Source: Bacteroidota bacterium
Lineage (GTDB): Bacteria > Bacteroidota > Bacteroidia > Bacteroidales > Prolixibacteraceae
Direction of reading: 5' to 3'
DNA length: 64,000 nt
Assembly: GCA_023251435.1 (NCBI GenBank)
Contig: JAHEYU010000032.1
Span: 1-64,000, forward strand
Below the pieces are notes generated by a model, which searched no databases, was not told the DNA's origin, and was given only the letters and a program-made list of their open reading frames with translations. How positions within the stretch are numbered: position 1 is the first letter of the stretch; every line of letters starts with the position of its first letter. Shown here one piece after another: positions 1 to 64,000 of this stretch. A program made the translations under genes and the position numbers.

Positions 1-489
1 AAGTGATTTTTTCGGATCTACAAAAGGCAGGCTGTATTGATAACGTTTGTTCAGGGCGGCAAACAATTGCTGCTGGGTAATTCGTATTTCATGACCAATC
101 GAACTGTAATCCATTTTTAAATTCTGAAGTTTCGCATTGAGCGACCCTATCATTTTCTGTTCCTCGGCGGCACCGTAAAAAAATTCGAAGATCAATTCCT
201 GGTATATCAAAAACGATGGACGGAGTTTTTTGTCAATAATATTCGGGTTCAGTAACTGAATCCATCGGATAAAACCTTTTTTATCCAAACTAAGCCGCGG
301 GTAGTTGTCACCAAACAGCGTTTTGTTCGGCTTTTTTACCGAAGATTTTGCCAAAATCAGGTCATTTTTGATTTTATCCCCCTGATTCTCCGGGTCAATT
401 TTGAAGAAATCGCACAACGGTTTAATATAAATATGTTCATCATCATTCGTCACAGTAGAAGTGAACATTTGTAATGCTGTTTTTTCCAT
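1..489 (-). CDS. Phage antirepressor-like protein, N-terminal part (runs off the window)
   Basis: The minus strand is open from an ATG at 489 to the window edge (163 codons, no stop), so the C-terminus is missing. The N-terminus reads MEKTALQMF, followed by a segment IYIKPLCDFFKIDPENQ and later a LSLDKKGFIRWI motif. This order is typical of the P22 antirepressor N-terminal domain (P22_AR_N), which occurs in phage antirepressors and in phage-like regulators of integrative elements. The family normally carries a variable C-terminal domain that cannot be seen here. It follows two small genes in the same direction and faces away from the XRE/S24 repressor, as expected for an early lytic or transfer operon under repressor control. 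The family call rests on remembered motif pattern; a role in countering the repressor at 1215 is inference. Confidence 0.7.
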   Translation of the reverse strand, partial: MEKTALQMFTSTVTNDDEHIYIKPLCDFFKIDPENQGDKIKNDLILAKSSVKKPNKTLFGDNYPRLSLDKKGFIRWIQLLNPNIIDKKLRPSFLIYQELIFEFFYGAAEEQKMIGSLNAKLQNLKMDYSSIGHEIRITQQQLFAALNKRYQYSLPFVDPKKSL

Positions 490-522
490 TTGTATTTTTA
501 TTGCTGATTATTGTTGATAATT

Positions 523-870
523 TTAAACTGATTGAATTGATTCGGTAATTGTCTCTAAATAATACTTTCCGGACTTAATTTCTTCAATGTCCGCCCATGG
601 CTGATTTGCCGTGGTTGCCTTTCTTATGTACTTCGGATATTTGAATAGGATTCTGTTGATATCCGAAGGAAACACTTCACTTAAATTCATTTCAGTTAAT
701 ACCTTCTGAAGTGTCTTGTTTGTAATTCCCAACTGGCGACAGGCTTCGGTCTTAGTCATCGGAGCAACTTTCTTATTGTCATTTGCTGTAATTTCATCAC
801 GAACTATTTTTCGTATACTATCCTGAAAATCCTCCAGTGAAAGGCCCTCAAGAATGATCTTTTTATCCAT
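523..870 (-). CDS. Small predicted DNA-binding protein of the prophage/integrative element
   Basis: A 115-residue protein with no signal peptide. Residues about 38-60 (MTKTEACRQLGITNKTLQKVL) read as a helix-turn-helix of the excisionase/MerR-like kind, preceded by a charged helix (DSIRKIVRDEI). It sits in a tight minus-strand cluster: 4 bp downstream of the 71-codon gene and 33 bp upstream of the antirepressor-like gene. A helix-turn-helix protein of this size beside an integrase could be an excision factor or an early regulator. I do not recognise a specific family, so the function stays open. Confidence 0.6.
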   Translation of the reverse strand: MDKKIILEGLSLEDFQDSIRKIVRDEITANDNKKVAPMTKTEACRQLGITNKTLQKVLTEMNLSEVFPSDINRILFKYPKYIRKATTANQPWADIEEIKSGKYYLETITESIQSV

Positions 871-874
871 ATCA

Positions 875-1090
875 CTATTTTATCCGGGTTATTTCGATCA
901 CTTTTGTCTCTTTGTTTTTACGGGTAACGAATCGCATACCGTGCTCATTTTGGATGATCTGCGCAGTAGTCCGGACAGAGGATAATCGGGCAATGGGGAA
1001 GGTTACCGTTTTGAACAGTTCAATACTCTTTAAAACAGGGGCAATGGGTGCTTTTTTAGCTGGTTTTTTGTCTTTTTTTTCGTTCATCAT
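875..1090 (-). CDS. Small basic hypothetical protein, first gene of the early operon
   Basis: A 71-residue, lysine-rich protein (MMNEKKDKKPAKKAP at the N-terminus). The second Met (1087) is an equally good start. The middle resembles a short beta-strand and helix segment (ARLSSVRTTAQIIQ) but no family is recognised. It is the first gene left of the divergent repressor control region and is followed within 4 bp by the helix-turn-helix gene, which supports a real operon. The overlapping plus-strand reading frame (912-1151) is hydrophobic low-complexity sequence and is treated as a shadow. Confidence 0.5.
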   Translation of the reverse strand: MMNEKKDKKPAKKAPIAPVLKSIELFKTVTFPIARLSSVRTTAQIIQNEHGMRFVTRKNKETKVIEITRIK

Positions 1091-1108
1091 ACCTTTATTT
1101 ATTTATTT

Positions 1109-1173
1109 ATCGAATAATTATCTTAGTTTTGTTGTATTCGTTCTTGGATAAAAGTATAAGTATCATCGAATAA
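1109..1173. promoter_or_regulatory. Candidate operator region between divergent early genes and the S24 repressor
   Basis: The 124 bp between the minus-strand small gene and the plus-strand repressor contain three copies of a CGAATA half-site: ATCGAATAA at 1109-1117, the inverse TATTCG at 1135-1140 and ATCGAATAA again at 1165-1173. A Bacteroidota-type -7 box TAGTTTTG lies at 1124-1131 between two of them, in the direction of the repressor gene. This is the layout expected for a self-regulating phage-type repressor. The half-sites are visible; the binding role is inference. Confidence 0.4.
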
Positions 1174-1214
1174 AAAAACAAGTATTGTAGAAATATTCAA
1201 AAAAAGTAATCAGC

Positions 1215-1850
1215 ATGGGTATAGGTGAAAAGATCAGAGACTTAAGGATAGAAAAAAGGATGTCGCAAAAGGAATTGGCGGAGAAAATGGGCCTTGCTGT
1301 GGCTACAATCAGCAGTTATGAGGTGAATAATTCGCAACCGAATATTGAAAAACTAATTCATTTATCAAAATTATTAGACGTATCAATTGATGAAATTGTC
1401 GGTAATTCCGGATACCCTACAAATCATATTAACAGCAACGATTCTACCCGGATAAAAACAATGCTTTATTATGACCTTGACGCATCGGCAGGCAATACAT
1501 CCATGTTTGAAACGTGGATGCAATCTGAATGCAAAGAAATTAGTGTACCTGGCTTCGGGGATTGCGATTTTGCTTTAAACGTATGGGGGGATAGTATGTT
1601 TCCAAGCCTTCATAATGGGGCAATTGCCATTTGCAAAGAGTGGAAGCAAAGCTTCATTGAATACAGACATATTTATCTGATCATCACCTGTGAGAATCAC
1701 AGGATGATCAAGTATATTATGCCCGGCAGTTCGGATGAAACAGTTACCTGTGAAAGTGAAAACAAGTTCTATCCACCCTTTGAAATCCGTCGGGATGAGA
1801 TATTGAAACTATACATTGTAAAAGGGAGCATCGAAAGGAGCTCTATTTAG
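1215..1850 (+). CDS. XRE-family transcriptional repressor with S24 (LexA/CI-like) peptidase domain
   Basis: 211 residues. Residues about 4-60 form a Cro/CI-type helix-turn-helix (SQKELAEKMGLAVATISSYE) and residues about 85-205 an S24 peptidase-like domain. The catalytic Ser is in GDSMFPS (Ser127) and the best general-base Lys is in HRMIKYI (Lys166). An Ala-Gly pair at residues 92-93 (SAG) is in the position expected for a self-cleavage site. Family knowledge: such proteins hold prophages or integrative elements silent and are inactivated by autocleavage during DNA damage. It is divergent from the small early genes and its 3' end overlaps the convergent integrase by 8 bp. Confidence 0.9.
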   Translation: MGIGEKIRDLRIEKRMSQKELAEKMGLAVATISSYEVNNSQPNIEKLIHLSKLLDVSIDEIVGNSGYPTNHINSNDSTRIKTMLYYDLDASAGNTSMFETWMQSECKEISVPGFGDCDFALNVWGDSMFPSLHNGAIAICKEWKQSFIEYRHIYLIITCENHRMIKYIMPGSSDETVTCESENKFYPPFEIRRDEILKLYIVKGSIERSSI

Positions 1851-3192
1851 ACTCCTTTATTTTCACTTTCTTTTTTTTCTGTTCATCCTTGCTTTCACCT
1901 AGCCATATGTCATAATCAGCTAACTTCTCAGTCATTAAATCTTTTTGAATAGCCTGAGTATATTTATTGAATGATTTTTCGGTGGTATGGCCAGTAACTG
2001 CCATAATGAATTGTTTAGGAATTCCGCGACCTAAAAGATTACTGGCAAATGAGCGTCTGGCAGTATGCGTTGTTATCAGCTCGTATTTAGGTTGGGAATA
2101 TTCCACTCTTTTACCCCCTTCGGTTCTTGAATAAATTACTTTCTCATTGATTTGAGCAATCATGCCGATAATTTTTATCTGCTTATTAAATTTTTGCTGA
2201 CTAATGGTTACTGGAAATCCATCATGTTCAACAATCTGCCTGACAAGTTTATGCATTGGAATTTTGAGCTTTGGCCCGTTTTTGTTGGCAATGGCATGAA
2301 TGAATCCTTTTTCAAGATCAAATTGTAATTCCGGATCAATTGACAAATAGTTTTCAACCCGAAGTCCGGTCCAGCAACCAACAACAAAGAGTTTTCTTGC
2401 CCGGTTTAGTGCATCAATCTGACGAACAATATTTGCTTTGGTAATCATAGCTTGCTGCTCCTTATTGGCATCTATAATTTTGTTTCCCTTTTGAAGCTGC
2501 TTCCTTTTGTTCTCTTTTTGGATTTCAATAATAATGTCTTCCGTAATCTTGACATCATAAATACGTTGAATCTCCTCCTCTGTTAGATATATATTAAAAA
2601 CATCTTCAGCCATTACCTTGAATGATTCAAAAGTGTTTAGAGTGTTTATTTCATCCTCTGATGCTTTGTTGAGTATTCGTTTCAGGTCTCGGATCATAGA
2701 ACCAGTATAGTTAGCTGAAAACCCTTTGCCCTGTAACCAATTCACAAACTCACGGTAAAACTTCTTGTCTATCCGTTCAAAAGTTAAACTGGAATCAAAT
2801 TCGCGGAGTTTATTTAATACTGTCCGAAATGAATTGGCAAATTCGTGTCCTTTATTCTGCTTTGCTTGTTTCACAAACTCTTCCGAATAATCGAAAAATG
2901 ATGTATGTGTCGCAGGCTTGCCATATAATTTCTGATTGATGCATTGAGCAAAAGTTTCATTGGTTAAATGAAATGGATCCACTTCATCCATTATGTCAAT
3001 AATTGCTTTTTCGATTTTCACCAATTCATTATTTGTCTTTTCGTCTTTAGTTCGCTGTTTGTCCTTACGCCAATCATTAATATTTTCGATTGTGATACCA
3101 GGATAATAGGTGAGATTTATTCTTTTCCCATTTTTTTGAATGCGGTAAATTGCATAAATAGAGTCTCTGCTTAAGTAAAAACCTATGGCCAT
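1843..3192 (-). CDS. Tyrosine recombinase / integrase of the element
   Basis: 449 residues. An N-terminal arm-binding region (about 1-95) is followed by a SAM-like core-binding domain (about 100-205) and a catalytic domain. All five key residues are visible: Arg278 in TGLRVEN, His376 and Arg379 in HTARRS, His402 in TGHTTE and the nucleophile Tyr411 in FNKYTQ, so the enzyme appears intact. A lysine-rich helical stretch (about 215-260) sits between core-binding and catalytic domains. The gene starts next to a set of repeated AAGTGGTA sites and about 180 bp from a tRNA-Leu 3' remnant, the expected attachment core. Direction and position indicate that the element extends to the left, beyond the window. 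Confidence 0.93.
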   Translation of the reverse strand: MAIGFYLSRDSIYAIYRIQKNGKRINLTYYPGITIENINDWRKDKQRTKDEKTNNELVKIEKAIIDIMDEVDPFHLTNETFAQCINQKLYGKPATHTSFFDYSEEFVKQAKQNKGHEFANSFRTVLNKLREFDSSLTFERIDKKFYREFVNWLQGKGFSANYTGSMIRDLKRILNKASEDEINTLNTFESFKVMAEDVFNIYLTEEEIQRIYDVKITEDIIIEIQKENKRKQLQKGNKIIDANKEQQAMITKANIVRQIDALNRARKLFVVGCWTGLRVENYLSIDPELQFDLEKGFIHAIANKNGPKLKIPMHKLVRQIVEHDGFPVTISQQKFNKQIKIIGMIAQINEKVIYSRTEGGKRVEYSQPKYELITTHTARRSFASNLLGRGIPKQFIMAVTGHTTEKSFNKYTQAIQKDLMTEKLADYDIWLGESKDEQKKKKVKIKESK

Positions 3193-3261
3193 AAGTGGTA
3201 AAAATTAAGTGGTAAAAGTATGCATCAAAAATAATACATTCATACCACTTTCATACCACTA
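3193..3261. promoter_or_regulatory. Four AAGTGGTA sites upstream of the integrase (candidate arm-type sites)
   Basis: AAGTGGTA occurs at 3193-3200 and 3207-3214 as direct repeats 14 bp apart, and in inverse orientation as TACCACTT at 3243-3250 and TACCACTA at 3254-3261, 11 bp apart. The set lies between the integrase start and the att core. Tyrosine integrases and their directionality factors bind such arrays; the sites could equally be operators for integrase expression. Confidence 0.45.
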
Positions 3262-3374
3262 TATTCCAAAAACATACAAACAACCTTGAAAATAGTAAAT
3301 GAATAATCTTCTGTATTCCTTACTATCATTGAATTTATGGAATTATTTCAGGAATTAAATATGCATATATGCTA

Positions 3375-3390
3375 TCTTGTTCTGGGCACT
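3375..3390 (+). other. Attachment-site half: 3' remnant of a tRNA-Leu gene (attR-like)
   Basis: The bases after CTAT read TCTTGTTCTGGGCACT. CTTGT can form the 3' T-stem and TCTGGGC the 3' acceptor strand of a tRNA whose 5' acceptor is GCCCAGA, exactly the acceptor of the tRNA-Leu(GAG) at 63931, with the discriminator base A following. No other tRNA part is present upstream, so this is the duplicated 3' end left by site-specific integration. It is followed by a terminator, as a tRNA gene would be. The exact extent of the identity segment needs the other att end, which is outside the window. Confidence 0.7.
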
Positions 3391-3401
3391 CTAAGAAAAT
3401 C

Positions 3402-3448
3402 AAAACCGCTGTTGTTTAATACATTCAGCGGTTTTGTATTTTTTTTTT
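3402..3448 (+). terminator. Rho-independent terminator behind the tRNA-Leu remnant
   Basis: AAAACCGCTG (3402-3411) pairs with CAGCGGTTTT (3426-3435) across a 14-base loop, followed by a T run to 3448. It probably ended the original tRNA transcript and may also stop minus-strand transcription from the gene ending at 3500. Confidence 0.75.
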
Positions 3449-3499
3449 AAAATCATTTTGTGATTTGTATATACTACTCCATTCCTTTCACTCATTTCC

Positions 3500-4135
3500 C
3501 TAAAAAACTCTAAATGCGAATCCGGCGCCTAGAATCAAGCCGCCTGGTTGCAATAGCTTTAACACCGCTTCATTCGTACTTGTGAGGACCGAACCATCGG
3601 TTGCCCGCCACCTATTCGATTGCAGCGGAATGGCATAACCTAATTCAATGTAAAAAATATTCGCTTTCCCGATTTTCCAATTGCGGTCGATGGCCAGGTT
3701 GATGGTACTGGCAGAAAGATAATCGACCGTTATTTCTTTTGTTCCGCCTGACTCAAGCTCACTATCCATTTTTAAGCCCTCAAAACCAGGAGAATAAGAA
3801 TATCCCAAACAATAGGACCATCCGCCAGTTTCTTTGAGATCGTACTTTATCCCGATGGAATTCTTAAATCCCCATCCGCTAAGGCCCACACCGCCACGCA
3901 TCGAAATTTTTTCGTTCATTTTGAGGGTTCCCGAAACGCCCATTAATCCGGTAAAATTATCGAACCCGGTTCCAAAGCCCACATAAAAGCGGGGATATTC
4001 ATCTGTTTGATTTTCGGTAATGTTTTGAGCATCTAACTTTATCAGTAAAAATAAGCACAGCGAAAGCATGATGATTTTTCTTAAACCGATTGAAAATAAA
4101 GATTGACGAGGCGAGGTGTTTTTGTGAGTATTCAT
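3500..4135 (-). CDS. Predicted small outer-membrane beta-barrel protein
   Basis: About 211 residues from the Met at 4135; the reading frame is open to a Met at 4174, but the extra 13 residues are charged and non-conserved in appearance. A hydrophobic segment (IIMLSLCLFLLIKL, then DAQN) looks like a signal peptide with a rather long N-region. The mature part alternates aromatic and glycine-rich strands (FYVGFGTGFDNFTG, SYCLGYSYSPGF) and ends in GAGFAFRVF with a terminal Phe, as in outer-membrane barrels. No specific family is recognised. It is the first chromosomal gene outside the integrated element and is not clearly in an operon. Confidence 0.6.
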   Translation of the reverse strand: MNTHKNTSPRQSLFSIGLRKIIMLSLCLFLLIKLDAQNITENQTDEYPRFYVGFGTGFDNFTGLMGVSGTLKMNEKISMRGGVGLSGWGFKNSIGIKYDLKETGGWSYCLGYSYSPGFEGLKMDSELESGGTKEITVDYLSASTINLAIDRNWKIGKANIFYIELGYAIPLQSNRWRATDGSVLTSTNEAVLKLLQPGGLILGAGFAFRVF

Positions 4136-4304
4136 TTCTGTAGTTGGTTTTTTAGGTTTTTCAAATGTATGCAATTCATTATTATATACAGTAGATTGTT
4201 GTTGCCTTTTATGATCATTTGTTGAGATATTTTATGAACTGCACGAATTACTTGTCGAAGGTGCTAATTTTGACTGTCGAATGGCACTTTTTTGTTAAAA
4301 CTGA

Positions 4305-7300
4305 TTACAGCCCTTGCGTCAGTGCTTCGCGAATCATGCGCCGAAGTTCGAGTTGCCGGTTCTGCACTTCTCCCCTCGCCGCAGGGCGATACAATTCGGC
4401 ATAGCGGCATTTGGCCAGCCGATATTTCAGGTCATCCAGCGTGCCGGTAATGTCGATGCCTAATTTAAATGGCAACGGACTATCGACCACCGAAATATGG
4501 TAATCGAAACTCATGTCCATGTTATGCCGACCGGCTACCACGCCCTTGTATTTGTCCATCACAATCAGGAACGGGTACACATCTATTTCCTGCTTAAACA
4601 CTGTAAATTCGGCAGCCAGACTGTCCACCTTGTTAAATGTCTTTTTACTGAATTTCAATGTTTTGGCAATTTCACTAAACGTCTCTCCATCCATCAAAAC
4701 AAGGTTCTGTCCTCTCACCGAAGCGGCCCCGCGAATGGTCGATTTCTTCGGATTGTAAAGCGAATCGAGATATGTTTCGGCCGCCATGTGGTACTCGCCC
4801 TTTCCGCTAAACGAGCGCAGCATGGGCATTATCGAATCCACATCCGGAATTATTTTCAACAGTTCAACAATCTCAACATCCATCATGTGAAAATCAAACC
4901 CCACAAAAAGATGGTTTTTGCGCGGAGTACGGTACATGGCCGTTAACATCATTGCGGCGGCAGGAGTGGTAAAAGCGAAATCATCCAGCACCATCAGTCC
5001 ATCTTTCACCCGCAGTTTTCCTTTGATATCTTTTGCTGCATCCGTGCCGTAACTTGCCGAAGCAATATCCACATTCAACTGCAAATCCATCCCTTTCGGA
5101 ACCATGTATGGCCCAGACGAAGTTTCATCTGTTTGGATGGTATCGCCCAATCCGCTGGTTAATTGCATCAGTTGTACCAAATCGGTTTTGTCGCTCACAA
5201 AGTTGAAATTTCCGCGAAGCAGCGAGTCTTTCCTGAAATACGACAACACATTGTTTAGCTTTCCCGAAAGACTGAAATCCGACCGGTCAATTTTCAATTT
5301 GCTTTCCTTGATATTGAACGTTTCAGGCGTAAAATCCATTTGGATGGAAGGTATTTCCAGCGGATATTTGAGCGACGACATCGAAATCAGGCCCCTGTCA
5401 ACCTTCATAAAACCGTTGCCCTGCCATTGCTGAAAAACGTCCTTCTGGCTCTGATCGTTCAACAAATCGGCGTTCATATCCAGTTTATTCATTCGGGCCG
5501 AGTCCTTGCCCATCGCCAGTTGCAGGTTCTCGCCCGAGTACTCCATCTTCATTTTGGGCTGAACTTTGTCGCTCAAATAAAATGCTTTCAGTTTCGAGTT
5601 GTTCATTTGGCCTTTACCAGCTCCTGCAGAAGCAATCAAACGCCCACTGTCGAAGGTCACATTCACTTCAAACTCTGTAAGGTTGCCTTTTCGCGGCATC
5701 ATTTCCAGTTGTCCCACAGGCTTTTGAACAGCTAACTGAATAGTATCCATGCTTGCCGAAAGCGAATCGAGTTTAAACGTGCAGGCGACCTCCGGAATAC
5801 GCGTACTGTCTCTGAAATCAGAAGCTTCCAACGAAACCTGAGCATTTTTAACCAATGCTCTGATTCCTTTCGTGGTGCTGACAGTCAGATTCTTGGTATT
5901 CACTTTGGCGCTTACAAATCGCTTATTTTTTGCTGAAGCCAACAAATTGGGTAAACTGAAATCGATTTTTGAATCATCGGTTTGCATCGAAATGGTATCG
6001 TAAACCAGCTTGAAATCCGACAAGTTTACCGAGCCGGAAAGCACCATTTTTTCCAGCTGCATCTTCTCTATCTGCGACATCGAGAATTGCGAAATCACCT
6101 TTCCAGCCGCCCGTCCGCTCAACTTGGTTTTCATATCAGCGGGAATCATCGGTGCAAATTCCGACAAATCCAAATCCCCTTCCGAAGTCAGATCGCATTG
6201 CATATCTGTGATGAAATGAGTGATTTTTCCACTGGTTTGAATGGTCGATTTAGGAGTTTTAGCGCTAAACCGATCTATTTTCAGGTACGAAATATCGTCA
6301 TTGGTCAAATCGGAGTAAAAAGCGACTTCACCATTCATATCGCTCAACGTAACCGGAAAACCTTCGTATTTCAGTGTGCCCTCCTGAAGAACAATGTGCA
6401 TATCCAGCAACGGCATCAGCGAATCGGAATACGCCCCTTTAATCCGGCCTTCCGAAGTAATTAATCCGCTGGCCTCAACACCTTTCAGGTACGATTGGTA
6501 ACCAGACGGAACAAAGGCCAGCATTTCGGGCAGCGGTAATAATTTACCCTGGAAACTGATATCGAAAAGTAGCTGATCGTGAGCCGAATCGTTCTCAACA
6601 GAACCATTAAGGGTCAAGGTCATGTTATTCACCGTTACCTCCGAATTCTCTGCAAATTCAATCTTCATTTTCGGGATTATAACCCGGGCATTCATGTTCG
6701 TTTTTACCGATGCGCCCTGAAGGTAATTTTCTCCGTCGTAAGCCAGCGATACGACACCGTTGCTGACCTTAATCTGGGTATCAACCGTGTCAGAAACCAG
6801 TTTCCCTGAAAGTTGTGCCGAAAGCTGGTGAATATCTGTCCGCAGTTTTAGTGATTGGTCGATATACGAAACATTCACATTTTCCAACTCCACATTTTCC
6901 AGATTAACGAAACGGAAAGGCATTTCAGAATCTTCCGGAGTAGCCACCGTATCGGCTTTTACAATATCGAAATTAGCGCGTTCCAGGCTATCAACGTACG
7001 CGTTTAAAGCTCCATTGTGCATCTGAAGTTCGGTCAGAACCAATTCATTGTGTTTCCACCAGGCAGCCAGATCAACAATCCCCACAAACTCATCGACCCG
7101 CACCAAAGTGTCAGACGAAGCGCCCGGAAAGCGGTTGATCAATGCAAACTGGTTCACTTTGATTCCGAACCGCGGAAAAGTACTGAAAAAAGTCAACTCC
7201 ACTTCGCCAATCTGCGATTCGCAGGTAATGTATTTGGCCGCCTGTGTGCGAACAATCGGCGTAATTTTAGCCGGCGTAAACACCAGCCACACCGTGATTC

Positions 7301-7370
7301 CGGCAACCAACACAACAACAAACACGATTGATGCAAATGCAATAGCCAACCTTTTAAACACTTTTTGCAT
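4305..7370 (-). CDS. AsmA-family protein, large inner-membrane-anchored envelope protein
   Basis: 1021 residues with one N-terminal membrane segment (about 8-32) and a very long beta-rich periplasmic region. An N-terminal AsmA-like segment (VRTQAAKYITCESQIGEVEL) is followed by repeated short strands with many Asp, Ser and Thr, and an AsmA-like C-terminal region near residues 780-960. Members of this family are long bridge-like or chaperone-like envelope proteins linked to outer-membrane lipid homeostasis; the substrate of this member is unknown. The gene starts 3 bp after the stop of the upstream lipocalin-like lipoprotein gene, so the two are almost certainly co-transcribed. Confidence 0.85.
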   Translation of the reverse strand: MQKVFKRLAIAFASIVFVVVLVAGITVWLVFTPAKITPIVRTQAAKYITCESQIGEVELTFFSTFPRFGIKVNQFALINRFPGASSDTLVRVDEFVGIVDLAAWWKHNELVLTELQMHNGALNAYVDSLERANFDIVKADTVATPEDSEMPFRFVNLENVELENVNVSYIDQSLKLRTDIHQLSAQLSGKLVSDTVDTQIKVSNGVVSLAYDGENYLQGASVKTNMNARVIIPKMKIEFAENSEVTVNNMTLTLNGSVENDSAHDQLLFDISFQGKLLPLPEMLAFVPSGYQSYLKGVEASGLITSEGRIKGAYSDSLMPLLDMHIVLQEGTLKYEGFPVTLSDMNGEVAFYSDLTNDDISYLKIDRFSAKTPKSTIQTSGKITHFITDMQCDLTSEGDLDLSEFAPMIPADMKTKLSGRAAGKVISQFSMSQIEKMQLEKMVLSGSVNLSDFKLVYDTISMQTDDSKIDFSLPNLLASAKNKRFVSAKVNTKNLTVSTTKGIRALVKNAQVSLEASDFRDSTRIPEVACTFKLDSLSASMDTIQLAVQKPVGQLEMMPRKGNLTEFEVNVTFDSGRLIASAGAGKGQMNNSKLKAFYLSDKVQPKMKMEYSGENLQLAMGKDSARMNKLDMNADLLNDQSQKDVFQQWQGNGFMKVDRGLISMSSLKYPLEIPSIQMDFTPETFNIKESKLKIDRSDFSLSGKLNNVLSYFRKDSLLRGNFNFVSDKTDLVQLMQLTSGLGDTIQTDETSSGPYMVPKGMDLQLNVDIASASYGTDAAKDIKGKLRVKDGLMVLDDFAFTTPAAAMMLTAMYRTPRKNHLFVGFDFHMMDVEIVELLKIIPDVDSIMPMLRSFSGKGEYHMAAETYLDSLYNPKKSTIRGAASVRGQNLVLMDGETFSEIAKTLKFSKKTFNKVDSLAAEFTVFKQEIDVYPFLIVMDKYKGVVAGRHNMDMSFDYHISVVDSPLPFKLGIDITGTLDDLKYRLAKCRYAELYRPAARGEVQNRQLELRRMIREALTQGL

Positions 7371-7373
7371 AAC

Positions 7374-7733
7374 TTACTGTTTTGTAAACGAATACGACTT
7401 TCCGAAGTTATCTTTATACTTGAGCGAAGTGGCTGTCAGTTCTGTCACGGTGTAAACTTTAGGTACATTTCCACCCACTTCCATAATGTGAATATGGGTT
7501 AATTCAGACTGAACCAACGACCAGGTAAATGGCTGCGCTTCTGCTTCAGTAACATCGTCGCTGGTATCCCATGTTGCGCCGGTGTAGTTGCTCACATATT
7601 TATAATAAACCGTACCCGAAACCCATTTTCCGACCAAAAACGACTCCTGAAATGAAGTTTCTTCTACTTCGCAGGAATTAAACAGAAGCGAGAAAGAAAA
7701 ACACACCATCAAACAAACAATTAACTTTTTCAT
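7374..7733 (-). CDS. Small lipocalin-like lipoprotein
   Basis: The Met at 7733 gives a clean lipoprotein start: MKKLIVCLMVCFSF, then LLFNSC with the lipid-bearing Cys at residue 21. The frame is open 12 codons further upstream, but that extension would precede the signal peptide and is rejected. The mature 99 residues begin FLVGKWVSG and continue with regularly spaced strands ending SLKYKDNFGKSYSF, the pattern of small Bacteroidota lipocalin-like domains. It is the first gene of a two-gene unit with the AsmA-like protein (3 bp gap). Function unknown. Confidence 0.7.
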   Translation of the reverse strand: MKKLIVCLMVCFSFSLLFNSCEVEETSFQESFLVGKWVSGTVYYKYVSNYTGATWDTSDDVTEAEAQPFTWSLVQSELTHIHIMEVGGNVPKVYTVTELTATSLKYKDNFGKSYSFTKQ

Positions 7734-7917
7734 ATACAATATTTTATAAATTTTAATACTAAGAATCATTTACTCAAAGACCCGCTACGAATATACTGTT
7801 TTCTATATTTTAGAGTGAAAATAGAAGTTTAAACTTTACTCTTTCCCCAAAACAATACCTTTACCTGAATTGTCTTATTCATCAACATTAATAAACGAAT
7901 TCTAATTTTCATCTGAT

Positions 7918-8430
7918 ATGGAAAAACGCAAGTATATGAACCCCTACCTGGCAGGCGTGTTGCTAGGATTGGTTCTTTTGGCAGCCATGTTTTTTTCGGG
8001 GCGTGGCCTTGGTGCCAGCGGCGGTATCAAATACACGGTGGTGGCCCTGGTTGGTGCGGTTGACAAGCAACATGCGATGGAATCGCCGTATTACAGCAAG
8101 TATTTCGAGAATGGCGAAAGTCCGCTAAAAAATTGGCTGGCACTCGAAGTCTTCGGAATGATTCTGGGTGGTTTTATTTCGGGAGCTCTTGCCCACCGGT
8201 TAAAATTTAAAGTTGAAAAATCGCCCAAAATTTCAAACAATAAGCGACTGCTTTTTGCCTTTCTCGGAGGTGTTTTCTTCGTTTACGGAGCACAGTTGGC
8301 AAGGGGTTGCACGAGTGGAGCCGCACTTTCGGGCATGGCTGTACTTTCGGTTGCCGGTTTCGTAACCATGATCGCCATTTTCGGTTCGGCCTACCTGTTT
8401 GCCTGGTTTTTCAGAAGTTTATGGATTTAA
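7918..8430 (+). CDS. YeeE/YedE-family sulfur-compound transporter, first half-size subunit
   Basis: 170 residues with about four to five membrane segments. The conserved cysteine motif GCTSG (Cys131) follows FVYGAQLAR, as in YeeE/YedE (DUF395, sulf_transp) proteins. In the full-length relatives studied, buried cysteines pass thiosulfate across the inner membrane. This organism splits the fold into two proteins, each with one Cys motif; the partner begins at 8563. The pair is followed by two membrane-anchored rhodanese-like genes, so uptake or handling of thiosulfate or sulfane sulfur is the likely role. Confidence 0.88.
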   Translation: MEKRKYMNPYLAGVLLGLVLLAAMFFSGRGLGASGGIKYTVVALVGAVDKQHAMESPYYSKYFENGESPLKNWLALEVFGMILGGFISGALAHRLKFKVEKSPKISNNKRLLFAFLGGVFFVYGAQLARGCTSGAALSGMAVLSVAGFVTMIAIFGSAYLFAWFFRSLWI

Positions 8431-8446
8431 CAAACAATATTAAAAG

Positions 8447-8530
8447 CGTCATTGCGAACGAGCAAAGGGAGTGTAGCAATCTCACCTATTCGACAGATTG
8501 CTTCATTCGCTTCGCTACTTCGCAATGACG
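8447..8530. repeat. Palindromic intergenic repeat (CGTCATTGCGAA family)
   Basis: CGTCATTGCGAA... at 8447 pairs with ...TTCGCAATGACG ending at 8530; inner arms AGCAATCTC and AGATTGCTTC also pair, around a short centre. This long hairpin resembles a palindromic repeat seen between genes in many bacterial genomes. It sits in the 132 bp gap between the two YeeE/YedE genes. Confidence 0.8.
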
Positions 8531-8562
8531 GCATAAATTTCTATCATTCAATCCTTCAATCT

Positions 8563-9165
8563 ATGGGACCTATTTCAATATTATCAGAACTACCGGAATG
8601 GCTTAACTTGCTGATCGCCTTTTTAATCGGAATCGGTTTTGGGTTTGCCCTGGAGCAAGCCGGATTTTCGTCGAGCCGCAAACTGGCGGGCATGTTTTAC
8701 GGCTACGACACCACCGTACTCAAAGTGTTTTTCACCGCGGCCATTGTTGCCCTGGCAGGTTCGCAATTGCTTAGTTTCTTTGGGTTGCTCAACCTGAAGC
8801 TGGTATTTGTAAACCCGTATTATATGAATGCAACCATCATTGGCGGAGTGATTATGGGCGCAGGTTTTATTATGGGCGGATATTGCCCCGGAACCGGCAT
8901 CAGCGCACTCTCCATTGGGAAAATTGACGCGATGATTTTCCTGATTGGCGGAATGGTTGGCGCTTTTCTTTTTGCCGAAACCTATCCTTATATTCAAACC
9001 ATAGCGTTGGAAAATTACAAAGGCACAATGCGTATTGACGAGTGGATGGGCGTTTCGTCCGGTGTTTTCGCGCTGCTGTTAATCGTTGCTGCCGTCGCGC
9101 TATTTTGGCTAGCCGAACTCGCCGAAAAAAAATTCAAGCGGGCTGATATTACCAATGATCTTTAA
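8563..9165 (+). CDS. YeeE/YedE-family sulfur-compound transporter, second half-size subunit
   Basis: 200 residues from the Met at 8563 (MGPISILSELPEWL). The frame is open back to 8452, but that extension is translated from the palindromic repeat and is not credible protein. About five membrane segments are visible, with the Cys motif GGYCPGTG (Cys108), the counterpart of GCTSG in the first subunit. The two presumably form one transport unit. The stop is 11 bp before the rhodanese-like gene at 9177, so co-transcription is likely. Confidence 0.88.
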   Translation: MGPISILSELPEWLNLLIAFLIGIGFGFALEQAGFSSSRKLAGMFYGYDTTVLKVFFTAAIVALAGSQLLSFFGLLNLKLVFVNPYYMNATIIGGVIMGAGFIMGGYCPGTGISALSIGKIDAMIFLIGGMVGAFLFAETYPYIQTIALENYKGTMRIDEWMGVSSGVFALLLIVAAVALFWLAELAEKKFKRADITNDL

Positions 9166-9176
9166 ACAGATATAAA

Positions 9177-9788
9177 ATGGATGTACGAATAAAATATTCA
9201 GTATTGCTGATTGGTGTCGGAATTATCCTCGCCTTTTTGCCTTTCAATGCCGCACAAACATTTCAGCTAAAAGCGGACGAGTTACTCTCTCAATCAGTTT
9301 CCGGCGACATGTATTTTTCGGTTGATCAGGTTGCCCGTGCGGTAAACAGCGAAGACAGTACGGTACAAATTATTGATTTACGCAACGCTGAACAATTCAG
9401 GGAATGTAATATTCCCGGCTCTGTCAATATTCCGTTTTCAGACCTTTTAAATCCGTTGTGGGAACAGACATTAAATCAGAGGGAAATTAAAACTATTTTC
9501 TACGGAAATGGCGATCAAACAGCTAACTATGCCCGTACAATTGTCGCCGGAATGGGCTATTCGAATAGTTATGTGATGAAAGGTGGACTTAATGAATGGT
9601 TTAAAACAGTGATGATGAGTCAGTATTTCGGAGAAAAAATTACCCCGGCAGAGAATGCCCGTTTCGAAAACAGGCTGAACGCACGAAAAATATTTACACA
9701 GATTAACAGCTTGCCCGACAGCCTGAAAACCCGGTTTTTCGATGCCAAAAGGCTCACCCAATCGAAACTCGACGGAGGCTGCGAATAA
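9177..9788 (+). CDS. Membrane-anchored rhodanese-like protein lacking the catalytic cysteine
   Basis: 203 residues. An N-terminal hydrophobic segment (about 8-22) acts as signal or anchor; residues about 45-145 form a rhodanese domain (IIDLRNAEQFRECNIPGSVNIPF, then GMGYSNSYVMKGGLNEW). In active rhodaneses the loop after the central strand begins with Cys; here the same place reads IFYGNGDQTA, with Tyr/Gly and no Cys. It is therefore probably a binding or scaffold domain rather than a sulfurtransferase. A helical tail follows, ending DGGCE, so the only late Cys is at the extreme C-terminus. Co-directional with both YeeE/YedE genes. Confidence 0.8.
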   Translation: MDVRIKYSVLLIGVGIILAFLPFNAAQTFQLKADELLSQSVSGDMYFSVDQVARAVNSEDSTVQIIDLRNAEQFRECNIPGSVNIPFSDLLNPLWEQTLNQREIKTIFYGNGDQTANYARTIVAGMGYSNSYVMKGGLNEWFKTVMMSQYFGEKITPAENARFENRLNARKIFTQINSLPDSLKTRFFDAKRLTQSKLDGGCE

Positions 9789-9805
9789 ACTAAAAATCAG
9801 AAATT

Positions 9806-10282
9806 ATGGATCAATTGAAAAAATTTAAAATAGTTATACTTGTCCTGGTTGTTCTTCTGATTTTAGTAATTGTAAGAAATTCGAATCAACACATTTTTAA
9901 GCAGGAAGTAAAAACCGCGCTTGAAGGTTTACAAAATAACAGCAACCTGCTTTCGCCAGATCAGCTCCTTCAGCTAAAGAGCAAGTGGCTGGTGGTAAAT
10001 ATTGGTGCTGACAACTTGCCGGATTCTCTTCGGATTGAAAATTCGATCAAGCTTCCTTTTGAAAATCAGCTGGATGGGGCAAACCGCAAAATTCTGGAAG
10101 AAGTGGAAGGTGATCTGATTCTTTATTCTTCTGATGCAGCAACAGCATCGAAAGCATGGGTTATCTTGAATCAGCTGGGTTTTAAGAATATCTTTATTCT
10201 GAATTTAGAAGAAAATCCGGAGGAATTAAAATACAAATTCCAGCCCGACACAACGGCCAGACTGGAACAGGATTCTATTTAA
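9806..10282 (+). CDS. Second membrane-anchored, highly degenerate rhodanese-like protein
   Basis: 158 residues with a strong N-terminal membrane segment (about 9-24). The rest keeps only the outline of a rhodanese domain: LLSPDQLLQLKSKWLVVNIG in place of the IDLR strand, IKLPFE in place of the NIPF segment, and LILYSSDAATASKAWVILNQLGFKNIFIL in place of the active-site strand, loop and helix. There is no Cys in the loop. It follows the previous gene by 17 bp and its stop overlaps the convergent rhodanese lipoprotein by 4 bp. The rhodanese assignment is a fold-pattern inference. Confidence 0.6.
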   Translation: MDQLKKFKIVILVLVVLLILVIVRNSNQHIFKQEVKTALEGLQNNSNLLSPDQLLQLKSKWLVVNIGADNLPDSLRIENSIKLPFENQLDGANRKILEEVEGDLILYSSDAATASKAWVILNQLGFKNIFILNLEENPEELKYKFQPDTTARLEQDSI

Positions 10283-11316
10283 TTCTTTACATAGTCATAA
10301 TTACCAACTTCGGCTTCAGTAAACGGAAGCCACGAAAGCAATGTTTTATCTTTTAGCATTTTGCTGTGCATAAAAGCATTATTTCCATACATTACCGTTT
10401 TTGCATCGTAACCAAATAAACGAAGGTAGGCCGTTACAAATGCCGAATTGTGTCCGGTTCCGCAATAAATAGCCGACACTTTATCGATCGGAATAGATTG
10501 CATTTCGGAAACAATTCCGAGTGTTCCGTTGGTTTTGTATCGCACTGCACCGGGGATATGTCCGGCATCATATTTATCTTTCCGCTCGAAATTAATGGTG
10601 TAAAAATTTTGAGGCTGTTCAAAAACCTGATCGGCAGTAATAAAAGCATCTGCAAAACCCGCTGCAAACAGTTGGTTAAAACGCTCTGCCAGAATTTCTT
10701 CACCAGTTGTTTTTCCGGTTTTCATTTGCGGAAAATCAGTCAGATCAGCTCTTGCATTTTCAACGGTTTCCAGCTTTGTTTCATACTTATCCGAAACAGA
10801 CTTTAACCACCAATCCGATGCAAAAGCTTTATTCCAGCTGCTCATACCCCAACGCATGGCATACACATTTCCGTAGCCCATTAAACGTAAAAGCGAAGTG
10901 GTATAACTCGAAGTTTGACCGGTAAAACAAACCAATATAATTTTATCGAACTCGAAGGGTTTAATGACATTGGAAAAATAATCGGGAATTTTACCGAACT
11001 CCACATTCACAGCTCCTTTAATGTGCCCTTTCGCATAGGCTTCCGGACTCCTTAAATCGATGATTTTAATATTTTCGGCCAGTTCTTCATTTACTACCGA
11101 AGCTTTAATTAACGACGGAAAATTCCGGCCATTCACATAATCACCCGATTCTTCCAGGTATTTCAGTAACTTTTGAGCTTCATCGTTTATTTCAATGGTA
11201 GCAGATTTGGCTTCGGTTGAAGCAACTGATTCGGCCTGTTTGGGTTTACTCCCTCCGGAGCAGGCCACCAATACAGATAATAATACAATTGCTATGATTT
11301 GATTGATCGTTCTCAT
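10279..11316 (-). CDS. Tandem-rhodanese lipoprotein, likely active sulfurtransferase
   Basis: 345 residues with a lipoprotein signal (lipobox LVAC, Cys19). It has two rhodanese domains: residues about 75-160 with IIDLRSPEAYAKGHI and active-site loop VCFTGQTSS (Cys130), and residues about 225-330 with the loop IYCGTGHNSA (Cys285). Unlike the two anchored relatives on the other strand, both catalytic cysteines are present. The lipid anchor points to the outer envelope, where it could act on thiosulfate-derived sulfur before or after YeeE/YedE transport. It lies 10 bp after the YD-like lipoprotein gene and so is probably second in that operon. Confidence 0.85.
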   Translation of the reverse strand: MRTINQIIAIVLLSVLVACSGGSKPKQAESVASTEAKSATIEINDEAQKLLKYLEESGDYVNGRNFPSLIKASVVNEELAENIKIIDLRSPEAYAKGHIKGAVNVEFGKIPDYFSNVIKPFEFDKIILVCFTGQTSSYTTSLLRLMGYGNVYAMRWGMSSWNKAFASDWWLKSVSDKYETKLETVENARADLTDFPQMKTGKTTGEEILAERFNQLFAAGFADAFITADQVFEQPQNFYTINFERKDKYDAGHIPGAVRYKTNGTLGIVSEMQSIPIDKVSAIYCGTGHNSAFVTAYLRLFGYDAKTVMYGNNAFMHSKMLKDKTLLSWLPFTEAEVGNYDYVKN

Positions 11317-11326
11317 AGAATCAAAA

Positions 11327-12382
11327 TTAACCTTTAGCTACAACCAAAACTTCATCTTTATCGTATTTCAGTGTTTCAGTTCTGCGACCTTCAGCATCGT
11401 AAGTATATTTAGTAATAGCCACTCCATCACCCGGATTATTGGCAATATTCTTGTCTTTGTCCATCGAAATACGTTTAACCAATGCGCCATGTTCGTCATA
11501 TTCCGATTTAATAATTGGCAAGCTCTTTCCACCCAAAAATTCGTTATCCTGGTCATACTGTGTCGTTTCAACAACGTATCCGTTTGCATCAACCACATTT
11601 ACCCGTTTGGCCCAACCCCAATATAAATTTGATAGCTGTCCGGCGGTATTGTGCACCGAAAATTGCAACAGGTCACCGTCTTTACTGTTTTCAAACAAAA
11701 AGTACGAAACCCCGATATCGCCACAGTTTTCTGCAGTACAATTGTACAAAGTATCAGCCTGATAATTAGCCATACGTGTTACATAGCCATTTTCATCGTA
11801 CGTAAAACGAAGTTCATAAAACGGACAAAACTCATTCATCACCACACTTTCGCCAGCCAAATTGTATCTTAATTCACGAATCATTCCATCAGGAAGTTTG
11901 TTCCACTCAAAATAATGAATCTTATTACGATTTTCGACCGGAGCATTATTTTCGTCTAAAAAACGCAAAGCCGTCCGCATTCCCGATTCATCAAGTATAT
12001 ATTCATAGACGGAAGCACCACCATTTTTAGCGGGTTCATTTTTTTCATTAAAGAATCGTTTGATTTGCTTTTTACCCTCGTAAGTATAGGTAACTTTTGC
12101 AGCACCAATCGACGAGTAATCAAGAAGAACACCATTCCGATTGTATTCAACCGAAGCCAGCTGGCCGTTTTCGTTGGTTGTAAATTTATAATTATTGACG
12201 GTTTTTGCCTCTTCGGCTGTAAGCGAACGCAAACCCTTTTCAATATCCCAGGGAGTTTCGCTAAATTGAATGCTACGAAAATATTTCACATTACTATCGG
12301 CCTCAGTTTTGGCCAGTTTCTGATTACAAGCACTGAATACCAGCGCGATGAAGGCAAATAAAATAAGTTTGTTGAATTTCAT
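11327..12382 (-). CDS. Lipoprotein with tyrosine/aspartate (YD/RHS-like) repeat segments
   Basis: 351 residues; signal MKFNKLILFAFIALVF followed by lipobox FSAC (Cys19). The mature protein is made of repeated units with the pattern EYD/TYDxxGxxV (YDENGYVTRMAN, EYDEHGALVKRIS, TYDAEGRRTETL) and longer variants. This resembles single YD-type beta-hairpin repeats found in many Bacteroidota lipoproteins. Function unknown. It is upstream of, and only 10 bp from, the double-rhodanese lipoprotein, so the two are likely co-expressed. Confidence 0.65.
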   Translation of the reverse strand: MKFNKLILFAFIALVFSACNQKLAKTEADSNVKYFRSIQFSETPWDIEKGLRSLTAEEAKTVNNYKFTTNENGQLASVEYNRNGVLLDYSSIGAAKVTYTYEGKKQIKRFFNEKNEPAKNGGASVYEYILDESGMRTALRFLDENNAPVENRNKIHYFEWNKLPDGMIRELRYNLAGESVVMNEFCPFYELRFTYDENGYVTRMANYQADTLYNCTAENCGDIGVSYFLFENSKDGDLLQFSVHNTAGQLSNLYWGWAKRVNVVDANGYVVETTQYDQDNEFLGGKSLPIIKSEYDEHGALVKRISMDKDKNIANNPGDGVAITKYTYDAEGRRTETLKYDKDEVLVVAKG

Positions 12383-12533
12383 TGTTAAATGTATTTAATG
12401 ATTAAAATTTAGCATATTAGAAGAAATAAACACCAACTTGTCAGGAATGTTTAGATGACAAACTTTGCAGCTAATTCTTCACACCAATAAAACAGGGAAC
12501 ATACACCGTAATATTACGTATCCACTAAAAAAA

Positions 12534-12983
12534 ATGAAGTACCTCCTCATCACCTGGCTGCTCTGTTTACCCGCTTTTAACATACTGGCACAGAATACAA
12601 CTTTCCCGACGGAACTGAAGTACCGAAATTCCATCAATTCATACATTGGACTTATTGAACTCAATTTCAACTATGAACGAAATATCATACAAAGTCCCAA
12701 ATCATACACAAATATTAGGGCTGGTTACGGCTACTGGACTAACTTACAGTTAGAGGGTGCTTGTGTTGAAGCAGTGATGGTTCATGTGTTAGGCAAAAGA
12801 AATAATCATCCTGAATTTAATCTTGGGATTAAATACATTATCGACAAAGCTGGTGAAGACAATGCTTTTGTGCCCCTTTTTTATGCTGGTTACAGATATG
12901 AAAATCCTGAAGGTCGTGTTATTTTTAGATTTGGAATTACCATACCTTCCATTTTTAATTTAGGAATAGGGTACAAATTCTAA
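12534..12983 (+). CDS. Small predicted outer-membrane beta-barrel protein
   Basis: 149 residues from the Met at 12534 (MKYLLITWLLCLPAFN, then ILAQN), a good signal peptide; the open frame extends to 12465 but the extra residues precede the signal. The mature part alternates strand-like segments (LIELNFNYERNII, SYTNIRAGYGYW, PLFYAGYRY, VIFRFGITIP) and ends NLGIGYKF with terminal Phe, a barrel signature. No family recognised. It stands alone; the next 430 bp are non-coding and contain a dispersed repeat. Confidence 0.6.
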   Translation: MKYLLITWLLCLPAFNILAQNTTFPTELKYRNSINSYIGLIELNFNYERNIIQSPKSYTNIRAGYGYWTNLQLEGACVEAVMVHVLGKRNNHPEFNLGIKYIIDKAGEDNAFVPLFYAGYRYENPEGRVIFRFGITIPSIFNLGIGYKF

Positions 12984-13022
12984 AAATATCTGTATCAAAA
13001 TAAGTCTTTTCATAAAATGGAA

Positions 13023-13153
13023 ATCCGCAATATTACTCAATATCATAAACGCAATTTGTCATTTGGTAGTCATTAAATTGTCAGTATATGACAACAGAAT
13101 GACCACAAATGACTGACGCAAAATGCGAAATTGGTATGAAAACGGACAATCAT
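13023..13153. repeat. Dispersed non-coding repeat, copy A, with phased GTCA/TGAC units
   Basis: This stretch matches 20290-20434 at roughly 85% by eye. Shared blocks include ATCCG-AATATTAC near the start, GTCATTTGGTAGTCATTAA in the middle and ACGGACAATCAT at the end. Inside, GTCA starts recur every 11 bp on the left and TGAC starts every 10-11 bp on the right, so the unit is an imperfect inverted array. No coding potential. The remainder of the 12984-13415 gap is AT-rich with nothing I can assign. Confidence 0.75.
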
Positions 13154-13415
13154 TTTTCCAAATACAGTAGGCTCATTTTTTTATATTCTGAAGTAATTCA
13201 GGATAAGGGAAATAGTATCCTCAAACTTTCAAGAAAAATATGAATACAAAAAAAAATCAACCAGACTCTTACATCATGATTGATTTAATATTTAGCTCTT
13301 TATAAGAGTGATTGGATAAAAGGGATAATTCTTTCGAGTGGAGTCAAAAGATATGAGAAACAGAAAAAATAAATTTTACAAATTTCTTTCAGATAAAATG
13401 GCAGATAGACTAAAA

Positions 13416-13829
13416 CTAATTAGATAAATCGTCAAAGTCAATTCTTGTATAATTCTTCTCAAAACCAACTTCTTCCAAAACATTATCATCAGATTCACTT
13501 ACTTTTTCAAATCCCGAACGGATTTCAACATCATAGTCTTCCAGTTGATTTTGGTCGATGTAGGAAATTACTTCCTGCAATCCATCAATAAATTTTTCAA
13601 AATCTTCTTTGTATAAAAAGATCTTGTGCTTTTCGAAGTGAAAGCTCCCATCTTGATCGAATCGTTTTTTACTTTCAGTAATAGTAAGATAAAATTCGTC
13701 TCTTCTAGTTGATTTTACATCGAAAAAATAGGTTCTTTTTCCAGCTCTGACAGCTTTGGAGTAAATCTCTTCTCTGAATTTACTGTCGTTTTCCATCTTT
13801 TCCTCATTTTTTTCAAAATCTTCCATCAT
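13416..13829 (-). CDS. DUF3276 / PUR-family nucleic-acid-binding protein
   Basis: 137 residues, charged, no signal peptide. The core (about 22-100) has the pattern YSKAVRAGKRTYFFDVKSTRR...FYLTITESKKRF...HKIFLYKEDFEKFIDGLQEVI, which I recognise as the Bacteroidota DUF3276 family, a relative of the PUR-alpha fold that binds single-stranded nucleic acid. The acidic tail (about 100-137) is typical. Length fits the family. It is a single gene; a -7-like box lies 33 bp upstream. Cellular role in bacteria is not well defined. Confidence 0.85.
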   Translation of the reverse strand: MMEDFEKNEEKMENDSKFREEIYSKAVRAGKRTYFFDVKSTRRDEFYLTITESKKRFDQDGSFHFEKHKIFLYKEDFEKFIDGLQEVISYIDQNQLEDYDVEIRSGFEKVSESDDNVLEEVGFEKNYTRIDFDDLSN

Positions 13830-13861
13830 GCTCTTTTTAAGTTTATTCCATTCTAATTATC

Positions 13862-13869
13862 CAAATATA
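13862..13869 (-). promoter_or_regulatory. Candidate Bacteroidota -7 box for the DUF3276 gene
   Basis: On the minus strand these bases read TATATTTG, a match to TAnnTTTG, 33 bp before the ATG at 13829. No clear TTTG -33 element is seen at the usual distance, so confidence is low. Confidence 0.35.
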
Positions 13870-13945
13870 AAAAATAATTTTGAGAAATTCTAAAAAATAT
13901 ACATACGATACAACATAAAATAATATCAAATAAAAAATGTATCTG

Positions 13946-14761
13946 CTATTTTTTCACATAGTATTTCAAAGCCTCCGGAAGAAAAATTCGGATTGCCTCG
14001 ATTCGATTTGCTTCAACCGGGTGAGTGCTTAGGAATTCAGGCATTTTGCCAGCAGAACCGGCAGCCATTCGTTCCCAGAAACCGATAGCTTCATTTGGGT
14101 CATATCCGGCCATTGCCATAAAAATTAATCCAAGTTTATCGGCTTCATATTCGTGCAGACGTGAATATGGTAACATCACTATATACTGTGAACCAAGTCC
14201 AAAAGCTGTCTGGAAAATTGCTTGTGTTTCTTCAGGCTTACTTTTTATTACTTCTGAAAGAGCTATTCCTCCATATTGCTGAATCATTTGCTGGCTCATC
14301 CGTTCATTGCCGTGACGCGCAACTGCATGTGCAATTTCGTGTCCCATTACAACAGCAATGCCTGCATCATTTTGTGTTAATGGAAGAATTCCGGTATAAA
14401 AAACAACTTTTCCACCTGGCATACACCAAGCGTTGGGATCCTTACTTTCAACAAGATTAAATTCCCATTTGAAATCGGCAACACGATCAGCAAATCCGTT
14501 TTCACTCAGGTATTTCTCAACGGCTACAGACACTCTGGCACCCACTCGTTTAACCATATCTGTCTGAGCACTGTTTGATGAGAGTTTATTCTCTTTTAAG
14601 AACTGGCTATAGCTGGTTAAACTCATTTCAACCATATTCGACTCAGGCAGAAGGCTCATTTGTTTGCGGCCAATTAATGGTACTGTACTGCATGCCTGGA
14701 TTAAAATCACAAACGATAATAATACAAATTTTAAACCTTTCTGTATGAAATTCCTTTTCAT
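13946..14761 (-). CDS. M48-family metalloprotease lipoprotein
   Basis: 271 residues with a lipoprotein signal (lipobox IQAC, Cys24). Zinc motif HEIAH at residues 141-145 and the third ligand Glu206 in YEADKLG identify an M48 peptidase of the periplasmic YcaL/LoiP type. The segment NAWCMPGGKVVFYTGIL before the motif is characteristic. Such enzymes act in outer-membrane protein quality control. Length matches single-domain members. It is on its own, with 116 bp to the DUF3276 gene downstream. Confidence 0.9.
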   Translation of the reverse strand: MKRNFIQKGLKFVLLSFVILIQACSTVPLIGRKQMSLLPESNMVEMSLTSYSQFLKENKLSSNSAQTDMVKRVGARVSVAVEKYLSENGFADRVADFKWEFNLVESKDPNAWCMPGGKVVFYTGILPLTQNDAGIAVVMGHEIAHAVARHGNERMSQQMIQQYGGIALSEVIKSKPEETQAIFQTAFGLGSQYIVMLPYSRLHEYEADKLGLIFMAMAGYDPNEAIGFWERMAAGSAGKMPEFLSTHPVEANRIEAIRIFLPEALKYYVKK

Positions 14762-15140
14762 AACTAACTTTTTAAATTATCTGAAATAAAAGTACTTAAA
14801 AAACAATATTAGAAGAAAATGCTTGAAACGAAATCCTCGAGTATCGATTTTATTTACAAAACATTACTATCCAATTTACTAAATAAGTCTTGTTAAAATA
14901 TTTATCTGACATATAAATTATTAATGCAAAACATTGGCAATTATATGAATTTATTTTGATTTTTTTTACAATAAGTGTTTGGGAATCTATAATTTTATTC
15001 CAAATGCAATTTTAAATCAGTTCAGATTCATTCTGAAATAATGCCTTTGAATTTAAGGTCAATCGAGCATGCCAAGATGGGACTGCTATATTTTTTAACC
15101 CGGTATTGTTCTTTGATTCTATCATACACCGATGAGGCTA
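14762..15140. other. Non-coding gap, no identified element
   Basis: AT-rich DNA between the M48 protease start and the GH95 terminator. The plus-strand reading frame beginning at 15041 runs through the terminator into the antisense of GH95 and is not credible. No tRNA, repeat or promoter match that I trust. Confidence 0.5.
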
Positions 15141-15181
15141 AGAAAAAATGTCCCTGCCAGAAAAATATGAGCAGGGACATT
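15141..15181 (-). terminator. Terminator at the end of the polysaccharide utilisation locus
   Basis: AATGTCCCTGC (15147-15157) pairs with GCAGGGACATT (15171-15181) as an 11 bp perfect stem with a 13-base loop. On the minus strand it is followed by a T-rich run, 32 bp after the GH95 stop. It closes the long minus-strand gene block. Confidence 0.85.
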
Positions 15182-15212
15182 CCTAAACCAAACTATAGCA
15201 TAGCTTTTAAGA

Positions 15213-17663
15213 TCACAACCTTCCAACTTCAATCACATCACCTTTTTGTGTATCAACATCATACTCAAAAATTTTCTTCAACGATGGTGCCGAGATTTGA
15301 TTTTCAGCATGATTTAACGGAGATTGTATTTCAGCCACAGTGAAAAATGTGTTTGTATTTTGTCCTTTGGCTTCTTTCAAGCCTTTGCCTTTGAGCGGAT
15401 AATATGAGCGGATACGGCAGTTTCCACCGATTGAAGATTTGATGGTTGCCTTGGTTATTTCGCCATTCTTCCATTGCATTTTAACCTCGAAACCGCCTCT
15501 GGTTTTTAGTCCGCTTACACATCCATCTTTCCACACTGAGGGAAGGGCTGGTAAAAAATGAATAGCGCCATCCTGACTTTGCAGCAACATTTCGGCGATA
15601 CCGGCTGTACACCCAAAGTTACCGTCAATCTGGAAGGGCGGATGTGCATCAAAAAGATTGGTATAGGTTCCTCCTGCCATTCTACCACCCGGAAGGATAG
15701 GTTTCAATTGTTCCGTAATCAATTTATAGGCATGATCACCATCGAGCAAACGGGCCCAGAAATTCACTTTCCAGCCCATCGACCATCCGGTTGATGCATC
15801 GCCACGGGCAATTAGGGTGGTTTTTGCCGCATTGAATAATTCAGGATTGCGGTATGGCGAAATCTGGTTTGACGGGAAAAGTCCATACAAATGAGATACA
15901 TGACGATGTTTGTCCGTTGGATTGTCTAAATCTTCCATCCATTCCTGCAACTGGCCCCATTTCCCAATTTGCATGGGCGGCATTCTTTTTAAAGTTTCGC
16001 TAAGTGTTACCACCAATTCCTGATCGGTGTTCAGAATCTGAGCTGCTTCCATTGTTTTGGTAAATATATCAAACACCAACTGGTTGTCCATGGTTACTCC
16101 GGCAGCCAAAGTCGAAGGACGACCTTGCGGGTTATTCTCCGGGGAAGTGGACGGACTAACCACTAACCATTTATTTACAGGCTCTTCAACCAGAAAGTCG
16201 AGGAAAAACATGGCCGATTCTTTTATCACAGGATAAACTGATTTCAGATATTCTTTATCGCCACTAAAAGCATATTTTTCGAACAAGTGCTGCGAAAGCC
16301 ATGCGCCACCCATTGGCCACATTCCCCACGTTGCCCCGTCTATTGGCCCATTAATGCGCCAGATATCAGTGTTGTGGTGCAATACCCAGCCACGGGCGCC
16401 ATACATTTCCTGTGCAGTTTTTTTACCTGTTTCCGAAAGTTCTCGAATCATCTGTACCAGTGGTTCATTCATTTCGGTCATATTGGTAATTTCCGACGGC
16501 CAGTAATTCATTTCGGTATTGATGTTTACTGTGTATTTACTGTCCCACGCCGGAGCCAACTGATCGGCCCATATACCCTGTAGGTTAGCCGGTTGTCCGC
16601 CTGGCCTCGAAGCTGAGATCAACAAATAACGTCCAAACTGAAAATACAAAGCAACAAACTGTGGATCGTTTCCTGTTGCAAATTCAGCCAAACGAACATT
16701 GGTTGGCTTTTTTACAGCATCGGTAACTCCCAAATCAAGTTTTACCCGGTTAAAATAGTTCTGAAAATCGGTAACATGATCTTTTAAAGCCTGATCATAC
16801 TTCTTTTTCAAGGCTTTCTGAAGATAGGCATTCACTCTTTCGGTGGCATTTGCACTCACATCGTGGTAATTCACAAAGCTGGTCGCCATTGAAATATAGA
16901 GCGTTACCACATCGGCATTGGCAACATCCAATGAAGATTCAGAAACGGTTACATTTCCTCCCTTGGCCACGATTTTTACCCTGGCCTCGAATTTTATACT
17001 TCCCGGCATCTTTTCGAATTCGCTGGTAATTCCTGACATGATCAATTCGTTATCCTCATTGGCAGAAACATTTACCACTGAAGGTTTAGGCCTGTCCATT
17101 GTTGACGAGAATGTGATTGAACCCGGCTTGTCGGCCTTCATCTGCACAATAATTACCTGATCTGGAAAAGAAGAAAATATGCTGGTCTCGTATTTTACGC
17201 CATTTGATTCGTAACGTGATGATGCTATTGCTTTTTCCAAATCGAGTTCACGGTAATAATTGGTATAATTCTCATGTCCGGGGAACGTTAATTTCAGATT
17301 ACCAACTGTTTGGTATGGCATTCCGTGTGAAGCTTTCGTGATAAAATTCTTATTTACCAGATCCTGAGCTTCCTTGTATTTGCCATCAAAAATTAGTTTC
17401 CTTATTTCTTCCAACGATCCTTTTGCATCAGTATTATCATTGCGATTAGGGCCACCCGCCCAAAGTGTATTTTCATTCAACTGAATGACTTCGTTGCACG
17501 GATCACCAAAAACCATGGCTCCTAACCTTCCATTTCCGACCGGAAGAGCTTCAACCCATTGTTTGGCAGGTTGTTCGTACCACAGCTTCAAATGCGATTC
17601 GTTCTGTGCAATTACATTTGCAATTAATACTAAATTCAGTATTAATAAATTAAAGATTTTCAT
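15213..17663 (-). CDS. GH95 alpha-L-fucosidase / alpha-L-galactosidase
   Basis: 816 residues from the Met at 17663, which gives a proper signal peptide ([20 protein letters not shown]); the open frame to 17756 would put extra hydrophobic residues before it. Family GH95 features: [18 protein letters not shown] near residue 40, [12 protein letters not shown] at about 61-72, the paired Asn in [12 protein letters not shown] (Asn382/Asn386), the acid region SPSTSPENN, and QIDGNFG near the C-terminal part. GH95 inverting enzymes remove terminal alpha-L-fucose or, in xylan loci, alpha-L-galactose. Context with GH10, GH43, GH67 and GH97 favours L-galactose caps on complex arabinoxylan; specificity is inference. 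It is the last gene of the locus and is separated from GH43 by 400 bp. Confidence 0.92.
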
Positions 17664-17841
17664 ACGTAAATATTTTTGATTAATTGAACCAATTAAGGCC
17701 AAAATCTTGTTTAAAATCAATAATATACTAATTGAGAGACAAAAAAATAGTGGCACTTACTGTTAGAGCAAATGCGGGTTTATTGGAGATATTAAAACAA
17801 ACAGCTAAGAAAATTAAAATTTCATACGCGTGATCTTATCA

Positions 17842-18063
17842 CTCTCTTGGGTGCTTAGCTGTTGAGGTCAGTTTCATAAGCGACTTCGATATTATCCGCA
17901 AATAACGGGTGCCAGAAAAAATCGACCTATGTATGGATTTGTTGCCATACTGCTTTCTATAGCTTTAACAAAATTACAAATCTTCAATAAAAGTTGCGCT
18001 GCTCGCATTGCACTATATTTTCATCCTCTCGGGTGTCTTTAAGTTGTCATGTGGGTTTCATAA
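17842..18063. repeat. Two related about 38 bp segments in a 400 bp gap
   Basis: CTCTCTTGGGTGCTT...GTTTCATAAG (17843-17880) and CTCTCGGGTGTCTTT...GTTTCATAAT (18026-18063) share order and end blocks (about 70% by eye). A longer inverted match CAGCTAAG/CTTAGCTG encloses the left part (about 17811-17862). They could be the ends of a small decayed insertion or leader-like elements; no open reading frame lies between. Confidence 0.35.
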
Positions 18064-18066
18064 TAA

Positions 18067-19044
18067 TTAAGAATTATCGCCACCACCTTCAATGGTCTTA
18101 ATCGTTCCGTCATCATTATATTCCAGTTCAACTACTTTCAAACTACGCAGCCATGTTCTTCCTCCTGAAGGAACACTGTCGTGATGAAACAAGTACCACT
18201 TCCCCTTGAACTCGGCAATAGCATGGTGGGTTGTCCATCCGACGACCGGAGTAAGAATCACACCCTGATATGTAAAAGGTCCGTAAGGATTATCGCCTGT
18301 AGCATAGCACAATAAATGGGTGTTGCCTGTTGAATAAGAGAAATAATACTTGCCGTTGTATAGATGCATCCAAGAGGCTTCAAAGAAACGGTTTTCCTGA
18401 CCGGCTTTCATCGGAGTTCCATCCGGATTCAGGATTGTAACAGGTCGTGGTTCTTCAGCAAAACCAAGCATATCGTCCGATAAACGAACCACTCTTGAAG
18501 GTAATGCCAATTCATCACCTGAAGGCAAATAAGCACTTTCCAGCGCTTTATTGTCTTTGTATCGTTGCAACTGTCCTCCCCATAAACCGCCAAAATACAT
18601 GTATTGAGTTCCATCGGTATCTTCAAATATTGCAGGGTCGATACTGTAACTTCCCCTCATAGGGTCGGGCTGAGGAATGAACGGGCCTGCCGGACTGTCG
18701 GAAATAGCAACTCCAAGTCGGAAAATATCGGTTTTGTCCTTTAGCGGATAATACATGTAGTATTTGCCGTTCTTAAATGCCACATCACAATCCCACAACT
18801 GCCGTCCGGCCCACGGAATGTCGCTTACTTTTAACACTACGCCGTGATCTGTCAACGGTTCGTTTTCAATATCGGAAGTAGAGAAAACATGGTAATCATT
18901 CATGTCAAAATGATCGCCGTTGTCATTTTCAGGAATACCAGATTCACGGTCGTGGGAAGGATAAATGTATAATTTTCCTTCGAAGACATGTACGGCCGGA
19001 TCGGCCATAAAGTCATTTTCAACTAAATATCGTGGTTGTTTCAT
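18067..19044 (-). CDS. GH43 glycosidase without signal peptide (probably cytoplasmic)
   Basis: 325 residues from the Met at 19044; the frame is open to 19065, but those codons overlap an AT-rich spacer. The single five-bladed propeller domain shows the three catalytic acids in the usual motifs: MADPAVHVFEG, YSIDPAIFEDTDG and RFFEASWMHLYNG. No export signal is visible, unlike all other GH43 proteins of this locus, and the gene follows GH10 and the symporter, suggesting hydrolysis of imported short xylo- or arabinoxylo-oligosaccharides. Beta-xylosidase or alpha-L-arabinofuranosidase activity cannot be separated by eye. Confidence 0.85.
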   Translation of the reverse strand: MKQPRYLVENDFMADPAVHVFEGKLYIYPSHDRESGIPENDNGDHFDMNDYHVFSTSDIENEPLTDHGVVLKVSDIPWAGRQLWDCDVAFKNGKYYMYYPLKDKTDIFRLGVAISDSPAGPFIPQPDPMRGSYSIDPAIFEDTDGTQYMYFGGLWGGQLQRYKDNKALESAYLPSGDELALPSRVVRLSDDMLGFAEEPRPVTILNPDGTPMKAGQENRFFEASWMHLYNGKYYFSYSTGNTHLLCYATGDNPYGPFTYQGVILTPVVGWTTHHAIAEFKGKWYLFHHDSVPSGGRTWLRSLKVVELEYNDDGTIKTIEGGGDNS

Positions 19045-19067
19045 TGAATTTTTGCTATTTACCATTT

Positions 19068-19115
19068 AACTATTTACCATTTACAATTTTTTAAAATCGT
19101 AAATGGTAAATAGTC
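19068..19115. repeat. AT-rich inverted repeat between GH10 and GH43
   Basis: Arms 19068-19090 and 19093-19115 are 23 bp each with two mismatches (core GTAAATGGTAAATAGT). The hairpin starts 10 bp after the GH10 stop. It lacks a T run, so it is more likely an mRNA-stabilising or spacer repeat than a terminator. Related AAATAGTAAAT strings occur in other spacers of this locus. Confidence 0.6.
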
Positions 19116-19125
19116 AAATAGTCAA

Positions 19126-20238
19126 TTATTTATACTTATTTGCCATTTTAATCATCTCAGCTACCACTGGCTTAGGTTGGTTGTTGCGATCGAACAGCAC
19201 AGGATAATCTTTTCTTCCACGGATTGGAAAGTTATTCAGCCATGTTGTGTTATCAGTTAAGCCCCAAACCGTAACGCGATCAATTACATCATTGTATTTC
19301 AGGAAGAGACCGAACATGTCCAGTACTCGTTTATTCCAATGTTGCTGAACAGAGTCGGGAATTGCCTCACGATAAGGATCCATTTCTTTGGAATACTTGA
19401 AACCGGTAGAAATGTTTGCACCATCATACGGACTTGGAAGTATAGAAATATCCCATTCGGTAATCAGAATTTTTACACCGGCAGCTTTAAGTTTTTTGAA
19501 ACTGGTTTCTGTGTCCTCAATCGTAGGTGAATTCATGTGCATGTGCGCCTGCGAACCAACGGCATCAATTCTGCAACCGGCAGCCTTTAGTTCTTTTACC
19601 AGTTCAACTATCGCATCGCATTTGGAAGCCTTTTCCACATTGTAATCGTTGTAGTACAATTCAGCATTCGGGTCGGCTTCGTGTGCAAACTGGAACGCAT
19701 ATTTGATAAAATCTTTTCCCAATATCTGATAGAACTTGCTGTTACGGTATTTGCCATTGTCTTCAAAGGCTTCGTTAACAACATCCCAGCCTAAAACGCG
19801 GCCTTTGTAGCGGCCAACAACTGTAGTAATATGCTGACGCATACGTTCTTTCAGCACTTCAGGAGAAACGTCTTTCCCATCAGCATCAACAAAAAACCAT
19901 TTGCCAATTTGAGAATGCCACATCAGACAGTGACCGGTTACCACCTGTTTGTTCTTTTCTCCAAAAGCAACCAGTTTATCGGCATCTTCCCAATAGTACT
20001 TGTTTTCTTCAGGATGAATGGGTTGCGGTTTCATACAGTTTTCGGCAACAATTGTTGTGAATTCTTTTGCAATCAGTTCAGTTTCGATGGGGTTTACTCC
20101 ATTCACTTGCTGCATATTAATGGCAGCGCCAAACAAAAATTTACCTTTGGTTGCCTCGCCCAATGTTTTCTGGGCCATTGTTTGTACTGAAGCCAGTAAA
20201 ACCAGGGCAGTAATAGCGGAAATAAATTTAATTTTCAT
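19126..20238 (-). CDS. GH10 endo-1,4-beta-xylanase
   Basis: 370 residues: signal peptide (about 1-22, ending TMAQ) and a single GH10 barrel. The acid/base Glu156 is in WDVVNEAFED and the nucleophile Glu261 in ILITEWDIS; substrate-binding motifs GHCLMWHSQ, YYNDYN and GSQAHMHM are present. It has no carbohydrate-binding module or lipobox, so it should act in the periplasm on oligosaccharides brought in by SusCD, in contrast to the larger GH10 at 51269. It lies directly between the symporter and the leaderless GH43. The upstream gap holds a dispersed repeat. Confidence 0.95.
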   Translation of the reverse strand: MKIKFISAITALVLLASVQTMAQKTLGEATKGKFLFGAAINMQQVNGVNPIETELIAKEFTTIVAENCMKPQPIHPEENKYYWEDADKLVAFGEKNKQVVTGHCLMWHSQIGKWFFVDADGKDVSPEVLKERMRQHITTVVGRYKGRVLGWDVVNEAFEDNGKYRNSKFYQILGKDFIKYAFQFAHEADPNAELYYNDYNVEKASKCDAIVELVKELKAAGCRIDAVGSQAHMHMNSPTIEDTETSFKKLKAAGVKILITEWDISILPSPYDGANISTGFKYSKEMDPYREAIPDSVQQHWNKRVLDMFGLFLKYNDVIDRVTVWGLTDNTTWLNNFPIRGRKDYPVLFDRNNQPKPVVAEMIKMANKYK

Positions 20239-20289
20239 AGATTCTTTATTTAGTTTATTTATTACACTTTATTATTTTGATTTACGATT

Positions 20290-20434
20290 ATCCGTAATAT
20301 TACCCAATGTCATAAAAGTCATTTGGTAGTCATTTGGTAGTCATTAAGTTGCCAGAAAAAGACAATAGAATGACAATAAATGACCAAAACTGACTGATGT
20401 AAAATACCAAATAGGTATGCAAACGGACAATCAT
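20290..20434. repeat. Dispersed non-coding repeat, copy B, with phased GTCA/TGAC units
   Basis: Second copy of the element at 13023-13153, in the same orientation. Here the unit GTCATTTGGTA is doubled in tandem with an 11 bp period, followed by GTCATTAAGTT and then TGAC-type units at 10-11 bp spacing. The right end ACGGACAATCAT is identical in both. It lies 52 bp upstream of the GH10 start and 22 bp downstream of the symporter stop. Confidence 0.75.
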
Positions 20435-20455
20435 ATTTGATTTATACTATACATT

Positions 20456-21907
20456 TCATTTCCTGCGCATTTTCAAATCTTCTTCTATTTTTACTTCCAT
20501 TTTCTTATCAATTACATAGAAGAAAAGCAGGCCAACTCCAAGCAGAAAAGGAATTGAAGGATAGATACTTACCAGCATTCTTGCTCCTTCGGCTACCGAT
20601 GCGGGTTGAATAATTTCCTGACCTGCAACCGAACTTTCTATTGCAATGTATCCATACAGACCTAAAATCCATGTAACCAAAGCACCTCCGATGGAAAGCC
20701 CGGCTTTAAGACCTACCATCATTGCTGAAAAGATGATTGCTGTTGCCCTTCGGTTTGTTTTCCATTCAGAGTAATCGGCAACATCGGCAATCATAGCCCA
20801 AAGTATCGGAATGGTAATACCGTAGAAAAATCCATGCAGAATCTGCGAAGCAAACATTAACGACACACTTTCAGGTTTGAAGAAGACAAAAATCAGTACA
20901 AAAAGAGTTGCGACGAGTAATCCATATTTATAAACATCGCGTTTACCATATTTATCTGCCAATTTTTTCGACAACGAAATTCCAACAATCATGAAGATGA
21001 TACCTCCTGCATTGAACAAACCAAAACCGGCAGCAGCAGGGTCTGATCCAAAGAAATTAATTCCTAAAGACGACAGCGCTGCAATAACCGGACTAATAAA
21101 ATTAGCCAGCGCAACTTTATCAACGTAGTTATTGAAATAAAAAACATACGAACCACCTTTCATGGCAAGGGTAATAAACACCAAAATGGTTAGGCTAAGC
21201 ATGATTACCCAGGGTTTATTCCCCATAAGGTCCGAGAGGTCATCTTTAATGGATGATTTTTGTTCCACACTCGGAACAATGCGCTCCCTGGTGGTAAAGA
21301 AAGTGATCAGTAACATAACAGTGCCTACTATAGCCATCCATGTCATTACGGTTTCAATACCGGCTGCCTTATCGCCGTCACCTGCATAGATAATAATCGG
21401 CAACATAAACACCTGCACAAAGAACTGGGCAAACATTACTGCTACAAATCGGTACGAAGAAATGCTATTCCGCTCGCCCATATCGCCGGTTATTACTCCA
21501 CTCAAAGCAGAGTACGGTAAGTTACTTGAGGCATAAAGCATCAGCAAGAGCGAATAGGTGACAGCAGCATAGATTAGTTTTCCTTTGTACGAAAAATCTG
21601 GTGTCGAAAATGCCAGAAGCGCTACAACGCCCAAGGGAATAGCCGTGTACAGAATCCAGGGTCGGAATTTACCCCATTTCGAATTGGTTCGGTCGGCCAG
21701 AACTCCGATTATTGGATTGAATATAAAAGCAGCAGTCAAGCCAACAACAAGCATTATTATTGATGCATCAGTGCTTTTAAGTCCATAGATATCCGTATAG
21801 AAATAAGCCAGATAGGTAATCAATGTCTGGAATACGAGGTTGGCAGCCAGGTCTCCCAAACTATAGCCAATTTTTTCGAATACTGAAACTTTCGGGGTGT
21901 TTTTCAT
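20456..21907 (-). CDS. GPH-family (glycoside-pentoside-hexuronide:cation) symporter
   Basis: 483 residues with about 12 membrane segments in the major-facilitator fold. The N-terminus (FEKIGYSLGDLAANLVFQ) and the motif GVLADRTNSKWGKFRPWIL are typical of the GPH family (MelB/XynP/YicJ-like). Its place beside GH10, a leaderless GH43 and GH67 points to uptake of xylose, xylobiose, arabinose or aldouronic oligosaccharides across the inner membrane with Na+ or H+. The exact sugar is not visible from sequence. Same strand as its neighbours; a non-coding repeat follows the stop. Confidence 0.9.
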   Translation of the reverse strand: MKNTPKVSVFEKIGYSLGDLAANLVFQTLITYLAYFYTDIYGLKSTDASIIMLVVGLTAAFIFNPIIGVLADRTNSKWGKFRPWILYTAIPLGVVALLAFSTPDFSYKGKLIYAAVTYSLLLMLYASSNLPYSALSGVITGDMGERNSISSYRFVAVMFAQFFVQVFMLPIIIYAGDGDKAAGIETVMTWMAIVGTVMLLITFFTTRERIVPSVEQKSSIKDDLSDLMGNKPWVIMLSLTILVFITLAMKGGSYVFYFNNYVDKVALANFISPVIAALSSLGINFFGSDPAAAGFGLFNAGGIIFMIVGISLSKKLADKYGKRDVYKYGLLVATLFVLIFVFFKPESVSLMFASQILHGFFYGITIPILWAMIADVADYSEWKTNRRATAIIFSAMMVGLKAGLSIGGALVTWILGLYGYIAIESSVAGQEIIQPASVAEGARMLVSIYPSIPFLLGVGLLFFYVIDKKMEVKIEEDLKMRRK

Positions 21908-21993
21908 TTGTTATTAGTTTATTAGCGTTTATGAATTTAAATTTTAATAATAAATCCTAAATAATTCTGTTTGTGATTATTGGTTTTACAAGA

Positions 21994-23340
21994 CTATTGA
22001 AACTTTACCCAGTCAATTTCAACTGGTGAATCTTTTTGCATCACAACAAGATGATGAATTCCAGATTGAAATTTGGATACTTTGGCTTCGACCGTATTCC
22101 AGTTTACACCCTTTGGAACCTTGACTTCAGCAATCACAGGGCCATCAACTTTATCTATTCTGATTTGCAGGATGCCTCCATTTACTGACCTGGCTTTTAC
22201 CTGAACCGTCTTCAATTTCTTAGTTCCAAAATCAACGGTATTGTATTGTACCCAGGCTTCAGGAGTTTTGAGAATTGTTTTCCAGCCAACAAAAGTATTG
22301 ACCGTGTCAATAAGTGCAATGGAGGCACCAGTTTTGCTGATGTTGCTGTAACGGTCGGGTTGAATGTTTTCTTTGGCTGAAGTCACCCCTACCCCACGAA
22401 ATGTTGGTATTACTTTCTGAATTTTACCATCTGCATCAAAGAACAAACTGTCAACCCTTATCGACCTGTTCTTGTCGAACTTCGGTGAATAATCGTTGTG
22501 GTGGTAAAACAAATACCACTGATTGCTATACCGAACAATCGATTGGTGATTGGTCCAACAGTTTACGGGAGATTCGTCCATGATCACACCGGTCATTTTG
22601 AAAGGTCCCATTGGATTGTCGCCAATGGCATATTCGAGCCGTTCAACTTTGTTTTCGACATGTGGAAAAGTGAGGTAATACAAACCGTTTCGTTCGAAAA
22701 CATAAGGACCTTCCTTCAATCCTTTCTGTGGAAGATTGGGAATTACCAACGGTTCTGAATCCAATTCAAGCATATTGTCTTTTAATTTGGCCACAAAAAG
22801 ATTTCCCATCGACCAATACAAATAAGCCTGCCCATCTTTGTCTATCAACACATTCGGATCGATCCCATTGACGCCTTTAATTGGTTGGGCTTGCGGAATG
22901 TAAGGTCCCTCAGGTTTGTCGGCCACAGCAACCCCAATACCAAAACCTTTTCTTCCGTTTGGACCAGCAATGTTTTTATTGGCCGGAAAATAGAAGTAAT
23001 ATTTCCCATTCCGTTCAATGCAATCGGGCGCCCACATGCTATAAGAGGTTGAATCAACCCAGGCAACTTTGTTCTGGCTAACGATCATACCGTGATCTGT
23101 CCAGTCTGTCAGGTTTTCAGAAGAAAAAACGTGATAATCCGGCATGCAAAACCAGTCTTTCCTCAAACCTTTTCCTTCTGGAGCAGGTATATCGTGCGAT
23201 GGAAAAACATATACTTTGCCATTGAACACCCTTGCAGTTGGGTCGGCAGAAAACTGATTGCGAACTATGGGATTTTGAGCTGACAAACTGCTTGTTGCCA
23301 ATACGACAAAACTTAACATCAGCGATCTGAAATTTTTCAT
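21994..23340 (-). CDS. Secreted GH43 with C-terminal CBM6-like module
   Basis: 448 residues; signal peptide about 1-21 (ending SLSAQ). The GH43 domain (about 25-315) has catalytic acids in FSADPTARVFNG, NGIDPNVLIDKDG and GLKEGPYVFER. The C-terminal part (about 330-448) is a beta-sandwich of CBM6 type (AWVQYNTVDFGTKKLKTVQVKA and a final PVEIDWVKFQ). Likely removes arabinose or xylose from arabinoxylan. It resembles the GH43 proteins at 29147 and 49887 and is followed by the symporter gene 86 bp downstream. Confidence 0.88.
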   Translation of the reverse strand: MKNFRSLMLSFVVLATSSLSAQNPIVRNQFSADPTARVFNGKVYVFPSHDIPAPEGKGLRKDWFCMPDYHVFSSENLTDWTDHGMIVSQNKVAWVDSTSYSMWAPDCIERNGKYYFYFPANKNIAGPNGRKGFGIGVAVADKPEGPYIPQAQPIKGVNGIDPNVLIDKDGQAYLYWSMGNLFVAKLKDNMLELDSEPLVIPNLPQKGLKEGPYVFERNGLYYLTFPHVENKVERLEYAIGDNPMGPFKMTGVIMDESPVNCWTNHQSIVRYSNQWYLFYHHNDYSPKFDKNRSIRVDSLFFDADGKIQKVIPTFRGVGVTSAKENIQPDRYSNISKTGASIALIDTVNTFVGWKTILKTPEAWVQYNTVDFGTKKLKTVQVKARSVNGGILQIRIDKVDGPVIAEVKVPKGVNWNTVEAKVSKFQSGIHHLVVMQKDSPVEIDWVKFQ

Positions 23341-23400
23341 GACTAAGTATTTAAATTGATGAGATAAATTGCAAATAGTAAATTGTTAAAATGTCAATAC

Positions 23401-25479
23401 TTAATGCTGATAGTCTCCTACTCTTTTTGTGTCTTTTTCAATTAAATAGTCCAGATTATACATAGGCCGTTCGACACTTTCAGGAAATGGTTTCTTGCTA
23501 AACTGCTGAAAATACAATATGCAGCCATCTTTCCATTCGAGCGCATTCAGACTTTGGTCGCGCAGTCTTTTCTGAACATCCGTAAAGCGTTCGTGATCAA
23601 CAAATCGCTCTGCCTTATCCCAAATCTTCTGGAACTGGCGGACCTGCTGAACACCGCTATCATAATGAAAGCACAATTCATCCCAAAGCGATCGTCCGCT
23701 TTTCATTTTATAATCCCACGACAAATGATGGAACCACAGCAGGTAAGCCTCGGGACAAGTTGCCGGATCGCTATAAACAAAACGAAGCGGTTCCTGATAT
23801 TGGCTGAGGTTGTTACTACCGGTACTCGTCCGGTCGAATCCGATGCCCAACGTATCAGCCTGATGGTAGTAAGGCGGAGTCCAGTCTTTGCGCATTCCTT
23901 TTGGCGCCCACCACGGGCCGGGACCGTAATGTCCATTCGCTGAAAAAATGTGGTGCAATCCCAATGGCATCATAAAATCAACAATTGCTTCGCGACTTTC
24001 CAACATCATTTGCTTAACCGGTGACAAAAAATTCAGGTTCCAGTCAATTGCTGAATTATATTTCTTATCATCTGTTTTCCCAAAAGTCAGTTTAATCCAT
24101 TCGTCGGCAATTTGATCACTTTTCATCGAGCTGTTCCATGCCAAACGTCCAAAAGCGTACCAGTTGGACTGGCCAAAATGATGCCCGCACCAGTTGGTGT
24201 CCAAGCCAATATTGGCGACTCCTGCAATTGCCGTCCCGAATATTCGGGACTGCGGAAAAATACTGCCATCAGTACAGCGGGCAACAGTACTTCCGGGGCC
24301 ATTCTGGTAGGTATCGCTTTGCAGAAATTCTTCCCACATAGGAGCCAAAAAGGCCAGATGAACCGAATGCCCCAGATATTCCTGGGTGATCTGCAATTCG
24401 GGCATTACCATTGTTTTTTTCATCGCGCCGAAAAGCGGGCTGAATGGTTCGCGCGGTTGAAAATCAATCGGGCCATTTTTTACCTGGATAATCACATTAT
24501 CGCGAAACTGTCCGTCGAACGGCATAAATTCCAGATACGCTTGCTTGGCCCGATCTTCATTTGAAGCGCTGTAAACAAAAGCCCGCCACATCACGATTCC
24601 ACCAAATGGTTTGAGGGCGTCAGCCAGCATATTGGCTCCATCGGCATGAGTGCGACCAAAATCCTGTGGACCGGGTTGGCCTTCGCTGTTGGCTTTCACC
24701 AGAAATCCGCCAAAATCAGGAATAAGGTTGTAAATTTCTTTTGCTTTGTCTTTCCACCATTGGGCAACTTCAGGATTTAACGGATCGGAAGTTTTTAAGC
24801 CACCAAGTTGTGCAGGCGATGAAAACCGAACTGAAAGGTATGTTTTGATTCCGTAGGGACGAAGAACATCTGTAATAGACTTTACCCTTTGCAGATATTC
24901 GCCAGTCAGCATCAGTTGAGAAGCATTTACATTATTCAGGACAGAACCGTTTATACCAACAGAAGCATTTGCACGAGCATATTCCTGCCACAGCGTTTTG
25001 TCGGTTTCTGTAACTGCTAAAGCATCGCTGCCTTTGCGCCAAAAAATAGATTGGCCGGCATAACCACGCTCAACCGAGCCATCAAGATTGTCCCAATGAT
25101 TTAGTATCCGGCGGTCGTAGGATGGATTACAAATTTCCTCCTGAATGGCCTCACCGGTTTGCTGACGGCGCAAAAGTTCGTAAACGCCATACAAAATCCC
25201 ATTTTCAGTATTGGCCTGAATGGCATTTTTACTGATTCGGAAACCATCTCCACGAATAGCTTTGTCGGTCTTGATGACAAGATTCACAGAAGTTCCTATC
25301 TCTCCTATCCATCCGTTCTGAAGTTCCTGTCTGGCAATTGTCAAGGTTGGTGAGTTTTTGCTGCAAACCACATTCACCGGTTTCGGACTTGAATTACGAA
25401 GCCAAAGCTGATGCCCATCCTCTGCGTATAAACAAAGGGTTAAAAAAATCAGGAGAACAATGCTGTATATCTTTTTCAT
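23401..25479 (-). CDS. GH67 alpha-glucuronidase
   Basis: 692 residues with an N-terminal signal (about 1-19). All catalytic acids of GH67 are in place: acid Glu266 in KANSEGQPGP, bases Asp339 in NGPIDFQPREP and Glu367 in QITQEYLGH. The enzyme removes (4-O-methyl-)glucuronic acid from the non-reducing end of short xylo-oligosaccharides, so it works after the endo-xylanases. GH115, which acts on internal residues, is not in the window. Length fits the family. A perfect 18 bp palindrome inside the gene (24233-24250) is translated as part of the protein. Confidence 0.95.
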   Translation of the reverse strand: MKKIYSIVLLIFLTLCLYAEDGHQLWLRNSSPKPVNVVCSKNSPTLTIARQELQNGWIGEIGTSVNLVIKTDKAIRGDGFRISKNAIQANTENGILYGVYELLRRQQTGEAIQEEICNPSYDRRILNHWDNLDGSVERGYAGQSIFWRKGSDALAVTETDKTLWQEYARANASVGINGSVLNNVNASQLMLTGEYLQRVKSITDVLRPYGIKTYLSVRFSSPAQLGGLKTSDPLNPEVAQWWKDKAKEIYNLIPDFGGFLVKANSEGQPGPQDFGRTHADGANMLADALKPFGGIVMWRAFVYSASNEDRAKQAYLEFMPFDGQFRDNVIIQVKNGPIDFQPREPFSPLFGAMKKTMVMPELQITQEYLGHSVHLAFLAPMWEEFLQSDTYQNGPGSTVARCTDGSIFPQSRIFGTAIAGVANIGLDTNWCGHHFGQSNWYAFGRLAWNSSMKSDQIADEWIKLTFGKTDDKKYNSAIDWNLNFLSPVKQMMLESREAIVDFMMPLGLHHIFSANGHYGPGPWWAPKGMRKDWTPPYYHQADTLGIGFDRTSTGSNNLSQYQEPLRFVYSDPATCPEAYLLWFHHLSWDYKMKSGRSLWDELCFHYDSGVQQVRQFQKIWDKAERFVDHERFTDVQKRLRDQSLNALEWKDGCILYFQQFSKKPFPESVERPMYNLDYLIEKDTKRVGDYQH

Positions 25480-25585
25480 ATAATTTATTGGATGAATATA
25501 TTATCGCATTAAATTGAATGTATCAGGCTAATTATCTGTGTGCTGCTCAATAGTAAATAGTAAATTATTAAATTGTAAATACTTA

Positions 25586-27535
25586 TTACTTTACAAGTAA
25601 AGCCCCGCCATTGCCAGGTATAGTCAATTCAATTTCCTGTTTCTTGTTCATTTTAGTCGTTGAAACTTTCCCATTCAACTGGTCGTCGTCGCTATACAAT
25701 TTTAGTTCTGCTCCAGCCTGAAGCATAGGTAGTTTGACATTCAGCTCCAACGGTTCCTTTTGGGCATTGATACCTGCAACGTACCATTTCTCACCATGCC
25801 GACGGGCCAGCACCACATATTTTCCGGGATAGCCGTCGATAAAGCGAACTTCGTCCCAGGTGGTAGGTACTTCTTTCATAAAGCTGATGGCCCATTCAGG
25901 AGCATCGGTCAGGTTGTTGGGAGCCAAAGCAAAATGCTGAACCCCGCTCTGAAATAAAACTGCAGTTGCCAAAGCGTAAACATCGGATGTGATTCGTTTT
26001 GAACCCCTGCCCGGGGTGTTGTTGGCGTTATAGAACTTATTCAGCGCGCTTCCACCAAAGTCCATGCTTCCCACAGCGTTGCGGATAAACGGGTGCAGAC
26101 AGGCATTGAACGCCTCGTAGTCGCAACTTCGCTGACCAAAAAATAAATTTTCGCTGGCCAGAATTGCTTCGCTTGCTGCATAGTTTGGGTACATACGTTC
26201 CCATCCGCGCGGCAAGGTACATCCATGGAAAATTACCATAATGCCGAAATCATTGGCATCGTACAAAATATCTTCATACTGTTTGATGGTTACCTGTTTG
26301 TCGCCACCAAAAAAGTCAACCTTTATACCGCGTACCCCGATGCTTTTCATCCAGGCCATTTCTTTGCGACGGGCAATGGTGTTGTCCATAATTCCACGCG
26401 GACCTTGAGGTGCATCGTTCCAATAGCCATTCGAGTTGTACCATAAATAGAGGCCAACGTTTTTTGTTGCTCCATATTTAGCCAGTTCAGCAATTTTTTC
26501 ACGTCCAATCTGTGTGTCCCAAAGGGCATCAACCAAAACCGTTTCATATCCCATATCGGCGCTAAAATCGATGTATTGTTTTTGAACATCGTAAACAGTG
26601 CCACCGTCCATTTTTATAATCCAACTCCACGAACCTTTGGTGTATTTGTACTTTTGCGAAGCTTCGTAACGAGGTTTAACGACATCGAATGGAACCGTCG
26701 TTTCTACAATTGGAGCCAGTGTTTCACCCAAAGTGATAGTTCTCCAGGGAGTTTCTCCAGGAAGTGCAAGACCGGGAGCCGCTGTACCGTTTCCATTGTT
26801 TTCTTCTTCCATCGGAAAGCCGATAGTATATAAACCTCCGGCACGACCAATCAGCCTGCTGCCACAGTAACGGCTATCAACACCGGTTTCGGAAATCAAC
26901 ACCCATCCGGAGTCGTTCACCTTAAACAAACATGGAAAAGTATAGCCATTACCCTGACCGTTTTCTCCCATTGGAGCATCCGCTTTGTATGGAATCTCGT
27001 AGCTCGGCATTGTTCTGGCAAAACCAACCATCGCTTTACTTTGCGCCGTTAGGAAAGTAGTTGTTCCTTCAGGAAATACAAAACCTGAAGTTTCTTCATT
27101 CACTATACACGAAAGTCGATCTTTCTGGGGATAAACTTTATATCGAAAAGCCACATCGTTTTTGCTCACCCTGAAGATCACATCGAAGGCTGGCTTATTG
27201 TCTTTCAGGAAAGAGTAAACTCCTTCGTTGGCCACATAATGAACTTTGCTTTGTTTGATGTTTGGCAGTTCGTAGGTTTCATCAATCTTCTGTTCGCTCA
27301 CTTTTCCATTGAGGATCAACCCTTGCGAAAAGTCGCCAATGTTAGTTTTCATGCCAAGCGGCGATTCTTTCAGGAAAAGTTTACCATTATAGTTAATACT
27401 GTAAGTTGGTGCGCCGTTGTTAGCTGAAACGGTGACAACGAGTATCCCATCGGGGCTGACAAGTTTCTTATCTTCAGCCTTTACAAAGCCGATGATAAGA
27501 AATATTGCAAAGAATAATGAGCTTATTTTTTTCAT
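25586..27535 (-). CDS. GH97 glycosidase, probably a retaining alpha-galactosidase
   Basis: 649 residues with signal peptide about 1-20. It has the three-part GH97 plan: N-terminal beta-sandwich (LVSPDGILVVTVSANNG), central barrel (about 285-560) and C-terminal beta domain. The barrel contains GIKVDFFGGDKQ with Asp407, the position of the nucleophile in the retaining, alpha-galactosidase-type branch of GH97; a Glu 55 residues later (Glu462) has the spacing expected of the acid/base. SusB-type inverting alpha-glucosidases lack this Asp. In an arabinoxylan locus, terminal alpha-D-galactose on side chains is the plausible target (inference). It is 10 bp from the upstream GH43 gene. Confidence 0.9.
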   Translation of the reverse strand: MKKISSLFFAIFLIIGFVKAEDKKLVSPDGILVVTVSANNGAPTYSINYNGKLFLKESPLGMKTNIGDFSQGLILNGKVSEQKIDETYELPNIKQSKVHYVANEGVYSFLKDNKPAFDVIFRVSKNDVAFRYKVYPQKDRLSCIVNEETSGFVFPEGTTTFLTAQSKAMVGFARTMPSYEIPYKADAPMGENGQGNGYTFPCLFKVNDSGWVLISETGVDSRYCGSRLIGRAGGLYTIGFPMEEENNGNGTAAPGLALPGETPWRTITLGETLAPIVETTVPFDVVKPRYEASQKYKYTKGSWSWIIKMDGGTVYDVQKQYIDFSADMGYETVLVDALWDTQIGREKIAELAKYGATKNVGLYLWYNSNGYWNDAPQGPRGIMDNTIARRKEMAWMKSIGVRGIKVDFFGGDKQVTIKQYEDILYDANDFGIMVIFHGCTLPRGWERMYPNYAASEAILASENLFFGQRSCDYEAFNACLHPFIRNAVGSMDFGGSALNKFYNANNTPGRGSKRITSDVYALATAVLFQSGVQHFALAPNNLTDAPEWAISFMKEVPTTWDEVRFIDGYPGKYVVLARRHGEKWYVAGINAQKEPLELNVKLPMLQAGAELKLYSDDDQLNGKVSTTKMNKKQEIELTIPGNGGALLVK

Positions 27536-27545
27536 GCTGATTGTT

Positions 27546-29120
27546 TTACTTTATTTTTTCCGAAATCTGATCGGTTATATGGAAGTAATCGAAATCGGCA
27601 AAACCGCCAGGATTTTTGGAAGCATAGTTGAACAAGCCGAAACGATAGCCCATAAAGTGTTCCAATCGATACTCCATTTTTAACTGATTGCCAATAGCTT
27701 TCCAGGTTTTCCCATCGAGGCTGTAGAAGAATTCAGCGATATCAATTTTATCCCTGAAGTCGCATTCAATTTTCAGGTAAACCTTGCTTTGCGAAAGCGG
27801 AATGCTTTGGATTTCTGTTGGCTGATCGGTTTTGTTGCTCACCATAAATACAAACTTTTGTCCGTTGACGATTTTAACGCCAACCTGACCGAATTTTAAC
27901 TGCAATGTGCAAAGGCCGGCAAAATCACCGTCTTTCATGTTGGAGGCATCAAGCATCGTAATTCCGGAACAAACCGGGCCAATTGTGCGCTGGGTTAAAG
28001 TGTTTCTTGATTTCAGGAAAAGGCTGTCGATGCTTCCCGTTTTCATGCGTAAAAATCCTTTGCGTTCGGTAACCGACCACAAGCTGTTGTCGGGGTTGTG
28101 ATTCCACTGCCAAACCAATGGCAGGGCAGGTTCGCCTTTTTTCCGTTTAAACTCATCATTGTTCACAATTCCGGGAATCAAACCTTTACTTGCAGGTAAA
28201 TCCAATGTTTCCGGAACTTTCCCATTCGTTCCGATTAAAGGCCAGTCCTTTTCCCACTTCATTGGTACAATGTATGGAATGCGGCCCACGGAACCAAAAT
28301 CGCGGAAAAGATAGGCAAACCACTTTCCATCGGGTGTGTCAACAATGCCGCCCTGTGCAACTCCCAAATCGGCAAAGGCAACTTTACCTTCCCATGGTCC
28401 GGTTATTTTATCAGCGCGATGAACCACCACCGTGCGCATTCCGCCGCGTGGCCAGGCAATATTAAACAGGTAGTATTTGCCGTTCACCTTAAAAATCTGC
28501 GAGCCTTCGCCAAGACCAACATTTTTCCCGACAGGGGCATTGGCATCTTCAATGAGAACCCTTTCGGTTCCTTCTTTTACGCCCGTGAGGTCGTCTTTTA
28601 ATTCAATTATCCGTAGTTTTCTGACACCCCAAATCATGTAAATTTTCCCGTCATTGTCGAATAAGATGGTATGGTCGTGGTAGGCAGGTGCAAACGTGAT
28701 TCTTTCCCACGGACCTTTTTCGATATCTTTAGTTTTGTATATATAGGTTTTGTTTGTCGTCTGTGCAAAAGTGGAAACATAGAAAACTCCCTTCTGATAA
28801 TTGATACAACTGGCCCACGTACCTTTTCCATAAGTACTTTTTCCGTTTTCAAGGTTCATGGCGTCAATATTTGCCAACGTGTCATAGGCATAATTGATGA
28901 TTGTCCAGTTCACCAGGTCTTTCGATTTCATGATGGGTACACCGGGAGCCATGTGCATGGTGGTGCTGCTCATGTAATACGCATCTCCAACGCGAATCAT
29001 CGACATATCGGGAACATCGGCGTGAATGATCGGGTTTTGAGCTTTGTTCACCTGTGCCGAAATCTCGGAGACTAACGATGACAGGAATAGCAATGCCGCT
29101 AAATAAATTGGTTTTTTCAT
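27546..29120 (-). CDS. GH43 (subfamily 12-like) with C-terminal beta-sandwich
   Basis: 524 residues, signal peptide about 1-22 (ending ISAQ). The catalytic propeller starts with NPIIHADVPDMSMIRVGDAYYMSSTTMHMAPG, a pattern I associate with GH43 subfamily 12; the acid lies in GLGEGSQIFKVNG. Residues about 330-520 form the concanavalin-like C-terminal domain common to this subfamily (ending PGGFADFDYFHI). Subfamily 12 members known from xylan loci are alpha-L-arabinofuranosidases. The gene is 10 bp upstream of GH97 and 26 bp downstream of another GH43, so all three are one transcript. Confidence 0.88.
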   Translation of the reverse strand: MKKPIYLAALLFLSSLVSEISAQVNKAQNPIIHADVPDMSMIRVGDAYYMSSTTMHMAPGVPIMKSKDLVNWTIINYAYDTLANIDAMNLENGKSTYGKGTWASCINYQKGVFYVSTFAQTTNKTYIYKTKDIEKGPWERITFAPAYHDHTILFDNDGKIYMIWGVRKLRIIELKDDLTGVKEGTERVLIEDANAPVGKNVGLGEGSQIFKVNGKYYLFNIAWPRGGMRTVVVHRADKITGPWEGKVAFADLGVAQGGIVDTPDGKWFAYLFRDFGSVGRIPYIVPMKWEKDWPLIGTNGKVPETLDLPASKGLIPGIVNNDEFKRKKGEPALPLVWQWNHNPDNSLWSVTERKGFLRMKTGSIDSLFLKSRNTLTQRTIGPVCSGITMLDASNMKDGDFAGLCTLQLKFGQVGVKIVNGQKFVFMVSNKTDQPTEIQSIPLSQSKVYLKIECDFRDKIDIAEFFYSLDGKTWKAIGNQLKMEYRLEHFMGYRFGLFNYASKNPGGFADFDYFHITDQISEKIK

Positions 29121-29146
29121 TATTTTTTTCGCTTGATATATATAAA

Positions 29147-30100
29147 CTATTTAACCGGCTTTACTCCTTCGGTGGTCTGAACCACTTTTTGAATTGTTCC
29201 ATCAGGATTGTAGTACATGTAATCGACACATACCGAACGGCGATAATTACCTCCGGTTGGCAATGCGCCATTGTGATAAAAGAAGTAGGTTTTCCCTTTA
29301 TAATCAATGATTCCGGCGTGAGTCGTTGTACTATTCTGTACCGGATCTTGAATCACTCCCTGATAAGTCCAGGGACCAGTTGGGCTTGTTGAAGTACAAT
29401 ATTCAATGGTCTCCGGAAATTTAGCAGCATACACCAGGTAATACAAACTGTTACGCTTGTAAATCCAGGGGCCTTCGGTGAAATTTTGAGGCTTAGGAAT
29501 AACAGTAACCGGACCATCCAATTCGATCATATTTTCCTTCAACTTTACGTATCTGCAACTTAGATTTCCCCAGTACATATAAGCCTGACCATCGTCATCA
29601 ATTAATATTGTTGGATCAATATCATCCCAGCTATGCTTTACATCAGTAGTCATTTCATTCACAATAAGCGCCTTACCTATCGCATCCTTAAACGGACCGG
29701 TGGGTCGGTCGGAAACAGCAACTCCAATAGCAAAACCACCTTTGCTGTTCTCGTCTGATTTGTGACCAACTGCCACATACCAATAGAATTTGCCGTTACG
29801 CTCAATACATTGCGCAGCATAGGCATCCTCACCGGCCCAGGAAAACACCTTCGGAGATAAAACGGCTCCGTGATCCTTCCAGTTAACCATGTCGGTTGTC
29901 GAAAAAAGATACCAGTCGCGCATTAAATAATTAGGCGCGTTCTCAGGTGCAACATCGTGTCCGGTATACAAAAACAGCGTGTCGTTGTAAACAATTGGTG
30001 CTGGATCGGCAGTGAATAGGTGCTTGATAATGGGATTCTGTGCTTTGACGCCCAGGAATACAACCAAGGCCAACATTGTTATTTTGATTCGTAATTCCAT
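29147..30100 (-). CDS. Secreted single-domain GH43
   Basis: 317 residues with a short signal peptide (about 1-20, ending VKAQ). Catalytic acids are in FTADPAPIVYND, WDDIDPTILIDDDG and NFTEGPWIYKR. The sequence is closely similar in motif order to the N-terminal domain of the GH43-CBM6 protein at 49887 (both ADPAP, AxQCIERNGKFY, PTGPF) but lacks the binding module. Likely an exo-acting arabinofuranosidase or beta-xylosidase in the periplasm. 11 bp separate it from the upstream GH127 gene. Confidence 0.87.
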   Translation of the reverse strand: MELRIKITMLALVVFLGVKAQNPIIKHLFTADPAPIVYNDTLFLYTGHDVAPENAPNYLMRDWYLFSTTDMVNWKDHGAVLSPKVFSWAGEDAYAAQCIERNGKFYWYVAVGHKSDENSKGGFAIGVAVSDRPTGPFKDAIGKALIVNEMTTDVKHSWDDIDPTILIDDDGQAYMYWGNLSCRYVKLKENMIELDGPVTVIPKPQNFTEGPWIYKRNSLYYLVYAAKFPETIEYCTSTSPTGPWTYQGVIQDPVQNSTTTHAGIIDYKGKTYFFYHNGALPTGGNYRRSVCVDYMYYNPDGTIQKVVQTTEGVKPVK

Positions 30101-30111
30101 TTTAAATATTG

Positions 30112-32499
30112 TTAGTTTTCTGATCTCACCAGCCTGATATAATACACCGCTCCGGCAGTGTTTCCGGGCAAAGACTGAAATTTCACCCTTATTTGTTTTT
30201 TATCTTTTACCATCGAATCAGGGATTTCGTACTTCACATCCTGAAACTTACTTAGATTCCATCTGCCTGTGTTTTCTTCGGTTACCAGTTTTTCATTATC
30301 GATGAAAATATCGAATTTCCGGTTTCCCCACTCGGCGCCCCAGTAACGAACAATCAGGCTTAATCCGGTTTCGGAGTTGGTTGCCATATTATAGCTGAAA
30401 TATCCATCATTTCGGGCATCGCGCCAGAATTCATCCTGAAAATTTCCTGAATTCGATTTCAGTTTTTCCATCTGATGGTCGGCTTCGGGTTGCTGTTCGC
30501 CAGGAGCCACAAAATCGATGGTTCGTTTCTGAAGTTCCATTCTTTCTTTTTCCTCAACAGTCAGCGAATCAAGGTAGTTTTTATACTTCGATTCGGTGAG
30601 CCACATCCAGTAAATCATGTACCTCGAATCGTGAATCCCGTAGAACGGTTCTAATTCGATATTTGCCTTGTTTACCATGTTCAGTGCTGAAGCATTATAT
30701 GTGAGCGGTTTATCTTTAACGGGGATAAGTTTACCTGCAATTCCATCCAAACTGTTTTCGATAATAATCGGGGCTTTGTCAACCGGCAACTTCTCACCAC
30801 CTGCGATATGTCCCCATCGATGATCGTCTGCAACCAGCCCTTTTAAATCTTCGGTTCCGGTTTTGGCGCCGAGCAAAATGGGGCCATGCATAATGGCAAT
30901 GTAATTGGATACATTCGGCATTTTTTCAACCGAATTGTGCATAGGCAGCAAAATCTGAACTTCATCACCTTTCTTCCAGTTTCGTCCGACAGCCACATAA
31001 GACGAAGGTTTGGCATTGAATTCAACAGGTTTTCCGTTGATCGTAATTTTCAGCGCTCCCTCTTTTACCCACGACGGATAACGAACCATCAGTTTAAACT
31101 TTGCAGTTCCTTCTGTAATTTTCAGCCTTGTTATCTCTTCGTTTGGAAACCGGGTTTCCTGAACCAATTTTATTCCTTTATCGCGCCAGTTGAGTTCCGA
31201 AGCCACAAACAGGTTTAGAAACAATGAATCATTCTGATGGGTGTAGATAAAATGGCTATACTTTCCGTGGTTTTCCATTCCGCTGCCCACACAACACCAC
31301 ATGGCTTCGTTGGGCTGCGAATAAACCCGGTAATGCCGCGGACGAGCCGGGGTGAAATATACAAATCCACCGTGTTCAGGGTGTTGAGTCGAAAGAATGT
31401 GATTGTACATCGTGCGTTCGTAATAATCGGCATATTTTGCCTCTGGATTAACACGAAACAAATCTTCTGTCAACTTCATCATATTGTACGAGTTGCAGGT
31501 TTCGGGACCTTCCACATCGTTTACAAAATCGGAGCTTGAAGCAACACTTGGAAAAAACTCCCTGCGGCTGTTTCCGCCAAAAGCCAGTGAGCGGTTTCCG
31601 GTAACAGTTTCCCAGAAGAAACTTCCCGCTTTGGCATAAGCTGCATCATGCGAAAGCTCGGCAATACGCTGAAAACCGACAGCTTTCGGAACCTGTGTGT
31701 TGGCGTGTTTATTATCGAGATTGTCGTTTCCGGTGGCCATGGCATCCAGCAACATCCGGTGCGAAAACCGTTTTGCAGCAACCATGTATTTTTCGTCGCC
31801 GGTCATCTGGTAAGCATCGGCATAAGTTTCGTTCATCCCGCCATGTTCGGTATCGAGCATCTGCTGCATCTGCTGATCGCTTAATTCTGAAGTGATATAG
31901 ATTCCCCAGTCGCAGAATTTCAGGAAAATGTCTTTGGCGTCTTCGTTTCCGGCATAAAGCCATGCATCACGCAATCCGGAATAAAGTTTATGCACGTTGT
32001 ACCACGGAACCCAGGCCGCGCGGTAAGCTGCAAAATCGCCTTTCTGCAAAGTGCTCCAGATTTGCTTGCTGTTGGGCGCGCCACCCACATATCCTTTTCC
32101 CCATCCGGGATTGTTTTTACTGTTGGCTTCCTGACAGGCTTTCAATTCCGATAGCATATATTCCATGTGCTTTTTGCATTCGGCATTGCCTGTGGAAGCA
32201 TAATTCATAGCCAGTGCCGACAGGTAATGACCACCCACATGACCGTCCAAACCTTCCCAGTTGGTATACAATTTTGCCTTTTCGGGCAGGCCGGCTTCTT
32301 TGCGGAAAGGAGCAATCAGGCGGTCGATGTCATATTCCAACAGAACACGGATATTAAGGTCCTGTGCATGTTTAAAAGGTCCATTAAGCAACTTCACATC
32401 ACTTAACGGAAATTCGTTGGGATAGAGCTTATCCTGTGCATAACAAGTAAACCCGAATATCAAAAGACCACTTATTACAATTATCAGTACTTTCTTCAA
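30112..32499 (-). CDS. GH127 beta-L-arabinofuranosidase
   Basis: 795 residues, signal peptide about 1-21. The GH127 (old DUF1680) core has the unusual zinc-thiolate active site: Glu333 and Cys335 in GPETCNSYN, and the pair Cys402-Cys403 in AMWCCVGSGMENH, matching the Glu/Cys/Cys/Cys set of the characterised bifidobacterial enzyme, in which one Cys is the nucleophile. C-terminal beta domains follow (about 470-795). The family removes beta-linked L-arabinofuranose, so its presence suggests beta-Araf caps on the side chains of the target glycan. It sits between CE6 (31 bp) and GH43 (11 bp). Confidence 0.93.
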   Translation of the reverse strand: MKKVLIIVISGLLIFGFTCYAQDKLYPNEFPLSDVKLLNGPFKHAQDLNIRVLLEYDIDRLIAPFRKEAGLPEKAKLYTNWEGLDGHVGGHYLSALAMNYASTGNAECKKHMEYMLSELKACQEANSKNNPGWGKGYVGGAPNSKQIWSTLQKGDFAAYRAAWVPWYNVHKLYSGLRDAWLYAGNEDAKDIFLKFCDWGIYITSELSDQQMQQMLDTEHGGMNETYADAYQMTGDEKYMVAAKRFSHRMLLDAMATGNDNLDNKHANTQVPKAVGFQRIAELSHDAAYAKAGSFFWETVTGNRSLAFGGNSRREFFPSVASSSDFVNDVEGPETCNSYNMMKLTEDLFRVNPEAKYADYYERTMYNHILSTQHPEHGGFVYFTPARPRHYRVYSQPNEAMWCCVGSGMENHGKYSHFIYTHQNDSLFLNLFVASELNWRDKGIKLVQETRFPNEEITRLKITEGTAKFKLMVRYPSWVKEGALKITINGKPVEFNAKPSSYVAVGRNWKKGDEVQILLPMHNSVEKMPNVSNYIAIMHGPILLGAKTGTEDLKGLVADDHRWGHIAGGEKLPVDKAPIIIENSLDGIAGKLIPVKDKPLTYNASALNMVNKANIELEPFYGIHDSRYMIYWMWLTESKYKNYLDSLTVEEKERMELQKRTIDFVAPGEQQPEADHQMEKLKSNSGNFQDEFWRDARNDGYFSYNMATNSETGLSLIVRYWGAEWGNRKFDIFIDNEKLVTEENTGRWNLSKFQDVKYEIPDSMVKDKKQIRVKFQSLPGNTAGAVYYIRLVRSEN

Positions 32500-32530
32500 T
32501 TGACAGATTTTTAATGATTTGTACTATCAG

Positions 32531-33430
<900 letters not shown>

Positions 33431-36007
33431 TTATAACAATTTAATTTTTAACAATTTCAAATTACTGATATCAGAACTCGTTCCGTAATACACTTCATAT
33501 TCGCCAGGTGTTACGGCCATTTTATTTTGGTTTCGATCGTAAAACTCAAATGCTGAAGGAGGAAGTTCAATTGTGATCTTGCTGGTTTTTCCTGCTCCAA
33601 TTTCAAGCTTTTTGAAACCTCTTAACGTTTTATTAGGTCCGTCGGTATCGTTCACTTTTTTCACATATACCTGAACGACTTCAGTTCCGACACGTTTACC
33701 GTTGTTCGATACCGGAATGGTAACTTCGACTGTTTCATCGCATGTAATCGCCTTTTTTGAGAATTTAGCCTTACCTATCGAGAAAGTTGAATAGCTTAAC
33801 CCGTAACCAAACGGGAACAGAGGTTTCTCAGTCATAAACCGGTAGGTGCGGCCTTTCATGGAGTAATCCTCAAAATCGGGAATCTGTTCCACATTTTTAT
33901 AGAATGTCACCGGAAGTTTGCCCGAAGGATTGTAGTCGCCAAACAAAACATTGGCTACGGCTGTACCACCAGCCTGACCGGGATACCATGCCTGCAGAAT
34001 AGCCTCGCACGATTGTGTTTCAGGAACAAGCCCCATAGCAGAACCTGAGTAATTGACAAAAATCACCTTCTTGCCAGATTCTTTCAAGGCCTGAAGCATC
34101 CGCCTCTGAATAGCCGGAAGTTCAATGTCGGTGCGGTCTCCTCCTTTGAATCCGGGAACTGTCACACGCATTTCTTCACCTTCGAGCGAAGGCGCGATAC
34201 CACCGGCAAATACCACCACATCAGCATCTTTAACTTTCGCAATACTTGCAGTAATATCAATGGGAACCAATGTTCCGAAATCAAAATTCAGCATACCATC
34301 AGCATTGCCCTGCGAAAAGCCTATCTCAATTTGGTATGATTTTCCTGCCTCAACTTTCATCTGGTACACGTTGGTTGGATTGTTAGCAAACACATTCCGG
34401 ACCACCATTTCGCCGTTGACAGATAAAGTTGCCCTGCCGCCGATTTGGAATTGGAACGAAACATCACACGATTTTGTCGGGACAAAAACAGTTTTGTAGC
34501 GGGCCGAGAAATCACGAATATTTACACCAGCAGCAAAAGCGGTGGCTCCCGAAGTTGTTAAACGGAATGGAGTTGCCAACACATCAGTAACTGCAGGATC
34601 GCCTTCCGGAGTACGACTGTTCCAGTATTGAGCCACAAAGCCCTTTTTGCCATCCATATTGCACTCGCTGAAAAGGCTGCTAATTGCTACATCCATGGTG
34701 CGATCGCATCCGGGTTCGTAAATGAGTTGTGCTGATGGCATAATTTTCTGCATGGCATCGAGCAACGTAACGGTATGTTGTGGAAAACCATTATAATTAC
34801 CCCATTGCATCACCGAGTCGTTGGCATTCGGTCCCATCACCGCAATTTTCAAGTTCTTGCTCAATGGCAGAATATTGTTGTTGTTTTGAAGCAACACCAT
34901 ACTTTCTTCGGCCATGTGCAACGCCAAATCCTGATGTTTTTGACTGTTGACTACAGAATAGGGAATATCCCAAACCGGTTTATCGTTCATTTCGCCCAAT
35001 TCGAAACGGGCTTTGAGCAGTCTTTTTACAGAAATATCAATCTGGCTTTCCAGAATCAGACCAGCTTTAACAGCATCGGGCAGTTTGCTGAAATCGCTTC
35101 CACATTCCACGTCGGTACCACTTAATACGGCACTCGCAGAAGCATGGACGGCATCAGGATGAGTGGCATGGGCATTCTGGCGATAGAAATCGGGTATGGC
35201 CCAACAGTCGGAAACGACCAGGCCTTTGTAACCCCACTGATCGCGAAGAATTTGTGTCAACAGGCGATTGCTTCCGCAGCAAGGCTCGTCTTCGAAACGG
35301 TTGTAGGCGCACATCACTTCTTTCACATCGGCTTTCTGCACCAATTCTTTGAACGCCGGAAGATAAGTTTCCCATAAATCGCGTGCATCAATGTTTTCTG
35401 CATTGAATGAATGCCTGTTCCATTCAGGACCAGAGTGAACCGCAAAATGTTTGGCACAGGCGTGTAATTTGTCATATTCGGCATCATCGGGTCCTTGTAA
35501 ACCTTTAACAACGGCCACTCCCATGCGACTGGTCAGGAAAGGGTCTTCGCCATAAGTTTCCTGTCCTCTGCCCCAGCGGGGGTCGCGGAAAATATTAATA
35601 TTGGGAGTCCAGAAAGTCAATCCCTGGTAGCGTTTCAATCCGCCCTGTTCGCTATACCTGTTCGATTTAGCTCTGGCCTCATCAGAAACTGCAGTGAATG
35701 AATCAAACAACAAATCGTCGTTGAATGAAGCTGCCATACCAACTGCCTGTGGAAAAACTGTTGCAAGACCAGAACGTCCAACTCCATGCAAAGCCTCGTT
35801 CCACCACTCATAGGCTTTGATTCCTAACCGCGGAATAGCCGGCGAATTATTTTGCATCAACGCTGCTTTTTCGACAAGCGTTAAGCGTGGTAATAAATCC
35901 TGGGCTCTTTCTTCAGGACTTAACTTTTGATTTTGATATGGATATTGTTGCGCCCATAAACCAACTGTTAACAGCAGGCTTGCGACTAATAGTAATCCTT
36001 TTTTCAT
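33431..36007 (-). CDS. GH3 beta-xylosidase with inserted PA14 domain
   Basis: 858 residues from the Met at 36007, which gives a clean signal peptide (MKKGLLLVASLLLTVGLWAQ); nine further in-frame codons upstream are rejected. The GH3 barrel has the nucleophile Asp267 in LVVSDCWAI and the KH motif ACAKHFAVHSG. A PA14-like module (about 440-585, FVAQYWNS to MLNFDFGTL) is inserted in the second domain, and a fibronectin-III-like domain ends the protein. This is the usual plan for Bacteroidota GH3 beta-xylosidases that clip xylose from xylo-oligosaccharides in the periplasm. Confidence 0.92.
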   Translation of the reverse strand: MKKGLLLVASLLLTVGLWAQQYPYQNQKLSPEERAQDLLPRLTLVEKAALMQNNSPAIPRLGIKAYEWWNEALHGVGRSGLATVFPQAVGMAASFNDDLLFDSFTAVSDEARAKSNRYSEQGGLKRYQGLTFWTPNINIFRDPRWGRGQETYGEDPFLTSRMGVAVVKGLQGPDDAEYDKLHACAKHFAVHSGPEWNRHSFNAENIDARDLWETYLPAFKELVQKADVKEVMCAYNRFEDEPCCGSNRLLTQILRDQWGYKGLVVSDCWAIPDFYRQNAHATHPDAVHASASAVLSGTDVECGSDFSKLPDAVKAGLILESQIDISVKRLLKARFELGEMNDKPVWDIPYSVVNSQKHQDLALHMAEESMVLLQNNNNILPLSKNLKIAVMGPNANDSVMQWGNYNGFPQHTVTLLDAMQKIMPSAQLIYEPGCDRTMDVAISSLFSECNMDGKKGFVAQYWNSRTPEGDPAVTDVLATPFRLTTSGATAFAAGVNIRDFSARYKTVFVPTKSCDVSFQFQIGGRATLSVNGEMVVRNVFANNPTNVYQMKVEAGKSYQIEIGFSQGNADGMLNFDFGTLVPIDITASIAKVKDADVVVFAGGIAPSLEGEEMRVTVPGFKGGDRTDIELPAIQRRMLQALKESGKKVIFVNYSGSAMGLVPETQSCEAILQAWYPGQAGGTAVANVLFGDYNPSGKLPVTFYKNVEQIPDFEDYSMKGRTYRFMTEKPLFPFGYGLSYSTFSIGKAKFSKKAITCDETVEVTIPVSNNGKRVGTEVVQVYVKKVNDTDGPNKTLRGFKKLEIGAGKTSKITIELPPSAFEFYDRNQNKMAVTPGEYEVYYGTSSDISNLKLLKIKLL

Positions 36008-36019
36008 CTGTTTATTTTG

Positions 36020-36085
36020 AACCACAATAGGCACATAGAAAACATAGTTTTTATTTTTCTATGTGAACTATATGTCTATGTGGTT
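36020..36085. repeat. Palindromic repeat of the AACCACATAG type
   Basis: Arms 36020-36047 (AACCACAATAGGCACATAG...) and 36059-36085 (CTATGTG...TATGTGGTT) are imperfect inverses around a short T-rich loop. Similar accessory hairpins are common between genes in Bacteroidota. It overlaps the region just upstream of the GH3 start; the rest of this 213 bp gap shows nothing. Confidence 0.65.
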
Positions 36086-36220
36086 ATTTTTCACGTGTTT
36101 ATAATTTGCTTATTAATTGCTACATAGCTGTCCAGATGAATATCAGGAGAACTCGCCATCCATAATAATTGATCTGCGTAAAATTCTCTTTCATGGCTCA
36201 TCTCATGGCTAAAAGGTTGG

Positions 36221-37945
36221 TTAGTTTAGTTCGATTATTTTTTTGCCTTTTGTGATGCCGTTTTCGTTAAAAGTATCGATGGTGAAATAATACTTTTGCG
36301 AACTATTTAAACTTCTGATCGTCAAAGATTCAGCACCAAGCACCTGATAATTGTGATACAATTTATCTTTTTGAGTTCCGTACCTGATGTTATAACCAAC
36401 TGCTCCGGGAACTTTTGTCCAGTTTAAATTGACAATGCAACGGTCGTTTTCCTGACGGGCTAATTTCAAATCTTTAGCTTCAACAGGAGCTTTTCCGCCA
36501 CCATTGCCAAAAACACGCAAGCCTGCAATAGCAAACGTTCCGCTTGGAACTTTGTAATTGGTGAGTTTAATGTAACGTGCTTTGATAGGTGTTTTCAATT
36601 CGATGTAGTCGTGCGGAACATCGGTTTTGCTTTGGGTTTTATCGGCCAGCGTTTTCCATGTTTTATTGTCCGACGAATATTGGAGCAGGTATTGATAATA
36701 AATATCCGGAACGCGTCCTTTTAATTTCGCATCGTTTTCGGCATAGTTTATTTGAATGGCATTGATGGTAGATTCCTTTTCCAAATCCATGCTGATCCAT
36801 TCACCTTTATCGCCGGTTTTTGCACTCCAATAGGTACGAATATCCTCATTGGCAGCATATTTTTTCGGGTGATTGGCGAGTTCAGAAGAAACTTCAACCG
36901 GTTTATTGTACGAAAGCAACATCCAGCCTGGGAATAATTCTTCAGGACCAGAAATTTTCTTAGTTGGCATTTTAAACGGAAAATCGCCAAAACCGGTATA
37001 AACATACATCACACCATCTTTATCGAAGAAAGTTGGGAACAATCCGAGGCGACGTTCGAACATGTGTTTTACTGAAATAGTCATGGACGAAATATGCCAG
37101 TAATTGTCGTATTTATCCTGAAAAGTGCTGCTATGACCTGCGCTTGCAATAAAGCCTTCAGGTTTATACGAGATTGGGTTATGCTCTGCCAGTTTGAATG
37201 GTCCAAGTGGTTGATCGGCAACATAAACAGCATCGCTGTAACTTTTGTATTCAGTGCCAGGACCTGAATATTGCAAATAATATTTACCATTGCGTTTGGT
37301 CATCCATGCCCCTTCGATCCACGGATCGTTGCCCACTTCGTTGTAATCGCCAGATCTTTCCCATCCATAATTTTTCTTGTCGCTCTTGATCACTGCAACC
37401 GGTTTCCCAATTGGATTAAATGTTTTGGGATCTAATTCAACTGCTTCAATTGGATTTACGTTGGAGCAACCATAATAAAAATACAAACGGCCATCATCAT
37501 CGAGAAACAAATCGGGATCAATCATTCCTATCGGGAAAGCCGGATTGGCTATTTTCCATTTTCCTGATTTCGGATCGGCTGTTTTAAATATTTTAACTGT
37601 AGGCGAAGCAGATGACATGAAATACAAGGTGTCGTTCATCACAACTGCAGTTGGGGCATAATCTTCCAGCGGAAGATCGTTTGTGGTAATTAAATCAAAA
37701 TTGATTAAATCGGTTGAATGGAAATATCCTCCTGAACGGGAAAGGAAAAGATAATACTCACCTTTATAAACAACCATGGTTGGATCGGCAGCTTCGCGAC
37801 GTGGAATATTACCATCAAGACAGAAACGGTAACTCAGGTTTATTGGATTACAAATGGTTGTTTGAACCGGTTTCGATTGCGACCAGGCAACAATTGTGCA
37901 GATCAAAAAGACAGGTAATAGTAGAGTTTTAGTTAGTTTTTTCAT
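36221..37945 (-). CDS. GH43 with discoidin-like (CBM32) and fibronectin-III modules
   Basis: 574 residues, signal peptide about 1-23. The GH43 domain (about 28-330) has acids in EAADPTMVVYKG, GMIDPDLFLDDDG and PWIEGAWMTKR. Residues about 345-480 form an F5/8-type C beta-sandwich (EVSSELANHPKKYAANED, RYIKLTNYKVP), followed by a fibronectin-III domain (about 488-574, LNWTKVPGAVGYNIRYG). It differs in domain plan from the other GH43 proteins here and may act on other linkages of the xylan. The gene is 9 bp from the upstream tandem esterase gene. Confidence 0.87.
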   Translation of the reverse strand: MKKLTKTLLLPVFLICTIVAWSQSKPVQTTICNPINLSYRFCLDGNIPRREAADPTMVVYKGEYYLFLSRSGGYFHSTDLINFDLITTNDLPLEDYAPTAVVMNDTLYFMSSASPTVKIFKTADPKSGKWKIANPAFPIGMIDPDLFLDDDGRLYFYYGCSNVNPIEAVELDPKTFNPIGKPVAVIKSDKKNYGWERSGDYNEVGNDPWIEGAWMTKRNGKYYLQYSGPGTEYKSYSDAVYVADQPLGPFKLAEHNPISYKPEGFIASAGHSSTFQDKYDNYWHISSMTISVKHMFERRLGLFPTFFDKDGVMYVYTGFGDFPFKMPTKKISGPEELFPGWMLLSYNKPVEVSSELANHPKKYAANEDIRTYWSAKTGDKGEWISMDLEKESTINAIQINYAENDAKLKGRVPDIYYQYLLQYSSDNKTWKTLADKTQSKTDVPHDYIELKTPIKARYIKLTNYKVPSGTFAIAGLRVFGNGGGKAPVEAKDLKLARQENDRCIVNLNWTKVPGAVGYNIRYGTQKDKLYHNYQVLGAESLTIRSLNSSQKYYFTIDTFNENGITKGKKIIELN

Positions 37946-37954
37946 AGTCAGGCA

Positions 37955-39931
<1,977 letters not shown>

Positions 39932-39974
39932 TCAAATATTGGTGTCGGAAATTCTCTTCTATTCAATTGAAAAA

Positions 39975-39982
39975 CAAATTTA
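39975..39982 (-). promoter_or_regulatory. Candidate -7 box upstream of the enzyme block
   Basis: Minus-strand TAAATTTG matches TAnnTTTG about 95 bp before the tandem esterase start, and a TTTG lies 23 bp further upstream (slightly longer than the usual spacing). It would allow the enzyme block to be expressed apart from susCD, past the terminator at 40071. Confidence 0.3.
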
Positions 39983-40070
39983 ATGATATGAAATCTTCTT
40001 TGGTACAAAATCACGATTTTTGACCTTTTTGTTGCACCGAATAAAAAAGTTTAAATGATATAGTATAAGG

Positions 40071-40103
40071 AAAAATTGGCTGCCCAATATTTGGGCAGCC
40101 AAT
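40071..40103 (-). terminator. Strong terminator after susD
   Basis: ATTGGCTGCCCAA (40075-40087) and TTGGGCAGCCAAT (40091-40103) form a perfect 13 bp stem with a 3-base loop; on the minus strand it is followed by TTTTT. It starts 32 bp after the susD stop and should make susCD mRNA more abundant than downstream enzyme mRNA. Confidence 0.88.
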
Positions 40104-40134
40104 ACATTAATAAATGGACGCTAAAACCTTTGCA

Positions 40135-41970
40135 TTATTTGTAAGCATCATTTTGATCACACAATGGATTTTTCAACAATTCTTCAGTAGGAATTGGCAT
40201 ATCCATCTTGGCAGGAACGTAGTCGAAAGTACGATTGGTCTGCCATGCCTCTTGTACGAGTGGATTAGTGTTCGGATAACCTTGCCCTTTTGGATAATTG
40301 TTGGTAATGTGATCCTGCATAAACCCTGAACGAATTAAATCCTGCGCAAGACACCATTCAGCATTGAACTCCTTACGACGTTCCTGACCCAAAGCTACCA
40401 ACCATACCGGAGAAGAAAAACCTTTATCTGCTTTTACTGTCGTATAATAAGTCTTTGCATCAGAAACAGTTACTGTTGTTTCATTGAATGGAATTGGATA
40501 TTCAGTCGGTACTTTCACCTTTGTATCGCCTTTACCAATATAAAACTGTGCGATGGTCTGATAATAAGGAAGATAAGTGGCAGTCAATGCAGCTTTCTTT
40601 CCAACTTCCAAATTACCGAACGCACGGTCACGAATTTGATTAATATAACTCCAGGCGATTGCATCGTTTTCACCATTCAATTGGAACAAACATTCTGCGT
40701 AGTCAAATAAAACATTCGTATAACGTTTGTAATAAACCTGTTGAGGTCCCCACATTGCATTCCAGTCTGCACGGCAAGTACGCCAATATTTCAAACTCCA
40801 GATAGAAGGAGCTGCTTCACCATCTTTGTAAAAATGATAATGCGATGTTAATTTATCATCGGTTATAATACTTTGCTGCAAATATGGATTGTAACCATAG
40901 TTTGTGGCCGATTTCCAATTAGGATTAATGCCTGGAACAGCACCTTGTACACCAGAGGCATCGCGACGTTTATCGCCTTGTTCATAAGAACTCCACCATT
41001 CCCACGAGAGGTAAAGTGAACCCCATCCACCAACAGCCGGACAAGCAGTAAAATAGGTCATCCAGGTATGAGCATCGGTTAGGTTGCTCCAACTGTTCCA
41101 TTGCGAACCTTCGTCAAGAACCTCTTCCCAAATAGACTCTTTTGTCCAGACAGCTCCCGGATCAAACAAAGTGGTGAAAGAAGGGTTTAATTCGTATTTA
41201 CCACTTTCGATTACTTGCTTTAAAGCAGCTGCTGCTAAAGTGTAATTTGCTTTTGCTTGCTCTGGAACACGGTATGCTTTCCACATATAAGCTTCGCCCA
41301 GGTATGAAAGAGCAAAACCTTTGGTACAACGTCCGTATTCTCCGTTCAATGGTTCCCATGCAAGTTCTTCAGCTGCTATTTTCAAATCTTCGATGATGAA
41401 ATCCCACATTTCTGTATAGGTTGCTGCACGGGCTTTTTGAGGAGTGTTAATATAATTTTCGCCTGTTGCCAACATAGGTACACGAGCGAAATTTTTTGCC
41501 AGCCACATGTAGAAAAAAGCACGGACAGATCTGGCCTGACCATCGAGTGAAGTTTTTAAAGCAGGAGTTATTTTATCAGCAGTTGCAAGACCGGCAAGGA
41601 AATCGTTGCAACGTGAAATTGCTTTGTAGCAATGTTTCCAACCGCTCAATAGTTCAGGGCTACCCGGATTCCAGTTTTGTGTGTTCCAGTCTTTATCCCA
41701 TCCTGTTGCCTGTGTATCCATTGTTGGATGCCCTCCAACAAACAAGTTCGGTTTGAAACCCCAGTCTCCGTTCGTTTCTGAAACAGGAAGCATCATGTCG
41801 TAACATCCTACGAGACCAGCTTTGGCATCTTCGTCGCTCTTAAACATCTGATCGGCAGCCAAAATGGAATAGTGATCAACTGTCAAAAATTCCTTGTCAT
41901 TACAGGAGCTTATTCCTATCAGAAACAAACAACTGACAAGCGTAAATAATATTTTTGATATATTTTTCAT
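40135..41970 (-). CDS. SusD/RagB-family surface glycan-binding lipoprotein
   Basis: 611 residues; lipoprotein signal with lipobox ISSC (Cys23). The N-terminal half has the tetratricopeptide-like helices of SusD (SGWKHCYKAISRCNDFLAGL, ARSVRAFFYMWLAKNFARVPML) and the C-terminal part the typical RQERRKEFNAE-like block (LGQERRKEFNAEWCLAQDLIRSG). It forms the lid of the outer-membrane SusC pore and binds the polysaccharide at the cell surface. 28 bp behind susC. No SusE/F-like or other surface-binding lipoprotein gene follows it. Confidence 0.95.
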   Translation of the reverse strand: MKNISKILFTLVSCLFLIGISSCNDKEFLTVDHYSILAADQMFKSDEDAKAGLVGCYDMMLPVSETNGDWGFKPNLFVGGHPTMDTQATGWDKDWNTQNWNPGSPELLSGWKHCYKAISRCNDFLAGLATADKITPALKTSLDGQARSVRAFFYMWLAKNFARVPMLATGENYINTPQKARAATYTEMWDFIIEDLKIAAEELAWEPLNGEYGRCTKGFALSYLGEAYMWKAYRVPEQAKANYTLAAAALKQVIESGKYELNPSFTTLFDPGAVWTKESIWEEVLDEGSQWNSWSNLTDAHTWMTYFTACPAVGGWGSLYLSWEWWSSYEQGDKRRDASGVQGAVPGINPNWKSATNYGYNPYLQQSIITDDKLTSHYHFYKDGEAAPSIWSLKYWRTCRADWNAMWGPQQVYYKRYTNVLFDYAECLFQLNGENDAIAWSYINQIRDRAFGNLEVGKKAALTATYLPYYQTIAQFYIGKGDTKVKVPTEYPIPFNETTVTVSDAKTYYTTVKADKGFSSPVWLVALGQERRKEFNAEWCLAQDLIRSGFMQDHITNNYPKGQGYPNTNPLVQEAWQTNRTFDYVPAKMDMPIPTEELLKNPLCDQNDAYK

Positions 41971-41998
41971 AACATTAATCTATATTTAAGTGAAACAA

Positions 41999-44900
41999 TT
42001 AGAATTGAATGTTCAATCCAAATGAAAAAATTCGTGGGCTGGGATAACGGCCTGTATCCAAACCTGTATATAGCACACTTCCTTGTCCGGCTTCCGGGTC
42101 ACCATATTTATTGTATCCGGAGATACAAACTAAGTTTTGAACAGAAAAGTAGATACGAGAACTTTCAATGCTTAATGGCTTCAGCATATTCTTGTCAAAA
42201 TTATAACCAACCTGAAGATTGCTGATTTTCAGGAAATCACCATTTTTAACCCATGCTGAAGAGCCACGCATGTTTTGATTGAAATCCAGAATTGACAACT
42301 TAGATAGCGTGTTGCTTTTATTTTCAGGAGTCCAGGCTTCTGCTGAAGAAGAGTTTAAGATATTGGGAATAGTTCCGTTATCAGTTCCGTAAATATTAGA
42401 CAATGTCATTGCTGAGTAGGAATAAATTTGCTGGCCAATTACCCCGTAACTGTAAATTGAAAAATCCCAATTCCTGTATGAAGCGTTTAAAGTCAAACCA
42501 TAGTTTACTTTAGGAAAACCATCTCCTAAGATTGTCATATCTTTTTGATCGATAAAACCATCATCATTATGATCTTTATACTTAAAGTCACCGGCAGATG
42601 TATTCGCCATTTGGTATTGAGAGTGACCCTTAGCTTTAGCATCAGCGTTGGCAGCGGCAACTTCGGCAGGAGACTGGAATACGCCTTCTACTTCGTAACC
42701 ATAGAAAGAACCTACTGCATAACCTTCGCGCATAATAGAGTGTCCGTCCCAGTGCACGCCTGAAGGAGCAGCTACTGCACCTACGTTTGATCCATCGTTG
42801 GTAGAAGTTCCGTTTACATAAAACTGGTCAGCACCTATTTCTACGATTTTGTTTTTTAAGGTTGAACCAGTCAATGTGGCTCCGATATTCCAGTCCTGAT
42901 CAATTTTCTTTTTATAGTTCACACTGAATTCCAGACCTTTATTCTGAATCTCACCAAAATTTGTATATACACTGTTATAACCTGCTGATGGGCGTATCGA
43001 CTGATCCAACAACAGTTCTTTGGAAGTTCGGGTGAAATAATCAACAGTTATGTTGATATCGTTGTTTAAAAGTCCCAGGTCAATACCTATGTTGGATTGT
43101 TCATTGGTCTCCCATTTTAACCTTGTATCAACCAACGGAATAGCATAACCGTTAGCTGTTTGACGTGTTGAACCTAAACCTGCAACTCCATTTTGCGCAT
43201 AATAATAGTATGCAATGGTATTTGAGGTTAATGCGGCAACTGATTTATCTGTTGGACCACCAGAGTTACCGGTCTGTCCCCAACCTAAGCGAAGTTTCAA
43301 ATTACTGATAGCAGGAGTGCCTTCCATAAAATCTTCTTCTGAGATACGCCATGCTGCAGCGAGCGATGGGAAAGTACCAAACATGTTATCGGCACCAAAG
43401 TTTGATGAACCATCACGACGAATAGTACTGGTTAAGATGTAACGATCCTTAAGGCTGTACATGGCACGACCAAAGTAAGATATTCCGCGAACTTGCAGGT
43501 TATAAGCTCCACTACCTGTTCTTGTAGTTATATCGCTGGTCAGACTTACATCACGGATGTTATCACCAGGAAAATCAACAGCACTGGCCGAACTCCAGCT
43601 ACCAAAGCTTTTACTAACAGAATTACCTGCCATCAAAGTCAAATTGTGAATATCACTTTTCCAATTGTAAGTTAAATAACTTTCGATGGCTAATGTGTTG
43701 CTTTGATTATTATCAATTTGTAACTGATAACGGTCATCGTAATTAAGCAGGGTAATTGGAGTTATTCCGTCTGATTCGTAGCGTTTTTTGTTACCCCAGA
43801 AGTTCTGAAAGTTGCCTGTAAAAAGATTGTAAGATGCTACTGATTTGAAAGTTAAACCTTTAAACAATTTAATATTGGCATACGCACTGGTGAAAACCTG
43901 ATTATTTTTGGTTAACCCATTATTTTCCATCTGAGTGGCATATAAATTATCCGGCGAACCTCCATCGTAACCTGTTGCAGTTTGAAAACCAGCACCATAC
44001 GTTCCGTTGGCATTTCTATAATTATTACGCACATAAACACCACCTGGAGTAACATAATCCAGAGTTGGGCAAAAGAAAGCCATATCGCGGAGAGAAGAAA
44101 GATTACCGTTATTACCGGAACCTGCATTACTACCTTGTGTTTCTGAATGAACAAAATTAATATCGCCACCGATCTCAATGAAATTGGCCACTTTGGTAAC
44201 TACATTGGCACGAGCGGTCAAACGGTTGTAATTCGAATTGATAACAATACCGTCATTATTCAAATAACTCATTGAGAAGTTAGACTGGGTCTTTTCGGTA
44301 CCTCCTGAAGCAGACAGATTGTATTGTTGTTTAAGTGAAGTGCGTGTCATAACATCTTGCCAGTTAATACTATTTCTTTTACCATCGTATTGCACAGCAA
44401 AAATTTGATTGGCCAGAATTGCACCATCGTTTGCACGACCTGTTCGTATGTTTTTTGCAAACTGGTCTGCATTACCAACATCCAATGTTGATGCCAAAGT
44501 TTGAACCCCATAATCTGCTGAAAAAGTAACATGTGTAGTACCAACCTTACCATGTTTTGTAGTAATCATGATCACACCATTGGCTCCGGCTGCTCCGTAA
44601 ATAGCAGTAGCAGAGGCATCTTTCAATACTTCAATGCTTTCTATATCACTTGGAGAAAGAAAATTAGCGTTTGTACCTACCTGCACACCATCTACTACGT
44701 ACAGCGGATTGGCAGTGCCGTGAATAGTTGCAACACCACGAATACGAATGGCTGCATTTGCATCAGGAGCACCGTCTTGTGCTGTAACCAGCACACCCGC
44801 AGCTGCTCCTTGTAAACCTTGCAAAATGTTGGTTGGATTTTTTCTCAACATTTCTTCTCTGCTAACTGAAGCCACAGATCCTGAAATATCGCTCTTTTTT

Positions 44901-45247
44901 ACACTACCATAACCAACCACAACAACTTCATCTACCTGCAAATTGTCGGGAAGAAGTTTAACATTGATCTCGTTTTGTTTTGCAACTAAGATGTTTTGGG
45001 TTGTGTACCCAATAAATGTGAAAGATAGTGTTGATTTTGAATCAGTATTAATCTGATACTTTCCATCAGTATCGGTAATAATACCATTCGTTGTACCTTG
45101 TATTACGACATTTACTCCAGCCATTGGGTTTCCACCTTCATCAGTTACCAAACCCTTTACCAGAATAGATTGGGCATAGGTAAAAAACGACAATAGCAAA
45201 ATAGGCAGCATAACAATTGCAACCTTTACCAACTTGTTTTTTTTCAT
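41999..45247 (-). CDS. SusC-family TonB-dependent outer-membrane transporter
   Basis: 1082 residues. Signal peptide about 1-25, a carboxypeptidase-regulatory-like domain (about 28-105, KGLVTDEGGNPMAGVNVVIQGT), a TonB-box-like DEVVVVGYG at about 105-113, a plug domain (LQGLQGAAAGVLV, YVVDGVQVG) and a beta-barrel ending in FSFGLNIQF with terminal Phe. It imports oligosaccharides released at the surface, partnered by the following SusD gene. The 651 bp upstream region and the adjacent hybrid regulator indicate induction by the target glycan. Confidence 0.96.
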   Translation of the reverse strand: MKKNKLVKVAIVMLPILLLSFFTYAQSILVKGLVTDEGGNPMAGVNVVIQGTTNGIITDTDGKYQINTDSKSTLSFTFIGYTTQNILVAKQNEINVKLLPDNLQVDEVVVVGYGSVKKSDISGSVASVSREEMLRKNPTNILQGLQGAAAGVLVTAQDGAPDANAAIRIRGVATIHGTANPLYVVDGVQVGTNANFLSPSDIESIEVLKDASATAIYGAAGANGVIMITTKHGKVGTTHVTFSADYGVQTLASTLDVGNADQFAKNIRTGRANDGAILANQIFAVQYDGKRNSINWQDVMTRTSLKQQYNLSASGGTEKTQSNFSMSYLNNDGIVINSNYNRLTARANVVTKVANFIEIGGDINFVHSETQGSNAGSGNNGNLSSLRDMAFFCPTLDYVTPGGVYVRNNYRNANGTYGAGFQTATGYDGGSPDNLYATQMENNGLTKNNQVFTSAYANIKLFKGLTFKSVASYNLFTGNFQNFWGNKKRYESDGITPITLLNYDDRYQLQIDNNQSNTLAIESYLTYNWKSDIHNLTLMAGNSVSKSFGSWSSASAVDFPGDNIRDVSLTSDITTRTGSGAYNLQVRGISYFGRAMYSLKDRYILTSTIRRDGSSNFGADNMFGTFPSLAAAWRISEEDFMEGTPAISNLKLRLGWGQTGNSGGPTDKSVAALTSNTIAYYYYAQNGVAGLGSTRQTANGYAIPLVDTRLKWETNEQSNIGIDLGLLNNDINITVDYFTRTSKELLLDQSIRPSAGYNSVYTNFGEIQNKGLEFSVNYKKKIDQDWNIGATLTGSTLKNKIVEIGADQFYVNGTSTNDGSNVGAVAAPSGVHWDGHSIMREGYAVGSFYGYEVEGVFQSPAEVAAANADAKAKGHSQYQMANTSAGDFKYKDHNDDGFIDQKDMTILGDGFPKVNYGLTLNASYRNWDFSIYSYGVIGQQIYSYSAMTLSNIYGTDNGTIPNILNSSSAEAWTPENKSNTLSKLSILDFNQNMRGSSAWVKNGDFLKISNLQVGYNFDKNMLKPLSIESSRIYFSVQNLVCISGYNKYGDPEAGQGSVLYTGLDTGRYPSPRIFSFGLNIQF

Positions 45248-45898
45248 AAATTTAAAATTTGAGTTTATTATTTAAGTTTATACAATAAAGGCATCACCGA
45301 AAATTTTCCGGCAAAACCTATCTCTGGAAAACCAGATCATCTAATAGCATCTCTTTTTTTATGCATATTTTATTCGGGTTTAATTATTATGTATTTTATT
45401 CAAGTGTATTTTCTTTGCTTATTCAAGATTATCAAATGTAATTTCCGGATACCGTTCTGTTCCGTTCCGTTGCAAAAACATAGGAATTTTAATTACCAGG
45501 TGTCATGTAAGATTTATTGGGTTGAGCAAAATATGAAATCAGGAACCGAAAGTAGATTATGGCCTGTTCAATGGCTATAAATTATAGATATTCAATTTTC
45601 AATTTTGAGTAAATTATGTACTCGTCAATAATTTACTACTTAAATAAAACCATAACTCATTACATATCAGAAGTAAGAGAAACTTTACCGATTAAACATT
45701 CATAATATTTCAATTGAGACTTTGTCTTATTTTACCATATTCATGTGGCATCGGCATTTATCCCGATTGATCGGGATGATTTATATTTTGTCTTTGGACT
45801 AAAATATAAATACAATTGCTACTTATTGATTAGTCGAGACTTCGAAAAGTGCCATTAAAACTCTAGCAAAAAAATGGGACAGTTGGAATATAAAAATA
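45248..45898. promoter_or_regulatory. Control region between the hybrid regulator and susC
   Basis: A 651 bp non-coding, AT-rich stretch. On the minus strand a -7-like TACATTTG lies at 45433-45440, giving a long leader of about 180 bases before susC, but no -33 TTTG is seen at normal distance. A palindrome ATCCCGATTGATCGGGAT is at 45760-45776 or one base beyond. The susC promoter and the regulator's binding site must be in here; which bases they use cannot be shown by eye. Confidence 0.45.
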
Positions 45899-48800
45899 TT
45901 AATCAAGTATTTCAGTTGGCGATTTGCCAAAGTGTTTTCTGAAAACAGTACTGAAATAGGCCACGCTGGAAAAACCACAAAGTTCGCTAACTTCAGTTAC
46001 TGTGTATTTTCGTGATTGCATCAGGGCCAAAGCGTGATCGAGTCTAATTGTTTTAATAAAATCGGTGGGCGACAAACCGGTTAGCGACTTGGTCTTTTTA
46101 TATAAGAGAGACGAACTCATGTTAACTAATGAGGCAAATTCATCTTTTGAAAACTCTGAATTCGAAATATTTGCCCGGGCCACCCTGAGAATTTTCTTTA
46201 CGAACTTATCGTTATGCTCATTTTCAAGGATTGCAGGATCTGCCGATTCTCCCTTAATTAGCTTAAACGCTTTTTCCCTGACAACCTCCCGATTGCGAAT
46301 AATCGATTTTATTCGCTGTAACAAAAGACTCATGTCAAAAGGTTTGGTCAAATAATCATCAGCACCCAAGCCAAGTCCATGCAATTGTTCAGCTTTTTCA
46401 GAAAGAGCCGTGAGCAAAACAATCGGTATGTGAGAAGTTTCATAAGTCGATTTCATTAATTTGCACAACTCAAAACCATCCATTTTTGGCATCATGATAT
46501 CAGAAACTACCAAATCAGGAATTTGCTTTGATATAAGTTCCCAGGCTTTTTCACCATCAATAGCTGAAGAAACCTTAAAATCGTTGCGGAGGGTACTCGT
46601 CAAAAAATTCAGCAGATCGTCATTATCCTCAACAATTAAAACTTTCATTTCTTTCGAGGACAGAATTATATTTTCAGATTCCGTATGAAGTGAAACATCC
46701 TTAACAGATCGGGAAAGAATGGATGCATCTTTAGTTAAATTTATTGCTCCGGATTCTCCGGATAAAGATTTAAATGGAATCACAACCTGAAATACTGAAC
46801 CAACATTTTCCTGACTGCTACAACTAATGTTACCACTATGCATGGTTACGTAGTTTTTTACCAGTAAGAGCCCGATACCTGAACCGACAACTTTTGAATT
46901 GATCGCATTTTCGCCTCTGTAAAACTCTTTAAACAACTGTTTTTGAGCTTTTCTACTGATACCAATTCCATTGTCTTTCACCTGGAGTACCCATTTTTTA
47001 TCTTCGCATTTAAGTTCAATCTGAATTCGACTATTGTCTGGTGAATATTTAATCGCATTTGAAATCAGGTTATCGATGATTTTCTCCATTTTCGTCTCAT
47101 CTACCGCTGTCGTGTAACTCTCACGATCGGGAATAAAAGCTAGTTCGATGTTCCTGCTTTTAGCATAACTATCAAGCATTATCTTACGGTTTGCGACAAG
47201 TTTTACAATATCTTTCATTGTGAGCGACAATTGTTCCTTGCCAATATCAACCTTCTGAAAATCCATCAATTGGGTAACAACAGAACTAAGTTGTCTGGCC
47301 TGTTCAATGGCAAGATTCAAAAAGTACCTTCCCGATTCTGTCAGATTTTTTTCATTACTTAATTCCTCAACCGGAGCTTTAATTAGGGTAAGTGAAGTCC
47401 GGATATCGTGCGCAGTATTGGTGAAAAACCGCACTTTTTCTTCTGTGTGTTCCTGTTTCAGCCGGTTAATGTAGTATAGAAAATAAAGAACGATAATTCC
47501 GGATAAAACCATAATTATAAGCATCCAGAACCAGCCGGTTCTCCAGAATGGAGGAATAAGTTTAATTGAAATCGAACGCTCATCTATAACATTCGACGAA
47601 GAACTGTCATGCATCTTTATTTTTAACTCGAATTTTCCGCTTGGAATGTTGGTGTAAGTTATAATCCTGTTTCCCGACGGTGCAGACCAGCCTTTGTCAA
47701 ACCCTTCCAGTTTCCACGAAAACTTGGAGCCCGACTGCATTCCGATTGAAATTAATTCGAGGCTGATCGTATTCTGTGAATATTTCAGGCTGATGGTTTG
47801 TAAACTATCAACCGGCGTTTTCAATTTAAATGAAGGTATCTCCCTTATTGAACGTCCGGAAATGGTCAGATCCTGAAAGAAAATTTTTCCTTCAGATGAA
47901 ATCTCCCTGATCGATTGGGGTGTAAAAAAAATGGCTCCATTGTTTGTTCCCCAAGCCAATCTTCCATCTTTCAATCCAAAAAGAGCACTTTTGTTATATG
48001 AAAGACCCGAAAGCTGAAATATGGAAGAAAAGGTAAACGCAGTTTTTTCTTTGGGGTTAAATCGACACAAACCGTTTTCGGTTCCAACCCAAAGACAACT
48101 ATCGGCATAAATAATACTATTCAGGAAGTTTGAAGGTAATCCCTCCTGAATAGTGTACTTTTTTATTGTTCCGTCTTTGTAATTGAATTCAACTAATCCC
48201 TCTCCACTTGTTGCCACCCAAACAATATCACCTAAAACAAGGATATCCTGAACTACATAATCAGCCAAAAAGCGCGTAATATCACCTGTTTGCTTATTCA
48301 ACAACAATATTCGATTGCTGCACCCCAAAAGAATTTGATTGTGGGATAATTCAGCAAATGAGCTTATCGATTGTTCTGTATAGGTTTTAAACTTTTTTTC
48401 CTTTGACTGATAACAAATAAATCTACCGTTGTTACCACCAATCCACAAATCTCCCTGACTATCCTTAAAAATATCGAAAATAAAATTACTTACTGACGAT
48501 AATTCCTTTTCATCTCTGGAATAATGCGCGAGCTCACGACCAGTTTTTCCATCGATTACATAGATACCTGAAGAGTAGCTGCCAGCCCAAATCCGTCCCT
48601 GATCATCTTCACAAAGTGTAAGAAATACCTGTGCTTGTTTAAGTTTATTGTAGTAAAAGTTTTTCCATTTATCCGATGCTACATCCCAACAACTTATGCC
48701 ATTGTTTGTCGCGAACCAGATTTTGCCATCACGGTCCTCAACAATGCTATTCACATCGTTATTTACCAACGAATTAGCATCGTTGGCATGGTGCACTATC

Positions 48801-49789
48801 TGATCAACAAGTGGCGATGCATGTTCGTAGAAAGACACTCCACCACTAAAAGTACAAACCCATACCCGCTTATACTGGTCGCAAAAAATATCATAAACTC
48901 CGTTTCCCCGCAGAGAATATGGATCATCAACATTTTCTTTGAAAACATTTAATAATTGGCTGTTCTGTTTATCTAACTCCCAAATTCCCTGACCATCAAT
49001 TCCGACCAAAATCGTTGATTCGGAATTTGCTTCAATGGCAAGAATTGGTTGCCTCGGAAAAGTTGATTCAAGTATATGGTTCATTGTTGCTGAACCAAAA
49101 TTAAAGCAAAATAAACCTTGCGAGAAAGTACCAATCCAGAGTTCATTTTGGATTTTATCGAGAAATAACGATGAAACGAAAAACGAGTTTACGCTCGTAT
49201 TTTCATATATACATTTGTTTTCTAATGATTGTATATCAAGCGACCAGATTCCTTTGGGTTTTGCAATGATTAAATGTTGCTCATCAAACCATGAAATCGA
49301 ATATCTTTCCTGTGAAACTTCATCAATTAAGGTTAGTTTACCTGAATGGTATCTATACAATCCTAAGTTTAATGCGATCCAATAATCACCAGACTGGTCG
49401 ATCAATAAATTATAAACGTCAAACTTCTCATTATTAATAGTCTTGTATAAATCAATCAACAGTTCGAAGCGGTCAAATACCGGATTATATGAAAATATCT
49501 GACCATTATTGGTATATACGATTAGTTTTGAGTGTTCATAAATCAACTTTACAATGAGTGCACCAGCCTTTTCATAGGGAAGTTGGTAAATGCGGTAGTC
49601 ATCATCAGTCAACCTCAAAATACCTGTCTTTGAAGAAGCCCAGATAAAGCCATTGTCGTCTTTACAAATTGAGCTGGTTACACGGCTGGAAATTCCAAAT
49701 AAAGAGTTAATGCTATAAAACTTCGCAGCCAGAACATTCAGCGAGAATACAAGATAAATAAAAAGAATTGCTGCAATTCTGAATTTCAT
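45899..49789 (-). CDS. Hybrid two-component system regulator (HTCS) of the locus
   Basis: 1296 residues from the Met at 49789 (MKFRIAAILFIYLVFSLNVLAA signal); 11 upstream in-frame codons are rejected. Order: periplasmic two-bladed propeller repeats (about 25-640, many DxxGxIWxxT/S motifs), a Y_Y_Y domain (about 655-730), one membrane helix (about 750), histidine kinase with AHDIRTSL as phospho-acceptor region, ATPase with NLISNAIKYSPD and GSGIGLLL, receiver (VLIVEDNDDLL and SDIMMPKMDG) and a C-terminal AraC-type DNA-binding domain (VTEVSELCGFSSVAYFSTVF). Such proteins sense periplasmic oligosaccharides and activate their PUL. It is the only regulator in the locus. Confidence 0.95.
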   Translation of the reverse strand: MKFRIAAILFIYLVFSLNVLAAKFYSINSLFGISSRVTSSICKDDNGFIWASSKTGILRLTDDDYRIYQLPYEKAGALIVKLIYEHSKLIVYTNNGQIFSYNPVFDRFELLIDLYKTINNEKFDVYNLLIDQSGDYWIALNLGLYRYHSGKLTLIDEVSQERYSISWFDEQHLIIAKPKGIWSLDIQSLENKCIYENTSVNSFFVSSLFLDKIQNELWIGTFSQGLFCFNFGSATMNHILESTFPRQPILAIEANSESTILVGIDGQGIWELDKQNSQLLNVFKENVDDPYSLRGNGVYDIFCDQYKRVWVCTFSGGVSFYEHASPLVDQIVHHANDANSLVNNDVNSIVEDRDGKIWFATNNGISCWDVASDKWKNFYYNKLKQAQVFLTLCEDDQGRIWAGSYSSGIYVIDGKTGRELAHYSRDEKELSSVSNFIFDIFKDSQGDLWIGGNNGRFICYQSKEKKFKTYTEQSISSFAELSHNQILLGCSNRILLLNKQTGDITRFLADYVVQDILVLGDIVWVATSGEGLVEFNYKDGTIKKYTIQEGLPSNFLNSIIYADSCLWVGTENGLCRFNPKEKTAFTFSSIFQLSGLSYNKSALFGLKDGRLAWGTNNGAIFFTPQSIREISSEGKIFFQDLTISGRSIREIPSFKLKTPVDSLQTISLKYSQNTISLELISIGMQSGSKFSWKLEGFDKGWSAPSGNRIITYTNIPSGKFELKIKMHDSSSSNVIDERSISIKLIPPFWRTGWFWMLIIMVLSGIIVLYFLYYINRLKQEHTEEKVRFFTNTAHDIRTSLTLIKAPVEELSNEKNLTESGRYFLNLAIEQARQLSSVVTQLMDFQKVDIGKEQLSLTMKDIVKLVANRKIMLDSYAKSRNIELAFIPDRESYTTAVDETKMEKIIDNLISNAIKYSPDNSRIQIELKCEDKKWVLQVKDNGIGISRKAQKQLFKEFYRGENAINSKVVGSGIGLLLVKNYVTMHSGNISCSSQENVGSVFQVVIPFKSLSGESGAINLTKDASILSRSVKDVSLHTESENIILSSKEMKVLIVEDNDDLLNFLTSTLRNDFKVSSAIDGEKAWELISKQIPDLVVSDIMMPKMDGFELCKLMKSTYETSHIPIVLLTALSEKAEQLHGLGLGADDYLTKPFDMSLLLQRIKSIIRNREVVREKAFKLIKGESADPAILENEHNDKFVKKILRVARANISNSEFSKDEFASLVNMSSSLLYKKTKSLTGLSPTDFIKTIRLDHALALMQSRKYTVTEVSELCGFSSVAYFSTVFRKHFGKSPTEILD

Positions 49790-49886
49790 ATTGATAGATA
49801 TTTTCACACCAATTCCTGTCATTTCCTCTTCCTGTAAACATTCTATTTTAATAAGCTAAAAATATCTTTTTTTTCATTACTGACAG

Positions 49887-51272
49887 CTATTTTAACATCC
49901 ACCAATCAAAATTGAACAAATTGTCTTCGCTTCCTCTAAATATGAAATATAAATCGTGAACCCCTTTTGTTTTTTTGAGTTTACACGATTGTACAGCCCA
50001 ATTTTGGATATCACCTGTATTATTAACTTCGCAAATTCCCAATAATTCGCCATCAACACCCCCAATGCGAATTTCGATTTGGCTACCTGCTAATGCTGAA
50101 GCCACACTTGCTGTGAATTTTTTAGCGCCCTTGCCAAAATCAACGCTGCGAACTTTGATATAATCGCCGTTATCAATTTTGGTTACATAAACACCAGTTT
50201 TACTGTCTGATGCGGTTTTCAATCCTTCGCTCCAGGCAATGGTTTCGGCTTCAACTTTTTTGAAAGGATTTAAGTTGGATGCACTTTGTTTCACGCCTTC
50301 CTTGGTTGGAATGATGAGCGGAATAGAGCCATCTGTATTGTACATGAATTGCTCCACGCTTACCGAGCGTTTGAAACCTTGCCCTTTCGACAAATCCTGG
50401 TCGTGATAGAAGAAATAAGAATTTCCTTTAAAATCGATGATGCCCGAATGGTTCGTAAACGCCAACTGTGGTGCACGTTCCATAATGAAGCCCTTATAAG
50501 TCCACGGGCCTTCAGCCGATGGCGCCGTAGAATAAGCAATGTATTCGGGAATACCTGCAGCAGCATAGACCATGTAATAGAGATTGTTGCGTTTGTAAAA
50601 CCACGGCCCTTCGGTGTAGGTCGTACGCATTTTTCCGTCGCGGCCTTCTTTCGCACCAAATGCTTCGGTAGTCATTCCAACGGCCACGATTCCATTTTTG
50701 CCAATAGTACGGTCGTATGAAATCATGTCCTTATTAAGTTTCACATAAAAGAGCACCGGATTTCCCCAAAACAAGTAAGCTTGCCCATTGTCGTCGATAA
50801 ACACCGTGGGGTCGATATCGTTCCAGACGTTTTCGCTGTCAACGATTAAGCGTTTGCCCAACGGGTCGCTGAATGGGCCGGTTGGCGAATCGGAAACCAA
50901 TACCGAAATGCCCTCGCCATGAATAGGAACATACAAGTAGAACTTGCCGTTCCGTTCAATGCACTGCGGTGCCCATGCCCCGTTGGTTTTGTCCATCCAT
51001 GCAAAGTTTTTCAACGAAGCTATTGCGCCATGGTCGGTCCAGTTCACCATATCGGTTGTCGAATAACAACGCCAGTCGTACATGGTGAAAAAGTTTTTCA
51101 CGGTTTCGTCCTCATCATGAGAGGTGTACAGATAAACCGTACCGTTATAAACCATTGGCGCCGGATCGGCTGTGTAATAGGTTTGGACGATGGGGTTTTG
51201 AGCATGTAATAGCATTGTCAACAGACATGCAGTGAACACGAAAATGGTCTTTGTACCGTTTATTTGTTTCAT
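49887..51272 (-). CDS. Secreted GH43 with C-terminal CBM6
   Basis: 461 residues; signal about 1-24 (ending LHAQ). The GH43 domain (about 28-320) shows TADPAPMVYNG, NDIDPTVFIDDNG and TYTEGPWFYKR as catalytic motifs. Residues about 335-461 form a CBM6-like sandwich beginning FKKVEAETIAWSEG and ending FNFDWWMLK. Its start codon overlaps the stop of the upstream GH10 gene (ATGA), so translation is coupled. Arabinofuranosidase or xylosidase on arabinoxylan is likely. It ends 97 bp before the regulator's start. Confidence 0.9.
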   Translation of the reverse strand: MKQINGTKTIFVFTACLLTMLLHAQNPIVQTYYTADPAPMVYNGTVYLYTSHDEDETVKNFFTMYDWRCYSTTDMVNWTDHGAIASLKNFAWMDKTNGAWAPQCIERNGKFYLYVPIHGEGISVLVSDSPTGPFSDPLGKRLIVDSENVWNDIDPTVFIDDNGQAYLFWGNPVLFYVKLNKDMISYDRTIGKNGIVAVGMTTEAFGAKEGRDGKMRTTYTEGPWFYKRNNLYYMVYAAAGIPEYIAYSTAPSAEGPWTYKGFIMERAPQLAFTNHSGIIDFKGNSYFFYHDQDLSKGQGFKRSVSVEQFMYNTDGSIPLIIPTKEGVKQSASNLNPFKKVEAETIAWSEGLKTASDSKTGVYVTKIDNGDYIKVRSVDFGKGAKKFTASVASALAGSQIEIRIGGVDGELLGICEVNNTGDIQNWAVQSCKLKKTKGVHDLYFIFRGSEDNLFNFDWWMLK

Positions 51273-53599
51273 TTCAATATTATTTTCTGAACGTTAACAT
51301 CATTGTTTGAATCTGTCAATTTGATCAGGTAAAATCCTCTTTTGAATTGACCAACTCCTATTTCTAAAGAATTGGTTACCGAGTTTCCATCAAACACTTT
51401 TACACCCAAAGCATTAAAAATTGTCACCTGATAGGGTGCCGATGGATACTCAATATTGATATTGTCTTCAGCAGGATTTGGATATACTTTCATCGAACCG
51501 TTGCTCAATATTGAATTATTAAATACTGGTACAGGGTTGCGAATTCCTTCGGGACCAAAGGCAACGGCTTTACTGCCATCTGTAGCTACCAAATTTCCGG
51601 GGAAATAAGAAACAGAGATGTAATCACCTGAAGTAACCCCTGTACTCAACGAAATGATCAATGTCTTGGGGTTATTGGGGTCAACCTGAATACTATTAAT
51701 CCCGATCTTGTAATTTGAGTAGAATTTGAAATCGCCTTTTTTAACGGAATTGCTTTGAATGGGCTTGTCAAATAAAAGCTTAATTGCGTTTTTGCCGTTT
51801 AATTCTCTGCTAACCAATTTAGGTCCTTTTACGGCTGCGTTTGCTTCGTATAAAGTAAAAACGGAATCGGCATTTTCTTTTAAACATGGAACTGTAAATA
51901 CTTTCACAGTATCGTTAAATGCAACTTCGATGGTATAATCTCCATAATAGGCATTGAAGCTATGCGGATTTCCATTTTTCAATTCAGCGTCAAAGTTGGT
52001 GGCCCATTTCTTTTTGGTATAATAGAGCAAGGTATCGGCAGCCAATTTAGGTCTGTGTTTGGCATCAAAGTAGCCGGTATTTTCCCTCCAGGCACCTTTA
52101 TCGCTTAATCCCCAGCTAATCATACCATTTACCGAAGGATGCGAAAAAGCAATTGTGGCTACTTTTATAAAATCATCTACCTGTTGTTTTTCGGTCAGGT
52201 TTGTTCCCCAGTCGTATTCCGTTAACCTCATAGGTAATCCGGCCTGAGCAATAATATTGAGGTTCTTAACCAATTCATCTACGCCGGGTCGGCAACAATC
52301 CCAAAAATGAGCCTGTATTCCAACACCGGTAACCGGACCACCCATTTTTTTGATTTTTAAAATCAGATCTCGGTATTCAACAGCCTGCCCCCAATTATAT
52401 TCGACATTGTAATCGTTGATATAAAGTTGAGCATCTGGATCCGCAGCACGAGCCCACTTAAAGCAGTTCCAGAGAATGGAATCGCCAACGGTTTTTCGCA
52501 GCCAATCAGCATGACCGGTTAAAGGCTCATTAATTACATCGTATTCCTTGATAATTCCTTTATAGCGCGTCATTTCGCGGGTAATCCGCATTTTGCATGT
52601 ATCGGTAATAGCTTTTGGAGTTGGTAATTTTCGAACCCAATCGGGCATTGAATGGGCATCATTTCCTCCCCAAAGCAAGGTATGCGCCCTTAAATCCCAA
52701 CCTGCTTTTTGAGTCCAACGCACTGCATTCTCGAAATCTTTATAGTTTGGTTGGATGTGTTGTGGCTGAATACCGCTCCATTTGAATGAATTGCCCGAAA
52801 CGCCATAGTTGAAGTATTTATACATGGCGGCTTTCATCCATTGTTCGTCGGTTGCCACGGTATTACCATCCGGATCGAAATAACCTTCCTCGGTTACATA
52901 CTTATTACCGTCTTTCGTGGTTAAAGCTGCACCTCCGCAATTAATCCTGACAACATTTGCCCCGCCAACCTCCTCAACAACAATCCCTTTTATGGAAGCA
53001 TTGTCTTTCAAAGCCATCAATTCAATACTGATAAAATTGTCGGTGGGTTTTATAACAATGCTGGTGTCTTTGGCAATGTTCTTCCCCCGTGCCTCCATAA
53101 ATACATCATAATTTTTTAGAAACAATTGCCCTTCTACATTTACATTGAACAACCGGGAGCCACTGGTACCAAAAAAGATTTCAGCAAACTTTAGTGTGAG
53201 TTTATATTCCTTGCCATTTTTAACGGGTATAGAATACGCCAGATAACTGTTCCAGCGTTCAGTTTTGTAAATTTCAGCATCTGCTTTTGCCTGAACAGCA
53301 CTGGTTGTACTGTAACTATTCCCCATGTTAACAGTTCCTTCGTAAAAATCGAAAGCGATCCCAAAAGGAAATTCGTGTTTAGCCATTCTGACTGATACCG
53401 GACCCGAATAGGGCTGTCCCTTTTTATCAACTATTTTTATTGCAAAATCGCCTTTTCGTAAGGTATCAATGCGCTCCTGTGCCTTATTGTACCAGGTTGT
53501 ATAAGATTGTGCCTGCGTTATAATTGGAGATATTAGAAATATACCCAAAAGACACAAAATACAAATGGATAAAACTTCGGGTTTAATCACTTTCATCAC
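51269..53599 (-). CDS. GH10 xylanase with an inserted malectin-like domain and type IX secretion sorting tail
   Basis: 776 residues; signal about 1-31. GH10 segments flank a malectin-like region. The GH10 fold starts with HEFPFGIAFDF (about 75-85), is interrupted from about 90 to 248, and continues with MYKYFNYGVSGNSFKWSGIQP. The acid/base is Glu358 (YDVINEPL) and the nucleophile Glu461 (RLTEYDWG). The inserted region contains YKTERWNSYLAY and LKFAEIFF of malectin-like domains, but the usual first strand (VVRINCGGAA) comes last, at 216-225. Residues about 700-776 (MKVYPNPAEDNINIEYP to VQKIILK) are a type IX sorting domain, so the enzyme should be displayed on or released from the cell surface. 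Confidence 0.93.
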   Translation of the reverse strand: MMKVIKPEVLSICILCLLGIFLISPIITQAQSYTTWYNKAQERIDTLRKGDFAIKIVDKKGQPYSGPVSVRMAKHEFPFGIAFDFYEGTVNMGNSYSTTSAVQAKADAEIYKTERWNSYLAYSIPVKNGKEYKLTLKFAEIFFGTSGSRLFNVNVEGQLFLKNYDVFMEARGKNIAKDTSIVIKPTDNFISIELMALKDNASIKGIVVEEVGGANVVRINCGGAALTTKDGNKYVTEEGYFDPDGNTVATDEQWMKAAMYKYFNYGVSGNSFKWSGIQPQHIQPNYKDFENAVRWTQKAGWDLRAHTLLWGGNDAHSMPDWVRKLPTPKAITDTCKMRITREMTRYKGIIKEYDVINEPLTGHADWLRKTVGDSILWNCFKWARAADPDAQLYINDYNVEYNWGQAVEYRDLILKIKKMGGPVTGVGIQAHFWDCCRPGVDELVKNLNIIAQAGLPMRLTEYDWGTNLTEKQQVDDFIKVATIAFSHPSVNGMISWGLSDKGAWRENTGYFDAKHRPKLAADTLLYYTKKKWATNFDAELKNGNPHSFNAYYGDYTIEVAFNDTVKVFTVPCLKENADSVFTLYEANAAVKGPKLVSRELNGKNAIKLLFDKPIQSNSVKKGDFKFYSNYKIGINSIQVDPNNPKTLIISLSTGVTSGDYISVSYFPGNLVATDGSKAVAFGPEGIRNPVPVFNNSILSNGSMKVYPNPAEDNINIEYPSAPYQVTIFNALGVKVFDGNSVTNSLEIGVGQFKRGFYLIKLTDSNNDVNVQKIILK

Positions 53600-53629
53600 T
53601 TATTTGCTATCGGATTAGATTTTTATCAA

Positions 53630-54826
53630 TTATTGCTTTTTCCACAGATTTGGCAAAAATCGATAATTTAACAGGTGCCGCCAGGTAGCCCAGTCGTGGC
53701 CGCCATGTCCGCCAATATAATATTCATGTTTGATGTTATGCTTGTTCAGCGCTTCGTGCAGCGCGACGCAACGACTACCCATGAAACCGCTGGCCTCTTC
53801 GGTTCCCTGACCCACAAAAAGGTAATCTACTTTTTCATTCACTTGGGGATCGTTTAAAAACTGTGCCAACGAAGTTTCTGCATTGGTATCACCGGCGCTA
53901 AGAATGCCAAAATTGGCAAACAGGTCGAGTGAACGAAAACCAACAAACATGCTGTGACGGCCTCCCATTGATAAACCGGAAATGGCTCTGCCTTTGGGCG
54001 ATTTTATCGTGCTATACGATTCATCAACCAATGGAATTACATGATTTCGCATTTCCTTTTCAAAAATATCAAAAGTGAGTTCTGTATGTTTCGGATGATT
54101 CCGGTGAATGACCTGGTTATTGGGAATGGCAATAATCATGGGAACAGCTTTTCCCTCGGCCATCAGATTGTCCATGATAAAATTCACCCTGCCATCGAAA
54201 ACCCAGTTCGATGGGAGTTCGCCACTTCCGCCCATCAGGTACAAAACGGGATATTTTTTCTTCGGATTATAACCGGGAGGAGTGTAAACATAAAGTTCGC
54301 GTTCGCCTTTTGTTACATCAGAATGATAAACATGGCGCGATACGGTTCCGTGCGGAACATTCCGTGCATCGTAATAAGCTGGTTTGTCGCCATGTACAAT
54401 CAGCTCGCTGTAGGGAGGCATGGCTGTAAAAGCTGCATAAGTATTGCTGGGGTCGGGAATTTGAACGCCGTCAACATTAAAATGATAGGCGTACATATCG
54501 GCTTTTAGTGGCCCGATGGTCAATGTCCAAATACCATCTTCGCTCTTTGTAAACGGAATGGGTTCTTTGCCCAATCCATTGGCAGTGTATATAGCCCCAG
54601 TTGGCAAAACTACTTTTTGAGCGTTGGGCGCTTTCAACCGAAAAGTTACAGTTCGATCGTCGTGCACCTCTGGCGAATTTACAGGAGCACTGAACGGGTT
54701 CAGTCCTTCTGTATTCTTTTGTGGATTATAATCGAGATTGACATTCGCTTGCTGTCCACTTAAAAATAAAGGAGATACTACAAGAAAAGCAACCAAAAGC
54801 TGAAATATCTGATATTTGATGTTCAT
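53630..54826 (-). CDS. CE1-type esterase with N-terminal CBM48-like domain (first paralog type)
   Basis: 398 residues from the Met at 54826, giving a signal peptide (about 1-25); 17 extra codons upstream are rejected. An early-set CBM48-like domain (about 50-140, TVTFRLKAPNAQKVVLP) precedes an alpha/beta hydrolase with SGLSMGGRHS and a His in GGHGGHDWATW. The family removes feruloyl or acetyl groups from xylan side chains. It is more distant from the two esterases upstream than they are from each other. 30 bp separate it from the following GH10 gene. Confidence 0.88.
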   Translation of the reverse strand: MNIKYQIFQLLVAFLVVSPLFLSGQQANVNLDYNPQKNTEGLNPFSAPVNSPEVHDDRTVTFRLKAPNAQKVVLPTGAIYTANGLGKEPIPFTKSEDGIWTLTIGPLKADMYAYHFNVDGVQIPDPSNTYAAFTAMPPYSELIVHGDKPAYYDARNVPHGTVSRHVYHSDVTKGERELYVYTPPGYNPKKKYPVLYLMGGSGELPSNWVFDGRVNFIMDNLMAEGKAVPMIIAIPNNQVIHRNHPKHTELTFDIFEKEMRNHVIPLVDESYSTIKSPKGRAISGLSMGGRHSMFVGFRSLDLFANFGILSAGDTNAETSLAQFLNDPQVNEKVDYLFVGQGTEEASGFMGSRCVALHEALNKHNIKHEYYIGGHGGHDWATWRHLLNYRFLPNLWKKQ

Positions 54827-54940
54827 TGTTTTTGCTCTGTTAGTTGGTTGGTTGTGGGATAAATCGTTAATCTGCAATCATTAATCGTTATTTTTAAATA
54901 TGATTAAATAGTAAATCGAAAAATAATAAATTACTTCTTC

Positions 54941-56110
<1,170 letters not shown>

Positions 56111-56284
56111 TTAAGATTTTGTCATAGCAGCAATTTAATTTTTGCGTTCCTGTTCCTAAAGAAACAATAGGTCGGCAGCCAAAATTCTGAAAAGCTTGCC
56201 TTTTGTCACCTACGGGACAAAACAATGCCTGGTAATAACCTTTTCTACCGACCTGTTTCCCCTTCAGGAAATAAATACATTCTC

Positions 56285-57881
<1,597 letters not shown>

Positions 57882-59357
57882 TTACCGGTTATATCTTTTC
57901 GTTATCTCCTTCAAAAAGTGCAAGTGATTTGTCCGAACCTGCGGCCATGTAAAGCGCCAGGTCCAGTTTCCGGTGGCGGTGCCGGGAGTATTCATGCGGG
58001 CTTCGCTATCGAGCCCAAGCAAATCCTGCATGGGAATTAGTGCCATTCGGGTTGCCGATGCCCATGCATATTCAGTCATTTGGCGAACCAACTCTTTCCC
58101 GTTACCTTTCAAGTATTTACGAAGCACTTTTCGCTCAGCTTTTTCAATTGAATTAAACCACCCCAATGTTGTGTCATTATCGTGGGTTCCGGTATAAACC
58201 ACAAAATTCGATTCATAATTGTGCGGCAAATTCTCGTTCTCTGCATCAGATCCAAAGGCAAACTGCAAAATTTTCATTCCAGGTAAGCCAAAATCGTCGC
58301 GGAGTTTTTCAACTTCCGAAGTAATAACCCCCAAATCTTCAGCTATAATGTTCATATCACCAAGCTGTTCTTTCAGTTTTCTGAACAACTCGTATCCTTT
58401 TGCCGGAAGCCATTCTCCAACGACTGCCGTTTTTGCTTCAGCAGCAACAGCCCAGAATGACTCCAATCCGCGAAAATGATCCACACGAATTTGGTCAAAC
58501 ATCCGGAGGTTGAAATGAATACGTGCAAGCCACCAGTCGAAGTCGCGCTCGGCTACCCTTTCCCAGTCGAACACGGGATTTCCCCACAACTGACCGGTTT
58601 CGCTGAAATAATCGGGCGGAACACCGCCAACCTGGGTTGGTTTTGAATCTTCGTCGAGCAGAAAAATATCCTGATTGGCCCATACATCGGCACTGTCAAG
58701 CGAAACATACAAAGGAATATCACCGATTATAGAAATGCCTTTCGAATTGGCGTAGTTTTTCAGTTTTAACCATTGTCTGAAAAATATAAATTGCAGGAAA
58801 CGATGAAAATCTATTTCGGTATGCAACTCTGTGAATGCTACCTGAAGTGCCTGCTTATCGCGGATTACAAGCTTTTTTTTCCAGGTATTCCATATAGTTT
58901 CGCCGTATTTGGTTTTTAGCGAACGAAACAGTGCATAATCGTCGAGCCACCACGAATTATGGCTCATAAATGTAACATATTCGTCTTTATAGTGCTCAAA
59001 ATTCTTTTTAAAACTGGCAAAAGCTTCATGGAAAAGCGTCATTTTCCATTCTTCGACTCGTTCGAATTCTACTTTTTTTGCTTTGAAATGCTGATCAGTT
59101 ACCGAATCTTTTGAAATGAGCCGATCGGCCACTAATTGCTGAATATCAATAAACAGCGGGTCTCCGGCAAATGCAGAATAGCATTGGTAGGGCGAGTTGC
59201 CATATCCGGTAGGACAAAGAGGCAATATCTGCCATAACTTTTGTTTTGTTTTAGCCAGAAAATCGACAAACAAAAAGGCTTCCTTACCCAGGCTTCCAAT
59301 CCCGTCGCTGCCTGGCAATGAACTGATATGCAATAATATTCCGCTACTTCTTTCCAT
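57882..59357 (-). CDS. malQ: 4-alpha-glucanotransferase (GH77)
   Basis: 491 residues, no signal peptide, cytoplasmic. GH77 motifs: start ERSSGILLHISSLPG, GDIPLYVSLDSADVWANQ, nucleophile region IRVDHFRGLESFW, acid/base region IIAEDLGVIT and YTGTHDNDT. The enzyme moves maltodextrin segments between alpha-glucans during glycogen or maltose metabolism. Length matches the compact form of the family. It is not functionally linked to xylan; it borders the locus and is separated from it by 487 bp and from the next gene by a repeat. Confidence 0.93.
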   Translation of the reverse strand: MERSSGILLHISSLPGSDGIGSLGKEAFLFVDFLAKTKQKLWQILPLCPTGYGNSPYQCYSAFAGDPLFIDIQQLVADRLISKDSVTDQHFKAKKVEFERVEEWKMTLFHEAFASFKKNFEHYKDEYVTFMSHNSWWLDDYALFRSLKTKYGETIWNTWKKKLVIRDKQALQVAFTELHTEIDFHRFLQFIFFRQWLKLKNYANSKGISIIGDIPLYVSLDSADVWANQDIFLLDEDSKPTQVGGVPPDYFSETGQLWGNPVFDWERVAERDFDWWLARIHFNLRMFDQIRVDHFRGLESFWAVAAEAKTAVVGEWLPAKGYELFRKLKEQLGDMNIIAEDLGVITSEVEKLRDDFGLPGMKILQFAFGSDAENENLPHNYESNFVVYTGTHDNDTTLGWFNSIEKAERKVLRKYLKGNGKELVRQMTEYAWASATRMALIPMQDLLGLDSEARMNTPGTATGNWTWRFTWPQVRTNHLHFLKEITKRYNR

Positions 59358-59373
59358 TTTTACTATTTTTTTT

Positions 59374-59449
59374 CACCACAGATTCCTCAGATTAACACAG
59401 ATTTATTGAGATTAATAATCCGTGAAAATTTGTGTAATCTGTGTGGTTT
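59374..59449. repeat. Palindromic repeat of the ACCACAGATT type
   Basis: CACCACAGATTCCTCAGATTAACACAG (from 59374) and TTTGTGTAATCTGTGTGGTTT (ending 59449) are imperfect inverses flanking a short centre. This is a type of intergenic palindrome I recognise from Bacteroidota and other genomes. Its right arm touches the stop codon of the Gfo/Idh/MocA gene. Confidence 0.7.
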
Positions 59450-60542
59450 AATTTATTATCAAATCCCGGTAGGTTTTTAGAAATTTAGCTGTTTCTCTTA
59501 CTATTCGTTGAACAGCCAACCCATGTTTAAGTTCAGGAATAAAAGCTTTTGGATCGTTGCCACCCAGAAAGACATAATGAGCATGAATCATGGAACGCAA
59601 CCAGCCTGGAGGAACATGGCCCGAAGGGAAACTGGTCACAGGTAAATAGTTGCTGCCAACAACCTGTCTGGTCCATTGCCCGGTTTCTTCCAAAAAGTAT
59701 TCGAAATAATCAACCGAATGTGACGAATAACGCAACATACCTTTTTCAGCATAAATTTCGAGCGACACCAAATCACCGGTACCCGAACTGATGCGGCTGG
59801 CCGACATTGTTCCGGCCGCAAAATTCTCGGGATGAACCAATGACAAAGAACTAAACAAATCCGAATCTTCGGGAACATCAGCAAAACGGCCTGCCTGAAA
59901 AGCGCTTGTAATTTGTAAGTTTTCACCTAAAAAAGCCATCAGCAAACTAATTCCATGAGAACCCAGATCGGCCATCGCACCGCCATCGGGTGCTGATGTA
60001 AGACGGGTCGCTCGCTTATCGCGGTATGACTGTTGCAAATAATCGCCATGATAATATTTCAGGTCGAAATGTATCGGTTTTCCAAGTTTTCCGGAGTGCC
60101 AAAAAGCCAAAGCCTCGCGCACCGATGCTGTTTGCAAATACTGAAACCCAACCTGAATCTGTTTGTCTGTCTCAATGGCCAATTTGGCTATTTCCAACTC
60201 TTCTTCCTGATTTGAGCAAACAGGTTTTTCGAGGTAAATCCGGTTTACAGAAGGCATTTCGAGCGCGATTTTTAAATGCTCAAAATGAACTTTATTGGGA
60301 CCTAAAATAAGCACTGTATTTATATCCAGATTGCTCTTAAATTCTTCGATGGAAAGCGATTTTTTAAAGCCAAACTTTTCAGCAAAAGCATCCCGGCTCT
60401 CCATCCGGGCCGAACAAACAGCCTCAAATACTATTTCAGGAACTTCAGTGTAAAAATACCGAAGCGAATTTAAAGCGAAAGCATGTGCCTTTGCGATTCC
60501 GCCTGCTCCTAAAAATCCAATAACCATTTTTTCTGAATTCAT
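59448..60542 (-). CDS. Gfo/Idh/MocA-family NAD(P)-dependent oxidoreductase
   Basis: 364 residues, no export signal. Rossmann motif GFLGAGGIAKAHA at residues 9-21, the EKP motif (IYLEKPVCSN) near residue 105 and a C-terminal alpha/beta domain with GGAMADLGSHGI are standard for the family, which oxidises or reduces sugars, inositols or pyran derivatives. The substrate cannot be told. It lies between malQ and GH51, with about 200 bp including a terminator on the upstream side, so it is probably a single gene. Confidence 0.87.
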   Translation of the reverse strand: MNSEKMVIGFLGAGGIAKAHAFALNSLRYFYTEVPEIVFEAVCSARMESRDAFAEKFGFKKSLSIEEFKSNLDINTVLILGPNKVHFEHLKIALEMPSVNRIYLEKPVCSNQEEELEIAKLAIETDKQIQVGFQYLQTASVREALAFWHSGKLGKPIHFDLKYYHGDYLQQSYRDKRATRLTSAPDGGAMADLGSHGISLLMAFLGENLQITSAFQAGRFADVPEDSDLFSSLSLVHPENFAAGTMSASRISSGTGDLVSLEIYAEKGMLRYSSHSVDYFEYFLEETGQWTRQVVGSNYLPVTSFPSGHVPPGWLRSMIHAHYVFLGGNDPKAFIPELKHGLAVQRIVRETAKFLKTYRDLIIN

Positions 60543-60650
60543 AAAATGAGTTCTGTATTTGGAAGTCTCAAAATTAAGGGATTTAGTGAGAGTTTTGAAA
60601 ATTATTTTTGGGGATTGAAAGGATTGAGACAGATTGATGAGATTGAAACT

Positions 60651-60688
60651 AAAAATGGCCGGACTGGTTTCACAATCCGGCCATTTTT
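60651..60688 (-). terminator. Bidirectional-looking terminator after the GH51 gene
   Basis: AAAAATGGCCGGA (60651-60663) pairs with TCCGGCCATTTTT (60676-60688), a perfect 13 bp stem with A and T runs on both sides. It lies 60 bp downstream of the GH51 stop on the minus strand. Confidence 0.85.
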
Positions 60689-60695
60689 TAATAAT

Positions 60696-60732
60696 TATAT
60701 CCGTCGGCTAAAGCCAGACGGCAAAGGATATA
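60696..60732. repeat. Nested palindrome (CCGTCGGCT family)
   Basis: TATATCC (60696-60702) and GGATATA (60726-60732) enclose CCGTC/GACGG (60701-60705 and 60717-60721) and GGCTAAAGCC. This nested structure resembles REP-like intergenic elements. It lies between the GH51 stop and the terminator. Confidence 0.5.
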
Positions 60733-60747
60733 TTCCCAATTTACAGA

Positions 60748-62292
60748 CTATTCAAGTTCTAAAACTATTACTGATTTTCCAGGAATACTTACTTCAAGCT
60801 TGCTATCGGTAAGCCTCTTTGCATTTTTAAATGCAACAGGTTTTACTGTTTCTGGTTTATCGAAAGTGTTTACCGAATTGAATGCAGCAGCAGTTAAAAC
60901 TGTTCCTGAATTGATTTTTGTAAACCCTTTTCCGGAAAGATTGATCTCCAGTTTTATCTCTTTGTTTGGATTCAAGTTGCTGAGGGTAACATGAATTTTA
61001 CCGTTTTTGTCAACCGATGCAGAGCTGCTGATTGCAGGAATCTGGTCGTTCCCCAGTTTATACTGCTCGCAAAACAAGCTCGACGGCAACAAAGTGGCAT
61101 CCTGATGCACATTGTACATTTTGAAGACATGATAAGTTGGTGTCAAAACCATTTTGTTTCCTTCGGTTAAAATCATTGCCTGCAATACATTGACAATCTG
61201 GGCAATGTTGGCCATTTTAACGCGGTCGGCATGTTTATTCAGAATATCCAGCGTGGTTGATGCAATCAAGGCATCGCGCATCGAATTTTGCTGAAAAAGG
61301 TGGCCGGGAGTTGTTCCGGGCTCAGAATCAGTCCAGATTCCCCACTCGTCAACCAGCAAATCAACACGTTTATCTTTGTCGAACTGATCCATAATTGATG
61401 AATGTTTACTCACCAGTTCGTCCATGTACAATCCTTTTTTCAGACCGTTGAAATACAATTCTTCACCAAAACCGGTTGCAGCCGATTTGTTATTCCAACC
61501 TTCTCCAGCAATTGTATAATAATGCAATGATAAGCCATCCATATTGTTACGACCTTTTTCCATCAGTACTTTTGTCCAGTTAAAATCGCTTCCATTCGAT
61601 CCACAACCAATACGGTCGAATTTACCGCCACCATACATTTTGGCGTAATTTGAGTACTGTCGCATCAAATCGGCATAAAATTCGGGAGTCATATCACCAC
61701 CGCAACCCCAGCTCTCGTTGCCAATACCAATAAACTTTACATTCCACGGCTTATCGCGGCCATTTTTCCTGCGAAGATTTGCCATTGGCACATCATCATC
61801 CGAAGTCATGTATTCGATCCATTCCACCATTTCGACCACAGTACCTGAACCAACATTGGCAGAAATGTATGGATCACATTTCAGCAATTCACAAAGATCA
61901 AGAAATTCGTTGGTACCAAAACTGTTGTCTTCAACGGTTCCTCCCCAGAATACATTCTTAATTTTTGGACGTTGGTTAAGTGGACCAACTCCATCTTTCC
62001 AATGATAAGTATCTGCAAAACAGCCACCTGGCCAGCGAAGTACCGGAACTTTCAATGCCTGAAGTGCTTCAAGTATATCTTTTCGGTAACCGTTCACATT
62101 GGGGATAGGAGAATCTTTACCAACCCAAATACCATCGTAAATACAACGGCCAAGATGTTCGGCAAACTGGCCGTAAATATTTTTATTGATGGTGGTTTTT
62201 CCACCGGTAGCATCAATCGAAAGCACATTTACCTGTGCTTTTGATGCAAAAGCTGCAAGCAGGATAAAAACGAAAACAGTTAATTTCTTCAT
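60748..62292 (-). CDS. GH51 alpha-L-arabinofuranosidase
   Basis: 514 residues, signal peptide about 1-19 (ending SKAQ). GH51 barrel with acid/base Glu193 in GIGNESWGCGG and nucleophile Glu316 in LLVDEWGIW; VPVLRWPGGCFADTYHW is the conserved family segment. The enzyme removes alpha-L-arabinofuranose from arabinoxylan or arabinan fragments. It is outside the main gene block by about 3 kb but on the same strand and fits the same substrate. It ends before a terminator and has its own 161 bp upstream region. Confidence 0.94.
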   Translation of the reverse strand: MKKLTVFVFILLAAFASKAQVNVLSIDATGGKTTINKNIYGQFAEHLGRCIYDGIWVGKDSPIPNVNGYRKDILEALQALKVPVLRWPGGCFADTYHWKDGVGPLNQRPKIKNVFWGGTVEDNSFGTNEFLDLCELLKCDPYISANVGSGTVVEMVEWIEYMTSDDDVPMANLRRKNGRDKPWNVKFIGIGNESWGCGGDMTPEFYADLMRQYSNYAKMYGGGKFDRIGCGSNGSDFNWTKVLMEKGRNNMDGLSLHYYTIAGEGWNNKSAATGFGEELYFNGLKKGLYMDELVSKHSSIMDQFDKDKRVDLLVDEWGIWTDSEPGTTPGHLFQQNSMRDALIASTTLDILNKHADRVKMANIAQIVNVLQAMILTEGNKMVLTPTYHVFKMYNVHQDATLLPSSLFCEQYKLGNDQIPAISSSASVDKNGKIHVTLSNLNPNKEIKLEINLSGKGFTKINSGTVLTAAAFNSVNTFDKPETVKPVAFKNAKRLTDSKLEVSIPGKSVIVLELE

Positions 62293-62453
62293 GTTGAGTA
62301 ATTTTATTGGTTATATATTAGGATTTTATATTATTCAGAATTCAAAACAACAAAAAAATAATTGTCTTTCAAACACTTTATTTTTTACAACACAAAAAAA
62401 GCGACGCAATTTTGATGAATTGTTTCGCTTGAAGGTTCAGTCGATTGGCCAGA

Positions 62454-63704
62454 TTAGCTTACGCCCACTCCACCGTTCGTTTCTTTCATATATTCGCCGA
62501 AAGCAATTTCTTCGATGGCAGTGAGTAAAAGCCCGTTATAAGGCACAAATTGTTCCTTTCGCTTTTGAATATATGCAAAGCTGAACGGAGAATGATTCTC
62601 CATTTCTGCCACATACTCTTTATCGTAGAAATCAGGATTCTGTGCAATGGCCTCAATAATAAACAGATCCATGCTCTTTCGCATCAACGATTTAAACACG
62701 TCAATATACTGTCCCCCGAAAAGACCAAGGCTTTGCATTACCTTTTCGCCAAACCAGTATGTTTTATTGAGCTTGATATCCAATAACTCATTGTTTTTTG
62801 AAAAAACAGTCTTCAACCCTGCATTGCTATCTTCATCAACATCCTGAATATCGTCGAGTAATTGCAGATAAGCGCCGTAACCAAACAGAAAATATTCCTG
62901 ATCAGAGGAAAGTTCACCTGCCACCAGATATCCGTCGGCCAAAACCGATGCACCTCCTTTTGCCATGCAAATCTTTAAGGTTTCGGTTTCAGAAAGCGCA
63001 TCGCCCGAATGAATAAGTTTCATGCTTTGTGTCTGAGCTTCGTGGATGGCAAGCAAGCTCTGATATACCCCGGGATAAGTTGAGCGTGGAAATTCTTCTT
63101 CAATCATTGCAACCAAACTAAATATGGTTTTTTCCGCCCCATTGTTTGGTAACGGATTCTTTCCTGCCAGCCGCAAATAAAAATTATTACTGAAAATCAA
63201 TTTATCTATCGAGGAAATTTGAGGGTTATCAATCAGATTATCGGTATAAGGATACAACAAACTATACGCAAAAATTGAAGGAGTAAGCTTAACCGGAAGG
63301 CCAAGCACAATTTGCAACCCATTCATGATCCACATATTCCGACAGGCCTGAAATACATCATGAAACGTAAGTTTGCTATCGAATCGTCGTGCCTGCCGAA
63401 CAAATTGCCGTGTTACCCCTGTTAATTCGTCGGAGAACATTACCTGAAGTTGAACATCGGTAAAGTCGAGCCCATCGCGAAGAAAGTTGCGAGTTTGGGC
63501 AAAAAACAAACGTTCATCTTCTTCAGTTAATTTCTTCCTGTTTAGTTTTCCATTTCTGACGGCTTTTATTGTTTGAATATACTGATCGAGAATTTTTTCG
63601 CGTGTTTGCTTCTCATTAAGGCTAAATTTTTGGGCGATAAAAGGAAAATCCGGGGTACTTTTCTCCCAACAAAAAGTATAATTTTCAAGATAATTTTGAA
63701 TCAT
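62454..63704 (-). CDS. Class I isoprenoid-type enzyme (prenyl transferase/terpene synthase fold)
   Basis: 416 residues, all-helical in appearance, no signal peptide. Two Asp-rich motifs face each other as in class I isoprenoid enzymes: YPYTDNLIDNP (Asp155, Asp159) and QLLDDIQDVDED (DDxxD at 284-288), plus KGGASVLADGYL before the second. I recognise this as a family annotated only as class 1 isoprenoid biosynthesis enzyme in Bacteroidota. Substrate and product are unknown; squalene/phytoene-like condensation or terpene cyclisation are possibilities. No isoprenoid pathway genes are adjacent; the next gene is GH51 on one side and tRNA-Leu on the other. Confidence 0.75.
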   Translation of the reverse strand: MIQNYLENYTFCWEKSTPDFPFIAQKFSLNEKQTREKILDQYIQTIKAVRNGKLNRKKLTEEDERLFFAQTRNFLRDGLDFTDVQLQVMFSDELTGVTRQFVRQARRFDSKLTFHDVFQACRNMWIMNGLQIVLGLPVKLTPSIFAYSLLYPYTDNLIDNPQISSIDKLIFSNNFYLRLAGKNPLPNNGAEKTIFSLVAMIEEEFPRSTYPGVYQSLLAIHEAQTQSMKLIHSGDALSETETLKICMAKGGASVLADGYLVAGELSSDQEYFLFGYGAYLQLLDDIQDVDEDSNAGLKTVFSKNNELLDIKLNKTYWFGEKVMQSLGLFGGQYIDVFKSLMRKSMDLFIIEAIAQNPDFYDKEYVAEMENHSPFSFAYIQKRKEQFVPYNGLLLTAIEEIAFGEYMKETNGGVGVS

Positions 63705-63898
63705 GGCTGGACTAATTTATATTGTTTGGGTAAAAAGAAACATTAAAACTCATTGAAACACAACAAAAACGACCAATTACCGAAATCTGCCGATAAACAA
63801 ACCTGGCCGCCATTTTTCCTAAATGGAGTAACAGTTATCAGGGCTAAAAATAAAAAACATTCGCGCTCTAAAACGATCAGTGAATTGATAAATATTTT

Positions 63899-63906
63899 TA
63901 TATTTG
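63899..63906 (+). promoter_or_regulatory. Candidate -7 box of the tRNA-Leu gene
   Basis: TATATTTG matches TAnnTTTG, 24 bp before the first tRNA base. A partial TTG lies upstream but not at the usual -33 distance. Confidence 0.45.
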
Positions 63907-63930
63907 CAGCGCTTTAAGCGAAAAGCAAAT

Positions 63931-64000
63931 GCCCAGATGGTGAAATTGGTAGACACGCCAGCTTGAGGGGCTGGTGCCGGTTACGGTGTGCAAGTTCGAG
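63931..64000 (+). tRNA. tRNA-Leu (anticodon GAG), 3' end cut by the window edge
   Basis: 70 bases: acceptor GCCCAGA, a D-arm with GGTAGAC, the anticodon stem CCAGC/GCTGG around TTGAGGG with anticodon GAG at 63965-63967, a long class II variable arm (TGCCGGTTACGGTGT) and the start of the T-arm (GCAAG TTCGAG). About 15 bases of T-arm and acceptor lie beyond 64000. The missing end should read like the remnant at 3375-3390, which pairs fully with this acceptor and T-stem. Confidence 0.92.

Follow-up and report, generated by a model that had tools for sequence, protein, structure and literature searches.

The window, that is, the whole stretch of 64,000 nucleotides that was analysed, contains two copies of a short repeat, referred to below as A and B. 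Their gene contexts are unrelated, as the sequence-only reading of this DNA had stated, and copy B occupies the spacer between two minus-strand genes encoding a GH10 protein and an MFS sugar transporter. The features are as follows.

13018..13153, plus strand: copy A, a probable MITE of the GTCATT-core family, 136 bp; target duplication not recognisable
13018..13041, plus strand: left terminal inverted repeat (TIR) of copy A, TGGAAATCCGCAATATTACTCAAT
13058..13117, unstranded: phased core of copy A, with GTCA at 13058, 13069 and 13080 and TGAC at 13089, 13100, 13110 and 13114
13130..13153, minus strand: right TIR of copy A, reading ATGATTGTCCGTTTTCATACCAAT on the reverse strand
20276..20284, unstranded: left target-site duplication of copy B, TTTGATTTA
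20285..20435, plus strand: copy B, a probable MITE of the same family as copy A, 151 bp, in the spacer of the GH10 and MFS sugar transporter genes
20309..20394, unstranded: phased core of copy B, with GTCA at 20309, 20318, 20329 and 20340 and TGAC at 20371, 20381 and 20391
20436..20444, unstranded: right target-site duplication of copy B, TTTGATTTA

The sequence-only reading had placed the copies at 13023-13153 and 20290-20434. Both are present there, but with their TIRs they are slightly wider, 13018-13153 and 20285-20435. In copy A, the GTCA units start at offsets 0, 11 and 22, exactly as claimed, and the TGAC units, put at about 30, 41 and 51, start within one base of these values at 31, 42 and 52, with a further unit at 56. 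Other estimates shifted on measurement. Instead of being roughly 85% alike, A and B are identical in 112 of 138 aligned columns (81%, or about 80%; BLAST of A against B gives 77% with E 2.5e-26). Likewise, the ends, which had been considered the best conserved parts, have a lower mean column conservation (0.85 on the left and 0.86 on the right) than the core (0.90). Both copies have stops in all six frames and contain no ORF.

A BLAST search of the own genome with copy A as a query returned 43 rows at a cut-off of E <= 10, with several rows representing pieces of a single copy and the last two being weak; the matches number about 40. When a consensus query was used at E <= 0.01, matches were found in 25 of 61 genomes including the own one, namely in 20 of the 22 remaining genus genomes, 3 of 14 from the same family and 1 of 24 from the same order. 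At the loci read in the poorer genomes, the matching part was mostly the core. The right end of the family, allowing up to three mismatches, is present in 11 of 23 genus genomes, and of the single right-end matches in G006, G012 and G022, the one in G022 falls within a gene and the others correspond to elements with different cores. In the own genome, 29 of 30 copies overlap no ORF of at least 120 aa by more than 60 nt. The spacing was counted in 25 own-genome copies, which are related and therefore do not provide independent counts: 42 of 65 successive GTCA spacings are 11 nt and 14 are 9 nt, while the 69 TGAC spacings include 37 of 10 nt, 15 of 11 nt and 11 of 4 nt. The phase is a property of the whole family. 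The MITE family itself is new, as is the likeness of its core to the repeat code of an S23-type cassette.

The boundaries of the copies are formed by imperfect terminal inverted repeats, TGGATATCCG...CGGACAATCA; in an ungapped comparison, TGGATATCCGTAATATTACC and TGATTGTCCGTTTGCATACC are alike at 12 of 20 positions. We examined 34 copies having both ends (19 from the own genome and 15 from the genus, from the first 70 loci), not all of them independent, since the flanks of at least one pair, L022 and L060, suggest orthology. Exact direct repeats of 8 nt or longer lie on either side of 15 of the 34, compared with 3.1% when left and right flanks from different copies were paired, and a repeat of at least 9 nt flanks 9 of the 34, compared with 1.9% for such swapped flanks. 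In the other 19 copies, copy A among them, no direct repeat of at least 8 nt was found.

Copy B itself lies between two TTTGATTTA repeats. In the orthologous spacer of G009 (L350), which is nearly identical to the copy B flanks on both sides with a few single-base differences, the element is absent and TTTGATTTA occurs once. Of the 13 other genomes aligned at this spot (L347-L359, a comparison that left out a fourteenth genome, L360, and weak matches), 12 have no element and one, G015 (L349), has a different, degenerate element of the same type. For copy A, the orthologous spacer was not alignable, the neighbouring DNA being too divergent among genomes. The suggestion that the repeat is a mobile element, along with the proposed search for target-site duplications, is thus borne out by the TIRs, the duplications of about 9 bp, the empty site of copy B and the many dispersed copies. 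It is on account of these properties that we assign A and B to MITEs: they are short and non-coding and have TIRs, a target duplication and many dispersed relatives. The copies have inserted into intergenic DNA rich in A+T, duplicating about 9 bp of the target, and a transposase acting in trans would use the TIRs.

Core-only matches in relatives turned out to be GTCATT/AATGAC arrays, one of them immediately preceding a four-helix-bundle protein gene. These proteins correspond to Pfam PF05635 (NCBIfam TIGR02436). According to the parts of the literature covered, the family is known from 23S rRNA intervening sequences (IVS) and has no known function (PMC4990558, PMC11270868). Among solved structures, the closest in sequence is 2gsc (XCC0516; E 0.0011), described as a homopentamer in the portion of PMC4990558 consulted. 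The own genome has seven PF05635 genes, and such genes are present in all 23 genus genomes. Among the matches listed, 137 genes were extracted with their flanks, and 132 of these had enough flank, many being orthologous, so that the counts below are not independent. In 109 of the 132, the sequence upstream of the gene matches the inverted complement of the downstream sequence beyond the 99th percentile of shuffled sequences, and in 91 of the 132 the gene's own arms beat all 20 downstream sequences of other genes. For 37 neighbouring control ORFs, the 99th percentile was 24, compared with the threshold of 25. Clade-specific repeat codes beyond GTCATT are not claimed: among pairs of PF05635 proteins with at least 55% identity and different contexts, some of which are possibly still orthologous, 28 of 186 share 7-mers above the 99th percentile of the null, as against 75 of 7483; pairs at 40-55% identity show no excess (3 of 673).

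Within this family, the GTCATT/AATGAC arrays are associated with one clade, characterized by an MKLEDLxVYQ-like start. All 10 genus genes of the clade have the arrays within 250 nt, and none of the remaining 127 PF05635 genus genes do; when the distance was extended to 350 nt, two AATGAC were found downstream of 4 of these 127. One gene of this kind, a PF05635 gene between arms, is found in the own genome (L074). In L074 and its orthologs, the AATGAC array starts within the 3' end of the coding region, where AATGACCACCAATGA encodes NDHQ-stop. Other clades in the genus have inverted arrays of their own, for example, of GGAAGTC or CAGTGGTCAGTCG units (L129, L132, L135; L111, L114, L116, L120). 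Since 9 of the 10 array-bearing clade genes represent a single orthologous site, the independent test lies outside the genus.

We therefore turned to the best 80 of 96 named clade loci, mostly from metagenome bins. By their titles, these loci belong to Bacteroidota, Ignavibacteria, Chlorobiota, Neomarinimicrobiota, Cloacimonadota, KSB1, Verrucomicrobia, Nitrospinia and Calditrichaceae. Mangrovibacterium marinum and Sunxiuqinia dokdonensis also have genes of the clade. Dropping the first 9 (the genus, Mangrovibacterium and Sunxiuqinia) left 71 loci, some of them from one organism. At least two GTCATT were found upstream in 38 of the 71, compared with 0 of 142 control windows, which were the end windows of the same 71 loci. 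Similarly, at least two AATGAC were found downstream in 43 of the 71, compared with 6 of 142. An array in the expected orientation is present on at least one side in 50 of the 71 loci, on both sides in 31 and on neither in 21; the reversed orientation was observed in 5 of 71. Among successive GTCATT spacings, 57 of 129 on the upstream side and 41 of 130 on the downstream side are 10 or 11 nt. Across these non-genus loci (L216-L286), the GTCATT spacings are 7/8, 10/11, 14-16, 18 or at least 20 nt, once 13, and never 9, 12, 17 or 19. By eye, the longer linkers at L216-L286 often contain GCTTCGC-like mini-hairpins.

The resemblance between cassettes and MITEs extends to the linker, which is mostly N-R-(R)-T-W. 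The linker T stands at a fixed place in 45/45 and 52/53 units of the cassettes (97/98) and in 49/51 and 21/21 units of the MITE (70/72). The second linker base is T, not a purine, in 10 of the 51 11-nt MITE units. In addition, 17-mers of the MITE consensus occur in the clade flanks of 4 of the 71 non-genus loci and 14-mers in 12 of 71, with 0 of 71 in distal controls; MITE 20-mers were found in none of the 71. The MITE core and the arms of this one PF05635 clade thus have in common GTCATT upstream, AATGAC downstream and a 10/11-nt spacing, and the phased core occurs outside the MITE as well. To what is known of PF05635, the analysis adds the pairing of one protein clade with one repeat code across phyla. 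Among the open-licence papers listed, none was seen to link dispersed intergenic repeats or arrays to PF05635 genes.

How such arms could be left without a gene is illustrated by the site between the iron hydrogenase and 2Fe-2S thioredoxin-like genes (as assigned by Pfam), which was compared in 20 genus genomes, a 21st weak match being excluded. Arrays with a gene-sized insert are present in 8 of the 20. An internal deletion in G009 leaves about 62 codons, and between the G011 arrays the gene is reduced to roughly its final 26 codons. The arrays are bare in two of the 20 genomes, another genome carries a different array that includes a few GTCATT, one has an AATGAC array there with the upstream gene not found, and 6 have no GTCATT. 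Full, shortened, ORF-deleted and bare arrays at a single site imply that ORF-less GTCATT hairpins do arise from PF05635 cassettes. In L429, L430 and L432, which have no GTCATT cassette, the spacer of the hydrogenase operon contains another small palindrome, ACGTTGCATGCAACGT. Elsewhere, in G007 (L151), the right half of a MITE is fused to the left array of a cassette. A search for MITE TIRs around 136 genus PF05635 loci gave two weak matches, one of which is this hybrid, and a search around the best 80 of 96 named clade loci gave one match, the same L151 site. Except for this hybrid, no intermediate of core capture was seen.

The TIRs themselves are shared more widely than the core. The looser end pattern ATGARTRTCCGNNTGNNTACCTA, with up to two mismatches, occurs in 11 of 16 other genus genomes and has 65 matches, compared with 3 for a reversed-pattern control. 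At the loci read, the DNA between end pairs with up to six mismatches in sum measures 170-317 bp and contains hairpin cores of very different kinds. Among 14 such other-core elements, picked for having both flanks (L326 and L328 share one flank), 10 are flanked by direct repeats of 8 nt or longer, compared with 10 of 182 swapped pairs. The MITE ends belong to a TIR superfamily bearing various hairpin cores. Outside the genus, the end pattern is near background (13 single-end matches compared with 5 for the control in 29 genomes), and the loci of those 13 matches contain only weak pairs, with at least seven mismatches in sum. A transposase with these ends was not found at 30 of 50 DDE_Tnp_1 places of 6 genomes, representing one transposase family. 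At the loci examined, no end pair more than 500 bp apart with up to four mismatches per end was detected except for that of two neighbouring MITEs.

Taken jointly, we consider it probable (roughly 0.78) that A and B belong to a high-copy MITE family, that they carry an ORF-less S23-type hairpin and that this hairpin descends from S23 arms. The core would correspond to the inverted GTCATT/AATGAC arms found on both sides of the genes of one S23/23S-rRNA-IVP clade, but with no ORF between them; we liken the two because unit, spacing and arm arrangement are alike and the linker is much alike. Such arms may have been captured into a MITE of the TIR superfamily with various hairpin cores. In S23 cassettes, the arms would be what the protein recognizes, the 10/11-nt spacing aligning the units along a single helical face, and the hairpin would let a cassette sit inside operons. 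Units of 10 and 11 nt, about equal in number, fit sites on one face of B-DNA, and the recurrence of this rhythm around the genes of one clade in unrelated bacteria renders protein recognition more plausible; a hairpin RNA would be a possible alternative. Within the MITE, the core would be a passenger or a decoy for the same protein, and no regulatory duty is expected at A or B. The overall interpretation offered by the sequence-only reading therefore stands in part, namely for the mobile element and the hairpin.

Could the GTCATT array instead be a subterminal binding array for the MITE's own transposase, with the likeness to S23 arms being convergent or later borrowed by the cassettes? Transposases with arrays of subterminal sites exist, and the phased 10/11-nt units do adjoin the TIRs. 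However, very different cores are found in MITEs with similar TIRs, which suggests that movement does not require the array. Moreover, the same unit, linker and orientation recur around S23 genes of other phyla, and there the TIR is missing apart from the one hybrid site. We regard this explanation as unlikely.

The match between motif and protein clade might also mean that an S23-type four-helix-bundle protein mobilises the GTCATT MITEs in trans by binding their core, and a role of the ORF in the mobility of 23S intervening sequences has indeed been proposed (PMC4990558, in the parts covered). Nevertheless, S23 cassettes do not carry the MITE TIRs, and TIR MITEs with other cores move as well. 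In addition, at the hydrogenase site, which was the one site examined in this respect, the ORF of the cassette is deleted in G011 and internally deleted in G009, both of them genomes rich in MITEs. Mobility driven by an S23 protein is accordingly quite improbable.

Folding bears on a further possibility. The mean RNA folding z-scores of 25 copies, -3.4 for the plus strand and -3.9 for the minus strand, agree with the large imperfect hairpin envisaged earlier. RNAalifold gave no hairpin for the plus strand (6 pairs, -1.6 kcal/mol) and 20 pairs for the minus strand, 3 of the 20 with a double change. A claim of structural covariation was rejected, as the signal is weak on the minus strand (3 of 20 pairs) and absent from the plus strand. 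The minus strand of the MITE folds better than the plus strand (p 5e-5). S23 cassettes show no strand preference, the sense strand folding better in 58 of 132 (p 0.09) and in 41 of 75 (p 0.16), and for this reason a claim of RNA-level function was dropped.

A dispersed regulatory or RNA element, be it a phased operator array, a hairpin RNA cut by RNase III or an attenuator for the neighbouring genes, would be compatible with the MITE reading. It would account for a hairpin more stable than its shuffles on both strands, for the intergenic position of 29 of 30 copies and for the location of copy B within a likely GH10/MFS operon. Yet in 12 of 13 related genomes the two genes flanking copy B are present and the element is not, which argues against a conserved duty there. 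The dissimilar gene contexts of A and B and the weak covariation point in the same direction, as does Rfam, which gave 0 matches over the window at the gathering threshold. The earlier statement that the repeat fits no known family therefore holds with respect to Rfam, but the core does resemble the arms around PF05635 genes. Overall, we consider a regulatory or RNA role very unlikely. Finally, a local duplication of just two sequences with chance periodicity, the case named as refuting by the sequence-only reading, is practically negligible, being refuted by the 43 own-genome BLAST rows on many contigs, the matches in 20 of 22 genus relatives and the same spacing in unrelated bacteria.

MITEs carrying ORF-less S23-type arms can be set beside several known systems, as described in the covered parts of the sources cited here. 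The Porphyromonas gingivalis MITEs BrickBuilt, 239, 464/PgRS and 700 have similar TIRs and a dissimilar remainder, and some contain internal tandem repeats of 23 and 41 nt (PMC4596501). Like these MITEs, which have around 10-20 copies each, the present family is short, intergenic and TIR-bearing and lacks a transposase (PMC4596501). The P. gingivalis TIRs match IS5-family elements (PMC4596501), whereas the parent of the present family was not found in a partial search. Further differences are the target duplication of about 9 bp and a core that is an inverted phased array like the arms of a protein family. The ORF-bearing cassettes of the genus resemble the 23S rRNA IVS in having hairpin arms around a PF05635 ORF, but they lie between protein genes, and their arms are short-unit arrays differing by clade. 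A and B share with IVS and PF05635 cassettes the pairing of hairpin ends. Unlike IVS, they have transposon ends, contain no PF05635 gene or other ORF and lie between protein genes, not in rRNA.

The TAACTGA heptamer repeats of Beggiatoaceae, Cyanobacteria and some Bacteroidetes (PMC4679880) are likewise intergenic short-unit arrays with a patchy distribution over phyla, and their mechanism of spread is unknown (PMC4679880). These are direct heptamer repeats, in contrast to the inverted arms of the core described here. The words 'four helix', '23S' and 'S23' are absent from the text of PMC4679880, and inverted partner arrays or TIRs are not mentioned in the parts covered. REP/REPIN sequences are also small, palindromic and intergenic, but REPs measure 20-40 bp (PMC3116915, PMC3733652, in the parts covered), compared with about 150 bp, TIRs and a target duplication for the MITE.

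The pairing of clade and repeat code poses a testable question, namely whether a PF05635 protein binds its own arms, as DNA or as RNA, and the MITE family offers dozens of natural ORF-less targets in one genome. Our reading of the core would also explain where one class of odd, phased repeats between genes comes from. A broader and more tentative idea, which we rate at somewhat below even odds, is that S23/IVP four-helix-bundle genes outside rRNA represent a large undescribed class of hairpin mobile cassettes. In such a class, the protein of each clade would read a private repeat code in the flanking arms, and MITEs like A and B would hijack these arms to become ORF-less, protein-targeted mobile hairpins.

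Other members of the TIR superfamily have cores of their own. In a second superfamily MITE (L288), the core matches only the flanks of three PF05635 genes, possibly orthologs, of an MKSYKDLEIY clade. The similar-ended MITEs L307, L319, L320, L331 and L339 have cores with GGGCTTTAGCCC and CCGTTGACT..AGTCAACGG palindromes, which we take to resemble REP-type repeats. A further MITE type with similar ends, 284-317 bp long, is represented by L322, L326, L328, L335, L337 and L345, and its hairpins are GGGGCTTTGCCCC and CCTTTTTTGT..ACAAAAAAGG.
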